Position numbers and translations under genes: made by a program. From Chlorobiota bacterium (GTDB lineage Bacteria; Bacteroidota; Bacteroidia; Bacteroidales; F082), in the NCBI GenBank assembly GCA_030596395.1, contig JAUVKF010000001.1:62001-126000 (forward strand): DNA of 64,000 nt, read 5' to 3'. Within the stretch, counting starts at the first letter, position 1. The number at the start of each line of letters is the position of its first letter. Below, piece by piece: positions 1 to 64,000 of this stretch. The notes under the pieces are model-generated. The model saw only the letters and a list, made by a program, of their open reading frames with translations. It was not told where the DNA came from and searched no databases.

Positions 1-1020
1 ACTGATCTGGAACAATTTGAATACCTTGATGGGTACGAAGAAGATGAAATCATAAATTACCAGTTTTCAGTGAATGCCATTCCAGGATATATTCATTACA
101 ATCATATTTTCCCAGGCAGGGATATGAATGTCAAACTTTCGGGTAATTATATATTGAAGGTGTATGTTGACGACCCCTCGGATGAAAACGTAATTTTTAC
201 CCGCAGGTTTTTTGTGATTGAACCCCTGGTAAATATCAAAGCAACCATTCCTTATTATCCGAAAAAACTTGAGTTCACCCGCTTTAAGCAGCAAATCGAT
301 CTGCAACTTTTTACCCCCGACCTGTTCAATGCCGAGCCGATGCAAAGGATAAATGTTAGCATTCAGCAAAATGGCAGGTGGGACAATGTTAAAACAGGGC
401 TCAAACCAACCTCCATAAGCCTGAATATGCTCGATTACAACTATCCAAACGGAATTGTTTTTGATGGAGGCAACGATTTCAGGCATTTTAACATGGAAAG
501 CTATTGGTACAAATCGATGTATATCAGGGAAATTATCAGTAATAAAGATGGCTATGATGTGATCCTGCACACTGAGGGTTCGCGCAAAGGCAGGGAATAT
601 GAAACGCTGGGCGACCTTAACGGAAGGCGTGTAGTTAAAGCCCGGAAGGAGCAGGTTACAGCTACTGAAGGCGAATATGCCTGGGTAATTTTCTCACTGA
701 AAACATCTGAATATAAAGATGCTAATGTCTATATTTTAGGTCAGTTAAACGACTGGCGTTTGGACGGTAAAAGCCGTATGAAATACGACAGCAGGAACAG
801 GATGTATGTTGGAGACATGTTTCTGAAACAGGGCTATTACGAATACAATTATTTGGTGGTACCTGATGGCAGAACAAAAGGTGATATTACTGAAATAGAA
901 GGCGACCATTGGGAAGCCGACAACGATTACACCATATATGTGTATTACCGCGAGAAAGTACCTGAGTACGACCGGTTGGTCGGGTATTTGAATTTTAATT
1001 CGAGGCAGGCGGAAAGATAA
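1..1020 (+). CDS. Type IX secretion system plug protein (DUF5103 family), 5' partial
   Basis: The reading frame is open from base 1 to the stop at 1018-1020, so the N-terminus lies outside the window; a GTG at position 70 is only an internal codon. The visible 340 residues match the DUF5103 family as I know it: a first beta domain ending in a TRRFFVIEP segment (about residues 75-83) and a C-terminal carbohydrate-binding-like beta domain with the ILGQLNDW motif, the LKQGYYEYNY segment and a closing DNDYTIYVYYR strand. In the flavobacterial T9SS, a protein of this family is reported to plug the periplasmic side of the SprA outer-membrane translocon. That fits the several T9SS cargo genes in the window. 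The role is inferred from family resemblance. Confidence 0.85.
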   Translation, partial: TDLEQFEYLDGYEEDEIINYQFSVNAIPGYIHYNHIFPGRDMNVKLSGNYILKVYVDDPSDENVIFTRRFFVIEPLVNIKATIPYYPKKLEFTRFKQQIDLQLFTPDLFNAEPMQRINVSIQQNGRWDNVKTGLKPTSISLNMLDYNYPNGIVFDGGNDFRHFNMESYWYKSMYIREIISNKDGYDVILHTEGSRKGREYETLGDLNGRRVVKARKEQVTATEGEYAWVIFSLKTSEYKDANVYILGQLNDWRLDGKSRMKYDSRNRMYVGDMFLKQGYYEYNYLVVPDGRTKGDITEIEGDHWEADNDYTIYVYYREKVPEYDRLVGYLNFNSRQAER

Positions 1021-1027
1021 GTACCGC

Positions 1028-2275
1028 CTACTCCCACCTTAAAGAATCAATAGGATCCAGTTTAGCAGCTTTGTTTGCCGGTATGATCCCTGAAAGCAGG
1101 GCGACCACAAAACAGATGCCCACGCCCAACGCTATCCAGGCCCAGGGCACAATAAATGAACTTCCGGTAATCATCGAAACAATATTACCGATCAACATAC
1201 CGGCTACAATGCCAAGTATACCACCAATTTGGGCAATCACAACGGCCTCGGCCAAAAATTGATTGCGGATGGTTTTTTGCCTGGCACCTATGGCTTTTCT
1301 TACACCTATTTCCCTTGTTCTCTCTGTCACCGAGACCAGCATGATATTCATTAAGCCTATTGCAGCGCCGAGCAAAGTAATCAGTCCGATAACAGTTGCG
1401 CCAATCTGTAATTTGCTGGTCAAACCGATGAGTATATTGGCCACATTGTCGCTTTTAATAATGGCAAATGAATCTTCGTCCCCCAACCTGTCTTTCCTTA
1501 CTTTGCGGAATAACCCAATTGCCTCACCAATGGCGGCATCCATCATCTTAGGATCAGAAACCATTACACTGATGCGGTAATTCATGTTGGGGCGTGAAAA
1601 ATATTGCCGTACGTTGCTTATCGGTACCATACACGATCTTCCGCCACTAAAACCAATACTTGAACCTTTTTCTTTCAAAACCCCGATTACCTTGTATTTT
1701 CCGGCTCCTATCGATATCACTTTTCCAATCGGTTCTTCTTTGCTTTTAAACAATGTATTGGCTATTTCATGTCCGATAATAACCACATGATTACCATAAT
1801 GAATCTCATTTTCATTAAAGGTCCTTCCTTTCGCTATCTCTTCACCGGCGGTATAGATATAGTTTTCATCGGTACCCATTACAGCAATATTGGGATTGGT
1901 TTTTTCGGAGCCGTATTTTAAGGTTGCTGTACCTGTACCATAGCTGAATATGGCTGCGGTTGCAGGAAAGTCATACTGTGTTTTGAAGTCGAGGGCTTGC
2001 TGAAAATCAATAACTTTAAAATCGCGGGCCTTACTCCTTTGTCCGCCAATGTGGATCCTGATATCCCTGTTCTGAATATTAAAGGTGTTCGAACCCATCA
2101 TAGCGAAATTTTCAGTCAATGTATTCTCCACTGCATCAATAGCAGTAAGGATACCTACCAATGCCATAATTCCGAAAGCAATAATAAGTACAGTTAGTAT
2201 AGTACGAAGCAAATGACTTTTAATGGATTGCAACGAAATCCTGATGTTTTCTTTTATAAGTCGAGTGTTTTTCAT
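1028..2275 (-). CDS. MacB/FtsX-type ABC transporter permease
   Basis: 415 residues. It has a transmembrane segment near residues 20-45 (LLRTILTVLIIAFGIMALVG), a large periplasmic MacB core domain of about 220 residues, and three C-terminal transmembrane helices with the FtsX signature around ERTREIGVRKAIGAR. Proteins of this type work with an ATPase (MacB/LolD-like) in export or lipoprotein release; the ATPase gene is not visible here. I place the start at 2275 (MKNTRLIKEN). An in-frame ATG at 2314 would add 13 residues encoded by a palindromic repeat. A GGAGGGG stretch lies just upstream of the 2275 ATG but belongs to that repeat, so it may not be a true ribosome binding site. Confidence 0.9.
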   Translation of the reverse strand: MKNTRLIKENIRISLQSIKSHLLRTILTVLIIAFGIMALVGILTAIDAVENTLTENFAMMGSNTFNIQNRDIRIHIGGQRSKARDFKVIDFQQALDFKTQYDFPATAAIFSYGTGTATLKYGSEKTNPNIAVMGTDENYIYTAGEEIAKGRTFNENEIHYGNHVVIIGHEIANTLFKSKEEPIGKVISIGAGKYKVIGVLKEKGSSIGFSGGRSCMVPISNVRQYFSRPNMNYRISVMVSDPKMMDAAIGEAIGLFRKVRKDRLGDEDSFAIIKSDNVANILIGLTSKLQIGATVIGLITLLGAAIGLMNIMLVSVTERTREIGVRKAIGARQKTIRNQFLAEAVVIAQIGGILGIVAGMLIGNIVSMITGSSFIVPWAWIALGVGICFVVALLSGIIPANKAAKLDPIDSLRWE

Positions 2276-2284
2276 GACCCCTCC

Positions 2285-2324
2285 GCCCGTCAGCTGACGG
2301 GCACCTCCCCTCATCGAGGGGAGG
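2285..2324. repeat. Two adjacent hairpins (REP-like)
   Basis: A perfect 18-base palindrome, GCCCGTCAGCTGACGGGC (2285-2302), is followed at once by a 9-bp stem CCTCCCCTC/GAGGGGAGG with a 3-base loop (2304-2324). The pair sits in the 5' flank of the MacB-type permease gene and looks like an intergenic REP-type element rather than a terminator, because no T-run follows on either side. Confidence 0.7.
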
Positions 2325-2378
2325 AGTTAGTTGTGCTATTTGTTAATTACTCATTATCTTAAGACTTGTGTCTTAGGT

Positions 2379-3035
2379 CTATTTGTCATTCTTCTTACCA
2401 AAAGCCAGGTCGCCGGCATCGCCCAGACCCGGCACGATGTATGCCTGTGCAGTTAACTCATCATCAATGGCTCCTGTCCAGATGCTTAAATTTTTTAATG
2501 AGAAATTTCGTTTCACAGCATTAATTCCTTCTTTCGTAGCAAGTGCACAAACTATATGAATATGTTTGGGTTTTCCCTTTTCTAACAATCCTTTCACCGA
2601 TGCAATTACTGACCCGCCTGTGGCGAGCATCGGATCACTTACTATCAGTATTCTGTCTTCAATACCCGGAGATGAAACATGATCCAGTTTAATGATAAAC
2701 TTCCCGTTTTTTCTGTATTTTCTGTATGCCGAAACAAACGCACTGTCGGCCCGGTCAAAAAAGTTTAATAATCCCTGGTGTAAGGGCAACCCGGCACGAA
2801 GTATGGTTGCAATCACAGGTATTTCAACAGGCAGGTTCATTTTTGAAGTGCCAAGCGGTGTTACCACCTCTTTTTCTTTGTACGTAAATGTCTTACTGAT
2901 TTCGTAAGCGAAAATCTCACCCAGTCTTTCCAGGTTTCTCCTGAACCTGAGGCTATCCTGTTGGATTTCCTGATCCCTTAATTCGGATAAAAATAAGTTA
3001 AAAAGAGAATTATGCTTGCCGAGTTCTCTAACCAT
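2379..3035 (-). CDS. upp: Uracil phosphoribosyltransferase
   Basis: 218 residues, the usual size for Upp. It converts uracil and PRPP to UMP in pyrimidine salvage. The PRPP-binding loop appears as VSDPMLATGGS and the uracil-binding C-terminal segment as PGLGDAGDLAFG. The start is set at 3035 (MVRELGKHNS) because a TATTTTTG promoter box on the minus strand lies at 3052-3059, inside the longer reading frame that could begin at 3071. The next gene downstream on the same strand is the MacB-type permease. Confidence 0.93.
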   Translation of the reverse strand: MVRELGKHNSLFNLFLSELRDQEIQQDSLRFRRNLERLGEIFAYEISKTFTYKEKEVVTPLGTSKMNLPVEIPVIATILRAGLPLHQGLLNFFDRADSAFVSAYRKYRKNGKFIIKLDHVSSPGIEDRILIVSDPMLATGGSVIASVKGLLEKGKPKHIHIVCALATKEGINAVKRNFSLKNLSIWTGAIDDELTAQAYIVPGLGDAGDLAFGKKNDK

Positions 3036-3051
3036 GGTTGCGACTTTCACA

Positions 3052-3059
3052 CAAAAATA
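3052..3059 (-). promoter_or_regulatory. Bacteroidota -7 promoter box for upp
   Basis: Minus-strand TATTTTTG matches the Bacteroidota -7 consensus TAnnTTTG and lies 17 bases upstream of the 3035 start. No clear -33 box was identified. Confidence 0.6.
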
Positions 3060-3085
3060 GGTAAAAGCCATCCATCAGGTCAATT

Positions 3086-4024
3086 TTAAAGCATTTTTAT
3101 TTTTCTATTCAGAACAAATATTTGTTTCATTGGAAATGGAAGGCGGTTTATTTCCAATCCCGTGTACTCAATTTCTTTCGCGCCAAATCCCTTGTAAAAG
3201 CGGGCGAGGTTGGGATCGTTTGATCCCTCAAAGTCAAGCACCAGCTGACTGGGTGAAAACTCCTGAATAACACTATCGATTAAAAACGCCATGGCCCCGT
3301 TTTCCCTCGCAGTTTTGTCGGAACCTGAAAACAGAAAAATCAAACGCATGTTGCTTTTTACAAAAAATGCTCCTGCGCATAAGTTGTTTTGCTCAGTAAA
3401 AACGCCATAAACCAGCCCTTTGCCTTTGTAGATGGCAGAGTACATTAAACGCTTCAGGATTTGATAATGACTGTCGTTCCATTTTCCAAGTTGTTTTCCC
3501 CGATTGCTGCGGAAAAGTTCAATAACTGCCTCGGGTTTGATATTTTTCATCAAAGTGAGCTTGTGCTTCAGGCTTTTCTTTAGGTTGCGTTTTGTATTTG
3601 TTGAATATTTCTGCGCTATTTTCGGGTATTCTTTAATCAAATCCTGGATATGGTTTTTATTGGCTGTAAGCCTAAACCCATCGTCGTTAAGTTTGTTAAA
3701 ACTATTGAGTTTAATATCAACATATTTTATGTGGTCTGGAATATGATGGATAAACTTCAGGATAACATCCGGATTAAGTTTCTTTATTGAATAAACCCCA
3801 AGTTGCTGGGTAAAATAAGGCTGGAACATATAGGTTATCCCGAACTTCCTGGCAACTGTCAACGGCATAATGCGCTGGTAATCATCTTCAACCAAGGCCT
3901 CCCAGCCTTCATGTACTATATCAAGGTACCACGACAAAGCATAAACATTTCCGTTAACAGAACCGTTGATACACTTGTCCCATTTTACAACATCAATCTC
4001 ATTATTTTTAAGGTATTTGATCAA
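3086..4024 (-). CDS. FemAB/GNAT-like acyltransferase-fold protein
   Basis: 312 residues, cytoplasmic, no signal peptide. The organisation (aromatic-rich N-terminal half, basic KYSTNTKRNLKKSLKH stretch near residue 140, then GVFTEQNNLCAGAFFVKS and LDFEGSNDPNLARFYKGFGA) is that of double-GNAT, FemAB-like proteins. Such proteins transfer amino acids or acyl groups onto peptidoglycan precursors or glycans. The polysaccharide deacetylase at 5146-6459 on the same strand would be its neighbour without the cassette between them, so a shared cell-surface glycan role is plausible. The substrate cannot be read from the sequence. Confidence 0.65.
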   Translation of the reverse strand: MIKYLKNNEIDVVKWDKCINGSVNGNVYALSWYLDIVHEGWEALVEDDYQRIMPLTVARKFGITYMFQPYFTQQLGVYSIKKLNPDVILKFIHHIPDHIKYVDIKLNSFNKLNDDGFRLTANKNHIQDLIKEYPKIAQKYSTNTKRNLKKSLKHKLTLMKNIKPEAVIELFRSNRGKQLGKWNDSHYQILKRLMYSAIYKGKGLVYGVFTEQNNLCAGAFFVKSNMRLIFLFSGSDKTARENGAMAFLIDSVIQEFSPSQLVLDFEGSNDPNLARFYKGFGAKEIEYTGLEINRLPFPMKQIFVLNRKIKML

Positions 4025-4028
4025 TTTG

Positions 4029-4083
4029 TATACTGGTTACTGGATACTTGATTCTTGATATTGGATACTGGATTCTTGATACT
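4029..4083. repeat. Short degenerate tandem repeat
   Basis: A run of near-repeats of TACTGGATACTTGAT / TATTGGATACTGGATTCTTGAT. It lies just upstream of the FemAB-like gene and next to the cassette boundary. No promoter motif is evident in it. Confidence 0.5.
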
Positions 4084-4114
4084 CTCTTGCTTTATTATTA
4101 TTGTTTTTTAGTTC

Positions 4115-4248
4115 TAACGGTTTCGTAAATAGTTTGTGGCGGTTTTTGAAACACAATTTTTTCAACTTACACTAAAGTTTACTATCAGTTAATTGCTTGA
4201 TATATAGCTCTTCATCCGCCAAAAACTATATACAATGTTGGGCGTTCA
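4115..4248 (-). repeat. attC-like imperfect palindrome, copy A
   Basis: The left arm GTAAATAGTTTGTGGCGG (4125-4142) pairs with 4216-4233 at 16 of 18 positions, and outer AACG/CGTT ends (4116-4119 and 4243-4246) also pair, enclosing a 73-base loop. An unequal bulge (GTTTC-like side against the CCCAACATT side) sits between the outer and inner stems. The loop contains TTTTCAACTTACA (4159-4171), identical to 55919-55931 in copy B. The right end, GTTGGGCGT (4237-4245), is repeated in inverted orientation at 5024-5032. Confidence 0.8.
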
Positions 4249-4252
4249 ATTT

Positions 4253-4420
4253 TTATTCGGCAATTTCCTTATTAACTTTTCTTTTCTTGTTAGTTCTCGT
4301 TCTTGGAGTTTTGGCTTTCATTTTTTTTATGTGTTCACTAATTTCTTTTCGTTCCTGCTCAGTTAAGGGAGGGCTCTGAATTAAGAAATCAACTCCTTCC
4401 GGTTCTTTAATATGTGCCAT
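4253..4420 (-). CDS. Small basic protein in cassette A
   Basis: 55 residues beginning MAHIKEPEGVDFLI, with a helical middle (TEQERKEISEHIKKMK) and a very basic tail (TPRTRTNKKRKVNKE). The start at 4420 lies 4 bases after the stop of the upstream gene (4425); an alternative ATG at 4447 would overlap that gene. Family unknown to me. The pairing of a GNAT-like protein with a small charged partner recalls toxin-antitoxin pairs, but nothing in the sequence shows toxicity and the gene order is opposite to the common antitoxin-first order. Confidence 0.6.
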   Translation of the reverse strand: MAHIKEPEGVDFLIQSPPLTEQERKEISEHIKKMKAKTPRTRTNKKRKVNKEIAE

Positions 4421-4424
4421 TTTA

Positions 4425-4952
4425 TTATGTCTTAAAATATTTTTCAACTAATCTTTTTGCTGCTTTTGAATCAATTATCATTCTTTGATTCTTAAAATGA
4501 AATGCTCCTAAAGTCTTTTCATAGTGTTCTACAAGTTTTGTTTTTGCCGTAAAAGCTATAAATCCATCAAACCCTTTTTGAAACGAAACTTTACATGCAT
4601 AAGCAACCAGGTTGCCTGCTACTCCTTCATAAAGTTTATTCTTTCCTATATTAAATGGAGCACTTTCCAATAAATCTATGAAAACGTAGTCATTTTCAAT
4701 TGTGATACTTAGTAATCCTTGAATGATAGTTGGATTATTTACAATCGTTAATTTGTATTGTTCTTTTTTTTCATTTAATAATTCCGATCTCCAATCAAAA
4801 TTCCATCCTTTTCTCTTGGTAATATTCTTTAAGTCGCTTTTTGTTAAAATGGATATTTCAGTAGGAAAACTGTCACCGGATATTGTATTTAGAATGGAGT
4901 TTGTTAACCTATCAATTATAAAATCCTGTTCAATTATTTTATTACTGTCCAT
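4425..4952 (-). CDS. GNAT-like N-acetyltransferase in cassette A
   Basis: 175 residues. The second half has the pattern of a GNAT fold: a strand pair (IQGLLSITIENDYVFIDLLE), a GVAGNLVAYACKVSFQKGF helix segment where the acyl-CoA pyrophosphate loop would be, then HYEKTLGAFHFKNQRMII, the usual late helix and strand. It is AT-rich relative to neighbouring genes and lies inside the attC-like cassette. The acceptor substrate is unknown. Only a weak promoter match lies upstream (TATTTTTTG near 4966, one base longer than consensus). Confidence 0.6.
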   Translation of the reverse strand: MDSNKIIEQDFIIDRLTNSILNTISGDSFPTEISILTKSDLKNITKRKGWNFDWRSELLNEKKEQYKLTIVNNPTIIQGLLSITIENDYVFIDLLESAPFNIGKNKLYEGVAGNLVAYACKVSFQKGFDGFIAFTAKTKLVEHYEKTLGAFHFKNQRMIIDSKAAKRLVEKYFKT

Positions 4953-5145
4953 AAGTTCTAAAGGTACAAAAAATACGTAAGTTTCAGCTCATTTATTCTG
5001 TTAATTTTATGTTTCTTAAACTGACGCCCAACTTCCAGATAATCATACCCACCAATCAATATCACCTCTATCTAACCCTGTCATTTTTCCTATGGACTTT
5101 AAACTCTGCTTCAAGCCCTCTGCTCCATGCCCTTTGCCCTCTACC

Positions 5146-6459
5146 CTAATCAACTGCCATTTTAAGCAACTCTTCATAAACCCTAAGCCACCCGACCCAT
5201 CGATGCTGGTTGCTGAAGGTATCGTTGTGCCAGAGCGAAATAAATGTTCCATTAACTGCTTTTACCTCATTGATTAAAACCCTGATTTGTTCGATGGCAT
5301 CGGCGGGCGTTAGGTCCATATAATCTTTTAAGGTTCCATCCATCACTGCAAAGGGGTGAATTCGCAATTTAGTCTCTGCTTCCATATCCAGGTCATAAAA
5401 ATTGTAGGAACTACAGATTCCCGCCCTGAACCCTGGGAGTGCCGCATAACCCATCGAATAATCATCTGTTATGTCATGCTCAACCAGACTGCGGTAAGTT
5501 TGTGGCAACATTAATCTCAGGAAATGCTGCCTGCTACAGCTTACCTCCTTGTTAATTACTCTGCTTAAATTATCAATCTCAAAACTAAGCCGTTCCGTAT
5601 ACTCCGTTGTGTTGTATGAAGGGTGAATACCAATTTGAGCATAATCCCCGATTCTTTTAATCATCTGCCGGAAAGTCTTATTCCTGACATTCAGATTTTT
5701 ATCATATTGTCCGTAACGCCCGAATAAAATAAAGTAAATTGGTCGTAGCTTATTTTGCTTCTGGTATTCTATCTGAAGATCAAATGTGTTGTATGGGTCT
5801 TTCTCCATTCGGGTAAGCACAAGGGTTCGTTGCGCTACTTTTTCCCAATTAAAATCCTTTATGTCAAGAACATATCCGCCAAGCGAACGGATAAAGCCTT
5901 TTTGTGAATAGGCAAAAGCAGAATCAATATCATAAGTAGGTACGAACCTGAATTTCAGTTGCCGGAATTTGAGTGATGGGTATTTTTCCTTTAAAATGGC
6001 CTTTATTTTAAGCGCCCAAATATTTACGACCGGTTTTCTCAGTATGTCCAACTCGGCGCTGATACTCAAGTGAGCTGTAAATCGCCCATGCTGGTCCCGC
6101 ACATATGGTTGATACTCTTCGTACCTTGCTGTTAGGTAAAAGATCGCGGCAAATACATCGAAAGGCAAAACCGATTCGTCATCATATACCGGGAAAAATG
6201 CTTTTATTCCCTCAAAATCAATTGGATCGAGAAATGGGTTTTCAACACCCCGCTGAAATAGCAATTCGGTTGAACGGAAGAACAAATCATCCGAAAATGG
6301 TTTATCATTATAAATGAATTTTGGCAAATCGCTCGACTGAAATTCATCCAGGTTGGTTGTAAGTTTATACGGATACTTCAACAGGTCGCTGAATACCAGT
6401 TTAAAGGTATAACGCAACCTGTTTGTTTTTTTTGACACGAAAATTAACAGCGAATCCAT
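5146..6459 (-). CDS. Polysaccharide deacetylase family protein
   Basis: 437 residues. The N-terminal third resembles the domain that precedes NodB-type deacetylase domains in Bacteroidota (DUF7033 type). The catalytic half contains the metal-binding TYDIDSAF motif near residue 175, GIHPSYNT (motif 2 His/Ser type) near 275, RQHFLRL and a late SLWHNDTFS motif. The family removes acyl groups from sugars of cell-surface polymers. The start is set at the second Met (6459) rather than 6468, because a TACTTTTG promoter box (6466-6473, minus strand) overlaps the earlier Met; this leaves almost no leader. Confidence 0.8.
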   Translation of the reverse strand: MDSLLIFVSKKTNRLRYTFKLVFSDLLKYPYKLTTNLDEFQSSDLPKFIYNDKPFSDDLFFRSTELLFQRGVENPFLDPIDFEGIKAFFPVYDDESVLPFDVFAAIFYLTARYEEYQPYVRDQHGRFTAHLSISAELDILRKPVVNIWALKIKAILKEKYPSLKFRQLKFRFVPTYDIDSAFAYSQKGFIRSLGGYVLDIKDFNWEKVAQRTLVLTRMEKDPYNTFDLQIEYQKQNKLRPIYFILFGRYGQYDKNLNVRNKTFRQMIKRIGDYAQIGIHPSYNTTEYTERLSFEIDNLSRVINKEVSCSRQHFLRLMLPQTYRSLVEHDITDDYSMGYAALPGFRAGICSSYNFYDLDMEAETKLRIHPFAVMDGTLKDYMDLTPADAIEQIRVLINEVKAVNGTFISLWHNDTFSNQHRWVGWLRVYEELLKMAVD

Positions 6460-6465
6460 TGATTT

Positions 6466-6473
6466 CAAAAGTA
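6466..6473 (-). promoter_or_regulatory. -7 box for the polysaccharide deacetylase
   Basis: Minus-strand TACTTTTG matches TAnnTTTG. It overlaps the 6468 ATG, so transcription would begin near the 6459 ATG. The divergent dnaX promoter lies about 110 bases away. Confidence 0.45.
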
Positions 6474-6584
6474 CATTTTTTATTGATCTGAACAGTATCT
6501 CATAACGACATTGAAAGCTGAAAAATTGTGAAGAAGTTTGCTATTTTGGATCATTCTAAATCTATGTCCCTGCCGTATTTTTAC

Positions 6585-6592
6585 TACTTTTG
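6585..6592 (+). promoter_or_regulatory. -7 box for dnaX
   Basis: TACTTTTG, a full TAnnTTTG match, lies 25 bases before the dnaX start codon. No convincing -33 box at the usual spacing. Confidence 0.5.
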
Positions 6593-6617
6593 TCAACCAT
6601 TTTTTTGACTACCGCAC

Positions 6618-8363
6618 ATGGAGGATTTTATTGTATCAGCACGAAAATACAGGCCCGCCACTTTTCAACAAGTTGTTGGCCAGCAATCTATTACCTCCAC
6701 CCTTCAAAATGCAATCAAGAACAACCAGGTTGCCCAGGCCTTTTTATTTACCGGTCCGCGTGGTGTTGGGAAAACAACCTGTGCACGCATCCTTGCAAAA
6801 ACGATAAACTGTTCAAACCTTAACAAAGACCTTGAACCCTGTAATGAGTGTGAGTCGTGTACTTCTTTCAACAACAGTGCTTCTTTCAATATCCACGAAC
6901 TGGATGCAGCATCAAACAATTCGGTTGAAGATATCCGCACATTGGTTGACCAGGTGCGAATTCCGCCGCAGGTTGGATCGTACAAAGTATATATCATCGA
7001 TGAGGTTCATATGTTGTCGCAGGCTGCATTCAACGCCTTTTTAAAAACGTTGGAAGAGCCTCCGGCCTATGCAAAATTTATCCTGGCAACTACTGAAAAG
7101 CACAAAATTCTGCCAACCATTTTATCACGTTGCCAGATATTTGATTTCAGACGGATCAGCGTTGAAGATATTTCGCAGTATTTGGCATATGTGGCTAAAA
7201 ATGAAAATGTTAACGCCGAAGAAGAGGCATTGCATATCATCGCGCAAAAATCGGATGGAGCCTTACGTGATGCCTTGTCAACTTTCGACCAGATAGTTAG
7301 TTACAGCGGAGATAAACTTTCCTATAAAAATGTTATCGAGAACCTGAATATCCTTGATTACGAATATTATTTTAGGGTAACCCATTCTATAATAATAGGG
7401 GATATCTCTCAACTGCTACTGATTTTCAACGAGATTATTGAAAATGGTTTTGACGGGCAGCATTTCATTACCGGACTGAATGAACATTTCCGGAACTTAC
7501 TGGTCATTAAGGATCCGGTTACCATTGAATTAATGCTTGCCAGCCCTTCGTTAAAAGAAAAATACAGAACTCAGGCGGATTCGTGCCCTGTGGAGATGTT
7601 GCTCAAAGCCCTCACTACCTGCAATAAATATGATCTCAGTTACAAAACCAGCAACAATAAGCGCTTACATGTTGAAATTGCATTAATGCAATTAGGGCAG
7701 TTGAATGCAGAACCAAAAACACAGTTAACGCAAACATCCCGGCAAACAAAACCTGAGCCTGTTGCCAAAGAGCAACCGATTTCCTATAAAGCTGAAAAAA
7801 AGACAGAAGAGAAAAAACCTGAGGAGCAGGAATTAAAAACCGAACCCAAAAAGCAAGCGGCTCCGGTAAGAAAATCAGTTAGTAAGCCTCCGGCTGAAGA
7901 CAATGGACGTAAGATCAGGAACATTTCGATTAAAGACAGTCTGGATGCTTTAAAACGGAAAAAGGAACCTGAAGACCAAGCTGATGAACCAGTGATTAAA
8001 ACTAAATTCAACCAGGAGAAACTGATCGAAATATGGAAAAGTTTTGTTGAATCTTACAAAACAAAATCGCCAAGTTTTTCAAATGCTATCGCTAAATATG
8101 AGCCTGTTCTAAAAGAGGATTTTATAATTGAATACAAAGTTGATAATATACTCATCGCAAAAGATGTTCTGAATGTAACTTCCTTACTTGAATTCCTGAA
8201 AAGGGAATTGAACAACAACCAGATCACGCTTAAACCTGTATTGCCCGATAAAAAAGAAGCAAAAGTAGCCTACACCGACCGGGAAAAGTTCGAGGAAATG
8301 GCGAAGAAGTATCCGGGAATTATCAAATTGAAAGAGCAGCTTAATCTGGAGTTGGAGTTTTAG
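6618..8363 (+). CDS. dnaX: DNA polymerase III subunit gamma/tau
   Basis: 581 residues. This is the ATPase of the clamp loader. Walker A GPRGVGKTT is at residues 46-54, the four zinc ligands are Cys65, Cys75, Cys78 and Cys81, Walker B/DEVH lies near residue 130, and sensor ATTEKHKILPTILSRCQ near 155-171. After the AAA+ and collar domains comes a Lys/Glu/Pro-rich linker (about residues 365-450) and a C-terminal tau-like domain. No obvious slippery frameshift site was noticed, so only the full-length form can be supported. Confidence 0.96.
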   Translation: MEDFIVSARKYRPATFQQVVGQQSITSTLQNAIKNNQVAQAFLFTGPRGVGKTTCARILAKTINCSNLNKDLEPCNECESCTSFNNSASFNIHELDAASNNSVEDIRTLVDQVRIPPQVGSYKVYIIDEVHMLSQAAFNAFLKTLEEPPAYAKFILATTEKHKILPTILSRCQIFDFRRISVEDISQYLAYVAKNENVNAEEEALHIIAQKSDGALRDALSTFDQIVSYSGDKLSYKNVIENLNILDYEYYFRVTHSIIIGDISQLLLIFNEIIENGFDGQHFITGLNEHFRNLLVIKDPVTIELMLASPSLKEKYRTQADSCPVEMLLKALTTCNKYDLSYKTSNNKRLHVEIALMQLGQLNAEPKTQLTQTSRQTKPEPVAKEQPISYKAEKKTEEKKPEEQELKTEPKKQAAPVRKSVSKPPAEDNGRKIRNISIKDSLDALKRKKEPEDQADEPVIKTKFNQEKLIEIWKSFVESYKTKSPSFSNAIAKYEPVLKEDFIIEYKVDNILIAKDVLNVTSLLEFLKRELNNNQITLKPVLPDKKEAKVAYTDREKFEEMAKKYPGIIKLKEQLNLELEF

Positions 8364-8450
8364 TTGGCAGTCTCAGGCTTTTCACCTCTCATTTTTCTTA
8401 ATACAATTACTAATTACTTAGTTTAATTGCTTATATAGTTCTTGTTTCAT

Positions 8451-8635
8451 CTCAGGAGATTCCTTCGGTCGTTCCTCCCTCGGAAATAAACGGATGTTTT
8501 TATTTTTCGTTTAATTGCGAGCGAAATGAAATGAAGCGCGGCAATCCCAAAAATATGAAATAACGCTAGTAATTAATCCGGTCTTTCAGTTTTTGGGGAC
8601 TCCCGCGGTCGTACTTCCCTCGGAGCTAAACGAAG
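8451..8635. repeat. Composite intergenic repeat region (units X1, Y1, X2)
   Basis: The 361-base gap between dnaX and the M13 peptidase holds two direct copies of a ~42-base unit X (8451-8496 and 8595-8635, sharing GGTCGT...TCCCTCGGA...TAAACG). Between them is a unit Y, 8508-8548, with GCGAGCG...GCGCGGCAATCCC. Both units recur in inverted orientation at 57588-57763. No gene is seen in this stretch. Confidence 0.7.
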
Positions 8636-8679
8636 ATTCGTTTTTGTGGACTCAAAGGAAACTCCAAACTCAAAATCAC

Positions 8680-8687
8680 TATATTTG
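8680..8687 (+). promoter_or_regulatory. -7 box for the M13 peptidase
   Basis: TATATTTG matches TAnnTTTG and lies 37 bases before the ATG at 8725. Confidence 0.5.
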
Positions 8688-8724
8688 CACCCCATTTTAA
8701 ACGCAACCATTAAAAATTAATCTC

Positions 8725-10767
8725 ATGAAAAAAATCTTTATTTATTCATTGATCATGGCAGGAATGATCGTGTTAAACGCTTGCTGTGACGAAAAAAATG
8801 AACAACCAATGACAAAAGCAATTGACCCGGCGAATATGGATACAAACCTGAAACCCGGTGATGATTTCTTCAGGTATGTTAACGGTACCTGGATGGCCAA
8901 TAACCCGATACCGCCTCAATATAGCATGTATGGCGCTTTCCATCAGTTGTACGATGAAAACCAGGAAAACCTGAAGGTACTTGTAGAAGAAGTATCTGCC
9001 GATCAAAATGCCAAGCATGGCAGTGTAAGCCAGAAGATCAGGGACTTTTACAACAGTGGCATGGACACAACCCGCATTGATGAGGTTGGAATTAAAGCCA
9101 TTCAGCCTGAATTGTATGCCATATCAAACCTGGCAACGAAAAAAGATGTCAGCCGTCATGTTGCTGAAATGCACAAGGTTGGCCTTAATACGTTATTTTA
9201 TTTTTATGCCAGTGCCGACCAGAAAAACAGTGTGATGGAAATCGCCAATTTTTACCAGGCCGGTTTGGGTCTTCCTGATGTAGATTATTACACCAACGAT
9301 GATGAAAGATCACAGAAATTAAGAAACGATTACCTCGATCACCTTTCCAGGATGTTTGTTTTAAAAGGCGACGAAAAAGAAAGAGCAGATAAAAATGCAA
9401 AGACCGTTCTTGATATCGAAATGGATATTGCAAAAGTTTCAAAAACACGTCTAGAAAGGCGTGATGCAGAGAAAAATTATCACAAAGTTACGCTGGAAGA
9501 GCTAAATGAATTGTCTCCGGATTTCGATTGGACAGCATACTTTGAAACCCTTGGTCTGGAAGATCCGGGGGATATCAATGTCGGACAAAAGGATTTTATA
9601 GCGGGCCTCAGCACCGTTATGAAAAAGTATTCGGTTGACGACTGGAAAGTTTATTTGATATGGAATTTAATTGATGCTTCAGCAAATTACCTGAGTAAGG
9701 ATATTGTTGAACAGAATTTTGAGTTTTTTGGGAAAACGCTATCCGGCCAACAGGAACTACAACCTCGTTGGAAAAGGGTTATGGGAACAACTTCAAACGG
9801 ACTTGGCGAAGCCATCGGGCAGCTTTATGTTGAAAAATATTTTCCGCCTTCCTCAAAAGAACGTATGGATGAATTGGTTGAAAACCTGAGGAAAGCTTTT
9901 GCCGGGCGCATTAAAAAACTGGATTGGATGTCAGAAAAAACCAAGGAAGAAGCACTTGCTAAGCTTGATCGGATCACAGTTAAAATAGGCTATCCTCAAA
10001 AATGGAAAGATTATTCATCGATGGATGTTGTTGCCGACAGCTACATTAAAAATGTAAGAGCAGCAAATGTCTATGAGTTTAAACGCGGACTTAAAAAAAT
10101 CGGAAACCCGGTTGATAAAACCGAATGGCATATGACCCCGCAAACAGTAAATGCATATTACAATCCCACCAACAATGAGATCGTATTCCCGGCAGGCATT
10201 TTACAACCACCTTTCTTTAATGGCGATGCTGATGATGCAGTGAACTATGGTGCTATTGGTGTTGTTATTGGCCATGAAATGACCCACGGTTTTGATGACC
10301 AGGGCAGGAAATATGACAAAGACGGGAATATGAATGACTGGTGGACTGAAGAAGATGCAGAACGATTCACCGCTAAAACAAAAATTTTAGGTGCTCAATA
10401 TGATAAATTCAGCATGCTTGATTCGTTGCATGTGGATGGCGCATTGACCATGGGCGAGAACATTGCTGACCTTGGTGGGTTAAGTATTTCATACGACGCT
10501 TACCAGATGTCGTTAAATGGAGATGAACCCGCTGACATTGATGGCTTTACTGATGACCAGCGTTTCTATATGGGTTATGCCCAGGTATGGCGTGGCAATA
10601 TCCGTGACAAGGAATTATTGCGCAGGTTAAAAGAAGATGTTCACAGCCCCGGAGAAGCCAGGGTAAATGTTCCAATATTTAATTTGGATATATTTTTAGC
10701 CGCTTTCGATATTTCAAATGAAGACGCACTTTATATCCCCAAAGAGGAAAGAGCGTATATCTGGTAA
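8725..10767 (+). CDS. M13 family zinc metallopeptidase (PepO/neprilysin-like), lipoprotein
   Basis: 680 residues. The signal sequence ends in a lipobox (VLNACC), so the mature protein should be a lipoprotein facing the periplasm or cell surface. Peptidase_M13 N- and C-terminal domains are both present. The zinc site HEMTH is at about residues 517-521 and the third ligand Glu lies in GENIADLGG near 578; the substrate-binding NAYYNPT motif is near 475. Such enzymes degrade peptides. Full length for the family, with its own promoter and terminator, so probably monocistronic. Confidence 0.95.
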   Translation: MKKIFIYSLIMAGMIVLNACCDEKNEQPMTKAIDPANMDTNLKPGDDFFRYVNGTWMANNPIPPQYSMYGAFHQLYDENQENLKVLVEEVSADQNAKHGSVSQKIRDFYNSGMDTTRIDEVGIKAIQPELYAISNLATKKDVSRHVAEMHKVGLNTLFYFYASADQKNSVMEIANFYQAGLGLPDVDYYTNDDERSQKLRNDYLDHLSRMFVLKGDEKERADKNAKTVLDIEMDIAKVSKTRLERRDAEKNYHKVTLEELNELSPDFDWTAYFETLGLEDPGDINVGQKDFIAGLSTVMKKYSVDDWKVYLIWNLIDASANYLSKDIVEQNFEFFGKTLSGQQELQPRWKRVMGTTSNGLGEAIGQLYVEKYFPPSSKERMDELVENLRKAFAGRIKKLDWMSEKTKEEALAKLDRITVKIGYPQKWKDYSSMDVVADSYIKNVRAANVYEFKRGLKKIGNPVDKTEWHMTPQTVNAYYNPTNNEIVFPAGILQPPFFNGDADDAVNYGAIGVVIGHEMTHGFDDQGRKYDKDGNMNDWWTEEDAERFTAKTKILGAQYDKFSMLDSLHVDGALTMGENIADLGGLSISYDAYQMSLNGDEPADIDGFTDDQRFYMGYAQVWRGNIRDKELLRRLKEDVHSPGEARVNVPIFNLDIFLAAFDISNEDALYIPKEERAYIW

Positions 10768-10774
10768 AAAACTT

Positions 10775-10810
10775 AAAACTCCGTCATGAAATTCATAGCG
10801 GAGTTTTTTT
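10775..10810 (+). terminator. Rho-independent terminator of the M13 peptidase gene
   Basis: AAAACTCCG pairs with CGGAGTTTT, and an inner TGAA/TTCA extends the stem; a run of seven or more T follows at 10804-10810. It begins 8 bases after the stop codon. Confidence 0.85.
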
Positions 10811-10829
10811 ATTGTGATTAATCTGCTTT

Positions 10830-10999
10830 AACCCGGAATATGCAATAGAAAATCTATTACGAGCTACAATTACTGCAAAATATACCACTCCGTTAGATTT
10901 TGAAGCCTCACCATAGCGGTGCTATGCTTTCATTTCAAAACCTTATATTTTATTGTACTTGTAACTCTCATGACGAAGTTCCATTGCATAATCCGGGTT
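10830..10999. mobile_element. MITE-like ~170-bp palindromic element
   Basis: The terminal inverted repeats are AACCCGGAATATGCAAT (10830-10846) and its complement at 10983-10999, with one mismatch in 17. The interior is also an imperfect palindrome: TTTTGAA/TTCAAAA arms enclose a CATAGC/GCTATG core near the centre, and ACAATTACTGCAAAATATA faces TATATTTTATTGTACTTGT. No open reading frame of note and no clear target duplication. It lies between the M13 terminator and the 3' end of the AI-2E family gene. Confidence 0.7.
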
Positions 11000-11017
11000 G
11001 AAAAAATTACCGATTTA

Positions 11018-12094
11018 CTAATCATCTTCAGTAAATTGTTCTTTTTCATCCACAATTACCTGTGCTTCTTCCTGCGTACCCAATACAATGGCAAACCATT
11101 CTGTTCTTGGGTGTTGCTCAAGCATGATTTTAATGGTCATAGTAAGCGGAACAGATAGAAACATACCCACAGTTCCCATCACAAAACCCCAAAAAATAAG
11201 TGATAAGAATACTACAAAAGTTGAAAGACCCATACCTTTTCCCATCATTTTAGGTTCAACGGCATTGCCTATGATCACGTTTACGGCAACAAATGCAACG
11301 GTAGTCCATAGTGCCCCACCGAAACCTAATTGAATGAGTGCAAACAAGACAGCAGGCACTGCTGCTATAATTGATCCAATGTTTGGAATATAATTTAAAA
11401 GGAAAGCCACCAGTGCCCAGATGATCGCATAATCAACACCAATTATAGCAAGACATATCCAGATGAGGACTCCGGTTAAAAGGCTGGTAATTGTTTTTAT
11501 TGATAAATAATGGCGAATGCTGTTTCCTATTACATTTAAATAAGCAAGTGACCCACCAGAATCTTTAATAATTGCTTTGATTTTAACAGGGAGGCTATCC
11601 AGTTCTAACAGTAAGAAAAGTGCCAGAAAAAAAATGGTGAATGCATTGCCCATAAAACCACCCAACTGCCCTAAAAATCCGGCAGTAATACTCATTACTT
11701 TTGCAGGGTCGAATATTTCTGACATTTTATCTGTTTGAATATTTATCCCTTTTTCATTGAAAAACTGAAGAACAGATTTTCCAATTTTATTCAAATTTTC
11801 TTCATATTTTGAAGCATCCTCTGAAAAAGAAGATAAGGAGGTTGCGATTATTTCCCCAAAACCAAAAAAAATAGTCACAATTCCGATAAGTACAATTGTG
11901 ACTGCCAATCCCTGTGGCACTTTTTTCTTTTGTAACCACATGATGGGTTGTGCACAAATGATACTGATAAAAAATGCCATCAGTAGAGGTGTAACAATAG
12001 AAGTTGCATACATAACACCTGCAATGATGATGATAAAGGCTGCAAAAATTAATACTGCAGGTAATTGTTTTGTAGTTGAATTATTGGTTTCCAT
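11018..12094 (-). CDS. AI-2E family transporter (TqsA/PerM type)
   Basis: 358 residues with about seven to eight predicted membrane segments: two near the N-terminus (residues 10-55), one near 60-80, then a soluble stretch of about 70 residues and a C-terminal membrane half containing the family-typical YIPNIGSIIAAVPAVLFAL and GNAVEPKMMGKGMGLS segments. Some family members export autoinducer-2, others act as Na+/H+ antiporters, so the cargo cannot be inferred here. The acidic tail EKEQFTEDD is cytoplasmic. Confidence 0.88.
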   Translation of the reverse strand: METNNSTTKQLPAVLIFAAFIIIIAGVMYATSIVTPLLMAFFISIICAQPIMWLQKKKVPQGLAVTIVLIGIVTIFFGFGEIIATSLSSFSEDASKYEENLNKIGKSVLQFFNEKGINIQTDKMSEIFDPAKVMSITAGFLGQLGGFMGNAFTIFFLALFLLLELDSLPVKIKAIIKDSGGSLAYLNVIGNSIRHYLSIKTITSLLTGVLIWICLAIIGVDYAIIWALVAFLLNYIPNIGSIIAAVPAVLFALIQLGFGGALWTTVAFVAVNVIIGNAVEPKMMGKGMGLSTFVVFLSLIFWGFVMGTVGMFLSVPLTMTIKIMLEQHPRTEWFAIVLGTQEEAQVIVDEKEQFTEDD

Positions 12095-12250
12095 CGTATA
12101 TTTCTTTATTGATTAAGTCAGGACTAAAAATAGAGAAAAAATCCAATAGCTATAAATTGACAGTATAGTTCTTAGCAAAAAATAACTTCAGCTATCCAAT
12201 TATATCCTTATTTTTACCTGCTCAAATTACAACCCACAAATCATATTTAA

Positions 12251-15070
12251 ATGAAAACATCAATCAATTTCTTATTAGCATTTTTACTAACACTTTCATA
12301 CAGTGTAGTTTTTACCCAGGATTTTCAACCTGATGAAAATTTACCCAATGATCCAGCGGTAATTACCGGCAAACTCGATAATGGATTAGTCTATTACATT
12401 CGTCAAAACCAGAAACCTGAAAAAAGAGTTGAATTCCGACTGGTTGTAAACGCCGGTTCTATCCTCGAAGATGATGATCAGCAAGGGCTTGCCCACTTTT
12501 TGGAACACATGGCATTTAACGGAACCGAAGATTTCAGCAAAAATGATTTGATCAATTTTCTGGAAAAATCAGGTGTTGATTTTGGAGCCGACCTGAATGC
12601 TTACACCAGCTTTGATGAAACGGTGTATATGTTCCAGATGCCATCCGACAGGCAGGGATTGATAGATTCAGGTTTTATGGTATTGGAAAATTGGGCACAT
12701 AAGCTCAGTTTCGATGAAGAAGAAATTGATAAAGAGCGTGGCGTTGTGCACGAGGAATGGCGCCTTGGCCTGGGAGCAGAGGACAGGATGATGAAAAAGT
12801 ATTTACCAATCCTGCTCAAAGATTCACGATATGCTGAACGGCTACCTATAGGTAAAATGAGTGTTGTAGATTCGTGTGAATATAGTACGATCACAAGATT
12901 TTATCACGACTGGTACCGTCCCAACCTGATGGCTGTAGTAGTTGTGGGGGATATTGACCCGGTGTATGCCGAAGAACAAATAAAAAAGCATTTCAATAAG
13001 CTCCAGGGGCCTGAGACAGAAAGGGAAAGGGTTGATTTTAATATCCCAAATAACGGCCAACCCTTGATTGCAGTTACTACTGACAAGGAGGCAACACGCA
13101 CCAGCGTGGTTATGTTCCGTAAAATGAACAAGTTTGGTGTTAAAACAAACGACAACTATCGAACCATGATCAAGTTCAATTTATTCATTTCCCTAATGAA
13201 TGCCAGGCTTTTCGAGCAAACACAGGACCCTGATGCTCCTTATATGTATGCTGCTTCAAATTATAGTGGTTTCCTTGCGAGATCTCTTGATGCTTATACC
13301 ATTTTTGCCATGGTGAAAGAAAACCGTGTTGATGATGCTGTCGCCTCTTTAATTCACACGAATAAGCAAATTAAGCGTTATGGATTTACTGAAAGTGAAT
13401 TTAAACGTCAGAAGGCTGAATTGATAAGTAATCTTGAAAAAGCACTTCAGGAAAAAGACAAAACCGAATCACGAAGATTTGTCAGTGAATATGTTTCTAA
13501 CTTTCTGGAAAGCGAACCTTTCCCAGGAATTGAATATGAGACTGAATTGACAAAATCTGTCTTGCCCGGCATTACATTGGATGAGATCAATCAAATAGCG
13601 TATTATTTTGCTAAAAACAACGGGCTGGTTATTTTGGTTACCGGACCTGAAAAGGAAGGTCTTGAAATACCTGACGAAGAAGAAATATTAGCCACCATCG
13701 CAAACGCCCAGAAAGATGAAATTATAGAATATAAAGAAGAAACTTTAAAAGAATCTTTAATTGAGGGTGCTCTTGTTGGGGGAAAAATCACAGGCCAGTC
13801 AACTGATGAAGAATTTGGGATAACTGAGATTACTTTAAGCAATGGAGTAAATGTTGTTTTAAAGCCAACCACTTTTAAAAACGATGAAGTATTGATGACT
13901 AGTTTTGGATATGGTGGCACCTCAGTTTCCTCAGACGAAGATTTTATTTCGGCCTATTTTGCCAACCAGATCATGTCGATGAGTGGTGTGGGTGAATTTG
14001 ATAACATTGCTTTAAAGAAATTTCTTACCGGGAAAAATGTATCGGTCAATCCCGAAATCGGAGATGTATCACAGGGTCTGAAAGGCAATTCCGTTAAAAA
14101 GGATTTGGAAACCTTATTTCAACTTACCTACCTTTATTTTACCGAACCAAGAAAAGACACTACTGCATTTAAAACTTTTAAATCGCAGATGCTCACCCAG
14201 TTCAAATTCATGATGTCGAACCCACAGGCAGTATTTTATGATACAATTTTTAAACTGGCTACTCAAAATGACCCGCGAACTATTGTGATACCAACTGAAG
14301 AACAAATCAACAGTATTGATCTCGACAAATCCTGGTCATTTTTTAAAGACAGGTTTTCAAATGCCAATGGCTTTACATTTATTTTCACCGGAAGTTTTGA
14401 TATAGAGACTATTACTCCTCTTATTTCAAAATATCTCGGCTCACTTCCTTCTGCTGAAGGAAATGGAATGTGGAAAGATGTAAATCCTGAATTTCCGGCA
14501 GGAATTACCGAAGTGGTTGTACACAAAGGGACAGAGCCAAAAAGTTCGGTAGCTATTTTGATGGATGAACCATTCAAATTCACTCCTGAAAACCGCCTGA
14601 AAATGAGCATGCTGATGAAAATTCTGAATATCAGAATGCGAGAGAGTATGCGCGAAGACCAGGGTGGAGTTTATGGTGTAAGGTCAAGGCCGAACATGAG
14701 TAAATACCCTAAAGAGGAAATTAATATCATGATTAGTTGGGGTTGTTCTCCCGAAAATGTAGACAAACTGGCTCAAACAGTTTTATTCGAAATGGATACT
14801 TTAAAAATGAACGGACCGAACGATATCAATCTTGTCAAAGCAAAAGAAACAACAATCCGCGACTTTGAATCTAATTTTGAGAAAAACAGTTACTGGCTTG
14901 GCAAAATCAAGAATGCAAATTATTATGGTGAAGACTTATCTGGACTTGATGAAATAAAAGCCAAAGTTCAGTCTGTTACTTCCGATGAACTAAAGGAAAT
15001 GGCCAATATGTATTTCAGGGATGACCATTACCTGAAAGTAGTTTTAATGCCGGAGGAAACAGATGAATAG
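12251..15070 (+). CDS. M16 family zinc metallopeptidase (pitrilysin-like)
   Basis: 939 residues with an N-terminal signal peptide. The inverted zinc motif HFLEH is at residues 82-86, with the downstream ligand Glu in the DKERGVVHEEW segment near 160. Four M16 lobes in one chain: the active N-terminal domain and a second inactive half from about residue 520, where VYGVRSRPNMSKYP carries the substrate-contact segment. Bacteroidota homologues are periplasmic or secreted processing or degradative proteases. Monocistronic; no strong terminator follows. Confidence 0.93.
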   Translation: MKTSINFLLAFLLTLSYSVVFTQDFQPDENLPNDPAVITGKLDNGLVYYIRQNQKPEKRVEFRLVVNAGSILEDDDQQGLAHFLEHMAFNGTEDFSKNDLINFLEKSGVDFGADLNAYTSFDETVYMFQMPSDRQGLIDSGFMVLENWAHKLSFDEEEIDKERGVVHEEWRLGLGAEDRMMKKYLPILLKDSRYAERLPIGKMSVVDSCEYSTITRFYHDWYRPNLMAVVVVGDIDPVYAEEQIKKHFNKLQGPETERERVDFNIPNNGQPLIAVTTDKEATRTSVVMFRKMNKFGVKTNDNYRTMIKFNLFISLMNARLFEQTQDPDAPYMYAASNYSGFLARSLDAYTIFAMVKENRVDDAVASLIHTNKQIKRYGFTESEFKRQKAELISNLEKALQEKDKTESRRFVSEYVSNFLESEPFPGIEYETELTKSVLPGITLDEINQIAYYFAKNNGLVILVTGPEKEGLEIPDEEEILATIANAQKDEIIEYKEETLKESLIEGALVGGKITGQSTDEEFGITEITLSNGVNVVLKPTTFKNDEVLMTSFGYGGTSVSSDEDFISAYFANQIMSMSGVGEFDNIALKKFLTGKNVSVNPEIGDVSQGLKGNSVKKDLETLFQLTYLYFTEPRKDTTAFKTFKSQMLTQFKFMMSNPQAVFYDTIFKLATQNDPRTIVIPTEEQINSIDLDKSWSFFKDRFSNANGFTFIFTGSFDIETITPLISKYLGSLPSAEGNGMWKDVNPEFPAGITEVVVHKGTEPKSSVAILMDEPFKFTPENRLKMSMLMKILNIRMRESMREDQGGVYGVRSRPNMSKYPKEEINIMISWGCSPENVDKLAQTVLFEMDTLKMNGPNDINLVKAKETTIRDFESNFEKNSYWLGKIKNANYYGEDLSGLDEIKAKVQSVTSDELKEMANMYFRDDHYLKVVLMPEETDE

Positions 15071-15139
15071 TTGTTAATAAACAACCCTCAATTAAAAGAC
15101 AACAGCGCAAATTAGTTAGATAGGTACTGGCTTTTGATT

Positions 15140-15330
15140 GACCCGCCAGATCGAAAGCACTGGGCCTGTGCGGGGGAGGAACTGGCGGGTCGGAAACAGG
15201 GGGAAAAGGACCTGTTGATTGCCTCCTTTATTTATCAGGAATTCATAAAGACTCTTCGCTATCGCTCAGAGTGACAAGAAGGTATTTTCAACCTGCTGAA
15301 AGCTAAAGCCCATTCAGCGGGTTAAAGGCT
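15140..15330. repeat. Intergenic hairpins upstream of the acyltransferase pair
   Basis: The gap from 15071 to 15430 has no gene. It contains a perfect 10-bp inverted repeat GACCCGCCAG/CTGGCGGGTC (15140-15149 and 15182-15191, 32-base loop), a CTCTTCGCTATCGCTCAGAG segment (15248-15267), and an 11-bp inverted repeat AACCTGCTGAA/TTCAGCGGGTT around 15290-15323 with one G-T pair. Confidence 0.6.
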
Positions 15331-15404
15331 GAAGACTGACGACTGGCGGCTGATGACTTTTTAGCGTTAATTCTCTTTACCTACTATCGATTTTCCAGAA
15401 TCAT

Positions 15405-15412
15405 TACTTTTG
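15405..15412 (+). promoter_or_regulatory. -7 box for the acyltransferase pair
   Basis: TACTTTTG, a full TAnnTTTG match, lies 18 bases before the ATG at 15431. It overlaps an alternative upstream TTG codon at 15410 and therefore argues against that start. Confidence 0.55.
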
Positions 15413-15430
15413 GCCTACCAAAATTTATTC

Positions 15431-15973
15431 ATGAAAACCATTTCCAAATTAATTTACAAATTAGCCGGCTGGAAAGCAACAGGCGGAGTTCCTGAAGGTA
15501 TGACCAAGGCTGTTTTCATCATTGCACCTCACACCAGTAATTTGGATTTTTACATTGGCCGATTTTACTGCTGGATTAAGGATATTCCCATAAAGGTTGT
15601 TATTAAAAAAGAATCCTTTTTCTGGCCATTTGGTGGTTTGTTAAAAAAAGTTGGTGGCGTGCCAATTGACCGGAGCAAACGCAACAACAAGGTCGATCAG
15701 GTTGTTGAATTGTTTAAGGTTACCGATCCGATGTTTTTTGCCCTTACTCCTGAAGGCACACGTAAAAGGGTTGACAAATGGAAACGCGGATTTTATTTTA
15801 TTGCCATAAAGGCGAAGGTTCCCATCCTGCTTTGTTACATCGATTACGAAAAAAAAGAAGCGGGAGTCGGACCCCCATTTTACCCAACGGGGGATTTTGA
15901 CAAAGATTTTAAGGAAATTGAAAATTTTTACAGAGAGAAAAAGGCAAAACACCCGGAGAATTTTAATTTGTAA
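15431..15973 (+). CDS. 1-acyl-sn-glycerol-3-phosphate acyltransferase-like protein, copy 1
   Basis: 180 residues, short for PlsC-type enzymes but typical of the small Bacteroidota members. The acyltransferase motif I appears as APHTSNLDFYIG (His and Asp four apart), the middle block as FGGLLKKVGGVPIDR and motif III as PEGTRKRVDKWKRG. The family acylates lysophosphatidate or related lipids at the inner membrane. Copy 2 starts one base after this stop codon and has the same length, so the two form a tandem duplication and one transcript. Confidence 0.82.
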   Translation: MKTISKLIYKLAGWKATGGVPEGMTKAVFIIAPHTSNLDFYIGRFYCWIKDIPIKVVIKKESFFWPFGGLLKKVGGVPIDRSKRNNKVDQVVELFKVTDPMFFALTPEGTRKRVDKWKRGFYFIAIKAKVPILLCYIDYEKKEAGVGPPFYPTGDFDKDFKEIENFYREKKAKHPENFNL

Positions 15974-15974
15974 G

Positions 15975-16517
15975 ATGCAAAAATTAGCAAACTTCACTCT
16001 GAAAATAATTGGTTGGAAAATCAGCGGTCAAATTCCTGACGACGTAAAAAAAGTGGTGCTCATTCAGGCTCCACACACCAGCCTTTGGGATTTTGTTATT
16101 GGCCGGATTGTTTTTTGGCACTACGGCTACCCGATCAAGCTTCTAATTAAAAAAGAAGCCTTTAAATGGCCATTTGGGGGAATGATGAAGTTGCTGGGTG
16201 GTATTCCGGTGAACCGGAAAAAGAATGAAAAAATGGTTGATGCGGTTGCACGCATGATTGATGAACAGGAGAATATTGTATTGGTCATTACGCCCGAAGC
16301 TACACGGAAACGGGTTGATAACTGGAAACGCGGTTTTTATTACATAGCCATCAAAGCAGAAGTCCCCATTGCCCTGGGATGGATCGATTACCCCGACAAG
16401 CGTGGCGGTATCGGCCCTCTTTATTATCCTACCGGTGATTTTGACAAAGATTTCAAAGAAATTGAAGATTTTTATCGCGGATTCAGGGGGAAACATCCTG
16501 AAAGGTTTAACCTTTAG
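15975..16517 (+). CDS. 1-acyl-sn-glycerol-3-phosphate acyltransferase-like protein, copy 2
   Basis: 180 residues, starting ATGCAAAAA at 15975, one base after the stop of copy 1. APHTSLWDFVIG carries the catalytic His and Asp; GGIPVNRKK and PEATRKRVDNWKRG align with copy 1. The second motif reads PEATR where most family members, including copy 1, have PEGTR, so the Gly is replaced by Ala. This may alter activity or substrate range. The C-terminal PTGDFDKDFKEIE is shared with copy 1 and with the broken third copy downstream. Confidence 0.8.
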   Translation: MQKLANFTLKIIGWKISGQIPDDVKKVVLIQAPHTSLWDFVIGRIVFWHYGYPIKLLIKKEAFKWPFGGMMKLLGGIPVNRKKNEKMVDAVARMIDEQENIVLVITPEATRKRVDNWKRGFYYIAIKAEVPIALGWIDYPDKRGGIGPLYYPTGDFDKDFKEIEDFYRGFRGKHPERFNL

Positions 16518-16572
16518 TTATTGGTCACTGATCATTTGAAATATAACTCAAGCTTCCGACTAATTACTTACC

Positions 16573-16654
16573 CTCATTGGTGTCCTCACCAATGAGCCGA
16601 AAAAGATAGTAAAATCATCGTTTTTTGTTCTCCAGGTGGTGAAGACACCAACTG
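16573..16654. repeat. Related hairpins with GGTG-TCYT-CACC core
   Basis: CTCATTGGTG/CACCAATGAG forms a perfect 10-bp stem with loop TCCT (16573-16596). A second hairpin, CCAGGTGGTG/CACCAACTGG (16631-16654), reads on the opposite strand as GGTGTCTTCACC and so belongs to the same repeat type. The second hairpin is repeated at 17198-17221. Confidence 0.65.
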
Positions 16655-16897
16655 GGAAATAGAAAGTGCCCATCATCCTCTCATTCCTCGACTACTGCAA
16701 AAAAGAAGTAGGAATCGGCCCCGTATTAAACGTGACCGGCGATTTTGAAACCGACTTTAAAAAATTGAGGATTATTACCAGGAATGAAAAGGAAATATCC
16801 TGAGTTGTTTAATCTTTATGTGGGTTAGTTTTAATCAGTTATAATTTGTTAATTTAGCTTTGAATGTAAAGCACGCGGAAAATTCGCGCGCTATTGG
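16605..16897 (+). repeat. Duplicated block, copy 1
   Basis: Two parts of this block, 16605-16655 and 16767-16897, are repeated almost exactly at 17172-17222 and 17229-17360. The stretch 16656-16766, which holds most of the third acyltransferase remnant, is missing from the second copy. Confidence 0.8.
16663..16828 (+). pseudogene. C-terminal remnant of a third acyltransferase copy
   Basis: Translation gives KVPIILSFLDYCKKE, then VGIGPVLNVTGDFETDFKK. These match the last third of the two intact acyltransferases upstream. A frameshift follows, and in other frames EDYYQ and KYPELFNLYVG complete the family C-terminus before a stop at 16826-16828. No N-terminal two thirds remain, and an in-frame TAG precedes the remnant. 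Confidence 0.8.
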
Positions 16898-16928
16898 AAG
16901 TTCAGGGGAACTTTATTTTGCATAACAC

Positions 16929-17702
16929 ATGAAAACTTTAATCGTATCTATCGTATTTTCTTTTACAGTAAATATTTCTTTAGCCCAGGCACTTCAAATC
17001 GACTGGCAATATTGTTATGGAGGTTCGTTAGGCGATGGTGGTAAATCGATTGTAAAAACAGGAACTGGTTATACATTGTTAAGTTCATCAAAATCAAATG
17101 ATGGTGATGCATCCAATAACTACGGAGAGAGTGATTTTTGGCTAATCAATATTGACTATAATGGCAACTTAGATAGTAAAGTCATCGTAGTTTGTTCTCC
17201 AGGTGGTGAAGACACCAACTGGGGAAAAGAGGATTATTACCGGGGCATGAAAGGGAAATATCCTGAGTTGTTTAATCTTTATACGGGTTAGTTTTAATCA
17301 GTTATAATTTGTTAATTTAGCTTTGAATGTAAAGCACGCGGAAAATCCGCGCGCTATTGGGGCGCCATTTGATAAGGAAAAGGAGAGCCAACTGCAACTG
17401 ATGCCCAACCCGGCAAAGAATTATGTTGTGATAGTTTATGATCTGAATTCTGAATAAGAACAGGGCATAATACTCATATGGGATGCAAGAGGCGTACTGG
17501 TAAAAAACCTGGGATTGCTAAAACCTGTGAACCAGGTCACTATTGATCTTGATCATATTCCTTCGGGCGTGTACATTGTGAGCTTGGTGTCAACGAGGGT
17601 ATTGAGGTCGTAAATGTGGAGATTTGGAAAAAAGGTGTGTATTTTTATAGTTTATCTGATGGGAAAAATGTAATATCAGGAAAATTGCTAATTGCTAAAT
17701 AA
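16929..17702 (+). pseudogene. Broken T9SS-sorted repeat protein with an acyltransferase-derived insert
   Basis: The first ~80 codons (signal peptide, then DWQYCYGGSLGDGG and SNDGDASNNYGESDFWLI) are homologous to the N-terminus of the intact gene at 17760. At 17172 the sequence switches to the duplicated block carrying the acyltransferase tail EDYYRGMKGKYPELFNL, with a stop at 17289-17291. From about 17385 a T9SS C-terminal domain resumes (LQLMPNPAKNYVVI...). It is broken by an in-frame TAA near 17454 and a frameshift near 17590, and ends GKLLIAK before the stop at 17700-17702. The 120-codon open frame at 16929-17291 is therefore a chimera, unlikely to be a functional gene. Confidence 0.8.
17172..17360 (+). 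repeat. Duplicated block, copy 2 (internally deleted)
   Basis: Second copy of the 16605-16897 block, lacking about 111 bases. It keeps the GGTG/CACC hairpin, the acyltransferase C-terminal codons and the GCACGCGGAAAA...CGCGCGCTATTGG tail. It interrupts the broken T9SS gene. Confidence 0.8.
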
Positions 17703-17759
17703 TGTATTCTGCGAGAGGTGCCATGCGTGGCATCTCTCTTTTACTTAGTGTAACCAGAC

Positions 17760-19400
17760 ATGAAAAAGACTAATATTAAAAAACAATTGCTCGTACTAAT
17801 CATACTGGTTCTACCGCTATTGTTCAATGGCCAGAACATTAATATTCCCTGGGAATCGTGTTTTGGTGGTTCTGAATTTGAGTACTGTATCGATATTGTC
17901 GAATCTGAAAATAATTACTTAGTATTATCAAAAACCGAATCATCGGATGGAGATATTTCTTCTAATCATGGTATGATGGATCTTTGGTTGATTAAGACCG
18001 ACAGCGAGGGAAATTTGGTTTATGAGAAATGTTTTGGCGGCTCGAAAGGTGATGGTGCTTCAAATTTGTTAAAGATTTCAGATTCCACATTTTACATTAC
18101 GGCTGCCACTAAATCGAATGATGGCGACATCAGTGACAACCCCGATCCCGCATCTTTCAATTTCTGGATATTCAAATTCGATGAAGAAGGAAACATAATA
18201 TGGGACAAAGTTGTCGGCGGGTCAAGGCATGAAACAACACGAGATGCCATAGTAACTGATGATAACGGAGTAGTTATGATGGGGCTAACCAATTCGGAGG
18301 ATAGGGATGTTACTAATTATTTTGGCTTTTACGATGTATGGCTGATAAAGCTAAACAGTGCAGGCGTAAAAGAGTGGGACTTTACCCTGGGTGGAACCAG
18401 CCTGGAAGAAGCAGGAGCTATTATACAAACTTCAGATGGTGGATATGCAGTTGCAGCTTCCACTGACGGTGCAGGCGGAGGCAATTATGATACTACCTGC
18501 AATTACCATGGCTTGCCAAATGGTTTCAGCGATGCCTGGATTGTAAAACTGGACTCGAATAGAAACATCGAATGGCAACAATGCTACGGGGGCTTTTACC
18601 ATGAAGGAGCAAAAGATATTATTGAACTGAATGATGGTTATATCATTGTTGGAACAGCCGCTTCAAATGATGGTGATGTTTCAGGTTATCATGGAATGCC
18701 AGGGGATAATGATTATGGAGATGATATCTGGGTTTTTAAAATTGACCTGGAAGGGAATTTGTTGTGGCAGAAATGCCTTGGTGGATATGATGATGATGTT
18801 TCCCGGAATATTTTTACTACTTCTGATGGTGGCTTTATGGTAGTAGGAAGGACAACTTCCGATGACGGAGATGTGGAAGGCTACCATGGTGAAGGAACAG
18901 GTTTGTACGGCGATATCTGGCTGGCCAAACTAAGTGAAGATGGAGACCTGCAATGGCAGTACTGCTACGGAGGGGCCGGCGATGAACGGATTTACCACGG
19001 TGTAATCCAAAAAGCGGATTACAACTATGTAATGGCCATCGAAACCGACACCGATCCCTGGCAATGTGGCGGGCCAATGTGGTTTGATGTCAGGGTTTTT
19101 GAAATTGATGATACGGTAACTGCAATTAATGAGCATCCATTGTACGAAAATAATTTAGTTTTAAATATTATCTACAACCCGGCAAGCACAAAACTGGTTA
19201 TCACACTTGGTGATCTTGCTAAAGGAAGCGAACTTAAATTGTACAACACCAAAGGACAGGTGGTAAAAAATATTTCTGTTCAGGCTTACAAAAGGGAATA
19301 CGGGATCACTATTTCAGGTTTGCCGCCCGGTTTGTATGTAGTTGTGTTATTGGATTATGGCAAGGTCACAAACAGGCAAAAGGTGATAATTAGCAGGTGA
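17760..19400 (+). CDS. T9SS type A sorting domain protein with propeller-like repeats
   Basis: 546 residues with an N-terminal signal peptide. Seven to eight repeats of about 55 residues share the pattern CFGGS...D...I...DGGY...G.T.S.DGDVSG.HG..D.W..KLD..GN..W. The C-terminal ~75 residues (NPASTKLVI..., ending KVIISR) form a type A T9SS sorting domain. The protein should be exported through the outer membrane and either anchored or released. The repeats suggest a beta-propeller; the ligand is unknown. The decayed gene just upstream is a paralogue. Confidence 0.85.
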   Translation: MKKTNIKKQLLVLIILVLPLLFNGQNINIPWESCFGGSEFEYCIDIVESENNYLVLSKTESSDGDISSNHGMMDLWLIKTDSEGNLVYEKCFGGSKGDGASNLLKISDSTFYITAATKSNDGDISDNPDPASFNFWIFKFDEEGNIIWDKVVGGSRHETTRDAIVTDDNGVVMMGLTNSEDRDVTNYFGFYDVWLIKLNSAGVKEWDFTLGGTSLEEAGAIIQTSDGGYAVAASTDGAGGGNYDTTCNYHGLPNGFSDAWIVKLDSNRNIEWQQCYGGFYHEGAKDIIELNDGYIIVGTAASNDGDVSGYHGMPGDNDYGDDIWVFKIDLEGNLLWQKCLGGYDDDVSRNIFTTSDGGFMVVGRTTSDDGDVEGYHGEGTGLYGDIWLAKLSEDGDLQWQYCYGGAGDERIYHGVIQKADYNYVMAIETDTDPWQCGGPMWFDVRVFEIDDTVTAINEHPLYENNLVLNIIYNPASTKLVITLGDLAKGSELKLYNTKGQVVKNISVQAYKREYGITISGLPPGLYVVVLLDYGKVTNRQKVIISR

Positions 19401-19441
19401 TAGCTGGAATGCAACCCCTTGTCCTGACAGGTCGAAAACGC

Positions 19442-20116
19442 TTATGTAGTATTGGTATTTTTTTGCGATTTATTCCAATAAGCATTTTCTTCATCCACAT
19501 CTTCGTTTTCTACTTCATCCTCCAACTCCCAGGAATACTTTTTCGCTTGGGGTCCCGACTTACGATAGTAAAAAGCAAGAATAATCCCGGCAACAAATCC
19601 GCCCAGGTGGCCCTCCCACGAAATATTCTCTTTTGGAAAGAAATCCGGGAATATACCCCAAATCATGCTTCCGTACAAAAAAGCGACTACCATAGCAAGG
19701 GCAGCCAGCTGGGTGTTTTTTCTGATCATCCCGCTCACAAAAAGGAAAGACGACAAGCCGTAAATCACACCACTGGCACCAATATGCCACGATTCACGGC
19801 CACCAAACCAAACCCAGATACCCGATAAGAACCAGATCCAGATCAGCACTTTCAACGATAAATCGCGATAGAAATAAAATAAGGCAATCGATAGTATTAT
19901 GAAAGAACCGGAGTTGGCGATCAAATGGCTGAAACCACTGTGGATAAAAGGCATCAATACAATTCCCTGTAATCCGTCTGCATGAAGCGGGTGTGTACCA
20001 AACTGCACAAAACTGATGTTGAAGATGACCTCCACAAGTTTTACCGCCCACATTACAAACAGCAATGTTAGGGGGATTGTAATTGCACCTATAAATTTCC
20101 TTTTTTCAATCGTCAT
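19442..20116 (-). CDS. Rhomboid family intramembrane serine protease
   Basis: 224 residues and six or more membrane segments. The catalytic serine lies in GASGVIYG (Ser115), the catalytic histidine in EGHLGGF (His170), and the HxxxN motif in HSGFSHLIAN (Asn68). Rhomboids cleave transmembrane helices of membrane proteins; the acidic C-terminal tail (ELEDEVENEDVDEE) should be cytoplasmic. The start at 20116 (MTIEKRKF) is preferred over 20155, because a promoter box at 20153-20160 overlaps the longer form. Confidence 0.9.
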   Translation of the reverse strand: MTIEKRKFIGAITIPLTLLFVMWAVKLVEVIFNISFVQFGTHPLHADGLQGIVLMPFIHSGFSHLIANSGSFIILSIALFYFYRDLSLKVLIWIWFLSGIWVWFGGRESWHIGASGVIYGLSSFLFVSGMIRKNTQLAALAMVVAFLYGSMIWGIFPDFFPKENISWEGHLGGFVAGIILAFYYRKSGPQAKKYSWELEDEVENEDVDEENAYWNKSQKNTNTT

Positions 20117-20152
20117 AGAATAAATGAATTCCTTACCTGGTCTAACCAGAAC

Positions 20153-20160
20153 CAAAATTA
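20153..20160 (-). promoter_or_regulatory. -7 box for the rhomboid gene
   Basis: Minus-strand TAATTTTG matches TAnnTTTG and lies 37 bases upstream of the 20116 start. Confidence 0.45.
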
Positions 20161-20234
20161 GCTATAAACTTCAGTTCGATTTAAGTGGAATTATTATTAA
20201 ACAGATAATCTGTTTCTTATGTGTTATTGTGATT

Positions 20235-20318
20235 TGGAATAATGGAGTAATGGAAGAGTAATTACTCTATTTTTTCTCCAGCATTCCATTCCTCCCTGCC
20301 CGTCCTGTCAAGGCGGGC
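20235..20318. repeat. Dispersed GGAATAATGGAGTAATGG repeat, copy 1
   Basis: TGGAATAATGGAGTAATGG (from 20235) faces CTCCAGCATTCCATTCCTCC (20277-20296) as an imperfect inverted repeat, followed by GCCCG/CGGGC arms (20298-20318). The remainder of the 20117-20594 gap holds only the two promoters and low-complexity sequence. Related copies occur at 46932-47018 and 58540-58604. Confidence 0.6.
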
Positions 20319-20561
20319 GTCACTCCAATTTTTAAAGTTGCTTTTTTAAAGTACATGATTACAGAGTATTAATCCCTTTTTTATATCGACTTCAGGTTAT
20401 AAAGATACATGTTAAGAAGTTATGTGTTAAAGGCATCCAACCCCATAACCCGTACCCCGCATCTCACAACACGTAACACTTAACAAATAACATGCCTTTG
20501 AAGTAAACCTGACAAAATCGCTATTTAACAATAATGTAACGCAATGTGATGAAACTAAAAT

Positions 20562-20569
20562 TATATTTG
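20562..20569 (+). promoter_or_regulatory. -7 box for the 20595 lipoprotein gene
   Basis: TATATTTG matches TAnnTTTG and lies 25 bases before the ATG at 20595. Confidence 0.5.
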
Positions 20570-20594
20570 TGTTTTCAAATTATAATCACACCTG

Positions 20595-21566
20595 ATGAAA
20601 CACCTTATAATCAGTTTTTTTGCCTCGTTTTTGTTACTCATTATTTCCTGTAATACCACCACTGATCCCCATCTGAACCTAAACATTCTTGATCATGTTT
20701 ATTATGAAAATTTGTCATCTGCATCAGGTGTTTCGGTTGTGAATGGTGCAATATTTTTGACAGGTGACGATATTCCCTGGTTGATTGAACTGGATAACGA
20801 CCTGAAAGTTAGAAAACGGATTAGGTTATCAGGCATTGATTCTATTGTCAACGGAAGAACACCGTCCTCCATTAAGGCCGATTATGAGTGCATGGAAACT
20901 TTTGAAGATGATGGTTTGATCAAAACGCTTGTTTTGTCTTCGGGCTCAAAAGTCAATTCGAGGGACACTGCAGTATTATTTACGCATGGCGACAGCAGCA
21001 ATATTCTGAAAAGAAATATCAGGCCCATTTTTGAAAAGATAAAATCAAAAGCTGAAATGGGTGATGAAGAAATTAATATTGAAGGCCTGGCGATAGCAAG
21101 CGAAAAAACATACCTCTTCCACCGGGGCAACATCAGTGGAAATTTTATTGCTGAATTGAACAAAAACGATTTCCTCCATTTTTTGCAAACAGGGCATTAT
21201 CACGATTTGTCAATAAACATTTATCGTTTTGACCTGCCGGAATTGAATGGTGTACCATCCGGGTTTTCAGGGGCTTGTTACCTTCAAAACAATCACAGTT
21301 TACTGTTTACAGCCTCAATGGAAGACACAAAATCGGTTACAGCAGATGGTGCAGTTTCGGGCAGTTATATTGGAATCATCCCGATTAAAAGCATAGACAA
21401 GGGACTATATCGTTCGACTTTGTTAAAAAAAGAAGGGAAAATACTGGCTAAAAAACTTGAAGGCATCTGTATTAAAAAAGTACAGAACAATGAAATGGAT
21501 GTAATTACCGTTTGTGATAACGACGACGGCACTTCCGACCTTTTTTTGATTCGCATAAAATTATGA
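20595..21566 (+). CDS. Uncharacterised lipoprotein, DUF6929-like
   Basis: 323 residues. The signal peptide has a lipobox (LLIISC), so this should be a lipoprotein. The body alternates short beta strands (FLTGDDIPWLIELDND, LVLSSGSKVN, INIEGLAIASEKTYLFHRGN, GSYIGIIPIKS) in the manner of a small beta-propeller, and I associate it with the DUF6929 family with moderate certainty. No catalytic motif was identified. Single gene with its own promoter, followed by repeats. Confidence 0.6.
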   Translation: MKHLIISFFASFLLLIISCNTTTDPHLNLNILDHVYYENLSSASGVSVVNGAIFLTGDDIPWLIELDNDLKVRKRIRLSGIDSIVNGRTPSSIKADYECMETFEDDGLIKTLVLSSGSKVNSRDTAVLFTHGDSSNILKRNIRPIFEKIKSKAEMGDEEINIEGLAIASEKTYLFHRGNISGNFIAELNKNDFLHFLQTGHYHDLSINIYRFDLPELNGVPSGFSGACYLQNNHSLLFTASMEDTKSVTADGAVSGSYIGIIPIKSIDKGLYRSTLLKKEGKILAKKLEGICIKKVQNNEMDVITVCDNDDGTSDLFLIRIKL

Positions 21567-21691
21567 CATGATAGCAACTAAATTGAAACAATTTTGTCTC
21601 TTAAATGTTAAATGAAATTGAATTCGCTTTAAAATTATAAAAATGAATTGACTAATTTTCAGATATTTACTAATGAAACCCTTCGTGAACC

Positions 21692-21785
21692 CCTGCCTGC
21701 GGTAGGCAGGTTTGTGACTTTGAGACTTAGTGGCAAAAATTTCTGCCACAAAGGCACCAAAACACTAAGAAAACACTAAGAAAAT
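21692..21785. repeat. Intergenic hairpins with CACTAAG motifs
   Basis: CCTGCCT/AGGCAGG (21692-21710) is followed by GACTTAGTGGCA/TGCCACAAAGGC and two copies of AACACTAAGAAAA. The whole lies in the 291-base gap upstream of the TonB receptor gene, which otherwise shows no gene and no clear TAnnTTTG box. Confidence 0.55.
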
Positions 21786-21857
21786 TGTAGATATAAGTGT
21801 AATTCACTCATAACGAATTAATATTATCCCGGATTCACGTTAAATTAAGCTGAACTG

Positions 21858-24209
21858 ATGCTGCATAAAAAACTAAATATTCTTTTACTTGTTCTTTTTA
21901 TCGGATTTTCATTGTTCAGTTTTGGTAATGAGATGAAGGAACACCATACTTTAAGTGGGTTCATCACCGATAGTGACAATGGAGAATCGCTGCCTGGGGC
22001 AACTGTATTTGTTACTGATCTTCAGCGCGGAACAGCTACTAACAATTACGGCTTTTATTCGGTTACCTTATCTCCCGGAACTTACAGCATACGGTATTCG
22101 TTTATCGGTTATTCTGATACGACTTTACAGGTATACCTGAAGGCAGATACTACCATTAACATTGAGTTGGCCCCGTTTGCTGAAAAACTGGATGAAGTAG
22201 AGATTACAGGAGAAGCGGTGAACGAAAATATTACTTCCTCGCAAATGAGCGTGAATACCATCACCAGCCAGACTATTAAGGAAATACCTGCTTTGATGGG
22301 TGAAGTTGACTTGATCAAAGCGCTTCAGTTACTTCCTGGTGTTAAGTTTGTTGCGGAAGGATCTTCCGGATTCAGTGTACGGGGGAGCAGTCCCGACCAG
22401 AACCTTGTTCAGCTTGATGAGGCTACTGTTTACAATGCCGGACACCTGATGGGCTTCTTTTCGGTATTTAACAACGATGCTGTGAAAAGTGTTCAGCTAT
22501 ACAAAGGCGACCTCCCGGCACAATATGGAGGGAGAATAGCTTCCCTGGTTGACATCAGGATGAAAGAAGGGAACCAGAAAAAGTTTCATGGCAAAGGAGG
22601 CATTGGAATTATCGCCAGCCGATTGATGCTTGAGGGACCAATATGGAAAGATAAAGCCTCATTTATGGTGGCAGGAAGAAGAACCTATGCTGACCTGTTT
22701 CTTAAGCTGTCTTCTGATGAAAACTTCAAAAACAGTGCGCTTTACTTTTATGATGTGAATGCCAAAGTCAACCTCAATATCAACCAGAATAATCATGTAT
22801 TCCTTTCAGGATATTTTGGCAAGGATGTTTTTAAAGGCGGTGAGCAGTTTAAAATGGATTGGGGCAATGCAACAGGTACGGTCAGGTGGAATCATATTTT
22901 TAATGAAAAAATGTTCTCAAACTTTTCATTTGTTGCCAGCCGGTTTAATTACAACATAGGTGTTCCCGAAGGAAATATCCAATCATTTTTATGGGAATCA
23001 TCACTGACCGATTATGATTTAAAAGCAAATTTCACATGGTTTGCCAATGCAAATAACACAATCAAATTCGGAGTGTCCGGCATCTATCATGACTTTTTTC
23101 CGGGTGTGTTCGAAGGCCTTGGTGAAGAGGCCACATATGGCAAATATGAAATAGAAAACAATTATTCGCTCGAAAGTGCAATTTACCTCAGCAATGAACA
23201 GAAAATCGGATCATTATTAACTATCAAGTATGGATTAAGATTTTCCATTTTTAATAATATTGGCCCACAAACAGTTTTTATTTATGATTCTGTCGGTGCT
23301 GTTATTGATTCCACTGTTTACGATTCAAGAAATATATACAACACCTACTATGGCATTGAGCCAAGGCTTGGTATTAATTTCAGAATAAATGAAATCTCAT
23401 CCGTAAAAGCCAGTTATTCAAGAAATTATCAATATATCCAGCAAGCACAAAACTCCACAGCAGGTTCACCATTGAATATATGGTTTTCGGCCAGCCCAAA
23501 CATCAAGCCACAGGTAGGTAACCAGATAGCATTGGGATACTTCAGAAATTTTAAAGAAGGAATGTTTGAAACTTCAGCAGAAGTTTACTATAAATATATT
23601 GAAGATGCCATTGATTTTCGCGACCATGCAGATCTGTTGCTCAATAAGCACCTGGAAGGTGAACTTTTAATCGGTAAAGGTTATGGATATGGTATTGAGT
23701 TCCTTGTTAAGAAAACCAGGGGTAAATTCACCGGATGGGCCAGTTATACTTATTCACGCACCTTTCATGATATCCCTGGAATAAACAACAATGAGCCCTA
23801 CCCTGCTCCTTACGACAGGCCACATGATTTTGGTATCATTGTCAATTATAATGTTTCAAAAACAATTAGCCTGGGTTTGAATTGGGTTTACCTTACAGGC
23901 CAACCTGTTACCTTCCCGGTAGGCAGGTATGAATATGGCAACAATATCATACCGGTTTATTCAGAGCGCAATTCTTACAGGCTGCCCGACTATCACCGCC
24001 TCGATCTGTCGTTTACGTGGACTGAAAAAACAAAACCCGAGAAAAGGTGGCACAGCGAAATTAATTTTTCGATTTATAATGTTTATAACAGAAAGAATCC
24101 CTGGGTAATCAATTTTTTGAATGACCCGAATCAGCCCAATGTAACCTATGCTGAAATGATCTATTTGTTTGGAATTGTACCATCAGTAACCTATAACTTC
24201 AGATTCTAA
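21858..24209 (+). CDS. TonB-dependent receptor with carboxypeptidase-like regulatory domain
   Basis: 783 residues: signal peptide, a carboxypeptidase-regulatory-like beta domain (about 32-118: TLSGFITDSDNGESLPGATV...), a plug domain (about 140-235, with SSGFSVRGSSPDQNLVQLDE) and a 22-strand barrel ending VTYNFRF, the usual aromatic C-terminus for outer-membrane insertion. It should import an unknown ligand with TonB energy. Its TAA stop overlaps the ATG of the DUF4249 gene (TAATG), so the two are translationally coupled. Confidence 0.94.
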   Translation: MLHKKLNILLLVLFIGFSLFSFGNEMKEHHTLSGFITDSDNGESLPGATVFVTDLQRGTATNNYGFYSVTLSPGTYSIRYSFIGYSDTTLQVYLKADTTINIELAPFAEKLDEVEITGEAVNENITSSQMSVNTITSQTIKEIPALMGEVDLIKALQLLPGVKFVAEGSSGFSVRGSSPDQNLVQLDEATVYNAGHLMGFFSVFNNDAVKSVQLYKGDLPAQYGGRIASLVDIRMKEGNQKKFHGKGGIGIIASRLMLEGPIWKDKASFMVAGRRTYADLFLKLSSDENFKNSALYFYDVNAKVNLNINQNNHVFLSGYFGKDVFKGGEQFKMDWGNATGTVRWNHIFNEKMFSNFSFVASRFNYNIGVPEGNIQSFLWESSLTDYDLKANFTWFANANNTIKFGVSGIYHDFFPGVFEGLGEEATYGKYEIENNYSLESAIYLSNEQKIGSLLTIKYGLRFSIFNNIGPQTVFIYDSVGAVIDSTVYDSRNIYNTYYGIEPRLGINFRINEISSVKASYSRNYQYIQQAQNSTAGSPLNIWFSASPNIKPQVGNQIALGYFRNFKEGMFETSAEVYYKYIEDAIDFRDHADLLLNKHLEGELLIGKGYGYGIEFLVKKTRGKFTGWASYTYSRTFHDIPGINNNEPYPAPYDRPHDFGIIVNYNVSKTISLGLNWVYLTGQPVTFPVGRYEYGNNIIPVYSERNSYRLPDYHRLDLSFTWTEKTKPEKRWHSEINFSIYNVYNRKNPWVINFLNDPNQPNVTYAEMIYLFGIVPSVTYNFRF

Positions 24210-25096
24210 TGACAAAGACAAAAAATAAATATGGCTTCCGGTATATTGCAGGTAAATTCATGCATGCTGTTACGATTGCGCTCATTATTTTTGCATTTCA
24301 GGCGTGCACCGAGCGAATTGACATCAAAATAGATGACGACTTTCAGAAACTGGCCGTTGAAGCTTACGTTACACCTAATCCTGATGCTCAATTTGTTAAA
24401 CTGACAAAAACTTCAGGATACTTCTCTCAGGAGGCTCCTGAGCCCATATCTGAAGCTGTGGTATCTGTTAACAATGGAAATGATACCTATCAATGGAATG
24501 AAAGCCATGAAAATCCTGGATTTTATCTGCCACCGGAAGAGTTCGAAGTTATTGTTGAAAACGAATATAATCTAACTATCGATTTGAAAGATGAAATTGG
24601 CGGGGCAACTCATTACGAATCTACGGCATACATGCCACGATTTGAGGCGCTTATTGATTCAATCAGGGTAATCTGGCGAGGTGAATTTAACAGTTGGATC
24701 ATTAAACTATATGCTTATGAACCGGCAGGGCCCGATTTTTATATGTTTAATGCTTTAAGGAATGGAGAATTAATAACGGATAGCATTTCACGTGTGCAGG
24801 TCTCTGATGATATACTTATTGATGGAATGTATTTGAATGGAATTTATACACTTTTTTTCTACGAAGATGAATTGGCTATTGGCGATACGGTCACAATGGT
24901 CATTTCAAGCATAACGGAAGACCATTACCGGTTCGTGTCGGAAGCACAAACAGAACTGTTTCCAAAAGTGCCCATTTTTAGTGGTCCTCCGGCTAATGTA
25001 CGATCAAATATCAGTAATGGCGCTGTTGGGTATTTTGCAACATTTGTGTCAGACACCAGCACAAATATTATTGATGGATCAGGAATTTGGGAATAA
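24209..25096 (+). CDS. DUF4249 family lipoprotein
   Basis: 295 residues. A long N-terminal basic stretch and hydrophobic segment end at FQACTERID, a lipobox-like cysteine. The following beta-rich body, VEAYVTPNPDAQFVKLTKT and ISEAVVSVNNG, is typical of DUF4249. These proteins are encoded beside TonB receptors, much as SusD partners SusC, and probably form a cell-surface lid or binding partner for the receptor; that function is inference from gene pairing. Overlaps the receptor gene by one base. Confidence 0.85.
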   Translation: MTKTKNKYGFRYIAGKFMHAVTIALIIFAFQACTERIDIKIDDDFQKLAVEAYVTPNPDAQFVKLTKTSGYFSQEAPEPISEAVVSVNNGNDTYQWNESHENPGFYLPPEEFEVIVENEYNLTIDLKDEIGGATHYESTAYMPRFEALIDSIRVIWRGEFNSWIIKLYAYEPAGPDFYMFNALRNGELITDSISRVQVSDDILIDGMYLNGIYTLFFYEDELAIGDTVTMVISSITEDHYRFVSEAQTELFPKVPIFSGPPANVRSNISNGAVGYFATFVSDTSTNIIDGSGIWE

Positions 25097-25113
25097 GGGA
25101 ACCTGAGCTATCT

Positions 25114-25698
25114 CTAATTGTACTTTTTTTCACCGCTATCAATAGCTTCATTCAGAAAATGACACAGTCGTTCCATTTGTTTATGGCCTTTAAACTGACC
25201 AAACTTTGCTGCAATTAAAAGAGTTATCCATAATCCAACACATGCAGGAATACTCCAGAGAAACGGAGCATCCATACCGAGCACCCATTGTGAAACACTC
25301 ATTGAAACACCAAGGAATAAAAGAACAATTACGGCCGAATAAAAAAACATGAACATTGTCCAAACTTTTGGCTTTGGCCCCATCACCCCTCTTACCAGCG
25401 CGCCTCCATCCTTTTGCTTTTCAACAGTTACATGAAATTCGGGCGACCAGTAATGCTGATCTTCATTAGGAATTTGCAAGTATGCATGGTTATCCAGTGT
25501 ACTGCCTGCAACACCCTTTTTTTCTATTAATCCTTCCAGTATTTGATCAATAACCTGGCAAGGTTGCAAAGTAGAAATTCGTTTATACCTTGGCCTCACC
25601 CGTATGGGTCCTTTATGAAGAGTACGATCCAAAAATCCTGTAAAATGTGAGCTTAAGTTGCTAAAATATAATCGAAGCAAAAACCCGATTCGAGTCAA
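25114..25698 (-). CDS. Uncharacterised membrane protein with two transmembrane segments
   Basis: 194 residues. A basic N-terminal half (SSHFTGFLDRTLHKGPIRVRPRYKR) resembles a cytoplasmic domain, followed by two hydrophobic helices at about residues 113-135 and 147-167 and a short charged tail. I do not recognise the family. It is convergent with the DUF4249 gene and lies 12 bases after the stop of the BNR-repeat gene on the same strand, so it is probably co-transcribed. Confidence 0.55.
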   Translation of the reverse strand: MTRIGFLLRLYFSNLSSHFTGFLDRTLHKGPIRVRPRYKRISTLQPCQVIDQILEGLIEKKGVAGSTLDNHAYLQIPNEDQHYWSPEFHVTVEKQKDGGALVRGVMGPKPKVWTMFMFFYSAVIVLLFLGVSMSVSQWVLGMDAPFLWSIPACVGLWITLLIAAKFGQFKGHKQMERLCHFLNEAIDSGEKKYN

Positions 25699-25710
25699 AA
25701 CAGCATTGCA

Positions 25711-28248
25711 CTATTTCCCTGCAACAACAAATCTTCCATTGTAAACAAACTTACCTTCACTTAATTGCACGATATAAGTTCCATTTTGTAAAGAGCTAAC
25801 ATTGATCCTGTTTTTGCTGCCAATCAGTTGTGTAGTGAGAACCTTTTTTCCGCTTAAATCATAAATACTTAGGTCGGTGTTGCCCTGAATATTTTCAGGT
25901 AACTCCAGGGAAAAATAATTTATAGCCGGATTCGGATATATCGTCAATTCTTTATGTTCCCGGAATTCATTTTTCCCAGTAACAATCACCAGTGAATCAA
26001 TTGGAAATGACATCATTGATCGCGCATGTGTTCCTGCAATCAGCCTGTTGGTTGATTCATCAATTTCAATATCATATACAGGGACTATGGGCATGTTATT
26101 TCCAAGCCTCGACCATTGCTGGCCTCCATTAAGTGTTGCATAAACACCGCCATCTGTGGCAACAAATACCACTGAATCTGCATTATCCCACAATATTTCG
26201 ATATCATTTATTGCAAAAGCAGGTAAATCCCCGGAAATATCTACCCAGGTATCACCATGATCTTCCGAACGATGAATATGCGGTATATATTCGTTCATTT
26301 TATATCCTGAATGGCCAACAAAAACTGCCTCTTCATAGTTTGGTGAGGCCCTGACAGCGCTCACAAACCGCTGAGGTAAATCACCAGTGATCTCATCCCA
26401 GGTAGTTCCACCATCCAATGATCGCCATACAAATGCATCACTGGTTCCGGCGTACACAATATCTGGATTAAGCCTTGATGTACCAATTTCCGAAATAATA
26501 TAATAACGGTTATTTGATTCACTCGTTAGTATCGGACTTACCGTCGACCAATTGCCATAGGGAGCGTTAATATTCCGATACATTTTGTTGGTTCCTGTAA
26601 AATATACATTCATTTCGTTCCTCGCAAATGGCATGTCCCAGGAACGAGGGTCACCAGAGCTGATCCCATCCGTAAATCCAAACCAATCAGAGCCATTACT
26701 GGTGGTCGCAACCAGGTTGCCATTTTGTGTTTCAGCATAAAATGTTGTTGGGAAAAAAAGATCAAATAAAGGTTGAAATCCATCTCCTCCATAAACCCTA
26801 TTCCATGAGTTTTGTGTAGCATTGTTCCCTTTAATTGTCCCGTTATCCTGGGTTCCTCCAAAATAAACTTCCGGATCGTGGTGATTTACCTTTACCCTGT
26901 AAAACTGGGTATTGGGTATATCTTCAATATCCTCCCAGTCGTCTCCGGCATTATCACTTTTGTACAAACCACCATCTGTTGAAAGAAGAAGGGTATTTTC
27001 ATCGACAAAGAAAAGATCATGTTTGTCAGCATGAACCTGGTAAAAATACCACGGCGGTGTGGTCATGAACCATGAATTTCCTCCGCTTGTTGTCTTGTAC
27101 ATATCCACACCCAGTACATACAATTCATCATCATCTTCAGGATTTACCCTGATTTGTCCGAAATACCATCCAAACCCGCCAAGATAATCATAGGGTAAAG
27201 AGTTGGTATTGACTTCATCCCAATTATTTCCATAATCAGTTGATTTATAAATACCATACAGGTTATAATCGCCTCCAACAAACAAAGCAAACACAAGCCC
27301 GGGGGTTTGCTGTGAAATTGCCAAACCAGGCCTTGAATTGTTAACCATTGGAAGGCCATTGCTGAGCATGGTCCAGTTATCGCCACCATCGGTGGTTTTA
27401 AAAATCCTGGAATCAGGTCCTTTTACCAACGATTTAAATGAATTTCGGATTCGATTCCATCCGGCAGCATATAAGGTTTGTGAGTCGAAAGGATCCATCA
27501 CCAAATCGATTACACCTGCGCTGTCAGCAATAAAAAGAGATTGCTCCCAGGACAAACCACCATCCGTAGATTTATAAAGCCCCCTGTCGTTGCTCTTTTC
27601 GAAAGGAAGGCCCATCGTTGCAGCATAAATAGTTTTGGTATCATCAGGATCGACAATTATTTTTGAAACAATGGATTGCTCACCCAGCCCCAAATGTTCC
27701 CAGGTCTCGCCTGCATCACTGCTTTTATAAACTCCATTTCCAATAGAAGGATAGCCACTGATATTCCGGTCGCCTGTACCCACATATAAGATGTCAGGAT
27801 CCTCAGGGTCGAAAATAATGCACGATGTGGCAAGAAAAGGGTTGTCATCAAAGATCGGATACCAGTCTGCGCCACCATTTTCTGTTTTAAAAACGCCCCC
27901 GGTAGTATTACCCACGTACATAATATCCGAATCATCAGGATGGGATAAAACCGCGTTGATACGCCCACCGATATTGTTAGGGCCTTCATTCTGCCAGGCA
28001 ACATCAAACTCAGGACTCCTCGCATCTGCCATTGCTTCGGCAGTTTCTATCATCACTTTCTTATATGCATTAACATCCATGTGTACATCCGGAAAAGCAC
28101 GCTGGAAATAAAAATAATCATATGGGTATTGTTTTTGAAGCAGGAGTGCTTCAGCATCGCATTTTCCTGACTGACAAGAATCTTTATCAAACAAGAAAAC
28201 AGAGCCTGCCAATAAAGCAAACGCAAGAAAGTAGTATAGTTTTTTCAT
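25711..28248 (-). CDS. BNR/sortilin-like repeat protein with T9SS type A sorting domain
   Basis: 845 residues from MKKLYYFLAF; in-frame ATGs at 28266 and 28272 are alternatives. The signal peptide is followed by a 10-fold series of Asp-box repeats of the form S.DGG..W (KSSDAGETW, KSTDGGLSW, KTTDGGDNW, RSLDGGTTW, RSEDHGDTW), which form VPS10/sialidase-like beta-propellers. The last ~75 residues (IYPNPAINYFSLEL to VYNGRFVVAGK) are a T9SS sorting domain. It should be exported through the outer membrane. The ligand or enzymatic role is unknown, and the sialidase catalytic residues were not evident. Confidence 0.88.
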   Translation of the reverse strand: MKKLYYFLAFALLAGSVFLFDKDSCQSGKCDAEALLLQKQYPYDYFYFQRAFPDVHMDVNAYKKVMIETAEAMADARSPEFDVAWQNEGPNNIGGRINAVLSHPDDSDIMYVGNTTGGVFKTENGGADWYPIFDDNPFLATSCIIFDPEDPDILYVGTGDRNISGYPSIGNGVYKSSDAGETWEHLGLGEQSIVSKIIVDPDDTKTIYAATMGLPFEKSNDRGLYKSTDGGLSWEQSLFIADSAGVIDLVMDPFDSQTLYAAGWNRIRNSFKSLVKGPDSRIFKTTDGGDNWTMLSNGLPMVNNSRPGLAISQQTPGLVFALFVGGDYNLYGIYKSTDYGNNWDEVNTNSLPYDYLGGFGWYFGQIRVNPEDDDELYVLGVDMYKTTSGGNSWFMTTPPWYFYQVHADKHDLFFVDENTLLLSTDGGLYKSDNAGDDWEDIEDIPNTQFYRVKVNHHDPEVYFGGTQDNGTIKGNNATQNSWNRVYGGDGFQPLFDLFFPTTFYAETQNGNLVATTSNGSDWFGFTDGISSGDPRSWDMPFARNEMNVYFTGTNKMYRNINAPYGNWSTVSPILTSESNNRYYIISEIGTSRLNPDIVYAGTSDAFVWRSLDGGTTWDEITGDLPQRFVSAVRASPNYEEAVFVGHSGYKMNEYIPHIHRSEDHGDTWVDISGDLPAFAINDIEILWDNADSVVFVATDGGVYATLNGGQQWSRLGNNMPIVPVYDIEIDESTNRLIAGTHARSMMSFPIDSLVIVTGKNEFREHKELTIYPNPAINYFSLELPENIQGNTDLSIYDLSGKKVLTTQLIGSKNRINVSSLQNGTYIVQLSEGKFVYNGRFVVAGK

Positions 28249-28447
28249 TCTAAATAATTTATTCATAAACATTTATCAAATAGATGGCTTATTAAAACAA
28301 GTTGAATCAATACTCGTTGTTGAATGAGATTCCCTACAAAATTAATGTATATTTTTAGTATTCAACCAGGAAACAAAAATTGGATTTCTTTCACTTACCT
28401 GAAGTTGGATCACAAATAAAACAAATTTATGACAATTGCATTTTTTC

Positions 28448-28455
28448 TACTTTTG
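28448..28455 (+). promoter_or_regulatory. -7 box for purB
   Basis: TACTTTTG matches TAnnTTTG and lies 16 bases before the purB start. Confidence 0.5.
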
Positions 28456-28471
28456 AAGAAAAAAGCAAAGC

Positions 28472-29824
28472 ATGGAACTTTCAATCTTAACGGCAACATC
28501 ACCAGTTGATGGAAGATACAGAAATAAAACCGAAGAACTGGCTGATTACTTTTCTGAATATGCATTATTCAAATACCGTGTTAAAATAGAAATTGAATAT
28601 TTTATCGCACTCTGTCAATTGCCACTTCCCGGACTTGAGGAATTTGAACCAGCCAATTTTGAAAAACTGCGGGTCATTTATAAGAACTTTTCGCCTGAAG
28701 ATGCCGAATCCATCAAGCAGATTGAAAAAACAACCAACCATGATGTTAAAGCCGTAGAGTATTTTATCAAAGAAAGTTTCGATGAACTCGGGTTGTCGGC
28801 ATACAAGGAGTTTATTCACTTTGGACTAACATCACAGGATATAAATAACACAGCCGTTCCGCTTTCCTTAAAAGATGCACATCGCGTTGTATTATTTCCA
28901 ACACTTGAAAAACTGCTGAATAAGGTCAACCTGCTTGCATACGAGTGGAAGAATGTACCCATGCTTGCCAGGACACACGGGCAACCGGCCTCTCCTACCC
29001 GGCTGGGAAAGGAATTTTATGTTTTTACCGAACGCATGGAAAACCAATTCGATTTACTGAAAACAATACCCTTTTCAGGAAAATTTGGCGGGGCTACCGG
29101 GAATATGAATGCCCATGTTGTAGCCTATCCCGAAATCGACTGGGAAGATTTTGCCTGTAATTTTGTTAAAAAAAATCTGAAGATCCATCGCCAGAAAACG
29201 ACCACGCAAATCGAACATTATGATTATATGGCTGCTTATTTTGACGGACTAAAACGAATTAACACGATTTTAATTGATCTGAGCCGTGATATCTGGACAT
29301 ACATTTCGTTCGATTACTTTAAACAAAAAATAAAAGAGGGGGAAATAGGCTCATCAGCCATGCCGCATAAGGTTAATCCAATTGATTTCGAAAATGCAGA
29401 AGGCAACCTCGGTATTGCCAATGCATTATTTCAACACCTTGCCGAAAAGTTGCCGGTATCAAGGTTACAGCGCGATTTAACCGATTCTACCGTAACACGA
29501 AATATCGGGGTTCCAATCGGGCATATGCTGATTGCTTTGAAATCACTTCTGAAAGGGTTTGATAAACTGATCCTGAACGAGAAAAAAATTGCTGCCGACC
29601 TGGAAAACAACTGGGCTGTTGTGGCTGAAGCCATTCAGACAATACTACGCCGCGAAAATTACCCAAAGCCTTACGAAGCCTTGCTTGCATTAACCCGAAC
29701 CAATGAAAAAATAACCGGAAAATCCATCAGCCGGTTTATTGATCAGTTGGATGTTAGTGAAGAAATAAAAATAGAATTAAGGAAAATTACACCAGCAACT
29801 TACACCGGATATAACTTACTTTAA
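28472..29824 (+). CDS. purB: Adenylosuccinate lyase
   Basis: 450 residues. It catalyses two steps of purine synthesis, SAICAR to AICAR plus fumarate and adenylosuccinate to AMP plus fumarate. The fumarase/aspartase superfamily signature SSAMPHKVNPIDFENAEGN is at about residues 292-310, and ARTHGQPASPTRLGKE near 165 carries the general-acid His. This is the longer PurB form that starts near LTATSPVDGRYRNKT. The ABC exporter gene follows after 5 bases, so they are probably co-transcribed. Confidence 0.96.
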   Translation: MELSILTATSPVDGRYRNKTEELADYFSEYALFKYRVKIEIEYFIALCQLPLPGLEEFEPANFEKLRVIYKNFSPEDAESIKQIEKTTNHDVKAVEYFIKESFDELGLSAYKEFIHFGLTSQDINNTAVPLSLKDAHRVVLFPTLEKLLNKVNLLAYEWKNVPMLARTHGQPASPTRLGKEFYVFTERMENQFDLLKTIPFSGKFGGATGNMNAHVVAYPEIDWEDFACNFVKKNLKIHRQKTTTQIEHYDYMAAYFDGLKRINTILIDLSRDIWTYISFDYFKQKIKEGEIGSSAMPHKVNPIDFENAEGNLGIANALFQHLAEKLPVSRLQRDLTDSTVTRNIGVPIGHMLIALKSLLKGFDKLILNEKKIAADLENNWAVVAEAIQTILRRENYPKPYEALLALTRTNEKITGKSISRFIDQLDVSEEIKIELRKITPATYTGYNLL

Positions 29825-29829
29825 ACTTT

Positions 29830-31650
29830 ATGAAAAAATTCAAACGGGTACTGGCATACATAAAACCTTATTGGGGTTTGATGGGCTTGAACATTATCTT
29901 TAATGTGCTTACCATCGTGTTTTCACTCTTTTCGTTTGCTTTGCTAATTCCTTTCTTAAACCTGTTATTTGGCATCGAGGAACTGGCTGTTGAAAAACCT
30001 GCTTTTGCTTTGAGCACCAAGGCATTTCTTGATTTTCTGAATTATTACATCAGCGACATTATCGTTTCGCAAGGTAAAATAGCTGCATTGGCATACATCT
30101 GCCTGATCATTCTTACCGCGTTCTTTTTCAGGAACCTCGCCCGTTACATGGCCATGTTTTATATGGCAGGGGTCCGTGTGAATGCCGTCAGGGATATCCG
30201 AAATCAACTTTATCAAAAATTACTGATCCTACCCCTCTCCTATTTTCACAAACAAAAAAAGGGCGACATCATCGCGCGAACAACTACTGACGTTCAGGAG
30301 GTGGAATATTCGATCATGAATTACCTCGAAATACTTATTCGCGATCCCATCACCATCATTGCCTATTTCGCTTTTATGATCAGCATGAGCCCAAAACTGA
30401 CTTTATTTGTCCTGATTATTCTTCCGTTAACCGGATTGATTATTGGCAGAATCGGCCGTAGCCTCAGAAAACAATCCACCATTGGGCAAGCAAAGTTCGC
30501 AGGTCTGCTCGCCATTATCGAAGAGTCGATTTCAGGCTTAAGGATCATTAAAGCCTTTAATGCCATTTTTTACTCCGACAATAAATTTAGAAGCCAGAAT
30601 GCAGATTATTCAAAGATAATCCTGTCGATTTACCGCAGAAGGGACCTTTCGTCACCAATGAGTGAATTTCTGTCTTCAGCAGTAATCATATTGGTTTTGT
30701 GGTTTGGTGGCCGGTTGGTGTTGTCTGACAATCAAAGTATCCAGGCGGCTGATTTCATCACTTACATCATCGTCTTTTCACAGATTATCCCACCCGCCAA
30801 AACTTTTGCCCAGGGATATTACAGCATCCAAAAAGGGCTGGCTTCAGCCGACCGTATTTTTGAAGTACTTGATGCTGAAGAGGTAATCGAAGAAAAGAAG
30901 GATGCAAAACCAATTGTGTCTTTCTCAAAGGAAATTGAATACCGCAATGTGGAATTTGCTTACAATGCTGAAGCCGTCCTGAAGAATATCGATTTAAAGA
31001 TCAGGAAAGGGAAACTTATTGCCCTTGTCGGGGAATCGGGGGGCGGTAAATCCACGATGGCCGATCTTTTACCGAGGTTTTATGATGTAACCAAAGGCGC
31101 AATCCTAATTGATGGCGTGGACATCCGTGATGTTGTAATCAGCGATTTAAGAGGTTTGATGGGTATTGTTTCGCAGGAAAGCATTCTTTTCAATGATTCT
31201 GTGTTTAACAACATTGCCTTTGGCGATAAATCCTTCACAGAAGAAGAAGTAATTCAGGCCGCCAAAGTGGCCAATGCCCATGATTTCATCAGCGATATGG
31301 AAGAAGGCTACCAAACCAATATTGGCGACCGTGGTCAAAAACTCTCTGGTGGACAGCGCCAAAGGTTGAGTATTGCCCGGGCTGTGCTGGCCAACCCTCC
31401 CATTTTAATTCTCGATGAAGCTACTTCATCGCTCGATACTGAATCGGAAAAACTGGTACAGGAAGCCCTTGCCAATGTGATGAAAGACCGTACCTCAGTG
31501 GTGATTGCACACCGACTTTCAACCATCATGCATGCCAACGAAATTATCGTTTTGAAAAAAGGAGAAATCGTGGAACGTGGCACGCATACCGAACTTATTC
31601 AAACAGAAGGCGTTTATAAACGGTTACAGGATTTGCAGTCGTTTGAGTAA
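29830..31650 (+). CDS. MsbA-like ABC exporter (fused membrane and ATPase domains)
   Basis: 606 residues. Six transmembrane helices span about residues 15-325, followed by the nucleotide-binding domain: Walker A GESGGGKST near 401-409, Q-loop SQES, signature LSGGQRQR near 504-511, Walker B ILILDEATSSLD and the H-loop AHRLSTI. A half-transporter that would dimerise; lipid A export is the best known activity of this type, but drug or peptide export is equally compatible. Five bases downstream of purB. The unusual GGG in the P-loop replaces the more common GAG or GSG. Confidence 0.9.
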   Translation: MKKFKRVLAYIKPYWGLMGLNIIFNVLTIVFSLFSFALLIPFLNLLFGIEELAVEKPAFALSTKAFLDFLNYYISDIIVSQGKIAALAYICLIILTAFFFRNLARYMAMFYMAGVRVNAVRDIRNQLYQKLLILPLSYFHKQKKGDIIARTTTDVQEVEYSIMNYLEILIRDPITIIAYFAFMISMSPKLTLFVLIILPLTGLIIGRIGRSLRKQSTIGQAKFAGLLAIIEESISGLRIIKAFNAIFYSDNKFRSQNADYSKIILSIYRRRDLSSPMSEFLSSAVIILVLWFGGRLVLSDNQSIQAADFITYIIVFSQIIPPAKTFAQGYYSIQKGLASADRIFEVLDAEEVIEEKKDAKPIVSFSKEIEYRNVEFAYNAEAVLKNIDLKIRKGKLIALVGESGGGKSTMADLLPRFYDVTKGAILIDGVDIRDVVISDLRGLMGIVSQESILFNDSVFNNIAFGDKSFTEEEVIQAAKVANAHDFISDMEEGYQTNIGDRGQKLSGGQRQRLSIARAVLANPPILILDEATSSLDTESEKLVQEALANVMKDRTSVVIAHRLSTIMHANEIIVLKKGEIVERGTHTELIQTEGVYKRLQDLQSFE

Positions 31651-31675
31651 GTAAATTCAGAAATAGAGATTGAAG

Positions 31676-34600
31676 CTAATTCGCTTTCACCCATTTTATG
31701 GTTTCCACTCTATGACCTGCCTGAACGCGGATGTAATAAACGCCTGAAGAATACCCATTAACATTGTAATCAATCCGTTGTACGCCTTCGTTGAGATTAT
31801 TACTTATTTCAGAAACTTTGCGTCCCGAAAGGTCGAATATTTCAATAATAACCGTACTTTTCTGCTCGAGTGAAAATTCCAGTGTTAATTGATCTGTGGC
31901 CGGATTCGGGTGAACTTTTAGTTTATCCATTGATTGCTCAATAGCCTGTTCTTCAACACCAACCGTTACATCAAAAAAATCAATAATTCTTTTCAGTAAC
32001 TCATCACGGGTATTTATTCCTTCGCCATCTTCCAGGTTGGCAAGGGCATACGACATGCAAAATGTTTTTTGTCCGTTAACCTGAGTCCCATCAAATTCAA
32101 CAGCAACAACACCATAGTCACTTTCATAAAAGGCTTCTTTTGAGCCTGGAAATGTTTCGTATACACTATAAGTGTCAATACTTCTGATTGACAATTGATT
32201 TGTGCTGTTATACTCCAATCCATACGTGATTGCATCTTCCTGACCAATCAAAGTATCGATATCATTTTTAGCACCGTTTTCTGCATCAGTTAATCCAAGT
32301 ACCCATAAAGACGAACTGTTGAATGAATTCAAAGCATCTCCACCTTCAATGTATATATTTCCACCGTTCAGACAATAATCTTTAATAGCATCGGCCATGG
32401 AATAAGTTAACTGAGTACTTCTCATACCTGTGTTGCCAAATGATAAGAACACGGCATCGTAGCCTTCCAGGCTCGCGGGAAAATTATTTGTATATCCAAC
32501 GTTATCATACCAGTGATTTTCCAAATAATTACGAATGAAAGTTCCGCTGTATCCATTCGCATTTTCATCACCCTCATAGACGAGTACTCCCGAACGAACG
32601 GTAATGAAATCTTTCTTAACTAGGGTATCTGAATCTTCATCACCATAAGCTACCAGTGTAACATCATAAACGCCCCCTTCACTGTAGGTCCACAGCGGAT
32701 TCTGATCATAGGAATCAGGTTCACCATCCTCATCAAAATCCCATGACCATCCTAAAACCTCGTAGCCCACATCAGCCAATGACCAATCCGTAAACTGAAC
32801 TTCAATATCCGGTTCCCCTTCGGTTTTATCTGCTGAGAAATTAGCAACTACGTATCCATCACTTTCCGGATAACCGAAGAAATCCAATATATTTATCAAA
32901 ATGTTGTAGCGTGAAGAATGCGGGTCTTCATCCACCAGTTCGGCAAGTGAATAGGCCAGGTGAAAAGTCTTTTGACCATAATCTCCTTCATTATAAATGG
33001 ACACATTACCATAACCATCTTCATAAAATGGTGTAATTGCCCCCTCATCGGGGAATATCTTGTCAATGTACCAATTGTATTGTTGATTCGATGCGTTAAA
33101 AGTCATCCCTTCACCTAAAGTTCCTTCAGAGCCCATTAGTTTGCTGATAGGGTTTGGTGTATTATAATTTGAAATTACAAATGCAGCACCAAATAAACCT
33201 GCAAATTCGTCACCATTTGGATAATCCATTATGCCAGGAATTAACAGAAATGGGGATCCATCAGTAAACAGGGTTCCTCCACTCTCAAGATAATCCTGAA
33301 TGGGGATTGTTAAAGGATATTCAAGGAATGTGGCCTGATCTATATATTCTCCGGCATTGCCAAAAGATAAAAATACAGCATCGAAACCGGCAAATGAATG
33401 AGGGTAATGGTTTGAATAGATCACTTCATGGCCTCGTGCTTCGAGGAAATCCCTGATGTAAGCCCCGCTGTAATCATGTGTGTTGGCATGGCCTTCCCAA
33501 ACGAAGAATCCCGAAGGAGCAACGAGCACAGCAATTTCCGTTTCACCACCATAGATCACAGGCATTTCGGATAACACTTCAATGATGAAATCGGCAATAT
33601 GCGGTTCAGAACCTTCAGCAACTTCGAACTCAAAGGCATTATTAATCTCAAAAACCGAATCTGCAGGAATAGTAGCAGATACTGAGCCTGTTGTTACTGT
33701 AATATCAGGATCCACTGATGAGAGTGTAAACACGGCGTTGTCATCACTAACCAAATGTGCAAAATTTCGCATGGTAATCGAAACAGACACTGTCTCACCT
33801 GCTTCAATTACGCCATCGCTATCCTCATCTTCCAAAATAAAGCCCAAAAACTCAAGCCTTAGTTCCTGGGGTACTTCTACATTCTCATTCACAAGTGCAT
33901 AATAGGCGTTTATCCTTCCTGACCCCAGGGCATTCTCGTAACCCGGATTGAGATCATCAATATCATCAGCAGTACCAATTACCTGTTCTATCAATTGGTC
34001 ATTTGTCCAGTCGGGTTGGTAGGATTTCAATAAAGCAAACAAACCGGCCACCATTGGTGTTGCCATAGAGGTTCCACCCCAACTTGCATAATTATTATTT
34101 GTAATGGTGCTCAAAATAGACACCCCCGGTGCTGCGATATCGACTGCTATGCCATAATTTGAAAAGCTGGCACGCGTATCGTCAGGATTGACAGCAGCTA
34201 CAGAAATTACACCAGAATAGCCCGCAGGTAGTGCAACATTACTCGAATTGTCATTTGCTGCGGCAAAGCAAACGATACTTCCCAGGCCAATAGCGTATTG
34301 CATCACATCATATTCATATTGCGAAAAGCCATAACCATGGTACCAGCTATTGCTGATAATATTAGCACCGTTTTCGGCTGCATAAATTACCCCATCAATG
34401 CCGTATAAAACCGTATTATTGCCATCATCAGTCTGTACAGGCATATGTTTGATATTCCACGAAACACTACTGATTCCAACACCATTATTGGTCCTTCCTG
34501 CAGCGATGCCTGCACAATGGGTTCCATGTTCAAAAGGGCCCTGGTTCCACAGCGGATCCGGATTACTTCCATCTCCTGAGATAGCTTCTTCGTGAAAATC

Positions 34601-35317
34601 CCACCCGATCACATCATCAATGTAACCATTTCCGTCATCATCTATGCCATTCAGGTCATCAGGATCACGCTCCCATACACCTTCGTTATATTCAAGTGTA
34701 ACACCGTCACCGTCTGCATCTTCACCCAGGTTCTGCCAGGTATTCTCGGTCAGATCAGGATGCAACCAATCAGCACCAGTATCTACAATGGCAACAATTA
34801 CCTCGTCACCATTCTCACCTTTATGGATATCCCAGGCTTCCGGCGCCATGATTTGCGGAAGGTGTTGCTGGCTATTATACATTGGGTCATCGGGAACCTC
34901 TGTGAACTTTCCAATTGGCATGGGTTCTGCATATTCTATATTTAGATCAGTAGCAAAAGCCTGCGCAACTTCATGTACATTTTGTGATTCGGGAAACTCT
35001 ATTCGGTATATCCTGCTCAAATCCGGTAAACCCGAATTTTTTGGGATGGGTTTGTGCTTAAATCTTTTCTCCAGTTTTGTAACATCAAATTTGATCACCT
35101 TTTCATCCAATGAAGCGACATCAAAGTGTACACTTCTTTCTTGTTTTTCATAAGGACCAATGCCCTTTTTCACTTTAATTACGATTGTACCTGGAACAAA
35201 ACCCGGATTATTCGATTGAAAAGTTTTTGTTAATTGTGTAAACCCCGTAAATGGGAATAAGAACACCATCAGGATAAGCATGGTGAAAAGCCTGGTTGAA
35301 TAAATGTTTGTTTTCAT
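31676..35317 (-). CDS. Subtilisin-like (S8) serine protease with PKD and T9SS sorting domains
   Basis: 1213 residues. Signal peptide, a propeptide-like region to about 150, then the S8 domain: Asp179 in VDTGAD, His264 in HGTHCAG, oxyanion Asn355 and Ser417 in GGTSMATPM. Two flavodoxin/glutamine-amidotransferase-like repeats follow (GYSGTFIRNYLE near 930 and its counterpart HDYSGAYIRDFLE near 620), with a PKD domain between them (about 860-920, WDFDEDGEPDS) and a C-terminal T9SS domain (VHPNPATDQLTLEF to ETIKWVKAN). A secreted protease; a Ca-binding-like acidic loop (DADGDG, DDDGNG) sits inside the catalytic domain. Confidence 0.92.
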   Translation of the reverse strand: MKTNIYSTRLFTMLILMVFLFPFTGFTQLTKTFQSNNPGFVPGTIVIKVKKGIGPYEKQERSVHFDVASLDEKVIKFDVTKLEKRFKHKPIPKNSGLPDLSRIYRIEFPESQNVHEVAQAFATDLNIEYAEPMPIGKFTEVPDDPMYNSQQHLPQIMAPEAWDIHKGENGDEVIVAIVDTGADWLHPDLTENTWQNLGEDADGDGVTLEYNEGVWERDPDDLNGIDDDGNGYIDDVIGWDFHEEAISGDGSNPDPLWNQGPFEHGTHCAGIAAGRTNNGVGISSVSWNIKHMPVQTDDGNNTVLYGIDGVIYAAENGANIISNSWYHGYGFSQYEYDVMQYAIGLGSIVCFAAANDNSSNVALPAGYSGVISVAAVNPDDTRASFSNYGIAVDIAAPGVSILSTITNNNYASWGGTSMATPMVAGLFALLKSYQPDWTNDQLIEQVIGTADDIDDLNPGYENALGSGRINAYYALVNENVEVPQELRLEFLGFILEDEDSDGVIEAGETVSVSITMRNFAHLVSDDNAVFTLSSVDPDITVTTGSVSATIPADSVFEINNAFEFEVAEGSEPHIADFIIEVLSEMPVIYGGETEIAVLVAPSGFFVWEGHANTHDYSGAYIRDFLEARGHEVIYSNHYPHSFAGFDAVFLSFGNAGEYIDQATFLEYPLTIPIQDYLESGGTLFTDGSPFLLIPGIMDYPNGDEFAGLFGAAFVISNYNTPNPISKLMGSEGTLGEGMTFNASNQQYNWYIDKIFPDEGAITPFYEDGYGNVSIYNEGDYGQKTFHLAYSLAELVDEDPHSSRYNILINILDFFGYPESDGYVVANFSADKTEGEPDIEVQFTDWSLADVGYEVLGWSWDFDEDGEPDSYDQNPLWTYSEGGVYDVTLVAYGDEDSDTLVKKDFITVRSGVLVYEGDENANGYSGTFIRNYLENHWYDNVGYTNNFPASLEGYDAVFLSFGNTGMRSTQLTYSMADAIKDYCLNGGNIYIEGGDALNSFNSSSLWVLGLTDAENGAKNDIDTLIGQEDAITYGLEYNSTNQLSIRSIDTYSVYETFPGSKEAFYESDYGVVAVEFDGTQVNGQKTFCMSYALANLEDGEGINTRDELLKRIIDFFDVTVGVEEQAIEQSMDKLKVHPNPATDQLTLEFSLEQKSTVIIEIFDLSGRKVSEISNNLNEGVQRIDYNVNGYSSGVYYIRVQAGHRVETIKWVKAN

Positions 35318-35863
35318 GAAAATAGTTTTAGTTGGTTAGTGCAATTTAAATATTGGAGCTATATATTTCCCTTGATTAAGTTGATAATAGGGAGTATTAA
35401 CTATTATATCCATTATTTCAATATCAGAAAAGGTGACAACTATCAAGCAATCTCAATTAAATAATTTGATAGTTTGGCAGTCGAAATATACGCTAAAATT
35501 GGCAAAAAAGCAAGTTTTACAGCTTTATTGCCTGATATTTAACAACATGTCCTTATATCAAAGATTCCTAAAATGTTACGAAAAGTTGTTTTTGATTTAA
35601 AAAAAATTGCTGAATGCAATACTTTTTTGAAACAACAGGCTTTTCAGATTAAGATCACAGGAAAAAGAAAAAATACTTAAAGAATATGCGTTGGATACAC
35701 CACAACGTTTATTTATTATCCAGCATTTTGATGAGATTATTGTCAACAATACAGGGAATTGTCGTGGAAAGATGTACCTGTCATGAACTTGTCAGATAAT
35801 ATAAAAGAAAAGATTGTTGAAAGATATTTTGAAATTCAGCAACGATGAAGATGTTGTGAAGCT
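35318..35863. other. 546-base gap between divergent regions, with a possible frameshifted remnant
   Basis: AT-rich and without a recognisable promoter box. From 35652 a short frame reads SQEKEKILKEYALDTPQRLF and continues IIQHFDEIIVNN; after a shift near 35757 it resumes as WKDVPVMNLSDNIKEKIVE and ends FEIQQR before TGA at 35845-35847. It looks like the tail of a small decayed gene of unknown family. The rest shows nothing. Confidence 0.35.
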
Positions 35864-36760
35864 TTAATCATTGCCTTTAGCAATCCGATAATAATAATCC
35901 GCTTTCTTCTTATTATCCAGCCGATTGTAAATATTTCCCAGGTATTTAGCTGTTCCCGGATTTGGATCTATTGCATAAAGCTTTTTAAAATAGCCAAGCG
36001 AGGTTTTAAAATCAGCCGAAACGATATCCAGTGCTTTCAGGAGTTTTTTGTATTGTTTGTTTGTTTTGTTCTTTTCGTAGGCTTTCAATTCATCCTGGTA
36101 CCTGTTTTCGGCTTTCCAGAAATATCTTTTTGCAGTCCAGTCCAAACCAACCAGGTTATTTTCATCAATCTTTAAAAGATCAGCAGCAATATGTCCGCAA
36201 ACTGAATCATTATCAATTGCTTTATTTACCCGGAAATATTCTTCAAGTTTTACTGAGGTAGATCTTACTTCTCCTGGTAAATTATTCCACGCCTTTACGG
36301 CTTCAGTCCAGTTTTGGCTTTCCACATACAATTCGAATAAACGGGAATGCACTGCAGCTATTTTATCTCCATCAGGATATTTCGACACATAAGTCTCCAT
36401 CTCCTCCATTTCTTTCGACAGGTTATCAATTTCCTGATACAATCCGGCAAGATTGAAATATGTATCCGCATTTACAAAGTTGGAATATTGGTCTTGCTTC
36501 AGGTAATTGATCGCTTTTTCAGTCAGTCCTAACTGACTTGCAGAACTTGCTGCTTCTGCATATACAGGACATTCCTTTGAACGGTCGTTTTGCTCATAAT
36601 ATGCAATCACCGTTTCGAAGTGTTGTAATGCATCATTATAATTCCCCGATTGGTATGCTGTTTCTCCGTTTTGTATGGTGGTACTGATTTGTTTGCTACC
36701 AGAACAGGATGCAAATAAACCAATTAACACAAACAGTATCAGCATGTTGAAAATCCTCAT
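35864..36760 (-). CDS. TPR-containing lipoprotein
   Basis: 298 residues. The lipobox LFASC is at about residues 15-19, so this is a lipoprotein, probably periplasmic-facing. At least four tetratricopeptide-like helical pairs are visible (GETAYQSGNYNDALQHFETV, AINYLKQDQYSNF, TSLGYFKKLYAIDPN, YLGNIYNRLDNKKKADYYYR). TPR proteins act as scaffolds; no partner can be named. Probably monocistronic, with its own promoter. Confidence 0.8.
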   Translation of the reverse strand: MRIFNMLILFVLIGLFASCSGSKQISTTIQNGETAYQSGNYNDALQHFETVIAYYEQNDRSKECPVYAEAASSASQLGLTEKAINYLKQDQYSNFVNADTYFNLAGLYQEIDNLSKEMEEMETYVSKYPDGDKIAAVHSRLFELYVESQNWTEAVKAWNNLPGEVRSTSVKLEEYFRVNKAIDNDSVCGHIAADLLKIDENNLVGLDWTAKRYFWKAENRYQDELKAYEKNKTNKQYKKLLKALDIVSADFKTSLGYFKKLYAIDPNPGTAKYLGNIYNRLDNKKKADYYYRIAKGND

Positions 36761-36786
36761 TTATTTAAGCTTATTGATAAAGGCGG

Positions 36787-36794
36787 CAAATGTA
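36787..36794 (-). promoter_or_regulatory. -7 box for the TPR lipoprotein gene
   Basis: Minus-strand TACATTTG matches TAnnTTTG, 27 bases upstream of the 36760 start. Confidence 0.45.
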
Positions 36795-36855
36795 AAAATA
36801 AACGAGACTAATAAAATTGAATTGGCATAAAATGTGTGTAATCCTGCGGTTATGT

Positions 36856-36863
36856 TATTTTTG
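36856..36863 (+). promoter_or_regulatory. -7 box for the DUF5606-pyrK-pyrD operon
   Basis: TATTTTTG, a full TAnnTTTG match, lies 16 bases before the ATG at 36880. It is divergent from the TPR lipoprotein promoter. Confidence 0.55.
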
Positions 36864-36879
36864 CACAAATTTTTAAGGA

Positions 36880-37359
36880 ATGGATCTAAGTAAAATTTTA
36901 TCAATTTCGGGCAAACCCGGACTATTCAAATTGGTAGGCGAATCGAAATCAAATATTGTTGTTGAATCAATGATTGACGGAAAGCGCGGTCCGGCATTTT
37001 CGCATGAACGCATCAGTACATTAAAAGAGATTAGCATCTATACCGAAACTGAAGATGTGCCATTGGAAGATGTCTTGAAAAAGATTTACGAAATGCATGA
37101 TGGCAAACCGGTTATTGACCCCAAAAAAGCTTCTTCCAATCAATTAAAAGAACTTTTCGGGGAAGTGATACCTGATTATGATAAAGAAGCTGTTTATGTT
37201 TCGGATATGAAAAAGGTTTTTGGCTGGTACAATTTCTTACTTGAGAAGGATATTCTGGAATTCACAGAAGAGGAAGAAGCCGGGGAAACAGCAAAAGAAG
37301 ACACAAAAGAAAAAGGTGAACAGGATAAAACCGACAACGAAGAAGCTGACAAAACCTGA
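36880..37359 (+). CDS. DUF5606 family protein
   Basis: 159 residues, no signal peptide, cytoplasmic. The N-terminal DLSKILSISGKPGLFKLVGE and the segment FSHERISTLKEISIYTETED are characteristic of DUF5606. A highly acidic/Lys-rich tail of about 30 residues follows. Function not known. The stop overlaps the pyrK start (TGATG), which links it to pyrimidine synthesis genes. Confidence 0.85.
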   Translation: MDLSKILSISGKPGLFKLVGESKSNIVVESMIDGKRGPAFSHERISTLKEISIYTETEDVPLEDVLKKIYEMHDGKPVIDPKKASSNQLKELFGEVIPDYDKEAVYVSDMKKVFGWYNFLLEKDILEFTEEEEAGETAKEDTKEKGEQDKTDNEEADKT

Positions 37360-38123
37360 TGAAGAAAATACAGGACTTTAATGTTAAAGAATACAAATGG
37401 CTGAATGACAGCAGCTATGTAATTGTTCTTCAATCCTCATATCCAATTCCTGAAATTAAACCCGGAAATTTTGCTGAAATAGCTGTTCCCAATGCTTCAG
37501 ATGTTTTTTTGCGCAGACCGATATCTGTACTTGATGTTGACCGTGAGTTGAATACATTGAGCTTTTATATAAAGGTCGTAGGAAAAGGAACGAAAAAATT
37601 AAGTGAACTCAATATTGGTGAAAAAGTAAGCATCATTTATCCGCTTGGAAATTCATTCAGTATAAATGGAATTCAAAACGCACTGATTATAGGAGGTGGT
37701 TCAGGTATTGCGCCTTTTGTGTTGCTTGGCAGGAAGTTACAGGAAGAAAAGGTAAATGTCACCTTTTTATTTGGCGCCCGGACGAAAGAAGAAATTGTTC
37801 TTACCGAAGAGTTTTCAAAATATGGTGAGGTGATCTCAACTACTGAAGATGGCAGCATGGGGGAAAAAGGGCTGGTAACCCAGCATTCTGTCTTCAAAGG
37901 CGATTTTCCGTTCGACAAAATCTACACCTGCGGCCCCGATCCGATGATGAAAGCTGTCGCTAAAATTGCCCTGCAAAAGAACATTGATTGTGAAGCCTCG
38001 CTTGAGAATATGATGGCATGTGGTTTTGGCGCCTGCTTATGTTGTGTTACCGAAACCACTTCGGGTAATTTATGTGTTTGCACCGATGGGCCTGTTTTTA
38101 ACTCCAAAGTTTTGAAATGGTAG
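37359..38123 (+). CDS. pyrK: Dihydroorotate dehydrogenase B electron transfer subunit
   Basis: 254 residues. This is the FAD and [2Fe-2S] subunit that passes electrons from dihydroorotate oxidation to NAD+. The FAD-binding region contains RRPISV, the NAD-binding loop GGGSGIAPF and FGARTKEE, and the C-terminal iron-sulfur cysteines lie in CGFGACLCC plus [10 protein letters not shown]. It overlaps pyrD by 7 bases. Confidence 0.93.
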
Positions 38124-39028
38124 ATCTAAGTGTAAAATTAAAAGACCTCGAACTGAAAAACCCGGTTACAACTGCTTCGGGTACGTTTGGATTTGGCGAA
38201 GAGTTTGATGATTTTATTGACCTGAACAAATTGGGTGGTATTTTTGTAAAAGGGCTTACCCTTCATCATCGTGAGGGCAATCCGTATCCCAGGATGGCCG
38301 AAACGCCTTCGGGCATGCTCAATGCAGTAGGCCTGCAAAACAAGGGCATTGATTATTTCATCAGCGATATTTACCCTCGCATTAAACATTTAGATACTGA
38401 GATTATTCCCAATGTAAATGGCTCTACTGTTGAAGATTACATTGAAGTAACAGAAAAAATCAACGAAATAGAAGGCATCAACGCCATCGAATTAAATATT
38501 TCCTGCCCGAATGTTAAAGAAGGCGGGATGGCCTTTGGTGTAAGCTGTCCGTCAGCTATTGCTGTTACCGAGGCAGTAAGAAAAGCATACGATAAAACAC
38601 TAATCGTTAAGCTCTCCCCAAACGTTACCGACATCACCGAGATTGCCAAAGGAGTTGAAGATGCAGGAGCTGATGCTGTTTCGCTGGTGAATACATTCCT
38701 GGCCATGGCCATTGATGCAAAAACACGCAAACCCATTCTGTCAACTATCACCGGAGGACTTTCAGGCCCGGCAATCAAGCCTATTGCGCTGCGCATGGTC
38801 TGGCAGGTTTACAATGCAGTGCGGATCCCTGTTTCCGGAATGGGCGGCATAATGAATGCTACCGATGCCATTGAATTCATGCTTGCAGGCGCTTCAACCA
38901 TCCAGGTAGGAACAGCCAATTTTATCGACCCGACAATTTCCATTCAGATCATTGATGGTATTGAGCAGTATTGTGAGGAAAATGGATTTAGTGCAGCAAT
39001 GGATTTAGTTGGAGCGATGGAGGTTTAA
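38117..39028 (+). CDS. pyrD: Dihydroorotate dehydrogenase, class 1B catalytic subunit
   Basis: 303 residues. It oxidises dihydroorotate to orotate using FMN in de novo pyrimidine synthesis. The substrate-binding [13 protein letters not shown] motif lies near residues 132-144, KLSPNVTD near 166 and the FMN-phosphate-binding GMGGI and [12 protein letters not shown] near the end. The overlap with pyrK and the presence of pyrK support class 1B (NAD-dependent). A 9-bp hairpin lies after the stop. Confidence 0.95.
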
Positions 39029-39051
39029 TTTTTAAAAATTATCACTTTAAC

Positions 39052-39076
39052 TGTTTTAAGCTTGCAACTTAAAACA
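39052..39076 (+). terminator. Hairpin after pyrD
   Basis: TGTTTTAAG/CTTAAAACA, a 9-bp stem with a 7-base loop. No T-run follows, so termination is only possible. It lies between convergent genes. Confidence 0.4.
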
Positions 39077-39107
39077 CTAATAGCCTGTAGTTTAGGCCAG
39101 ATAAAAA

Positions 39108-39728
39108 TTATTTATATAAAAAATCCAATTCTTTGTAATCCTTTCGTGTAATTTTTGGCAGGTTTACTTCTTCGACTTCAAGATTCAATGAATCTGCAAT
39201 AAATTTTACCAGTTTCTCCTGGTTGTAGCTTAAACTACTTACCACATCTTCTGATGGAAAATCATCATGGTGACGATGCCACAATTTAGCTATTTCCAAT
39301 TCCTGTTTATATAAAGGTTTTTCTGCTGCTCTTACCATCCATTTAAAATTGGTCATTGTGTTTTGGTCAGCACCTGATACGTCTTTCATTCCTTTTTTGT
39401 CAACGGCATAATGTGCGGAGGCATAATATGTTCCGGTCGCAACCATATCCTCATCAGGGACAAGTATCACCTGGATCAAATCATATTCTCTATACTTTTT
39501 ATGAAGCTCAATAGCAGCCAGAATCGTTGTTTGGGCAAACTCATCATAAGTGTTGGCTTCAGAAGTGATAAACCACATTTTTGCATTTCTATTTTCACTG
39601 TGTAATGTAATTTCGTGTTCTCCAACAAGTTTATAGGGTTTTGCCTGTGTTAGATATGATTCATATTTTTCACAGGATGAAAGAGATAAGAAGATAATGG
39701 AAAGGGTAAAGATGAATATAGATTTCAT
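39108..39728 (-). CDS. Uncharacterised lipoprotein (possibly DUF4875-like)
   Basis: 206 residues. The lipobox SLSSC follows the signal segment. The body has ANTYDEFAQTTILAAIELHKKY and LIQVILVPDEDMVATG, which resemble the DUF4875 pattern as I recall it; that assignment is tentative. No catalytic motif. It is convergent with pyrD. Confidence 0.55.
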   Translation of the reverse strand: MKSIFIFTLSIIFLSLSSCEKYESYLTQAKPYKLVGEHEITLHSENRNAKMWFITSEANTYDEFAQTTILAAIELHKKYREYDLIQVILVPDEDMVATGTYYASAHYAVDKKGMKDVSGADQNTMTNFKWMVRAAEKPLYKQELEIAKLWHRHHDDFPSEDVVSSLSYNQEKLVKFIADSLNLEVEEVNLPKITRKDYKELDFLYK

Positions 39729-39947
39729 TGTTAGGGTATTTTACAGAGGTTAATACTACCAAACTAAGTGCCAGGATTTATTCTTTTTCAGCTCTCTCCC
39801 TCAATCCCCCTATCTTCACAAAGAAAGGGAGCGAGTTGATAGCATTAAATAACTGCAGAAATTTGGAAAATTCCAAATTTTTCTATCTTTACTCTTGGAA
39901 AAGGCTAATAATTACAATTAATTCGAAAAAGATTTAACACCAGGTTA

Positions 39948-40742
39948 ATGAGGATCTGCGCATCATTTCTTTTAGTTATAGCCTTGACAGTCAATGTTTT
40001 TGCTCAGAGTCCCGGTGGGTTCAACTATCAGGCAATCGTGAGGGATGCCAATCAAAATGTCGTTTCAAACCAAACTGTAGGAATTCAAATATCCATCAAA
40101 CAAGGAAGTGCAAACGGACCGACTGTTTACCAGGAAACATTTGCCCCATTTTCAAATGATTATGGCTTGATCAACCTCGAGATTGGAACAGGCTCAGTAG
40201 TAAGTGGCGCATTTTCTGTCATCGACTGGGCACAAGGCCCCTATTTTATGGAAACGGCAATGGACCTCAGTGGGGGTACAAATTATATAGTTATGGGTGC
40301 CAGCCAGTTGCGAAGTGTACCTTATGCACTGCACGCCGGAGTTGCTGAAAGTTTAGCTGAAAAATCTTATTCGGTTAACGACAGGGCGCATGGCGGTATT
40401 GTTTTCTATGTGAATGAAGAAGGAACCCATGGACTTGTGGCGGCTTTCGACGACCAGCTTACCAACACAGACTGGTACGGGGCTAATGACAACCTCAATA
40501 ATTCTGTTTACCATGATAAAGCCGGTTCAACCTATATGGACTGGAGGCTTCCCACAAAATTTGAACTCAACCTGATGTATCAGCGCAAAAGTATCATTAA
40601 TAATTTCACACGTGACTTTTATTGGAGTTCTATTGAGGCAAATAATGGAAATAGTGCCTGGGGGCAGAGTTTTGATGATGGAGAGCAAAAAATCAAGGAG
40701 AAATTGTCAGAAGGCTCAGTCAGGCTGGTACGGACATTTTAA
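39948..40742 (+). CDS. Secreted protein with C-terminal Lcl/DUF1566-like domain
   Basis: 264 residues with signal peptide (cut after VFAQ). The N-terminal ~110 residues (GFNYQAIVRDANQNVVSNQTV, then GLINLEIGTG) resemble the fibre-like beta domain common in Bacteroidota secreted proteins. After the SYSVNDRAHGGIVFYV linker, the C-terminal part carries DWRLPTKFELNLMY and FYWSSIEANNGNSAWGQSF, typical of Lcl/DUF1566 domains, which are C-type-lectin-like. Probably a surface-exposed binding protein; the partner is unknown. Confidence 0.75.
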   Translation: MRICASFLLVIALTVNVFAQSPGGFNYQAIVRDANQNVVSNQTVGIQISIKQGSANGPTVYQETFAPFSNDYGLINLEIGTGSVVSGAFSVIDWAQGPYFMETAMDLSGGTNYIVMGASQLRSVPYALHAGVAESLAEKSYSVNDRAHGGIVFYVNEEGTHGLVAAFDDQLTNTDWYGANDNLNNSVYHDKAGSTYMDWRLPTKFELNLMYQRKSIINNFTRDFYWSSIEANNGNSAWGQSFDDGEQKIKEKLSEGSVRLVRTF

Positions 40743-40760
40743 TTACATAATCTTCATGAT

Positions 40761-40785
40761 AAAAAAAGCCACATTTCTGTGGCTT
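40761..40785 (-). terminator. Rho-independent terminator of tRNA-Val
   Basis: AAGCCACA/TGTGGCTT with loop TTTC (40766-40785). On the minus strand it is followed by a run of seven T (40761-40767 complement), so it terminates the tRNA transcript; on the plus strand it may also serve the gene ending at 40742. Confidence 0.85.
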
Positions 40786-40792
40786 TATTGTG

Positions 40793-40867
40793 TGGGCGAT
40801 ATAGGATTCGAACCTATGACCCCTTGGGTGTAAACCAAGTGCTCTGAACCAGCTGAGCTAATCGCCC
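40793..40867 (-). tRNA. tRNA-Val (anticodon UAC)
   Basis: 75 bases on the minus strand: acceptor stem GGGCGAT/ATCGCCC, D-arm AGCTCAGCTGGTTCAGAGCA, anticodon stem CTTGG/CCAAG with loop TTTACAC (anticodon TAC), T-arm with GGTTCGAATCC and discriminator A. The CCA end is not encoded. Confidence 0.97.
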
Positions 40868-40895
40868 TTTCCCGGAGCTTCTTATTGTTGTGAAC

Positions 40896-40915
40896 CTCCC
40901 GATAACTATCAGGAG
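40896..40915. repeat. Degenerate CCCGATAGCTATCGGG-type palindrome
   Basis: CTCCCGATAACTATCAGGAG, a decayed version of the perfect palindrome at 57602-57621, lies just upstream of the tRNA gene (relative to its transcription). Confidence 0.55.
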
Positions 40916-41107
40916 AGTTAAGCTCCCTTGCTTGAAAAGCGGCTGCAAATATACTGCTAATTTAATCCCTTGCAAGAGAATACAGATTTTTTTAAAATAT
41001 TGGCCAAAAGCACTTGGGTTAAGTCATCACAGTACGTGGTGAAGCTTTTGATCAGATGCTGTTTACGAAAACAAAAAAATTGAAATGACACCCTTAAACT
41101 GTCTGAA

Positions 41108-41449
41108 TTACCGATCACCGAATAAGTAGGCTCTGAGCTTCCATACCCTGGAACGTTTTGCCTTTTGAATCTTTCGTAAACCACCGGTTTTTCGTAATTC
41201 TTTAACAGCTTCAGAGATAGATGGATTCATCTTGATGCTGATATTTCTCTTGTCATGAATATACCCCGAGTTAATATACCTGCTGATTACCTGGAACAGG
41301 TGCCAGTAACGTTCCTTTTTTTCAGTGTCCTTTAAATCTTCCAGATGTTCAAATGCAGCTAATTTACTTGTATTCGACTCCTTTTCTTCTACAAGTTGCT
41401 GTAAAATAAGGTCAGTCAGATTAAGCTCTCGTTCGGTTAAAATATCCAT
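41108..41449 (-). CDS. Small hypothetical protein
   Basis: 113 residues, mostly helical and charged: an acidic N-terminal half (LTDLILQQLVEEKESNTSKL) and a basic C-terminal half (LRKIQKAKRSRVWKLRAYLF). I do not recognise the family. It has no signal peptide. No TAnnTTTG box was found upstream. It lies between the tRNA gene and the decayed radical SAM fragment, so it may be accessory DNA. Confidence 0.45.
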   Translation of the reverse strand: MDILTERELNLTDLILQQLVEEKESNTSKLAAFEHLEDLKDTEKKERYWHLFQVISRYINSGYIHDKRNISIKMNPSISEAVKELRKTGGLRKIQKAKRSRVWKLRAYLFGDR

Positions 41450-41692
41450 GTAAGAAAAGAATTAAATCTTTATATAAAAGTAGAAAAACATTTGCCAGTT
41501 AATGTATCTCGTTAATAACTCTTGTCACTTTTTTTAGAGTCTGATAAACAAATTGTTATCAACAGGAAATTTAAAAAGTTATCAACGCTATGATTTTATC
41601 CTATTCAAACCAACCTATCAGGAGATGGATTTACAGGAAGGTTGGAGGCAAAAAAAACAGAATTCTCTTCTGATGTGTTTTAAAAACACTTT

Positions 41693-41972
41693 CCCTGCCA
41701 CGTCTTTTGCTTTTTCAATTCCTTTTCAATAACCACGTTGCTTTGATCGTTACGGATAAGCCCCCAGCCGGGCCGGGCCAAAATACGAGTGGGAACCTCA
41801 GCTGCAAATCACTCAATGATGAATGATGGATTCAGTTTCTCAATAAACCGAATGATGAAATCAATATAATCTTCAAACGAAAACAAGTCGTACACTCTTG
41901 CGTTTCTTGCAAAGTCTTTCGCCATAGCTGTGCCCTGTACGATTTGCTGATGGTTTAATTTTGTGTTCATTC
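41693..41972 (-). pseudogene. Decayed 3' fragment of a TIGR01212 radical SAM gene
   Basis: About 280 bases matching 43923-44212, the 3' end of the intact radical SAM gene, at roughly 80-85% by eye in the same orientation. On the minus strand it encodes the last ~90 residues up to WQGKCF, but a TGA replaces the Arg codon in the FIIERFAGEV segment and small indels are present. Nothing of the N-terminal domain remains. The surrounding 41450-42096 gap otherwise holds only the promoter of the WbqC-family gene. Confidence 0.85.
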
Positions 41973-42049
41973 AACCAACTTGGTTTATAAATGTTGAAAA
42001 AAATAGAGTTAGTTGTGACTTTGTGTGTGTGTCTTGGTTACTAATTTTA

Positions 42050-42057
42050 TAATTTTG
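42050..42057 (+). promoter_or_regulatory. -7 box for the WbqC/FemAB-like pair
   Basis: TAATTTTG matches TAnnTTTG, 39 bases before the ATG at 42097; it lies inside the longer frame that could begin at 42025 and so favours the 42097 start. Confidence 0.45.
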
Positions 42058-42096
42058 AAATGGAGTTACAAATTAAATGTTGTAAATTATGATTTT

Positions 42097-42807
42097 ATGA
42101 AGTTAGGGATCATGCAACCCTATTTCCTGCCTCATTTGGGTTATTACTCAATTATTAAGCGTACGGACAAATGGATATTCAACGATGAAGTACAAATGAT
42201 TCGTCAAGGTTGGGTCGAACGAAATAGGATTTTGAAACAGCAGGGGGGATGGCATTATATTCGTGTTCCGTTGGTAAAGTTTTCTCATACTACACCGATT
42301 AAGTATATACAGATAAGAAACAATGAGGATTGGAATGGAAAAATTCTTGATCAACTGAAACATTATAAAAGTAAAGCTCCTTATTACAAGAAAGTTATAA
42401 AATTTTTGAATTATGCATTTGAGGCTGAATTTGACACAATCACAGTACAAAATGCCCATTTGATAGAATTAACTTGTGAATATATCGGACTTGATTTTAA
42501 CTATGAGATACTTTCGGACCTTGACATAGATTTGTCAGATATTAATGAACCTGATGAATGGTCGCTGATTATTTGCAAAAAGTTAGGTTATAATCATTAT
42601 ATAAATCCAATACTTGGCAAGCAGTTCTACAACAGGAAAAAGTATGAGGATAATAATATCAAACTTAATTTCCTTCGTATGGATTCATATTCATATGACC
42701 AGGGTTCTAAAGAGTTTGTTGATGGGCTTAGCATTATAGATGTGATGATGTTCAACTCCCCTGCAGAGATTAATCAAATGCTTGATGAATATCAATTGGA
42801 TGGATAA
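42097..42807 (+). CDS. WbqC family protein
   Basis: 236 residues from MKLGIMQPYFLPHLGYY, the conserved N-terminus of the family. Further family features are VQMIRQGWVERNRI near residue 35 and the KQFYNRKKYEDNNI segment near 170. WbqC-like proteins occur in O-antigen and surface glycan gene clusters; the reaction is not established. The FemAB-like gene follows after 2 bases. The gene is visibly more AT-rich than the radical SAM gene next to it. Confidence 0.85.
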   Translation: MKLGIMQPYFLPHLGYYSIIKRTDKWIFNDEVQMIRQGWVERNRILKQQGGWHYIRVPLVKFSHTTPIKYIQIRNNEDWNGKILDQLKHYKSKAPYYKKVIKFLNYAFEAEFDTITVQNAHLIELTCEYIGLDFNYEILSDLDIDLSDINEPDEWSLIICKKLGYNHYINPILGKQFYNRKKYEDNNIKLNFLRMDSYSYDQGSKEFVDGLSIIDVMMFNSPAEINQMLDEYQLDG

Positions 42808-42809
42808 TA

Positions 42810-43883
42810 ATGGAAAAATTGCGTGTCGATCGAATAAATAATCTCTCAACTTTTGAAGGGATTAAAAAAGATTGGGAGCAGTTGTATAAATCGGACTCCA
42901 ATTCACACGTTTATATCTCCTGGTTATGGCTGTATAGTTGGTTTTCCACAACACCTTATAAATGGGTTGTGCTAGGCGTGAAAAATGAATACACTTCCAC
43001 TTATGTTGCTTTCTTGCCGCTGACAATTTACAATCGTGGATCATTTGGGATTTATCCGATTCGCGAAATTGTATATGGAGGAAAACCCATTTCAATCTAT
43101 TCTGGTTTTTTATGCTCACCGGATTTCGAATTTATAGCAATTAGGCTTTTGGCATCTTATATTCAGTCAAATCTCAGCTGGGACATCTTTCATTTTAATG
43201 CTACAAAAGACCCCCGGTTGGGCACCTTTTTAGATGCGTTTCCAAATTCTAAATTTTCTGTTGAGGTAAGCAAAAGTCTTTCATCACTATGTATTACATT
43301 ACCGGACGATTATCAAACCTATTTAAGCCACTATATTGGAAAGCGTACCAGGAAGATGATCAGGGTCACGACAAAATACATAAAGGAAAACGAAAGATAC
43401 AAGATAACTTATTCTACAGCAAACACCATTGACGGAGATGTAGATGCATTGTGCGAGCTATGGTTCAGTCGATGGCAAAAAAAACGTGAAGTGAAATGGC
43501 ACAGGAATACATTGCATCATTTTTTTGAGAATAATTTATTAAGATTAAGTATTATTTGGGATGGAGAGATTGCTGTTTCTGCCGCTGCCGGTCTTATTGA
43601 TCCTGAAAATAAAACCTATAATGCATATATTACAAGTTATAATCCTGATTATTCGAAAATATCACCTGGTACTGTTTTAGGTGCAGAGAATATTAAACTG
43701 GCCATTGAACAGGGTTATAAATACTATGATTTTGCTCGTGGTTTGGACCCTTATAAGCAATCATTTGGCCCGAAAGAGTATCAAACAAAAAATGTGTCAA
43801 TTAAAAGAAAACGTTTGAAAACGGCATTAACTTTAATGATGATGAAACAAGTGAAAAGTGTTTTTAAGAAATTATTGAAGTAA
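42810..43883 (+). CDS. GNAT/FemAB-like protein (BioF2-like acetyltransferase domain)
   Basis: 357 residues, cytoplasmic. The central-to-C-terminal part (about 165-310) has YLSHYIGKRTRKMIRVTTKYI, LCELWFSRWQKKREVKWHRN, SAAAGLIDPENKTYNAYITSYNPDY and AIEQGYKYYDFARGLDPYKQ, the pattern of CelD/BioF2-like acetyltransferase domains. Probably acylates a surface glycan precursor, in line with the WbqC partner 2 bases upstream. Substrate unknown. AT-rich like its partner. Confidence 0.8.
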   Translation: MEKLRVDRINNLSTFEGIKKDWEQLYKSDSNSHVYISWLWLYSWFSTTPYKWVVLGVKNEYTSTYVAFLPLTIYNRGSFGIYPIREIVYGGKPISIYSGFLCSPDFEFIAIRLLASYIQSNLSWDIFHFNATKDPRLGTFLDAFPNSKFSVEVSKSLSSLCITLPDDYQTYLSHYIGKRTRKMIRVTTKYIKENERYKITYSTANTIDGDVDALCELWFSRWQKKREVKWHRNTLHHFFENNLLRLSIIWDGEIAVSAAAGLIDPENKTYNAYITSYNPDYSKISPGTVLGAENIKLAIEQGYKYYDFARGLDPYKQSFGPKEYQTKNVSIKRKRLKTALTLMMMKQVKSVFKKLLK

Positions 43884-43910
43884 AAAAAATTGAAGAATCA
43901 CTTCAAGGAT

Positions 43911-44849
43911 TTAATAATACTTCCCCTGCCACGTATCCCGTTTTTCCATTTCTTTCTCGATAGCAACATTAATCTGGTCATTTCTGATAAGCCCCCATCC
44001 AGGCCCAGCCAGGAAACGAGGGGGAACCTCACCTGCAAACCGCTCAATGATGAATGAAGGATTCAGTTTCTCGGTAAACCGAATGATGAAATCAATATAA
44101 TCTTCAAACGAAAACAAGTTGTATGATCGTGGGTTTTTTGCAAAGTCTTTTGCCATGGCTGTGCCTTGTACGATTTGCAGTTGGTGGAATTTTATGGAAT
44201 TCAGTGGCAATTGGTTTATTTTATTTACCGATTCCATCATCATTTGTCTGCTTTCGCCCGGCAGGCCAAAAATAAAATGAGCACCCACATTTAATCCATG
44301 CGCTGCTGATTTGGAAATAGAATCGATGGCTTGCGCAAATGTATCGGCCCTGTTAATTCTACTGAGCGTTTGGTTATAAATACTTTCAACGCCGTATTCA
44401 ATAACGATATAATGTTTCTCCGATAACTGTTTCAGGTAATCGAGAATCTCATCATTCACGCAATCTGCACGGGTTCCAATAACCAATCCGATCACACCTT
44501 GCAGTGACAAAGCATCTTCATACAGTTTTTTCAGGTGGGGAAGTGGGGCATAGGTGTTTGAATATGGTTGAAAATAAACCAGGTATTTATTTGCCCTTCG
44601 GTACCTGACTTTATGAAATTCAATGCCTTCTTTTACCTGTTGATTAATTGGCTTTTTCGGATCACAATACGAAGGGTTAAAAGCGTCGTTATTGCAATAG
44701 GTACAACCACCTCTGGCCTTTGTTCCATCCCGGTTAGGGCACGCAAAACCTGCATCCACACTAATCTTCTGCACCCTTTCTCCAAAAAGGTTTTTAAAAT
44801 GAGGGGCGTAGGCATTGTATCGACGGTTGTGTCCCCAGGGGTAAGTCAT
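43911..44849 (-). CDS. TIGR01212 family radical SAM protein (YhcC-like)
   Basis: 312 residues. The [4Fe-4S] cysteines are Cys37, Cys49 and Cys52 (CPNRDGTKARGGCTYC), the spacing typical of TIGR01212. VIGTRADCVNDEILDYL and VEYGVES-like segments (IVIEYGVESIYNQTL) follow in the barrel. The family is implicated in tRNA modification chemistry, but the exact reaction is not settled. Its 3' 290 bases are present as a decayed copy at 41693-41972. Confidence 0.92.
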   Translation of the reverse strand: MTYPWGHNRRYNAYAPHFKNLFGERVQKISVDAGFACPNRDGTKARGGCTYCNNDAFNPSYCDPKKPINQQVKEGIEFHKVRYRRANKYLVYFQPYSNTYAPLPHLKKLYEDALSLQGVIGLVIGTRADCVNDEILDYLKQLSEKHYIVIEYGVESIYNQTLSRINRADTFAQAIDSISKSAAHGLNVGAHFIFGLPGESRQMMMESVNKINQLPLNSIKFHQLQIVQGTAMAKDFAKNPRSYNLFSFEDYIDFIIRFTEKLNPSFIIERFAGEVPPRFLAGPGWGLIRNDQINVAIEKEMEKRDTWQGKYY

Positions 44850-44877
44850 AATTCAAATCTGTTTTTTCATAGGATTG

Positions 44878-44885
44878 CAAAAATA
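44878..44885 (-). promoter_or_regulatory. -7 box for the radical SAM gene
   Basis: Minus-strand TATTTTTG, 29 bases upstream of the 44849 start. Confidence 0.5.
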
Positions 44886-44944
44886 TCGAACATCGAATAA
44901 TAAATAAGGAATATCGAGGTGATTAGCAGAAAATATTTCATATT

Positions 44945-44975
44945 CAATAAAAAAAGCAGGACTTTCGCCCTGCTT
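44945..44975 (-). terminator. Rho-independent terminator of the POT transporter gene
   Basis: AAGCAGG/CCTGCTT stem with loop around CGAAAGT, followed on the minus strand by seven T. It begins about 30 bases after the stop at 45004. Confidence 0.85.
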
Positions 44976-45003
44976 AATATCTTATCTAAATTTGATCGAT
45001 ATA

Positions 45004-46695
45004 CTACTCCTCTGTTGCGTTTTCTAATGTTTTCATGATAGAGAACACGAAAACAGCCGAAATTAAAAGCATAACAACAAGTAGCGTAAAGAACTGCCAC
45101 ATTTCCCATTTTTCCCAGAAAGGGCCAATTAAACCAGCCAGCAAATTTCCTATAGCTGTAGAACCTAACCAACCGCCCTGCATTAATCCGGCATATTGCG
45201 GAGGTGCAACTTTCGATACAAAGGAAATCCCAATTGGGCTGTAAAACAATTCAGAAATTGTTAAGCTAAAATAGGTAGCAATCAACCAATACGGAGTGAC
45301 ACGAAGGGAGTCGGCCAAAGCTCCGGGAATAAAGTCTTTGGGTGAAACCAAACCCGTTGAAACCAGTACCATAATTAAAAAACTTGCTGCTGCAATAAAC
45401 AATCCAATACCGATTTTCCTTGGTGAACTGGGTTCTTTGCCCCTCTTGTTTAAAGCGTAAAATATCCCGATAATAATTGGTGTGAGGAACACGATGAAAA
45501 TGGGGTTAAAGTGTTGAAAAATCATTGGTGTAATAGGCATCACAGAATTAAATGCTGAAATGGAGTAATAGGCCAATCCGCCACCAACGATTATTAAAAT
45601 AGCACCCACTCCTTTCCATAGTCCGCTGGTTTTTTTCCCGATAAGTAAGATAACCCCAATGATTGCTGCAATAATGGGTAGAAGTGCATTCAGGTCGAAG
45701 AAAATATAAGTGAATGAACTCACTTCAGTAAAGGTGTAATCGCGTGCAAATATTGTGAGTGTAAATCCGTTCTGATGGAAAGCCATCCAGAAGAAGATAT
45801 TAACAATAAAAAGCAAAGCTAAAGCTGTTAAACGCTTTTTGTTTTGCTGTGGTGTTAATTCAACAATATTGTGATTTTCTTGTTGTTTGGCATGCTTGTG
45901 CATCACATCCACATGCTTGTAAGTTTTGCGGAAGACAAGGAAAATCAGTAATGAAACAAAAATACTAACCGCGGCAATCCCGAAACCATAGCTATACGAC
46001 TGGCTTAAAGTATCGATATAATAATTGCTGAAATCTGTAAGATTTGTAAACTGATAACCACCTCCCGGAACAATTGCATTTTGAGCCAAATTAGTCAGTT
46101 CTTCAGCTTTTCCAAATGTTTGTCCGTTTGCTGTGGCATTCAGATATTCATGAGCCATACTTGGGATATTGGCATTGTAAGTAAGCCCTCCTTTTCCAAG
46201 TATCCAGTTGCTCATACCCTGGGCCGCAGAAGGCGCAAAAAAGGCGCCAATGTTGATTCCCATGTAGAAAATATTGAATGCAGAATCGCGAAACTTAGTG
46301 TATTGAGCATCATCGTAAAGTTTTCCAACAAGGGCTTGCAGGTTTCCTTTAAAAAACCCGGTACCTATTGAAACTATACCAAGTGATAAATAAACGAATG
46401 ATAATCCCGAACCGGGTTGTGCCAGCATAAAATATCCGGCGATCATCAAAATAATTCCCAGCGTAATGGTTTTCCCAAAACCAAAAAACTTGTCAGCAAT
46501 GATCCCTCCCAATAATGGAATAAAATAAATTCCAAAAAGAAAAATACCATAAACCTGTCCGGCCGCTTTTGCGTCAAGGCCAAATTTTGCCTGCATAAAC
46601 AAAATGAAAATAGCCATCATGGTGTAATAACCAAAACGTTCACCCATGTTCGCAAACAAGAAAACAAAAAGTCCTTTCGGATGTCCTTTTAACAT
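45004..46695 (-). CDS. Proton-dependent oligopeptide transporter (POT/PTR2 family)
   Basis: 563 residues with twelve to fourteen membrane helices. The N-terminal FANMGERFGYYTMMAIFILF corresponds to the ExxERxxYY-type proton-coupling motif (ERFGYY), and the second family motif lies in GTGFFKGNLQALVGKLY, followed by NIFYMGINIGAFFAP. It imports di- and tripeptides with protons at the inner membrane. A large loop near residues 155-215 is periplasmic. Monocistronic with its own promoter and terminator. Confidence 0.93.
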   Translation of the reverse strand: MLKGHPKGLFVFLFANMGERFGYYTMMAIFILFMQAKFGLDAKAAGQVYGIFLFGIYFIPLLGGIIADKFFGFGKTITLGIILMIAGYFMLAQPGSGLSFVYLSLGIVSIGTGFFKGNLQALVGKLYDDAQYTKFRDSAFNIFYMGINIGAFFAPSAAQGMSNWILGKGGLTYNANIPSMAHEYLNATANGQTFGKAEELTNLAQNAIVPGGGYQFTNLTDFSNYYIDTLSQSYSYGFGIAAVSIFVSLLIFLVFRKTYKHVDVMHKHAKQQENHNIVELTPQQNKKRLTALALLFIVNIFFWMAFHQNGFTLTIFARDYTFTEVSSFTYIFFDLNALLPIIAAIIGVILLIGKKTSGLWKGVGAILIIVGGGLAYYSISAFNSVMPITPMIFQHFNPIFIVFLTPIIIGIFYALNKRGKEPSSPRKIGIGLFIAAASFLIMVLVSTGLVSPKDFIPGALADSLRVTPYWLIATYFSLTISELFYSPIGISFVSKVAPPQYAGLMQGGWLGSTAIGNLLAGLIGPFWEKWEMWQFFTLLVVMLLISAVFVFSIMKTLENATEE

Positions 46696-46735
46696 ATTGA
46701 TTGATTTTTGATTTAAATTTTTTTTCGGTAGCTGG

Positions 46736-46743
46736 CAAATGTA
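46736..46743 (-). promoter_or_regulatory. -7 box for the POT transporter gene
   Basis: Minus-strand TACATTTG, 41 bases upstream of the 46695 start. Confidence 0.45.
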
Positions 46744-46931
46744 AATAAAAATTAATGGTATTCAATTGTTGATTTATCGAGTTATTGAGATATTTGTTTG
46801 ATCCACTTGTTATTCATTCATGATACCTAAACAATTTCAGGGCGTTTTTAGAATCATTCCAAATATTGAGGGAGGGCATGCTGTAGGTGAAAACTTTATT
46901 AATCAGTATGCGGATTTCTATTTATTGCATG

Positions 46932-47018
46932 GACTGGAGTACTGGAACATTTGGAGTAATGGAGAGTAATAACTTGCATCAGTATAAAAATCTACTCCAA
47001 CACTCCACTACTCCAATA
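46932..47018. repeat. Dispersed GGAGTAATGG repeat, copy 2
   Basis: TGGACTGGAGTACTGGAAC and TTTGGAGTAATGG face CTACTCCAACACTCCACTACTCCA as an imperfect inverted repeat. It occupies part of the 389-base gap between the POT transporter and the sigma factor gene; the rest shows no gene. Confidence 0.6.
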
Positions 47019-47084
47019 AAAGATTTTTCAATTAATTTTACTTCATGTGTAATTTAATTCACCCAATATCGTCCTCCTTTTAGA

Positions 47085-47612
47085 ATGACTGCAGAAGAAT
47101 TCAAATCCCGGTTGCTACCGGTAAAAAATAAATTATTTCGCCTGGCTTTTACCCTGTTGTCAAACAGGCAGGAAGCTGAGGATGCAGTACAGGAAGTTTA
47201 TTTAAAAATGTGGGATATGCGTAAAGATCTGGTCAAATATAAAAGTACCGAGGCCCTGATGGTAACCATAACACGCAACCTGTGTTTAGATAAACTGAAA
47301 ACAAAGAAAAATAAGGCAATAAGCATAAATCAGGCATTTAATTTATCAGAAAGCAATGATCCTGAATTGGCTGCTGAGGAGATGGACATGGTGAATATCG
47401 TAAAGCAGATTATGCAGCAATTGCCGGCCCAGCAAAAAACAGTTATTCACCTGCGTGATGTTGAAGGTTATGATTATGAAGAAATAGTGGAGATCACTGG
47501 ATTTGAAATGAATTATGTACGGGTAAATATTTCGCGGGGAAGAAAAAAAATTAGAGAAACAGTTCAAAAAATGCAACGCTATGATACCAGCAAAGCTTCA
47601 AGACTTAATTGA
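47085..47612 (+). CDS. ECF-type RNA polymerase sigma factor
   Basis: 175 residues with only regions 2 and 4. Region 2 carries LFRLAFTLLSNRQEAEDAVQ and EVYLKMWDMR; region 4 carries LPAQQKTVIHLRDVEGYDYEEI and the recognition helix YVRVNISRGRKKIRE. It overlaps the next gene by 32 bases and should control the membrane protein and DUF4252 genes downstream, possibly including itself: no TAnnTTTG box lies before it. Confidence 0.92.
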   Translation: MTAEEFKSRLLPVKNKLFRLAFTLLSNRQEAEDAVQEVYLKMWDMRKDLVKYKSTEALMVTITRNLCLDKLKTKKNKAISINQAFNLSESNDPELAAEEMDMVNIVKQIMQQLPAQQKTVIHLRDVEGYDYEEIVEITGFEMNYVRVNISRGRKKIRETVQKMQRYDTSKASRLN

Positions 47613-48168
47613 AAAATTTTATGCCGGTGAAACAACTGAGCAGGAAGAAGATCAGTTGAAAGCCTACTTTAACCTCGCTGACTCTTCCAAAGATTTAGCC
47701 AGGGAAAAAGAGTATTTCATGGCCATGAATTCATTGAAAACAAAAGAGTTGGATGATACATTTGAAAAGGAATTGTTTAAACAAATCAATGATGAAAAGC
47801 CAGGCAGGAAACTCAAAGTCTGGGGTTACAGTCTTTCTGCAGTTGCAGCTACCATCACCATATTTCTGTTGGTTTGGTTCGGAACTGACATCCTGAATCC
47901 AGGAGAGGTTTACGGAACCATAAACGATCCACACCTTGCATTCGCGGAAACCCAAAAAGCACTTGACGAAATCTCGAAAAAAATGAACAAAGGACTTAAA
48001 CCGGCAAAAAAAACAGTAGATAAAGTTGAGGAAAATGTGAAGAAAACCGGTGAAGTAAAAAAATTGAACAAAGCACTTGAAAAAACAAAATCATTTCAAA
48101 AAATTGACGAGGCAAGCGAATTGTTAAAATCATTCAGCAAAGTCTATATCAATTACGGAAAATCATAA
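47581..48168 (+). CDS. Single-pass membrane protein, probable anti-sigma partner
   Basis: 195 residues: a cytoplasmic N-terminal domain of about 80 residues (LIEKFYAGETTEQEEDQLKAYF is the pattern at the head of many Bacteroidota anti-sigma proteins), one transmembrane helix at about 83-102 and a Lys-rich coiled periplasmic part (LDEISKKMNKGLKPAKK...). Overlapping the ECF sigma gene and sharing this topology, it probably holds the sigma factor at the membrane. No FecR or zinc-binding motif is present, so the assignment rests on context. Confidence 0.6.
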   Translation: MIPAKLQDLIEKFYAGETTEQEEDQLKAYFNLADSSKDLAREKEYFMAMNSLKTKELDDTFEKELFKQINDEKPGRKLKVWGYSLSAVAATITIFLLVWFGTDILNPGEVYGTINDPHLAFAETQKALDEISKKMNKGLKPAKKTVDKVEENVKKTGEVKKLNKALEKTKSFQKIDEASELLKSFSKVYINYGKS

Positions 48169-48194
48169 AAAATAAACACTTAAATAATTAAACC

Positions 48195-48728
48195 ATGAAA
48201 AAATTAGTAATCACATTGGCGATCATTGTATACGCAACTGCAAATGCCATGTACGCCCAAACAGCAATCGATGATCTTTATCATAAATATGCCGGAGAGA
48301 AAGGCTTTACCAGCATCAACATTTCACCTGAGATGTTTGGTTTTTTATCATCACTCGATATGAATGACAGTTCTGACAAAGCCCAGGAAACACAGGAAGT
48401 ACTTGACCAGCTCAGCGGACTGAAAATGCTTGTTTACGAGCCTGAAGGTGGTGCCAGCAACGAGGCTTTTCTTAAAGAGGTTAAATCATTAAGCAAGGCG
48501 AAAGGATATACTGAAATGATGTCGGTTGACAGTGAAGATGAAGTAGTAAAATTTCTTGCCAAAAAAGGATCTGACGGAAAAGTGCTCGAACTTTTAATGA
48601 TCGTATTTGATGAAAAGGAAGCAGTTGTGATGAGTATGACCGGTAACCTTGACATGAAAACTATTTCTGAGATTTCCAAATCACTGGATATTGATGGCAT
48701 GGAAAATCTTGAAAAAATAGAGGAATAA
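48195..48728 (+). CDS. DUF4252 family protein
   Basis: 177 residues with signal peptide (cut after MYAQ). YHKYAGEKGFTSINISPEMFG, LDQLSGLKMLVYEPEG and EAVVMSMTGNLDMKTISEIS are typical of DUF4252. Function unknown; the family is regularly encoded beside ECF sigma genes in Bacteroidota. Third gene of this operon. Confidence 0.85.
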   Translation: MKKLVITLAIIVYATANAMYAQTAIDDLYHKYAGEKGFTSINISPEMFGFLSSLDMNDSSDKAQETQEVLDQLSGLKMLVYEPEGGASNEAFLKEVKSLSKAKGYTEMMSVDSEDEVVKFLAKKGSDGKVLELLMIVFDEKEAVVMSMTGNLDMKTISEISKSLDIDGMENLEKIEE

Positions 48729-48747
48729 ACTTATAAAACTGATACAA

Positions 48748-49149
48748 ATGAAGAATATCGCAATCATACTATCACTTCTATTCTTAATGCCGTTTTGCAA
48801 CCTGGCCCAGGATAGGGACAAGCCCGGATTTGAATTGGAAATTGAAGATCCTGAAATGGATATTGATTTTGATGGAGACATTGACATTTTTAACTTTCTG
48901 GATAAGGTTCAAAATCTGTATATCCTGAATTTTGAGTTCGACAAGGGAGATAAGGATGACCTGACATCGTTTAAAAACAAACTAGAAAAACTGATCGAAA
49001 AGAAAGACTTTAAATCGATGGTTGACATATCGGGTGAAGGCCACGTGAGGATCTTATCACGAAGGGGCGATGGTAAAAATACATCCGATTTCCTTTTGAT
49101 TACCGAAGGTGAAGACGATGCTATGTTTTTCTGGGCAAGCGGGGAATAG
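48748..49149 (+). CDS. Small DUF4252-like secreted protein
   Basis: 133 residues. It has a signal peptide (MKNIAIILSLLFLMPFCNLAQ) with cleavage near the Gln. An acidic repeat-like stretch (LEIEDPEMDIDFDGDIDIF) follows, then VRILSRRGDGKNTSDFLLITEGEDDAMFF, which parallels the DUF4252 core in the preceding gene. Probably a divergent, shortened paralogue. Twenty bases downstream of that gene, and the end of the operon. Confidence 0.6.
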   Translation: MKNIAIILSLLFLMPFCNLAQDRDKPGFELEIEDPEMDIDFDGDIDIFNFLDKVQNLYILNFEFDKGDKDDLTSFKNKLEKLIEKKDFKSMVDISGEGHVRILSRRGDGKNTSDFLLITEGEDDAMFFWASGE

Positions 49150-49154
49150 ATTCC

Positions 49155-49673
49155 CTAAACGTTATCAAAGGCCGGTGGAAAAATCACCTGCCCTGAAATA
49201 CCATCAAGACTTCCCGGAAATAGCTCGATAGCCATAAATGCTTCATCGGGGGCTGGAAAAGGCGATTTGATGCCCCATCGCGAGGCTCGTTTAAATCCAA
49301 ATTTTGAATAATAACTGGGATAACCCAGAACAATAACTGATTCATATCCTGATTCTTTCGCTATCTGCAAGCCAAAAATTACCAGCAATTTTCCAACACT
49401 CCGCTTTTGGAATTCAGGCAATACCGCCACGGGAGCCAGTGCAAGCGATTTGTTATGATGTCCTTTATTTTTAATTGAAACGGGCGTAAATAAAATATGC
49501 CCTATCACCTCAGCTTCTGTTTCAGCAACAATAGAAAGATTGCTGTTAAATTCATCCGCTTTGCGCAGTTCTTCGATGAGTTTTCCTTCTGCCTTGCGCT
49601 TAAAGGCAACATCATTTACCCTCGTGATCCCTTGATAGTCTTCAGCTTGTTCAGGCCTGAGGTTGATATTCAT
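49155..49673 (-). CDS. GNAT family N-acetyltransferase
   Basis: 172 residues. The acetyl-CoA loop lies in LAPVAVLPEFQKRSVGKLLV (Q/RxxGxG/A-type, here QKRSVGK), preceded by the VIGHILFTPVSI strand and followed by the YESVIVLGYPSYYSKFGF segment, which resembles YhbS-type acetyltransferases. Substrate unknown. Convergent with the DUF4252 operon, with only 5 bases between the stops. Confidence 0.88.
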   Translation of the reverse strand: MNINLRPEQAEDYQGITRVNDVAFKRKAEGKLIEELRKADEFNSNLSIVAETEAEVIGHILFTPVSIKNKGHHNKSLALAPVAVLPEFQKRSVGKLLVIFGLQIAKESGYESVIVLGYPSYYSKFGFKRASRWGIKSPFPAPDEAFMAIELFPGSLDGISGQVIFPPAFDNV

Positions 49674-49721
49674 AATTTATATAGTTATATCATCAAAACT
49701 AATCAAATGATGGTAGACTGG

Positions 49722-49729
49722 CAAATGTA
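49722..49729 (-). promoter_or_regulatory. -7 box for the GNAT gene
   Basis: Minus-strand TACATTTG, 49 bases upstream of the 49673 start. Confidence 0.4.
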
Positions 49730-49772
49730 TTTTGTATTTTCGACAGCAAAATTAACTAACTAAACTAGCAGT

Positions 49773-50585
49773 ATGGATTTTGATGAAGCCCAGGAAATGG
49801 CTGAAGACCCAAACAATATTTTGGGCATATATAACTATTGTGATGCATGGTGTGAACGCTGTTTGTTTACTTCTCGCTGCCTGAATTTTAAAATGCAAAG
49901 AAAGATTGAAGAGGAGATAGAGATACAGAAACGTGAAAAAGAAAATGTAGAATTCTGGGAACAGGTGGATGAAGCGATAGCGGATGTGAAGGATTTGATG
50001 GAAGAAAATGAAACAGAAGCTGCAAGTCTGGTAGATTTAGGTTTTGATGCTGATGATGACGATGATTTAATGGCAGAGCATGAGATGCATCGAAAAAAAG
50101 CAAAGGAACAACCCATATCGAAGGCTGCCAAAAGATATATGGATGCCGTACATAACTGGTACAAAACCAAACAAGATGAAGGAATAATCACTTTTCCTGA
50201 AAAAAGAGAGGACCCTATTGTTTTTAATAAGATCGAAATTGATGATCCGGCACTTAGGCGCAGGCTGTCGATTGCCACCGAAATAGCCTTATACTATCAT
50301 TTTCAGATTTGGGTTAAAGTAAGTCGTGCGCTAACAAGCAGTTATGGCGATCATGAAAGCGATCCCGATTTCAAAGATTACCCAAAAGATTCGGATGGTT
50401 CGGCAAAAGTTGCACTATTGGCAATCGACCAATCAATAGCCGGATGGACAACCCTGTATAAACACATTCCTCCCATGCAACCTGAAGTCAGTGAATTTAT
50501 TCAACTTCTTCGGCAACTCAGAAATGCCATTGAACGGGTTTTTCCTGATGCACGTAAATTTCACCGCCCCGGACTTGATGATTAA
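49773..50585 (+). CDS. Uncharacterised protein with a C-x3-C-x2-C-x5-C motif
   Basis: 270 residues, cytoplasmic, acidic (a DDDDD stretch near residue 95). The N-terminus YNYCDAWCERCLFTSRC places four cysteines at residues 23, 27, 30 and 36, a likely zinc or iron-sulfur site. After a charged helix (about 40-110), the remaining 160 residues contain IATEIALYYHFQIWVKVSRAL and IAGWTTLYKHIPPMQP, helical and with conserved-looking aromatic positions. No family was recognised. It is divergent from the GNAT gene. Confidence 0.6.
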   Translation: MDFDEAQEMAEDPNNILGIYNYCDAWCERCLFTSRCLNFKMQRKIEEEIEIQKREKENVEFWEQVDEAIADVKDLMEENETEAASLVDLGFDADDDDDLMAEHEMHRKKAKEQPISKAAKRYMDAVHNWYKTKQDEGIITFPEKREDPIVFNKIEIDDPALRRRLSIATEIALYYHFQIWVKVSRALTSSYGDHESDPDFKDYPKDSDGSAKVALLAIDQSIAGWTTLYKHIPPMQPEVSEFIQLLRQLRNAIERVFPDARKFHRPGLDD

Positions 50586-50625
50586 AACCTTCCAGAATTT
50601 GCAAAACCCGGAAGAGTCTGAATAG
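50586..50625. repeat. REP hairpin R1, upstream of the transposase
   Basis: ACCTTCCAGAATTTGC followed by AAAACCCGGAAGAGTCTGAA; the CTTCC/GGAAG stem matches the downstream copies R2-R4. Confidence 0.8.
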
Positions 50626-50647
50626 AAATAAATAAAAGTTGAAGCAA

Positions 50648-51310
50648 ATGGATAAATTACAATACGGACGTTACTATCACATCTATAATCGTGGAATTAA
50701 TAGTTCAACTATTTTCAGACAGGAAGATGATTATGCATACTTTTTGATTTTGCTGCAAAAATATCTGCTGGCTATCGCTGATATTTATTGTTATGCCTTG
50801 ATGGGAAATCATTTTCATATTCTCGTCAAAATAAAAGATGAAAAGAATATCCCATTTCTTTCTCCTCATAGCCCTATGAAAAATGAAAATAAATGGCAAT
50901 ATCTTTCATTTGATGAGCTACGAGAATCTGGTATTCCAAAAAAACAATTGAAAAAACCAAATCCATCCCGTCAATTTTCTCATTTTTTTAATACTTATAC
51001 TAAACATTTTAACAGCAAATACAGCAGAACAGGAAGCCTTTTTGAAAAGAATTTCAAAAGAATTGAAGTATCAAATGAAGACTATCTAAGACAGTTAGTT
51101 TATTACATTCACCATAATCCATTACATCATGGTATTTCACTTGCTTTTGAGGATTATCAATGGACTTCATATAATGACTATCTTAATAAAAAACCTACAT
51201 TTCTTGACAAAAAAACCGTTATCAGCTGGTTCGATGATATTGAAGACTTTATTTATTTCCATCAAGAAGAACATGAGTTGTCATTTCTTAAGGATTGGCT
51301 GATAGATTAG
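50648..51310 (+). CDS. REP-associated tyrosine transposase (RAYT, Y1 family)
   Basis: 220 residues from ATG at 50648; a TTG at 50639 is a less likely start. YHIYNRG opens the Y1 transposase domain, the HUH metal motif is HFH at residues 55-57 (GNHFHILVKI), and the catalytic tyrosine lies in EDYLRQLVYYIHHNPLHHG. It resembles domesticated IS200/IS605-type enzymes that cut and join REP hairpins. Copies of one hairpin family flank it on both sides. The C-terminal tail is longer than the minimal domain. Confidence 0.9.
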   Translation: MDKLQYGRYYHIYNRGINSSTIFRQEDDYAYFLILLQKYLLAIADIYCYALMGNHFHILVKIKDEKNIPFLSPHSPMKNENKWQYLSFDELRESGIPKKQLKKPNPSRQFSHFFNTYTKHFNSKYSRTGSLFEKNFKRIEVSNEDYLRQLVYYIHHNPLHHGISLAFEDYQWTSYNDYLNKKPTFLDKKTVISWFDDIEDFIYFHQEEHELSFLKDWLID

Positions 51311-51450
51311 ACCTTCCAGAGTTCGTAGAATCTGGAAGAGTCTATAATAAGGCAGGTGAGTAATTCTAGCAACTCTTCCAGGTCGTTCCGACTCTGGAAG
51401 GTTGGATACAAAGACCTTCCAGAGTTTGCAAAACCTGGAAGTCTCTAAAG
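51311..51450. repeat. REP hairpins R2, R3 (inverted) and R4 downstream of the transposase
   Basis: R2 (51311-51348) starts directly after the stop codon: ACCTTCCAGAGTTCG...CTGGAAGAGTC. R3 (51371-51405) is in inverted orientation: AACTCTTCCAG...CTCTGGAAGGTTGG. R4 (51414-51450): ACCTTCCAGAGTTTGC...CCTGGAAGTCTC. A further partial AACTCTTCCA lies near 51473. Confidence 0.85.
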
Positions 51451-51510
51451 TCAACATAGATATTTCTAAAACTCTTCCAAAAGCTTCTGACACCCAATGG
51501 TTGATTTTAC

Positions 51511-51518
51511 TATTTTTG
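51511..51518 (+). promoter_or_regulatory. -7 box for valS
   Basis: TATTTTTG matches TAnnTTTG and lies 25 bases before the ATG at 51544. Confidence 0.5.
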
Positions 51519-51543
51519 CGGCTCAAAATAAGTGACTGAATTA

Positions 51544-54168
51544 ATGGATATTCCCAGTAAATACAATCCTCTAAAAAGCGAAGACAAATGGTATAGTTAC
51601 TGGATGGAAAAAAAGTATTTCCATTCGGAACCTGACGACAGAGAGCCATTCACCATTGCCATACCACCACCCAATGTAACCGGCATGTTGCACATGGGGC
51701 ATATGCTCAACAACACCATTCAGGATGTGCTGATCCGGAGGGCGAGGATGCAGGGAAAAAATGCCTGCTGGGTGCCGGGTACCGATCATGCCTCCATTGC
51801 TACCGAAGCCAAAGTGGTTGCAAAATTAAAATCTGAAGGTATCAGCAAAGCTGAGATCACACGCGAGGATTTTATGAAGCATGCCTGGGAATGGAAAGAA
51901 AAGCATGGCGGAATTATCCTCGAGCAGCTAAAAAAACTGGGCGCTTCGTGCGACTGGGACCGAACCCGGTTCACCATGGATGAGGCCCTGTACGATTCCG
52001 TAATTGATGTTTTTATCGACATGTTTAACAAAGGCCTGATCTACCGGGGTGTTCGGATGGTTAATTGGGATCCAAGTGCTAAAACTGCGGTTTCGGATGA
52101 AGAAGTTATCCATAAAGAAGTCAATTCAAAATTATATTATCTCAACTATAAAGTTGAAGGTGAAGACGATTTTATCACCATTGCAACAACCCGTCCTGAA
52201 ACAATTTTAGGCGATACCGCTGTTTGTGTACATCCTGAAGATGAACGCTTTAAACGGTTTCATGGGAAGAATGTCCTCGTTCCGCTTGTTGACAGGCCCG
52301 TACCTATCATAAAGGACGAATATGTTGATCGTGAATTTGGTACAGGTGCACTAAAAATTACGCCGGCACACGATTTAAATGATTATGAATTGGGATTGAA
52401 GCATAAGCTCAAAACCATCGATATTTTTGAAGATGATGGAACCATGAGTGAAGCTGCCGAATTATATATAGGCAAAGACCGTTTTGTTGTGCGCGATGAA
52501 ATTTTAGCTGATCTTGAGAAATCGGGCAATCTTGTAAAGGCTGAAGATTATATAAACAAAATTGGTTGTTCCGAAAGAACGGATGAAGTGATTGAACCAA
52601 AGCTCTCATTACAATGGTTTTTGAAAATGAAGGAACTCGCCAAAGGTGCCCTTGAAGTGGTTGAAAATGGTGATGTTCAATTCCATCCTCCTAAATTCAA
52701 AAATATGTATCGCCACTGGATGGAAAATATTCGCGACTGGAATATTTCGCGGCAATTGTGGTGGGGACAACAGATACCGGTTTATTACCTGCCAGATGGT
52801 GAAATGATTGCAGCCAAATCGAAAGATGAAGCATTACAAATTGCCAGAGAAAAATTCGATTCCCCTCTCAGTTTATCTGACCTGAGACAGGATGAAGATG
52901 TTGTGGACACCTGGTTTTCTTCATGGCTTTGGCCAATCTCAGTGTTCGATGGAATTCGCTTTCCGGATAATGATGACATAAAATATTACTATCCGACCAA
53001 CGACCTGGTAACTGCCCCGGATATTATTTTCTTCTGGGTTGCACGGATGATCATGGCCGGGCTGGAATACAGAAATGATATTCCGTTCAGGAACGTTTAT
53101 TTTACCGGTATTGTCCGTGATAAGATCGGCAGGAAAATGTCAAAAACTTTGGGAAATTCTCCTGATCCACTGGAATTGATCAAACATTATGGCGCTGATG
53201 GTGTACGTGTAGGCATGTTGCTTACTGCCCCTGCAGGCAACGATCTTCCGTTTGATCCGGTCTTATGCGAGCAAGGCAGAAATTTCAGCAATAAAATATG
53301 GAATGCACTCCGGCTAACACGAGGCTGGAGGATTGACAACGATCTTGAACAGTCCGAAAGCAGTAAGTTAGGTATTGAATGGTTTGAGTCGCGTTTCAAC
53401 TTAACACTTAAAGAGATTGAAGGTTATTTCTTAAAATATCGCCTTTCGGATGCCCTGATGGCGATCTACAAGCTGATCTGGGATGACTTTTGTAGTTGGT
53501 ATCTCGAAATTGTAAAACCGGCTTATCAAAAGCCAATTGATGCAGCAACCTACCAGGCTACCATTGACTTTTTTGAAAAACTCATGAAAATCCTTCATCC
53601 GTATATGCCGTTCCTGACCGAAGAAATCTGGCATATGCTTCGTGACCGGGAAGAAGGAGATGATATAATAATAGCTGAGATGCCCGAATCGCAAAAAAGT
53701 GAGCAGAAGATCATCAAAGCATTTGAAAAGGCAGAAGATGTGATTATTGGGATTAGAAAAGTCCGTAAAGAGAAAAACATCCTCAACAGGGAAAGCATCA
53801 AGCTGATGCTTCAACAGGGAAAACATGATGAAAGTAAATTTTATCCTGTTGTTGCTAAACTTGGTAATATTGAGCACATTGAGGAAGTCTCCGAAAAACC
53901 CTCAAATGCAATCACTTTTATTGTGGGTGCACAGGAATATTATATCCCGCTCACAGGAAGCATTGATGTGGAGGCTGAAGTTGCCAAACTGGAGGAAGAA
54001 TTAAAATACACCGAAGGCTTCTTAAATTCAGTCATGAAAAAGCTTTCCAATGAGCGGTTTGTAAACAATGCACCCGAAGCAGTGGTTGCCAAAGAAAAAC
54101 AAAAACTTGCTGATGCAGAAGAAAGAGTTAAAGTGCTGAAAGATCAGTTGGCCGGTTTAAAAGCCTAA
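51544..54168 (+). CDS. valS: Valyl-tRNA synthetase
   Basis: 874 residues. It charges tRNA-Val. The HIGH motif appears as HMGH in PPNVTGMLHMGHMLN, the KMSKS motif as KMSKT in GRKMSKTLGNSPDP, and the editing (CP1) domain contains TTRPETILGDTAV. The C-terminal coiled arm (VEAEVAKLEEELKYTEGFL) is the tRNA-binding domain. A GTG at 51532 would add four residues; the ATG fits the promoter spacing. Confidence 0.97.
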   Translation: MDIPSKYNPLKSEDKWYSYWMEKKYFHSEPDDREPFTIAIPPPNVTGMLHMGHMLNNTIQDVLIRRARMQGKNACWVPGTDHASIATEAKVVAKLKSEGISKAEITREDFMKHAWEWKEKHGGIILEQLKKLGASCDWDRTRFTMDEALYDSVIDVFIDMFNKGLIYRGVRMVNWDPSAKTAVSDEEVIHKEVNSKLYYLNYKVEGEDDFITIATTRPETILGDTAVCVHPEDERFKRFHGKNVLVPLVDRPVPIIKDEYVDREFGTGALKITPAHDLNDYELGLKHKLKTIDIFEDDGTMSEAAELYIGKDRFVVRDEILADLEKSGNLVKAEDYINKIGCSERTDEVIEPKLSLQWFLKMKELAKGALEVVENGDVQFHPPKFKNMYRHWMENIRDWNISRQLWWGQQIPVYYLPDGEMIAAKSKDEALQIAREKFDSPLSLSDLRQDEDVVDTWFSSWLWPISVFDGIRFPDNDDIKYYYPTNDLVTAPDIIFFWVARMIMAGLEYRNDIPFRNVYFTGIVRDKIGRKMSKTLGNSPDPLELIKHYGADGVRVGMLLTAPAGNDLPFDPVLCEQGRNFSNKIWNALRLTRGWRIDNDLEQSESSKLGIEWFESRFNLTLKEIEGYFLKYRLSDALMAIYKLIWDDFCSWYLEIVKPAYQKPIDAATYQATIDFFEKLMKILHPYMPFLTEEIWHMLRDREEGDDIIIAEMPESQKSEQKIIKAFEKAEDVIIGIRKVRKEKNILNRESIKLMLQQGKHDESKFYPVVAKLGNIEHIEEVSEKPSNAITFIVGAQEYYIPLTGSIDVEAEVAKLEEELKYTEGFLNSVMKKLSNERFVNNAPEAVVAKEKQKLADAEERVKVLKDQLAGLKA

Positions 54169-54169
54169 C

Positions 54170-55837
54170 TCACTTGCTCAACTTGATTATCTTTTGAGTT
54201 TGAATTTGCTTGCCGGCTTTCATTGTAATGAGATAAACCCCCTGAGGTAAATCAGTTGCATCAAATTCAATATTGTATTCGCCTTTTGCTTGAATGTTGT
54301 TGATAATATTGTGAATGAATTTACCATCCTGATCGCGGATATCCAATGAAATTTTTGATGCAACATCCAGATTGTAACTAATGGATACCAATGCCTTAAC
54401 AGGATTTGGCGAAATATCAAATAACTGATTTTGTCTGTTTTCATTTGGTTCATAAATTCCGACGCTCTCCCCAAGTTTTGCAATAAATAAGTCGTAGCCA
54501 CCGACTGGATTATAAACCTTATTGCCAATCGCTAATTCATCAATAAAATCGCCAACAAAATAGCATCTACTCTCATTGTCGATGACACAATCGTTTACAC
54601 GCAGTGTACCGCTCCCTCTAATTTGATAAGTCCACGCCGGTGAAGCATTGCCATCTAGTTGGAGAATAAATCCATCATCAAAACCATCCGAGTTAAGTGT
54701 GTTATTGCCAATAGTTGCAGTATTTTCAAAAGTTCCTGTTAGTACCAGAGGGTAGTCAGTGTTATCTTTACCTCCAACTATCCAACCCATACTCATACCC
54801 TGTGCCTCATCATCTCCAATACCACCAAACGAATTGGCCCACGCAAAACCATTGCCCGGTTCAAATTTTGCAATAAATATATCCATTCCGCCATTGGATG
54901 AAAAACTGTTATCCCCGATTGTTATATCCAGCATATACCAGCCACCAACATACACATTCAGATCAGAATCAACAGCCATACAGCCAATATTTTCGTTGTT
55001 GGTTCCCCCGGCAGATATCACTTCTACCAACGATCCATCAGTTAAATAATGTGCGATAAAAATATCTACGAAATCAACAGAAGTAACAGTTGCTGTATCA
55101 AATTGGGCTACATCATTAAATGCTCCTGAAACAAATAAATGGCCATCAACTGTTTCAATAAAGCCACCATAATCATAAATTGAACCACCTGCACTTTTTG
55201 CCCATTGGCAAATTCCATCTCCATCGTATTTGGCAATAAACAGATCAGTAAAACCATAATGTGGAACGGTATGATCTCCAAAGGTTGCGGTATAATTAAT
55301 GTCGCCTGTTAAATAAATATTACCGGCATCATCCACCGTAACCGAATTTCCTGTATCATCGGTTACGCTCCCACCTCTGACCGCCCATTTAAGCGAGCCA
55401 GCCAAATCATATTTTAAAAGAAACATATCCCTTGCACCATCCGAGACCAGTGTTTCACCTTCAAAAACTGCCTGGCCAACAAATCCGCCGGTAACATATA
55501 CAAACTGGTCATCAACATAAATATCCCGTCCACCGTCTTCATACTCACCACCTCCCTGTTTTACCCAAATCATGTTTCCGTTCGAGTCAAACCGGGCGAT
55601 AAAAACATCATAGTCTCCATTTGAGGTCAGTGTTTCACCAAAAAAGCTGAAAGTGCCCTGAAAATTTCCGGTTACGTAAAAATTTCCATCAGCATCGCAA
55701 TCAACAGCAATGATATATTCATTTAATGCATCTCCTTCGGTTACTGACCAGTGCCAGGTAATGAACTGTGACACACTTTGAAATGGATTGCACATTGAAT
55801 AAAAAAAGATAAGGATAATAGCAGCTGACTTTTTCAT
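54170..55837 (-). CDS. SBBP-repeat protein with T9SS type A sorting domain
   Basis: 555 residues with signal peptide. Seven to eight beta-propeller-type repeats read DADGNFYVTGNFQGT and FIARFDSNGNMIWVKQGGG, then GNIYLTGDINYTATFG and LFIAKYDGDGICQWAKSAGG, the SBBP pattern. The last ~75 residues (DISPNPVKALVSISY to KIIKLSK) are a T9SS sorting domain. Exported via T9SS; ligand unknown. Its upstream region is occupied by the end of cassette B, in which CATATTTG (55883-55890 complement) is a one-base mismatch to a -7 box. Confidence 0.88.
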   Translation of the reverse strand: MKKSAAIILIFFYSMCNPFQSVSQFITWHWSVTEGDALNEYIIAVDCDADGNFYVTGNFQGTFSFFGETLTSNGDYDVFIARFDSNGNMIWVKQGGGEYEDGGRDIYVDDQFVYVTGGFVGQAVFEGETLVSDGARDMFLLKYDLAGSLKWAVRGGSVTDDTGNSVTVDDAGNIYLTGDINYTATFGDHTVPHYGFTDLFIAKYDGDGICQWAKSAGGSIYDYGGFIETVDGHLFVSGAFNDVAQFDTATVTSVDFVDIFIAHYLTDGSLVEVISAGGTNNENIGCMAVDSDLNVYVGGWYMLDITIGDNSFSSNGGMDIFIAKFEPGNGFAWANSFGGIGDDEAQGMSMGWIVGGKDNTDYPLVLTGTFENTATIGNNTLNSDGFDDGFILQLDGNASPAWTYQIRGSGTLRVNDCVIDNESRCYFVGDFIDELAIGNKVYNPVGGYDLFIAKLGESVGIYEPNENRQNQLFDISPNPVKALVSISYNLDVASKISLDIRDQDGKFIHNIINNIQAKGEYNIEFDATDLPQGVYLITMKAGKQIQTQKIIKLSK

Positions 55838-55873
55838 GGGTTTTGGTTTTTCTATTATTAAATTTAAGAGCTA

Positions 55874-56008
55874 TAACGGTTTGCAAATATGAGCAGGCGG
55901 GCGTTTTTAAACACATCCTTTTCAACTTACAATGAATTTTATTTTATAGTTTAATTTTCATATTACAAATTTCTGCTCGCTTGATTATACTTGCTGTTGT
56001 GTGCCGTT
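55874..56008 (-). repeat. attC-like imperfect palindrome, copy B
   Basis: The left arm GCAAATATGAGCAGGCGGGC (55883-55902) faces 55975-55994 with 15 of 20 Watson-Crick pairs plus three G-T pairs, around a 72-base loop. Outer AACGG/CCGTT ends also pair. It shares TAACGGTTT, AAACACA, TTTTCAACTTACA and overall spacing with copy A at 4115-4248. The right end GTTGTGTGCC (55996-56005) recurs inverted at 56413-56422. Confidence 0.8.
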
Positions 56009-56421
56009 TTTATTCAATCTTTTCAATTTTCTTTATTTGATAATAATCTCTCTTAAGGTTTGGATTTGTATAACTAAAATTGGAGCAGGTGTCTTCAATC
56101 TCACCAAGTTCAATATATACTTTAACCGGATTAGTAATTTCATATCCGATAGTTTCTCCGATTATTATATTATCAGATTTAATTGTGTCATTTCCCATTT
56201 TAATAGTCCAACCCCAGCAACACCTGCATTTCTCAGCATTGAAGTTAATAATTTCAGCGTTACTTTTTCGTGAATTAGTGTCTTTGTCACAAGATGCGAA
56301 TAGAACAATAATCAACACGTTTAGCATAATTAGTATTCTCATTTTAATAGTTTTTAATGTTACCTAAAACTGCAAATTGTCAAATTCTTATTGTCAATAG
56401 GTTGTTTATAATGGCACACAA
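55877..56421 (-). mobile_element. Integron-cassette-like insertion B (one gene)
   Basis: A 545-bp segment on the minus strand. It starts TTGTGTGCC (after a G at 56422), carries one small gene and ends in the attC-like palindrome. Its 5' bases complement the GGCACACAAC that begins its own terminal site, as in cassette A but with a different sequence. Removing it joins TAG to TTATAGC between the glucosaminidase and SBBP genes. No integrase in the window. Confidence 0.6.
56010..56342 (-). CDS. Small lipoprotein of cassette B
   Basis: 110 residues. The lipobox VLFASC is at about residues 13-18. A CRCCWGW motif near residue 40 (three cysteines) and a fourth Cys in IEDTCSNFSYTN suggest disulfides or metal binding. 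I do not recognise the family. The stop codon is 2 bases from the end of the attC-like palindrome, as is common for integron cassettes. No consensus promoter is seen upstream. Confidence 0.6.
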   Translation of the reverse strand: MRILIMLNVLIIVLFASCDKDTNSRKSNAEIINFNAEKCRCCWGWTIKMGNDTIKSDNIIIGETIGYEITNPVKVYIELGEIEDTCSNFSYTNPNLKRDYYQIKKIEKIE

Positions 56422-56494
56422 CTAACCGATAAAGATAATGAATAATACAGGAGTTGTCAACCGGAATTGACATTGGGAAGTTGAAGACGGTGTT

Positions 56495-57493
56495 TTATCT
56501 TAACTTTAAAACCGTACCAACGGGCAGATTACTATCAATAATAAGGTTATTCATCTTCATTAAACTGCTCTGTCGAATACCGTAAAGTTGCGAGATAGAT
56601 CTTAATGTTTCACCATATTGCACGGTATGTGCTTTATATTTTTTTTCTGCCTTTTTCTTTTTCTTCTCGAGGTAAACGATCTCATTGGCTTGCAAAAAAT
56701 GTTTTTTGTCGGTTTCGTTGTATTTGTACAATTGCCACGAATAAATATCAAGTTCATCAGCTAAATTGTAATAGGTATCACCTATGTCTGCCCTTATAAA
56801 CCTGACCCCATTATTTTCGTACAGGTCACGCCCGGATTCGGTAATTGAAACAGGCTCTAAATGAGTAAGCGTTAATGCGGCAGCACCATTGCCTAAATTT
56901 TCTGTCATGCCATTTTTACCATTTACCCTGACCTGATCCTCCGACTGCTTTTTTCTTCTTTTCTTTTTCTTAACACCTTTGTCATATTGCGCCAGGTCGT
57001 AGCGCTCAATAATTCCTATCAACAATTTCGGATATTTAGGGTTGGTGGCATAACCGGCTTTTTTCAGGCCATGCGCCCATTTATTATAATCGGTGATATC
57101 ATAATCGAACAGGAATGAATACCGGCCGCGTTGCGTAAGAAAAAGGGAGTGGTCCCGATATGAATCGGCTGGATTTTTGTATTTTCTGAAACATTCGTGT
57201 TTTGCATCATCATCCATGAAAAACCTTCTGCCGTCCCAATCTTTATGGCATTTAATGCCAAAATGGTTATTTGCTTTTCGTGCCAGCCTGCTGTTACCGC
57301 TTCCTGATTCGAGTATTCCCTGAGCCAACGTAATTGAAGCCGGGATCTGGTACTCTTCCATCTTTTGAATGGCAACATCTTTATACTGATGAATATAATC
57401 TTCAGTACTGATCTTATTCTGGCCTTGAGTGGAAAATGTAATTACCAAAGTCAGAATGGTTAAAAGTAAATGATGTCTTTGAAAAGGTTTCAA
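56495..57493 (-). CDS. Glucosaminidase with C-terminal LysM domain
   Basis: 332 residues, signal peptide. The glucosaminidase domain (about 30-170) has ITLAQGILESGSGNSRLA with the catalytic Glu, NNHFGIKCHKDWDGR and the GYATNPKYP segment. The C-terminus (about 280-332, AHTVQYGETLRSISQLYGI) is a LysM peptidoglycan-binding domain, and a degenerate LysM lies near 230. It hydrolyses beta-N-acetylglucosamine bonds in peptidoglycan, so probably a cell-wall remodelling enzyme. Confidence 0.93.
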   Translation of the reverse strand: MKPFQRHHLLLTILTLVITFSTQGQNKISTEDYIHQYKDVAIQKMEEYQIPASITLAQGILESGSGNSRLARKANNHFGIKCHKDWDGRRFFMDDDAKHECFRKYKNPADSYRDHSLFLTQRGRYSFLFDYDITDYNKWAHGLKKAGYATNPKYPKLLIGIIERYDLAQYDKGVKKKKRRKKQSEDQVRVNGKNGMTENLGNGAAALTLTHLEPVSITESGRDLYENNGVRFIRADIGDTYYNLADELDIYSWQLYKYNETDKKHFLQANEIVYLEKKKKKAEKKYKAHTVQYGETLRSISQLYGIRQSSLMKMNNLIIDSNLPVGTVLKLR

Positions 57494-57510
57494 CGAGAAT
57501 TAATTTGCCG

Positions 57511-57518
57511 CAAATATA
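57511..57518 (-). promoter_or_regulatory. -7 box for the glucosaminidase gene
   Basis: Minus-strand TATATTTG, 18 bases upstream of the start; a TTG about 17 bases further upstream (57536-57538 complement) could be the -33 element. Confidence 0.55.
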
Positions 57519-57587
57519 ATTTGATTAGTGTTTTACAATTAATTTCCAAACGCTATTTTTCACATTTGATTGTTGAATATAAAAAAA

Positions 57588-57763
57588 CCGTTTAACTCCG
57601 AGTCCCGATAGCTATCGGGACGCGGGAGTCTCCTGAGTTGGAACAAGAACTTTACATGGGGATTGCCGCGCTCCATTTCATTGCGCTCGCCTGCCTGCCT
57701 GTCCGCCGTTACACTTTAGCAGGCGGGCGCGAAGCCGCTCCGGCAAAGGCAGGCAATTAAACG
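57588..57763. repeat. Composite intergenic repeat (unit X3 and interrupted unit Y2)
   Basis: X3 (57588-57636) contains a perfect 20-base palindrome GTCCCGATAGCTATCGGGAC (57602-57621) and matches the X units at 8451 and 8595 in inverted orientation. Y2 (57659-57690 plus 57753-57763) matches unit Y at 8508-8548 but is split by a ~62-base insert (57691-57752) that begins CTGCCTGCCTG and ends GGCAAAGGCAG. No gene lies in 57494-57848. Confidence 0.7.
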
Positions 57764-57848
57764 AAAGATTGTGAGGCAATCCAAGTCTGTTATTAGTTTT
57801 TGAGAATTGTACATTTCTTTTTTACATTTACCGTCCATAATAAAACAC

Positions 57849-58478
57849 ATGAATCCCGATATTATCTTCAAATATTTCTCCAACCTGACCGATAAACAGA
57901 AAGATCAATTTGCGGAACTCGGTGAATTGTATGCTCATTGGAATGCGCAAATTAATGTGATATCACGAAAGGATTTTGATAATTTTTACATCCACCATGT
58001 GTTGCACTCGCTTTCTATTGCAAAAATTGTTCAATTCAAAGATTTTACTGAAGTAATGGATGCCGGAACCGGAGGTGGGCTTCCTGGAATTCCGCTGGCT
58101 ATCATGTTCCCTGAAACCAAATTCTATTTGGTTGATTCAATAGGGAAAAAGATCAAAGTTGTTAATGAGGTGCTTACTCAATTAAAATTGAAAAATGTTG
58201 AAGCAGAGCAGTTGAGAATGGAACAGGTTGACCGGACATTCGATTTTATCCTCAGCCGTGCAGTTACCAGCTTGCCTGATTTTGTCAGATGGACAGGCTA
58301 CAAATTTCACCGGAAGTCGTTTAACAGTTTGAAAAACGGTATTCTTTACCTAAAAGGAGGTGATATAAACGATGAGCTTCAAAAAGTTAAGGGTTTTAAA
58401 AAGAAGGTTTTCGAACTACCTCAATATTTTGATGAACCTTTTTTTGAAACCAAGAAACTGGTTCACATTTATAAATAA
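57849..58478 (+). CDS. rsmG: 16S rRNA (guanine-527-N7)-methyltransferase
   Basis: 209 residues from MNPDIIFKYF; an upstream in-frame ATG at 57807 would add 14 residues and is less likely. The AdoMet-binding motif DAGTGGGLPGIPLAI lies near residues 76-90, and LSRAVTSLPDFVRW near 138-151 is the RsmG-type segment with the conserved Arg. It methylates G527 of 16S rRNA in the ribosome. Confidence 0.94.
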   Translation: MNPDIIFKYFSNLTDKQKDQFAELGELYAHWNAQINVISRKDFDNFYIHHVLHSLSIAKIVQFKDFTEVMDAGTGGGLPGIPLAIMFPETKFYLVDSIGKKIKVVNEVLTQLKLKNVEAEQLRMEQVDRTFDFILSRAVTSLPDFVRWTGYKFHRKSFNSLKNGILYLKGGDINDELQKVKGFKKKVFELPQYFDEPFFETKKLVHIYK

Positions 58479-58539
58479 AAATAACTCAAATCAGCGTAAA
58501 GGATTCAAAGAATATAATTCCAACAGCTTGATCTGTAAG

Positions 58540-58604
58540 ATGGAATAATGGAGTTATGTAAGAGAAGCTTTAATATTTATCATCCAATATTCCATCGCTC
58601 CATG
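58540..58604. repeat. Dispersed GGAATAATGGAG repeat, copy 3
   Basis: GATGGAATAATGGAGTTATG faces ATCCAATATTCCATCGCTCC across about 22 bases as an imperfect inverted repeat; same family as 20235 and 46932. Confidence 0.6.
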
Positions 58605-58727
58605 CCTTTTCGCTTCAATTTAAAAGCAGACCTGAAAATCATAATACAAATTGATGCTAAATAATGTAAACCATTCCGACCCTCAGATTTTTATCTTATT
58701 TTCGCTGCTTCAACTAAAAATCTGATT

Positions 58728-60107
58728 ATGACAGAAGCAATTAGAAAATCACTAAGGGATTCAAAAGGTGCACGTTGGGGCGCACTGGCCGTGGTTTCTT
58801 TTACCATGATGACCGGTTATTACATCAATTATGTAATATCTCCATTAAAACCTGTGATGGAAGAATATTTTGAATGGACCAGCAGCGATTTTGGAATTTG
58901 GAATAGTGCTTACGGTTGGTTCAATGTATTTTTCCTTATGCTCATTTTTGCCGGGATCATCCTTGATAAAATGGGTGTACGATTTACAGGTATCGGAGCC
59001 AGCCTGCTGATGATTATTGGTACTGTGTTACAATATGTTGCTGTGGCACAAATTATCCCAACTGAGGGAATGTTCCTGGGTATAAAAACTCAAATTGCAA
59101 TCGGCGCTCTTGGTTTTGGGATATTTGGCGTAGGTGTGGAGGCTGCCGGAATAACGGTGTCGAAGATCATAGTAAAATGGTTTAAAGGAAAAGAGATGGC
59201 TTTGGCCATGGGACTTGAAATGGCGACGGCCCGTATGGGTACGGCATTAGCATTAGCCCTGCCATTACCATTGGCAAAGGCATTTGGGGTAGATGGTATT
59301 CCTAATGTATCTGCTCCGGTAATGTTGGGACTTGGCCTTCTTGTAGCTGGCTTTGTTGCTTTTATCTGGTATACTTTCATGGATAGAAAACTTGAACAGT
59401 CAGAAGGTATTAGTAATGAACATTCTGAAGAAGATGAATTTAAAATCAGTGATATTTTATTTATTATCAAGAACAAAGGATTCTGGCTAATTGCATTTTT
59501 ATGTGTATTATTCTATTCAGGTATTTTCCCATTCTTATATTATGCTACCGACTTGATGATTCATAAGTATGGAGTGGATCCCGATTTCGCAGGATCTATT
59601 CCTGGCTTGCTTCCTTTTGGAACTATCATTCTGACCCCATTTTTTGGTAACATTTATGACAGAAAAGGAAAAGGTGCAACAATTATGTTGATCGGTTCAG
59701 TGATGCTGCTAGTTGCACATCTTATCTTTTCCATACCAGCCGTTGATAATTATATTGTTGCTATTGCATTGATTATCTTCCTTGGAATTACATTCTCTCT
59801 TGTACCTTCAGCCATGTGGCCTTCGGTACCTAAAATTATCCCTGAAAAACAATTGGGTACAGCTTACGCATTGATATTTTGGGTACAGAATTGGGGATTA
59901 ATGGGTGTGCCTTTGTTAATTGGTATCGTCCTTGATAAATATTGCCAGGTAATGGATGCTAATGGTGAATTCAGTCATTATGATTATACCATTCCAATGT
60001 TGATTTTTGCAACTACGGGTTTTCTGGCAATAATTGTTGCCATTATGCTTAAAGCAGAAGACAAAAAGAAAGGCTACGGCCTTGAATTACCTAATATTCA
60101 GAAATAA
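58728..60107 (+). CDS. Major facilitator superfamily transporter
   Basis: 459 residues, twelve predicted helices with a charged central loop (about residues 224-245, EQSEGISNEHSEEDEF). GIILDKMGVRFTGIGASLL corresponds to the MFS loop 2-3 motif and GNIYDRKGKGATIM to its C-terminal equivalent. Substrate unknown; location upstream of pepD could suggest peptide or amino-acid transport, but that is only a guess. Confidence 0.88.
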   Translation: MTEAIRKSLRDSKGARWGALAVVSFTMMTGYYINYVISPLKPVMEEYFEWTSSDFGIWNSAYGWFNVFFLMLIFAGIILDKMGVRFTGIGASLLMIIGTVLQYVAVAQIIPTEGMFLGIKTQIAIGALGFGIFGVGVEAAGITVSKIIVKWFKGKEMALAMGLEMATARMGTALALALPLPLAKAFGVDGIPNVSAPVMLGLGLLVAGFVAFIWYTFMDRKLEQSEGISNEHSEEDEFKISDILFIIKNKGFWLIAFLCVLFYSGIFPFLYYATDLMIHKYGVDPDFAGSIPGLLPFGTIILTPFFGNIYDRKGKGATIMLIGSVMLLVAHLIFSIPAVDNYIVAIALIIFLGITFSLVPSAMWPSVPKIIPEKQLGTAYALIFWVQNWGLMGVPLLIGIVLDKYCQVMDANGEFSHYDYTIPMLIFATTGFLAIIVAIMLKAEDKKKGYGLELPNIQK

Positions 60108-60150
60108 CAACTTTATCATATTAAATCAATAATCTAGAACTATAATAAAA

Positions 60151-61611
60151 ATGGCAAAAGATATTTTAACATTAAAACCGGAATCGATTTGGAAAAACTT
60201 TTATGAGTTAACACAAATTCCACGTCCTTCAAAAAAAGAAGAAAAAGTAAGGGCATTCCTGAAAAAATTTGGCGAAGACCTTAAACTGGAAACCATTGTT
60301 GATGAGATTGGTAATGTGATCATCAAAAAACCTGCAACCGAAGGAATGGAAGACAGGAAAGGCATCATCCTGCAGGGGCATATGGATATGGTTCCGCAAA
60401 AGAATTCCGATACCGAACATGATTTTGAGAAAGACCCAATTGATGCCTATATTGATGGCGAATGGGTTACAGCAAAAGGGACTACCCTTGGTGCCGACAA
60501 CGGCATGGGTGTAGCTGCAGGAATGGCAGTGCTCGAAGCCACTGATATTGTACATGGTCCGGTAGAAGTACTGATTACCATGGATGAAGAAACCGGCATG
60601 ACAGGCGCAGAAAACCTTAAAGCCGGCGTACTTGACGGAGATATTTTAATGAACCTCGATTCGGAAGATGAAGGTGAATTATACATTGGTTGTGCCGGAG
60701 GTGTTGATACCAACGGTGAATTTACCTACAAAGCTGAAAAAACACCAGAAGGAATGGCCGCTTACAAACTGGCTGTTAAAGGCCTTAAAGGTGGTCACTC
60801 AGGTTTGGATATTCATCTTGGACGTGGCAACGCCAACAAAATCATGAATGTGCTGTTGATGAAGGCAGGGGAGAAATATGGTGTTCGCCTTTCTGAAATT
60901 AACGGTGGAAGCCTGCGCAATGCGATTCCTCGTGAATCATTTGTTACTGTTGTTGTTCCTGATGATAAAAAAGCTGACTTTGAAGCTTTTGTCGGTGAAT
61001 TTGAAGCCATTGCACAGGATGAGTTCAAAGATGCTGATCCCGGTTTGACCGTTACCATTGAGTCAACTGATGTTCCGGCGGAATTGATTGACGAAAAAAC
61101 ACAAGCCAATCTTTACCAGGCAGTAGCCGGCTGCATAAACGGAGTGGTCAAAATGAGTGAAAAAGTAAAAGGTGTACCGGAGACTTCTACCAACCTGGCA
61201 ATTGTAAAATCGGACGGAAAGAAAATTGAACTTTGCACCCTGAACAGGAGCCTTGTTGACGATGACCGGGATAAAGTTTCGGCTGAGATTAAAGCGATAT
61301 TTGAAGCTGCCGGTGCTAAAGCAATTAGCCAGGGAGCCTATCCCGGATGGAAGCCTAATCCTGATTCTGACATCCTGAAAGAGATGAAGGAAATTTATAA
61401 CAACAAATACGGAAAAGTACCCGAAGTGAAAGTGATCCATGCCGGACTGGAATGTGGTATCCTTGGTGCAACATATACCAACTGGGACATGATTTCATTC
61501 GGGCCGACCATTCGTAACCCACACTCACCTGATGAAATGGTGAAAATTGATACGGTAGCTTTGTTTTATGAGTTTCTGCTGGAGACTTTAAAGCACGCTC
61601 CTAAAAAATAG
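60151..61611 (+). CDS. pepD: Aminoacyl-histidine dipeptidase (cytosolic M20 peptidase)
   Basis: 486 residues. The metal-site motifs are LQGHMDMVP (His near residue 77), GADNGMGVA (Asp), MDEETGMTGA (catalytic Glu pair near 149) and NLDSEDEGEL; the late HAGLECG supplies the last His. A lid/dimerisation domain lies in the middle. It hydrolyses dipeptides including Xaa-His. Forty-three bases after the MFS gene, so it may be co-transcribed with it. Confidence 0.94.
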   Translation: MAKDILTLKPESIWKNFYELTQIPRPSKKEEKVRAFLKKFGEDLKLETIVDEIGNVIIKKPATEGMEDRKGIILQGHMDMVPQKNSDTEHDFEKDPIDAYIDGEWVTAKGTTLGADNGMGVAAGMAVLEATDIVHGPVEVLITMDEETGMTGAENLKAGVLDGDILMNLDSEDEGELYIGCAGGVDTNGEFTYKAEKTPEGMAAYKLAVKGLKGGHSGLDIHLGRGNANKIMNVLLMKAGEKYGVRLSEINGGSLRNAIPRESFVTVVVPDDKKADFEAFVGEFEAIAQDEFKDADPGLTVTIESTDVPAELIDEKTQANLYQAVAGCINGVVKMSEKVKGVPETSTNLAIVKSDGKKIELCTLNRSLVDDDRDKVSAEIKAIFEAAGAKAISQGAYPGWKPNPDSDILKEMKEIYNNKYGKVPEVKVIHAGLECGILGATYTNWDMISFGPTIRNPHSPDEMVKIDTVALFYEFLLETLKHAPKK

Positions 61612-61617
61612 CCTAAT

Positions 61618-61668
61618 CCCAATGCATAGCAATTCTTTAACGGCGAAGAAAAATTGCTCTGCATTGGG
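61618..61668. repeat. 17-bp hairpin after pepD
   Basis: CCCAATGCATAGCAATT pairs with 61652-61668 at 16 of 17 positions around a 17-base loop. No T-run follows, so it may stabilise the 3' end or be a repeat rather than a terminator. Confidence 0.7.
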
Positions 61669-61712
61669 CTAAGCAGGGTTTGTAATAAAATTCAACATTT
61701 TTTTATACATAT

Positions 61713-61742
61713 TTTGTAATAAAAGAAAAAAAGCTATTTTTG
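61713..61742 (+). promoter_or_regulatory. Promoter of rpmH (-33 TTTG, -7 TATTTTTG)
   Basis: TTTG (61713-61716), 18 bases, then TATTTTTG (61735-61742). This is the most complete Bacteroidota-type promoter in the window; the start codon follows 27 bases later. Confidence 0.7.
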
Positions 61743-61769
61743 CACACCCAAATTTAAGAGGATAATACA

Positions 61770-61922
61770 ATGCCAAAGAGAACGTTTCAACCATCGAATA
61801 AAAAAAGAAAGAATAAACATGGCTTCCGCGAAAGGATGTCAACTGTTAATGGCCGTAAAGTGTTGAAAAGAAGAAGGTCGAAAGCAAGAAAAAGATTAAC
61901 CGTTTCTGACGAAATGAGTTAA
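61770..61922 (+). CDS. rpmH: 50S ribosomal protein bL34
   Basis: 50 residues: [19 protein letters not shown], then a basic stretch [19 protein letters not shown] and [12 protein letters not shown]. This is the conserved L34 sequence (RTFQPSN, HGFRERM, KVLKRRR). It binds 23S rRNA in the large subunit. Strong promoter upstream and terminator downstream, so monocistronic here. Confidence 0.97.
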
Positions 61923-61956
61923 ACGGTTCAAGATAGCTAAAAAAACTTGTTAAAGG

Positions 61957-61983
61957 GGAGGTATTTACATACCTCCTTTTTTT
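61957..61983 (+). terminator. Rho-independent terminator of rpmH
   Basis: GGAGGTAT/ATACCTCC stem with loop TTAC, followed by seven T (61977-61983). It starts 34 bases after the rpmH stop. Confidence 0.92.
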
Positions 61984-62049
61984 GTTGGCACAGCTGCTGT
62001 TTCCCTAAAAAACAATAAATTCGCAGGGTTTATCAAATTTGCCTGATCA

Positions 62050-62301
62050 ATGGAGATACTACTGGGTATCATACTCTTTTTGGTGATTATTTATTATGCG
62101 TTCAAGATTTTTTTACGCTATGGCCTTCCATGGATACTGGCCAGGTTTATGCGAAATCAACAGGAAAAATTTAATCAGCAATACCAGTACAACACCCAAA
62201 AAGAAGGAGACGTGCGCCTTAAAAATAACAAGTCGGAAAAAAAGAAGGATGACAGCGATTTTGGTGAGTATGTTGATTATGAAGATGTAGATGAAAAATA
62301 G
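62050..62301 (+). CDS. DUF4834 family small membrane protein
   Basis: 83 residues: one N-terminal transmembrane helix (residues 3-22, LLGIILFLVIIYYAFKIF), a GLPWILARFMRN segment and a charged tail (KSEKKKDDSDFGEYVDYEDVDE). These match DUF4834. Function unknown. The YfhO-type gene starts 15 bases later, so they are probably co-transcribed. Confidence 0.82.
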   Translation: MEILLGIILFLVIIYYAFKIFLRYGLPWILARFMRNQQEKFNQQYQYNTQKEGDVRLKNNKSEKKKDDSDFGEYVDYEDVDEK

Positions 62302-62316
62302 CAAAAGATTAAATTG

Positions 62317-64000
62317 ATGAATAAAAACCTTTTTAAAAAGTTAATACCCTACCTGGTTGCTATCGTTGTGTTTTTGGCGATTACCATGGTTTATTTTTCT
62401 CCTTTGCTCGAAGGGAAAAAACTCGACCAGCACGACATCACCATGTTCAAAGGGATGTCGAAAGAAATTGTTGATTTCAGGGAGCAAACGGGTGAAGAAG
62501 CATTATGGACAAATTCCATGTTTGGTGGGATGCCTGCCTGGCAAATTTCGGTTAAATACAACGGGAACCTTACCAGGTTTTTGGATAAACTGTTTACCTT
62601 ATGGCTGCCTTACCCGGCCAATTATGTGTTCTTGTATTTTCTTGGCTTTTTTATTCTGATGCTGGTGCTTCGCATCAACCCCTGGGTGGGACTTGCAGGC
62701 TCAATTGCCTTTGCAATGTCTTCATATTTTTTTATCATTCTTGGTGCCGGACATACTTCCAAAGCACATGCGATCGGTTATATGGCACCGGTTTTGGCCG
62801 GTATTATTTTAACTTACCGGGGCAAATACTGGCAGGGCGCACTGTTAACGGCCCTGGCACTGGCATTAGAGATTAGATCAGGCCATTTGCAGATTACCTA
62901 TTATCTGTTGCTGATTGTTGTTGTATATGGCATTTACCAGTTGATCAATGCTTTTTATGAAAAACAATATTCACATTTTGTAAAAGCATCAGGGTTTTTG
63001 ATAATTGCAGCTTTATTAGCGGTATTAACACATTCAACCAATTTATGGGCTACTTATGAATACGGTAAAGATACCATGCGAGGAAAGCCCGAACTAACAA
63101 AAAACCAGACCAATAAATCTAGTGGACTTGACAGGGATTATATCACCCACTGGAGTTATGGAATTGGTGAAACATGGTCGTTGATGATTCCCAATGCCAA
63201 AGGTGGTGCGAGTGGAGCAATTGGCCAGCAAAAAGCATTAAGCAAAGCCGACCGCAGGTATCAAAGCACAATTGCCAGGCAAGGCTCAGCATATTGGGGC
63301 GACCAACCCGGCACATCCGGACCTGTTTATGTGGGCGTTATTGTTGTATTCTTATTTATCTTGGGTATGTTTATCGTTGACGATAAGTTGAAATGGGTAT
63401 TGCTTTCCGTTACTGTATTGTCAATCTTCCTGGCATGGGGTAAAAATTTCATGCCATTTACTGATTTTTTTATTGATTACATTCCAGGCTACAACAAGTT
63501 CAGGGCTGTGTCGATGACTTTAGTCATCGCCGAACTGGCTATACCCATACTGGCATTCATGGCACTGAATATAATTATTAATGAGCCAGGGCTCATTAAA
63601 AACAACTTAAAGGCTCTTTATATTTCGTTTGGTTTGACGGGCGGTATCATTTTATTATTTGTGGTTACGCCAACTACCTTCTTTAATTTTCTAAACCTCA
63701 CCGAGCAGAATTATTTGCGTGAATTACCGAATTCGAATGAAAGCAATCAGGTAGCTGAAATCTTTGCCAATATTGAATTGGTCAGGATTGCAATCTTCAG
63801 GACTGATGCTTTAAGGAGTTTGCTTTTTGTGGTGCTGGGAGCAGGACTTGTTTTTGCTTATACCTTTGGAAAAATTAAAAAAGTATGGGTAATTGCGGGG
63901 ATTGCAATTCTGATTCTTGTTGACATGTTTGGTATCAATCGCAGGTATCTGAACAATGATAATTTTATCAGGGCAAAGCAATATGATGAACCATTTCAGG
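62317..64000 (+). CDS. YfhO-type multipass membrane protein, 3' partial
   Basis: Starts at 62317 (MNKNLFKKLIPYLVAIVV) and stays open to the window end, giving 561 complete codons. At least ten hydrophobic segments are visible, with a large extracytoplasmic loop after the first (MSKEIVDFREQTGEEALWTN; FGGMPAWQISVKYNG), then HTSKAHAIGYMAPVLAG and RSGHLQITYYLLLIV, and a second loop with GLDRDYITHWSYGIGETWSL and GPVYVGVIVV. This layout is typical of the YfhO/GT-C-like proteins of Bacteroidota, which resemble membrane glycosyltransferases. Substrate unknown. Confidence 0.8.
   Translation, partial: MNKNLFKKLIPYLVAIVVFLAITMVYFSPLLEGKKLDQHDITMFKGMSKEIVDFREQTGEEALWTNSMFGGMPAWQISVKYNGNLTRFLDKLFTLWLPYPANYVFLYFLGFFILMLVLRINPWVGLAGSIAFAMSSYFFIILGAGHTSKAHAIGYMAPVLAGIILTYRGKYWQGALLTALALALEIRSGHLQITYYLLLIVVVYGIYQLINAFYEKQYSHFVKASGFLIIAALLAVLTHSTNLWATYEYGKDTMRGKPELTKNQTNKSSGLDRDYITHWSYGIGETWSLMIPNAKGGASGAIGQQKALSKADRRYQSTIARQGSAYWGDQPGTSGPVYVGVIVVFLFILGMFIVDDKLKWVLLSVTVLSIFLAWGKNFMPFTDFFIDYIPGYNKFRAVSMTLVIAELAIPILAFMALNIIINEPGLIKNNLKALYISFGLTGGIILLFVVTPTTFFNFLNLTEQNYLRELPNSNESNQVAEIFANIELVRIAIFRTDALRSLLFVVLGAGLVFAYTFGKIKKVWVIAGIAILILVDMFGINRRYLNNDNFIRAKQYDEPFQ

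Follow-up and report, generated by a model that had tools for sequence, protein, structure and literature searches.

Within the 64-kb stretch of DNA analysed here (the window), two resident genes, which encode a glucosaminidase-LysM protein and a T9SS-sorted SBBP protein, are separated by a segment with the layout of a gene cassette, cassette B (Table 1). Read 5' to 3' on the minus strand, with slashes marking the crossovers, the segment begins at ...TATCTTTATCGGTTAG/TTGTGTGCC, where a G precedes the crossover, and continues through a single gene for a 110-aa lipoprotein (stop codon TAA, then AAAC) and the R'' box GGCACACAAC, which opens an attC-like site of about 129 nt, to AAACCG/TTATAGC. 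Placing the crossover after G56422 fixes the span exactly.

Table 1. Features of the cassette B locus, and cassette A, in the window.
Feature	Position	Strand	Description
Cassette B	55877..56421	minus	545 bp; TTGTGTGCC...CCG; crossover G/TT at either end
R' box GTTGTGTGCC, 5' junction	56413..56422	minus	G56422 belongs to the flank, the cassette starting with TT
R'' box GGCACACAAC	55996..56005	minus	4 nt beyond the cassette gene's stop codon
Cassette B gene, putative lipoprotein P0001, 110 aa	56010..56342	minus	no Pfam family
attC-like site of B	55877..56005	minus	R'' GGCACACAAC, L'' arm, VTS with TGTAAGTTGAAAA..TGTGTTT, L' arm, CCG
Downstream resident gene, T9SS-sorted SBBP protein, 555 aa	54170..55837	minus	PF18962, PF06739
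Upstream resident gene, glucosaminidase-LysM protein, 332 aa	56495..57493	minus	PF01832, PF01476
Resident SBBP-gene promoter, upstream of cassette B	56423..56470	minus	TTGA-N19-TATCTTTA
Cassette A, second lone cassette, same attC family	4118..5031	minus	914 bp; internal motif shared with B

A sequence-only reading of this DNA had proposed that the ends of cassette B form a perfect 10-base complement, and both GTTGTGTGCC (minus 56422-56413) and GGCACACAAC (minus 56005-55996) are indeed present and complement each other perfectly; also present is a near-match to a -7 box that it had noticed, CATATTTG, within the attC. Its placement of the gene 2 bases from the palindrome needs correction, the stop codon lying 4 nt before GGCACACAAC. 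The R box, GTTGTGT, has one mismatch to GTTRRRY, a degenerate consensus that is no absolute requirement. The lipoprotein gave an uninformative single-sequence AF2 model (pLDDT 42). Its distant homologues (27-33% identity) include some without detectable attCs, an occurrence that the sequence-only reading had named as telling against itself; because cassette genes have non-cassette relatives, the integron reading stands. Elsewhere in the window, at 57598-57625, a palindromic CCCGATAGCTATCGGGA repeat beside a GC-rich stretch has the look of a dispersed repeat and is unrelated to cassette B.

The 3' element of cassette B belongs to a large family of structured sites. An internal motif has exact matches in the window's genome only in cassettes A and B, and since most of its one-mismatch matches there look like chance, covariance models were built. 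Of 393 genomes of the order, 14 contain a pattern derived from the motif, at a total of 17 places (reversed control, 0; viral contigs, 0 exact matches), nearly all of these within elements of about 130 nt bounded by ...AAC and CCG/TT. Covariance model R1 has matches in 183 of the 393 genomes, and R2, retrained on 82 sites, in 159 of 395 sampled genomes across Bacteroidota, about 40%. Both models match the attC of B, at 55870-56001 (R1, 101.9 bits, E 2.5e-17; R2, 96.6 bits). The attC arms covary, with 380 two-sided compensatory cells against 123 after shuffling, and 91% of cells are paired, a share that drops to 35-46% once the 3' partners are slid; alignments built with a covariance model lean towards the structure of that model. 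Across the family, 105 of 106 R' boxes fit GTTR, and only 14 of 106 fit the strict GTTRRRY. At the joint of circularised cassette B the bottom strand folds better (z -3.6) than the top (z -1.4), as expected for an attC; cassette A shows no difference between strands. Family attCs also occur in MAGs labelled as other phyla, on a 100-kb contig of Candidatus Neomarinimicrobiota (L119) and on a Patescibacteria-labelled contig (L115), which may reflect either transfer or misbinning.

The matched ends follow a rule that holds throughout this family. In arrays, R'' pairs with the junction after the preceding attC at 5.43 of 6 variable bases (61 consecutive cassettes), against 2.46 for the cassette's own 3' end and 2.24 for shuffled partners, and end sequences differ from one cassette to another; both the claim of such differences and the integron-cassette reading built on a separate R''/R' pair for each cassette are borne out. 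Among mostly scattered cassettes of the window's genome and its congeners, the upstream TT+6 match is present in 17 of 31, compared with 29 of 930 for a foreign R''. This matched-end rule is the logic of integron cassettes. Taken alone, the matched 10-mer of B would be weak evidence, because the AT-rich 64-kb window holds more than 100 comparable chance pairs (TT-anchored 10-mer inverted pairs, 9 bases fixed, at most 3 kb apart); its weight comes from the 3' element, a member of a covarying family in which matched ends are the rule.

Cassette B lies alone at a chromosomal target that is neither attI nor attC, and so fits an attG-type insertion. The glucosaminidase-SBBP pair recurs in a congener, the sister species G003 (69% and 86.5% identity), where the intergenic region is about 100 bp long and holds no cassette. 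The empty site that had been predicted in relatives was thus found (G003:C94), although the exact string TAG-TTATAGC was not seen in this diverged locus. The window carries TTGA-N19-TATCTTTA upstream of the cassette, which we take to be a Bacteroidota-type promoter, and the empty congener has TTGA-N19-TATCTTTG with the same spacing. The -7 box is conserved in G003, and in the window cassette B begins 8 nt beyond it; the SBBP promoter was therefore kept and not replaced, contrary to the suggestion that the insertion had replaced the region upstream of the SBBP gene.

Cassette A gives a second case: it is absent from five of five congeners, in which its neighbours lie 17-249 bp apart and the loci contain no R2 match. 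Its genes encode a 175-aa protein, acetyltransferase-like by eye, and a lysine-rich small protein of about 55 aa, neither with a Pfam match, in a two-gene layout reminiscent of a toxin-antitoxin pair. The window's genome has 13 attCs, mostly alone and on separate contigs, and lone insertions at secondary G/TT sites there are well supported. Congener G004 has 36 attCs, in an array and as singles. Near-identical attI sequences (TTTGTCGTAATATATCATAG/TT) occur in it at three places (L061/L136, L187/L222, L191/L219), two of which carry copies of the recombinase 3' end; these are duplicated integron platforms. No intact integrase of the family type is present among the four Phage_integrase matches in the window's genome, a 94% complete MAG, and arrays tend to break assemblies. 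The sole IntI-like sequence found there (C62, L135 ~6970-7170, minus) is a truncated C-terminus similar to that of canonical IntI. It adjoins a carbonic-anhydrase-like ORF and is left over from an integron integrase that was lost or broken.

Elsewhere in Bacteroidota the attC family is found in arrays beside recombinases. At 12 of the 14 same-orientation loci that extend more than 1.3 kb downstream, attCs detected by covariance model follow the recombinase; at one further locus of the 14, the first cassette, 8.5 kb long, ends in an attC-like site with matched ends. The arrangement at G074 is the classical divergent one. An attI-like core, ...ATATANRNAG/TT, lies about 10-130 nt past the recombinase stop codon, followed by the first cassette. 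Genomes G032 and G019 are 98.8% identical over 2,377 bp to the left of the crossover, where they share recombinase and attI, and 29.5% identical to its right, the pattern that insertion or exchange at attI would leave. In the complete genome G006, 45 full-length attCs lie in one orientation, all downstream of the recombinase; a cassette of about 396 bp in this array (L154, L164, L165; R' GTTAGC/GTTGGC) recurs at about 10 places and is a repeatedly copied small cassette. Many other recombinase genes face outward at contig ends, consistent with assembly breakage in repeats. Plasmids of cultured strains also carry such sites, by covariance model in Persicobacter psychrovividus pPP2 (more than 30 attCs in 24 kb) and Chryseobacterium sp. 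SNU WT5, and by matched ends, with shorter attCs, in Rufibacter tibetensis and Pontibacter kalidii. IS110-family transposases occur within the plasmid cassette arrays (L233, L234, L236); relatives of IS110 target attC sites. The wider family has both an attI-like site beside the integrase and a cassette array, in the manner of a complete integron.

The linked recombinases differ from canonical IntI in one conspicuous respect: the additional domain, of about 30 aa, is missing, with 4 residues in place of the 32 of canonical IntI in every one of the 16 array-type recombinases that were aligned (compare also the 2a3v alignment). This domain has been described as essential (PMC8138268), and the title of Messier and Roy 2001, as listed in PMC2426708, calls it necessary for activity. 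Among 61 relatives, one has a canonical IntI above the TIGR02249 cut-off; below the cut-off, relatives lack profile positions ~180-238 almost everywhere. The array-linked recombinases score 190-221 bits on TIGR02249 (cut-off 265) and around the cut-off on NF040815, and several (L044, L061, L134 and others) have N-terminal extensions with repeated W-rich motifs (ARWS...WY/W-P) and no strong Pfam match. The same order also contains a nearly full-length canonical IntI that has the additional domain (G066:C50, L036:1459-2367, minus); its C-terminus diverges after GYDIRTIQE, probably through a frameshift. Judged by its sequences, the system works like an integron whose integrase is not a canonical IntI, and the domain-less, integron-like tyrosine recombinase beside the attI-like NAG/TT would most likely be the integrase of this attC family.

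An alternative that accepts the cassettes as real is that a canonical IntI placed them, with the domain-less recombinases beside the arrays being bystanders or a parallel system. The truncated canonical-looking C-terminus in the window's genome and the near-full IntI of G066 speak for it. We nevertheless consider it unlikely, though worth keeping in view, as canonical IntI is rare, in 1 of 61 relatives above cut-off against attCs in 183 of 393 genomes of the order; the domain-less recombinases lie directly before attI and the arrays at nearly all of the loci counted above; and the same recombinase and attI are followed by different first cassettes in G032 and G019. An IS91-type element using a similar tyrosine recombinase is very improbable: a plasmid relative of the recombinase in Sphingomonas sp. 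JE1 overlaps an IS91 transposase annotation, whereas the surroundings of the Bacteroidota plasmid recombinases examined carry no such annotation, and the boundary rule and attI/attC arrays are found instead. We reject it on these grounds.

The inverted 10-bp ends of B could also be read as the terminal repeats of a transposon or MITE, which we hold to be extremely improbable. The ends differ among cassettes, a long covarying element lies at the 3' end with none at the 5' end, the G/TT junctions show no apparent target duplication, and the head-to-tail cassette junctions in arrays contradict it. That an inverted repeat merely surrounds an ordinary gene by chance, as the abundance of comparable 10-mer pairs in the window might suggest, has next to no probability, being contradicted by the covariance-model match and by the congener with an empty site.

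We conclude that cassette B is very probably a genuine integron-type gene cassette that was inserted alone by a reaction between attC and a secondary site. It would have arrived as a circular cassette with its attC folded into a single-stranded hairpin, and an integron integrase would have recombined this attC with the non-attI chromosomal target G/TTATAGC, an attC x attG-like reaction. With the cassette 8 nt past the -7 box, the resident promoter probably drives transcription of the lipoprotein gene, and the SBBP gene may thereby have become the second gene of that promoter's transcript.

The system resembles the sedentary chromosomal integrons typified by the VCR arrays of Vibrio in its small genes with attC-like sites of about 130 nt, in giving each cassette its own R''/R' pair, and in its G/TT crossover, and likewise has large co-oriented arrays and an attI adjoining the integrase. 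It differs from Vibrio-type integrons in R boxes that fit GTTR and only rarely the full GTTRRRY, in an internal motif that one subset of the attCs conserves strongly, in an integrase without the additional domain and with a W-rich N-terminal extension, and in the order, at most loci, of integrase then array in the same orientation. The linked recombinases come close to the integron-like (IntI) tyrosine recombinase subgroup (PMC8138268; TIGR02249, NF040815), scoring around the NF040815 cut-off and below that of TIGR02249, and lack the additional-domain insertion. Single cassettes at chromosomal sites that are neither attC nor attI, termed attG, are attributed to Loot et al. 2024 (doi 10.1038/s41564-023-01548-y) in two citing papers (PMC12901181, PMC11023631); as those papers describe them, and leaving consensus sequences aside, they share with cassette B a lone position off attI and attC, whereas the cases here are natural Bacteroidota insertions compared with empty sites. 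The Bacteroidetes integrons reported in a survey with IntegronFinder 2.0 were few: In0 elements and a single complete integron, that of Salinibacter ruber M1 (PMC9024848). The latter is likewise a Bacteroidetes integron; here the attC family reaches about 40% of sampled genomes.

Lone insertions at attG sites are already known, and the novelty lies at the level of the system, the Bacteroidota arrays with domain-less integrases. Our literature search found no description of such arrays; preprints and most subscription papers fell outside its coverage, and an earlier description is possible. The large Bacteroidota cassette population with its neighbouring domain-less integrases is apparently undescribed.

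We suggest that these loci probably represent a widespread, unrecognised class of Bacteroidota integrons, with integrases that lack the additional domain and structured attCs of about 130 nt, which seeds lone cassettes into the chromosome, here at a resident promoter that would allow the captured gene to be expressed at once. For a lone cassette directly behind a resident promoter, cassette B offers a clean example from nature. Should the linked recombinases prove active, integrons would not universally require the additional domain, their evolutionary origin from Xer-like enzymes could be tested, and environmental Bacteroidota would be seen to hold a large reservoir of cassettes, some of it on plasmids of cultured strains.
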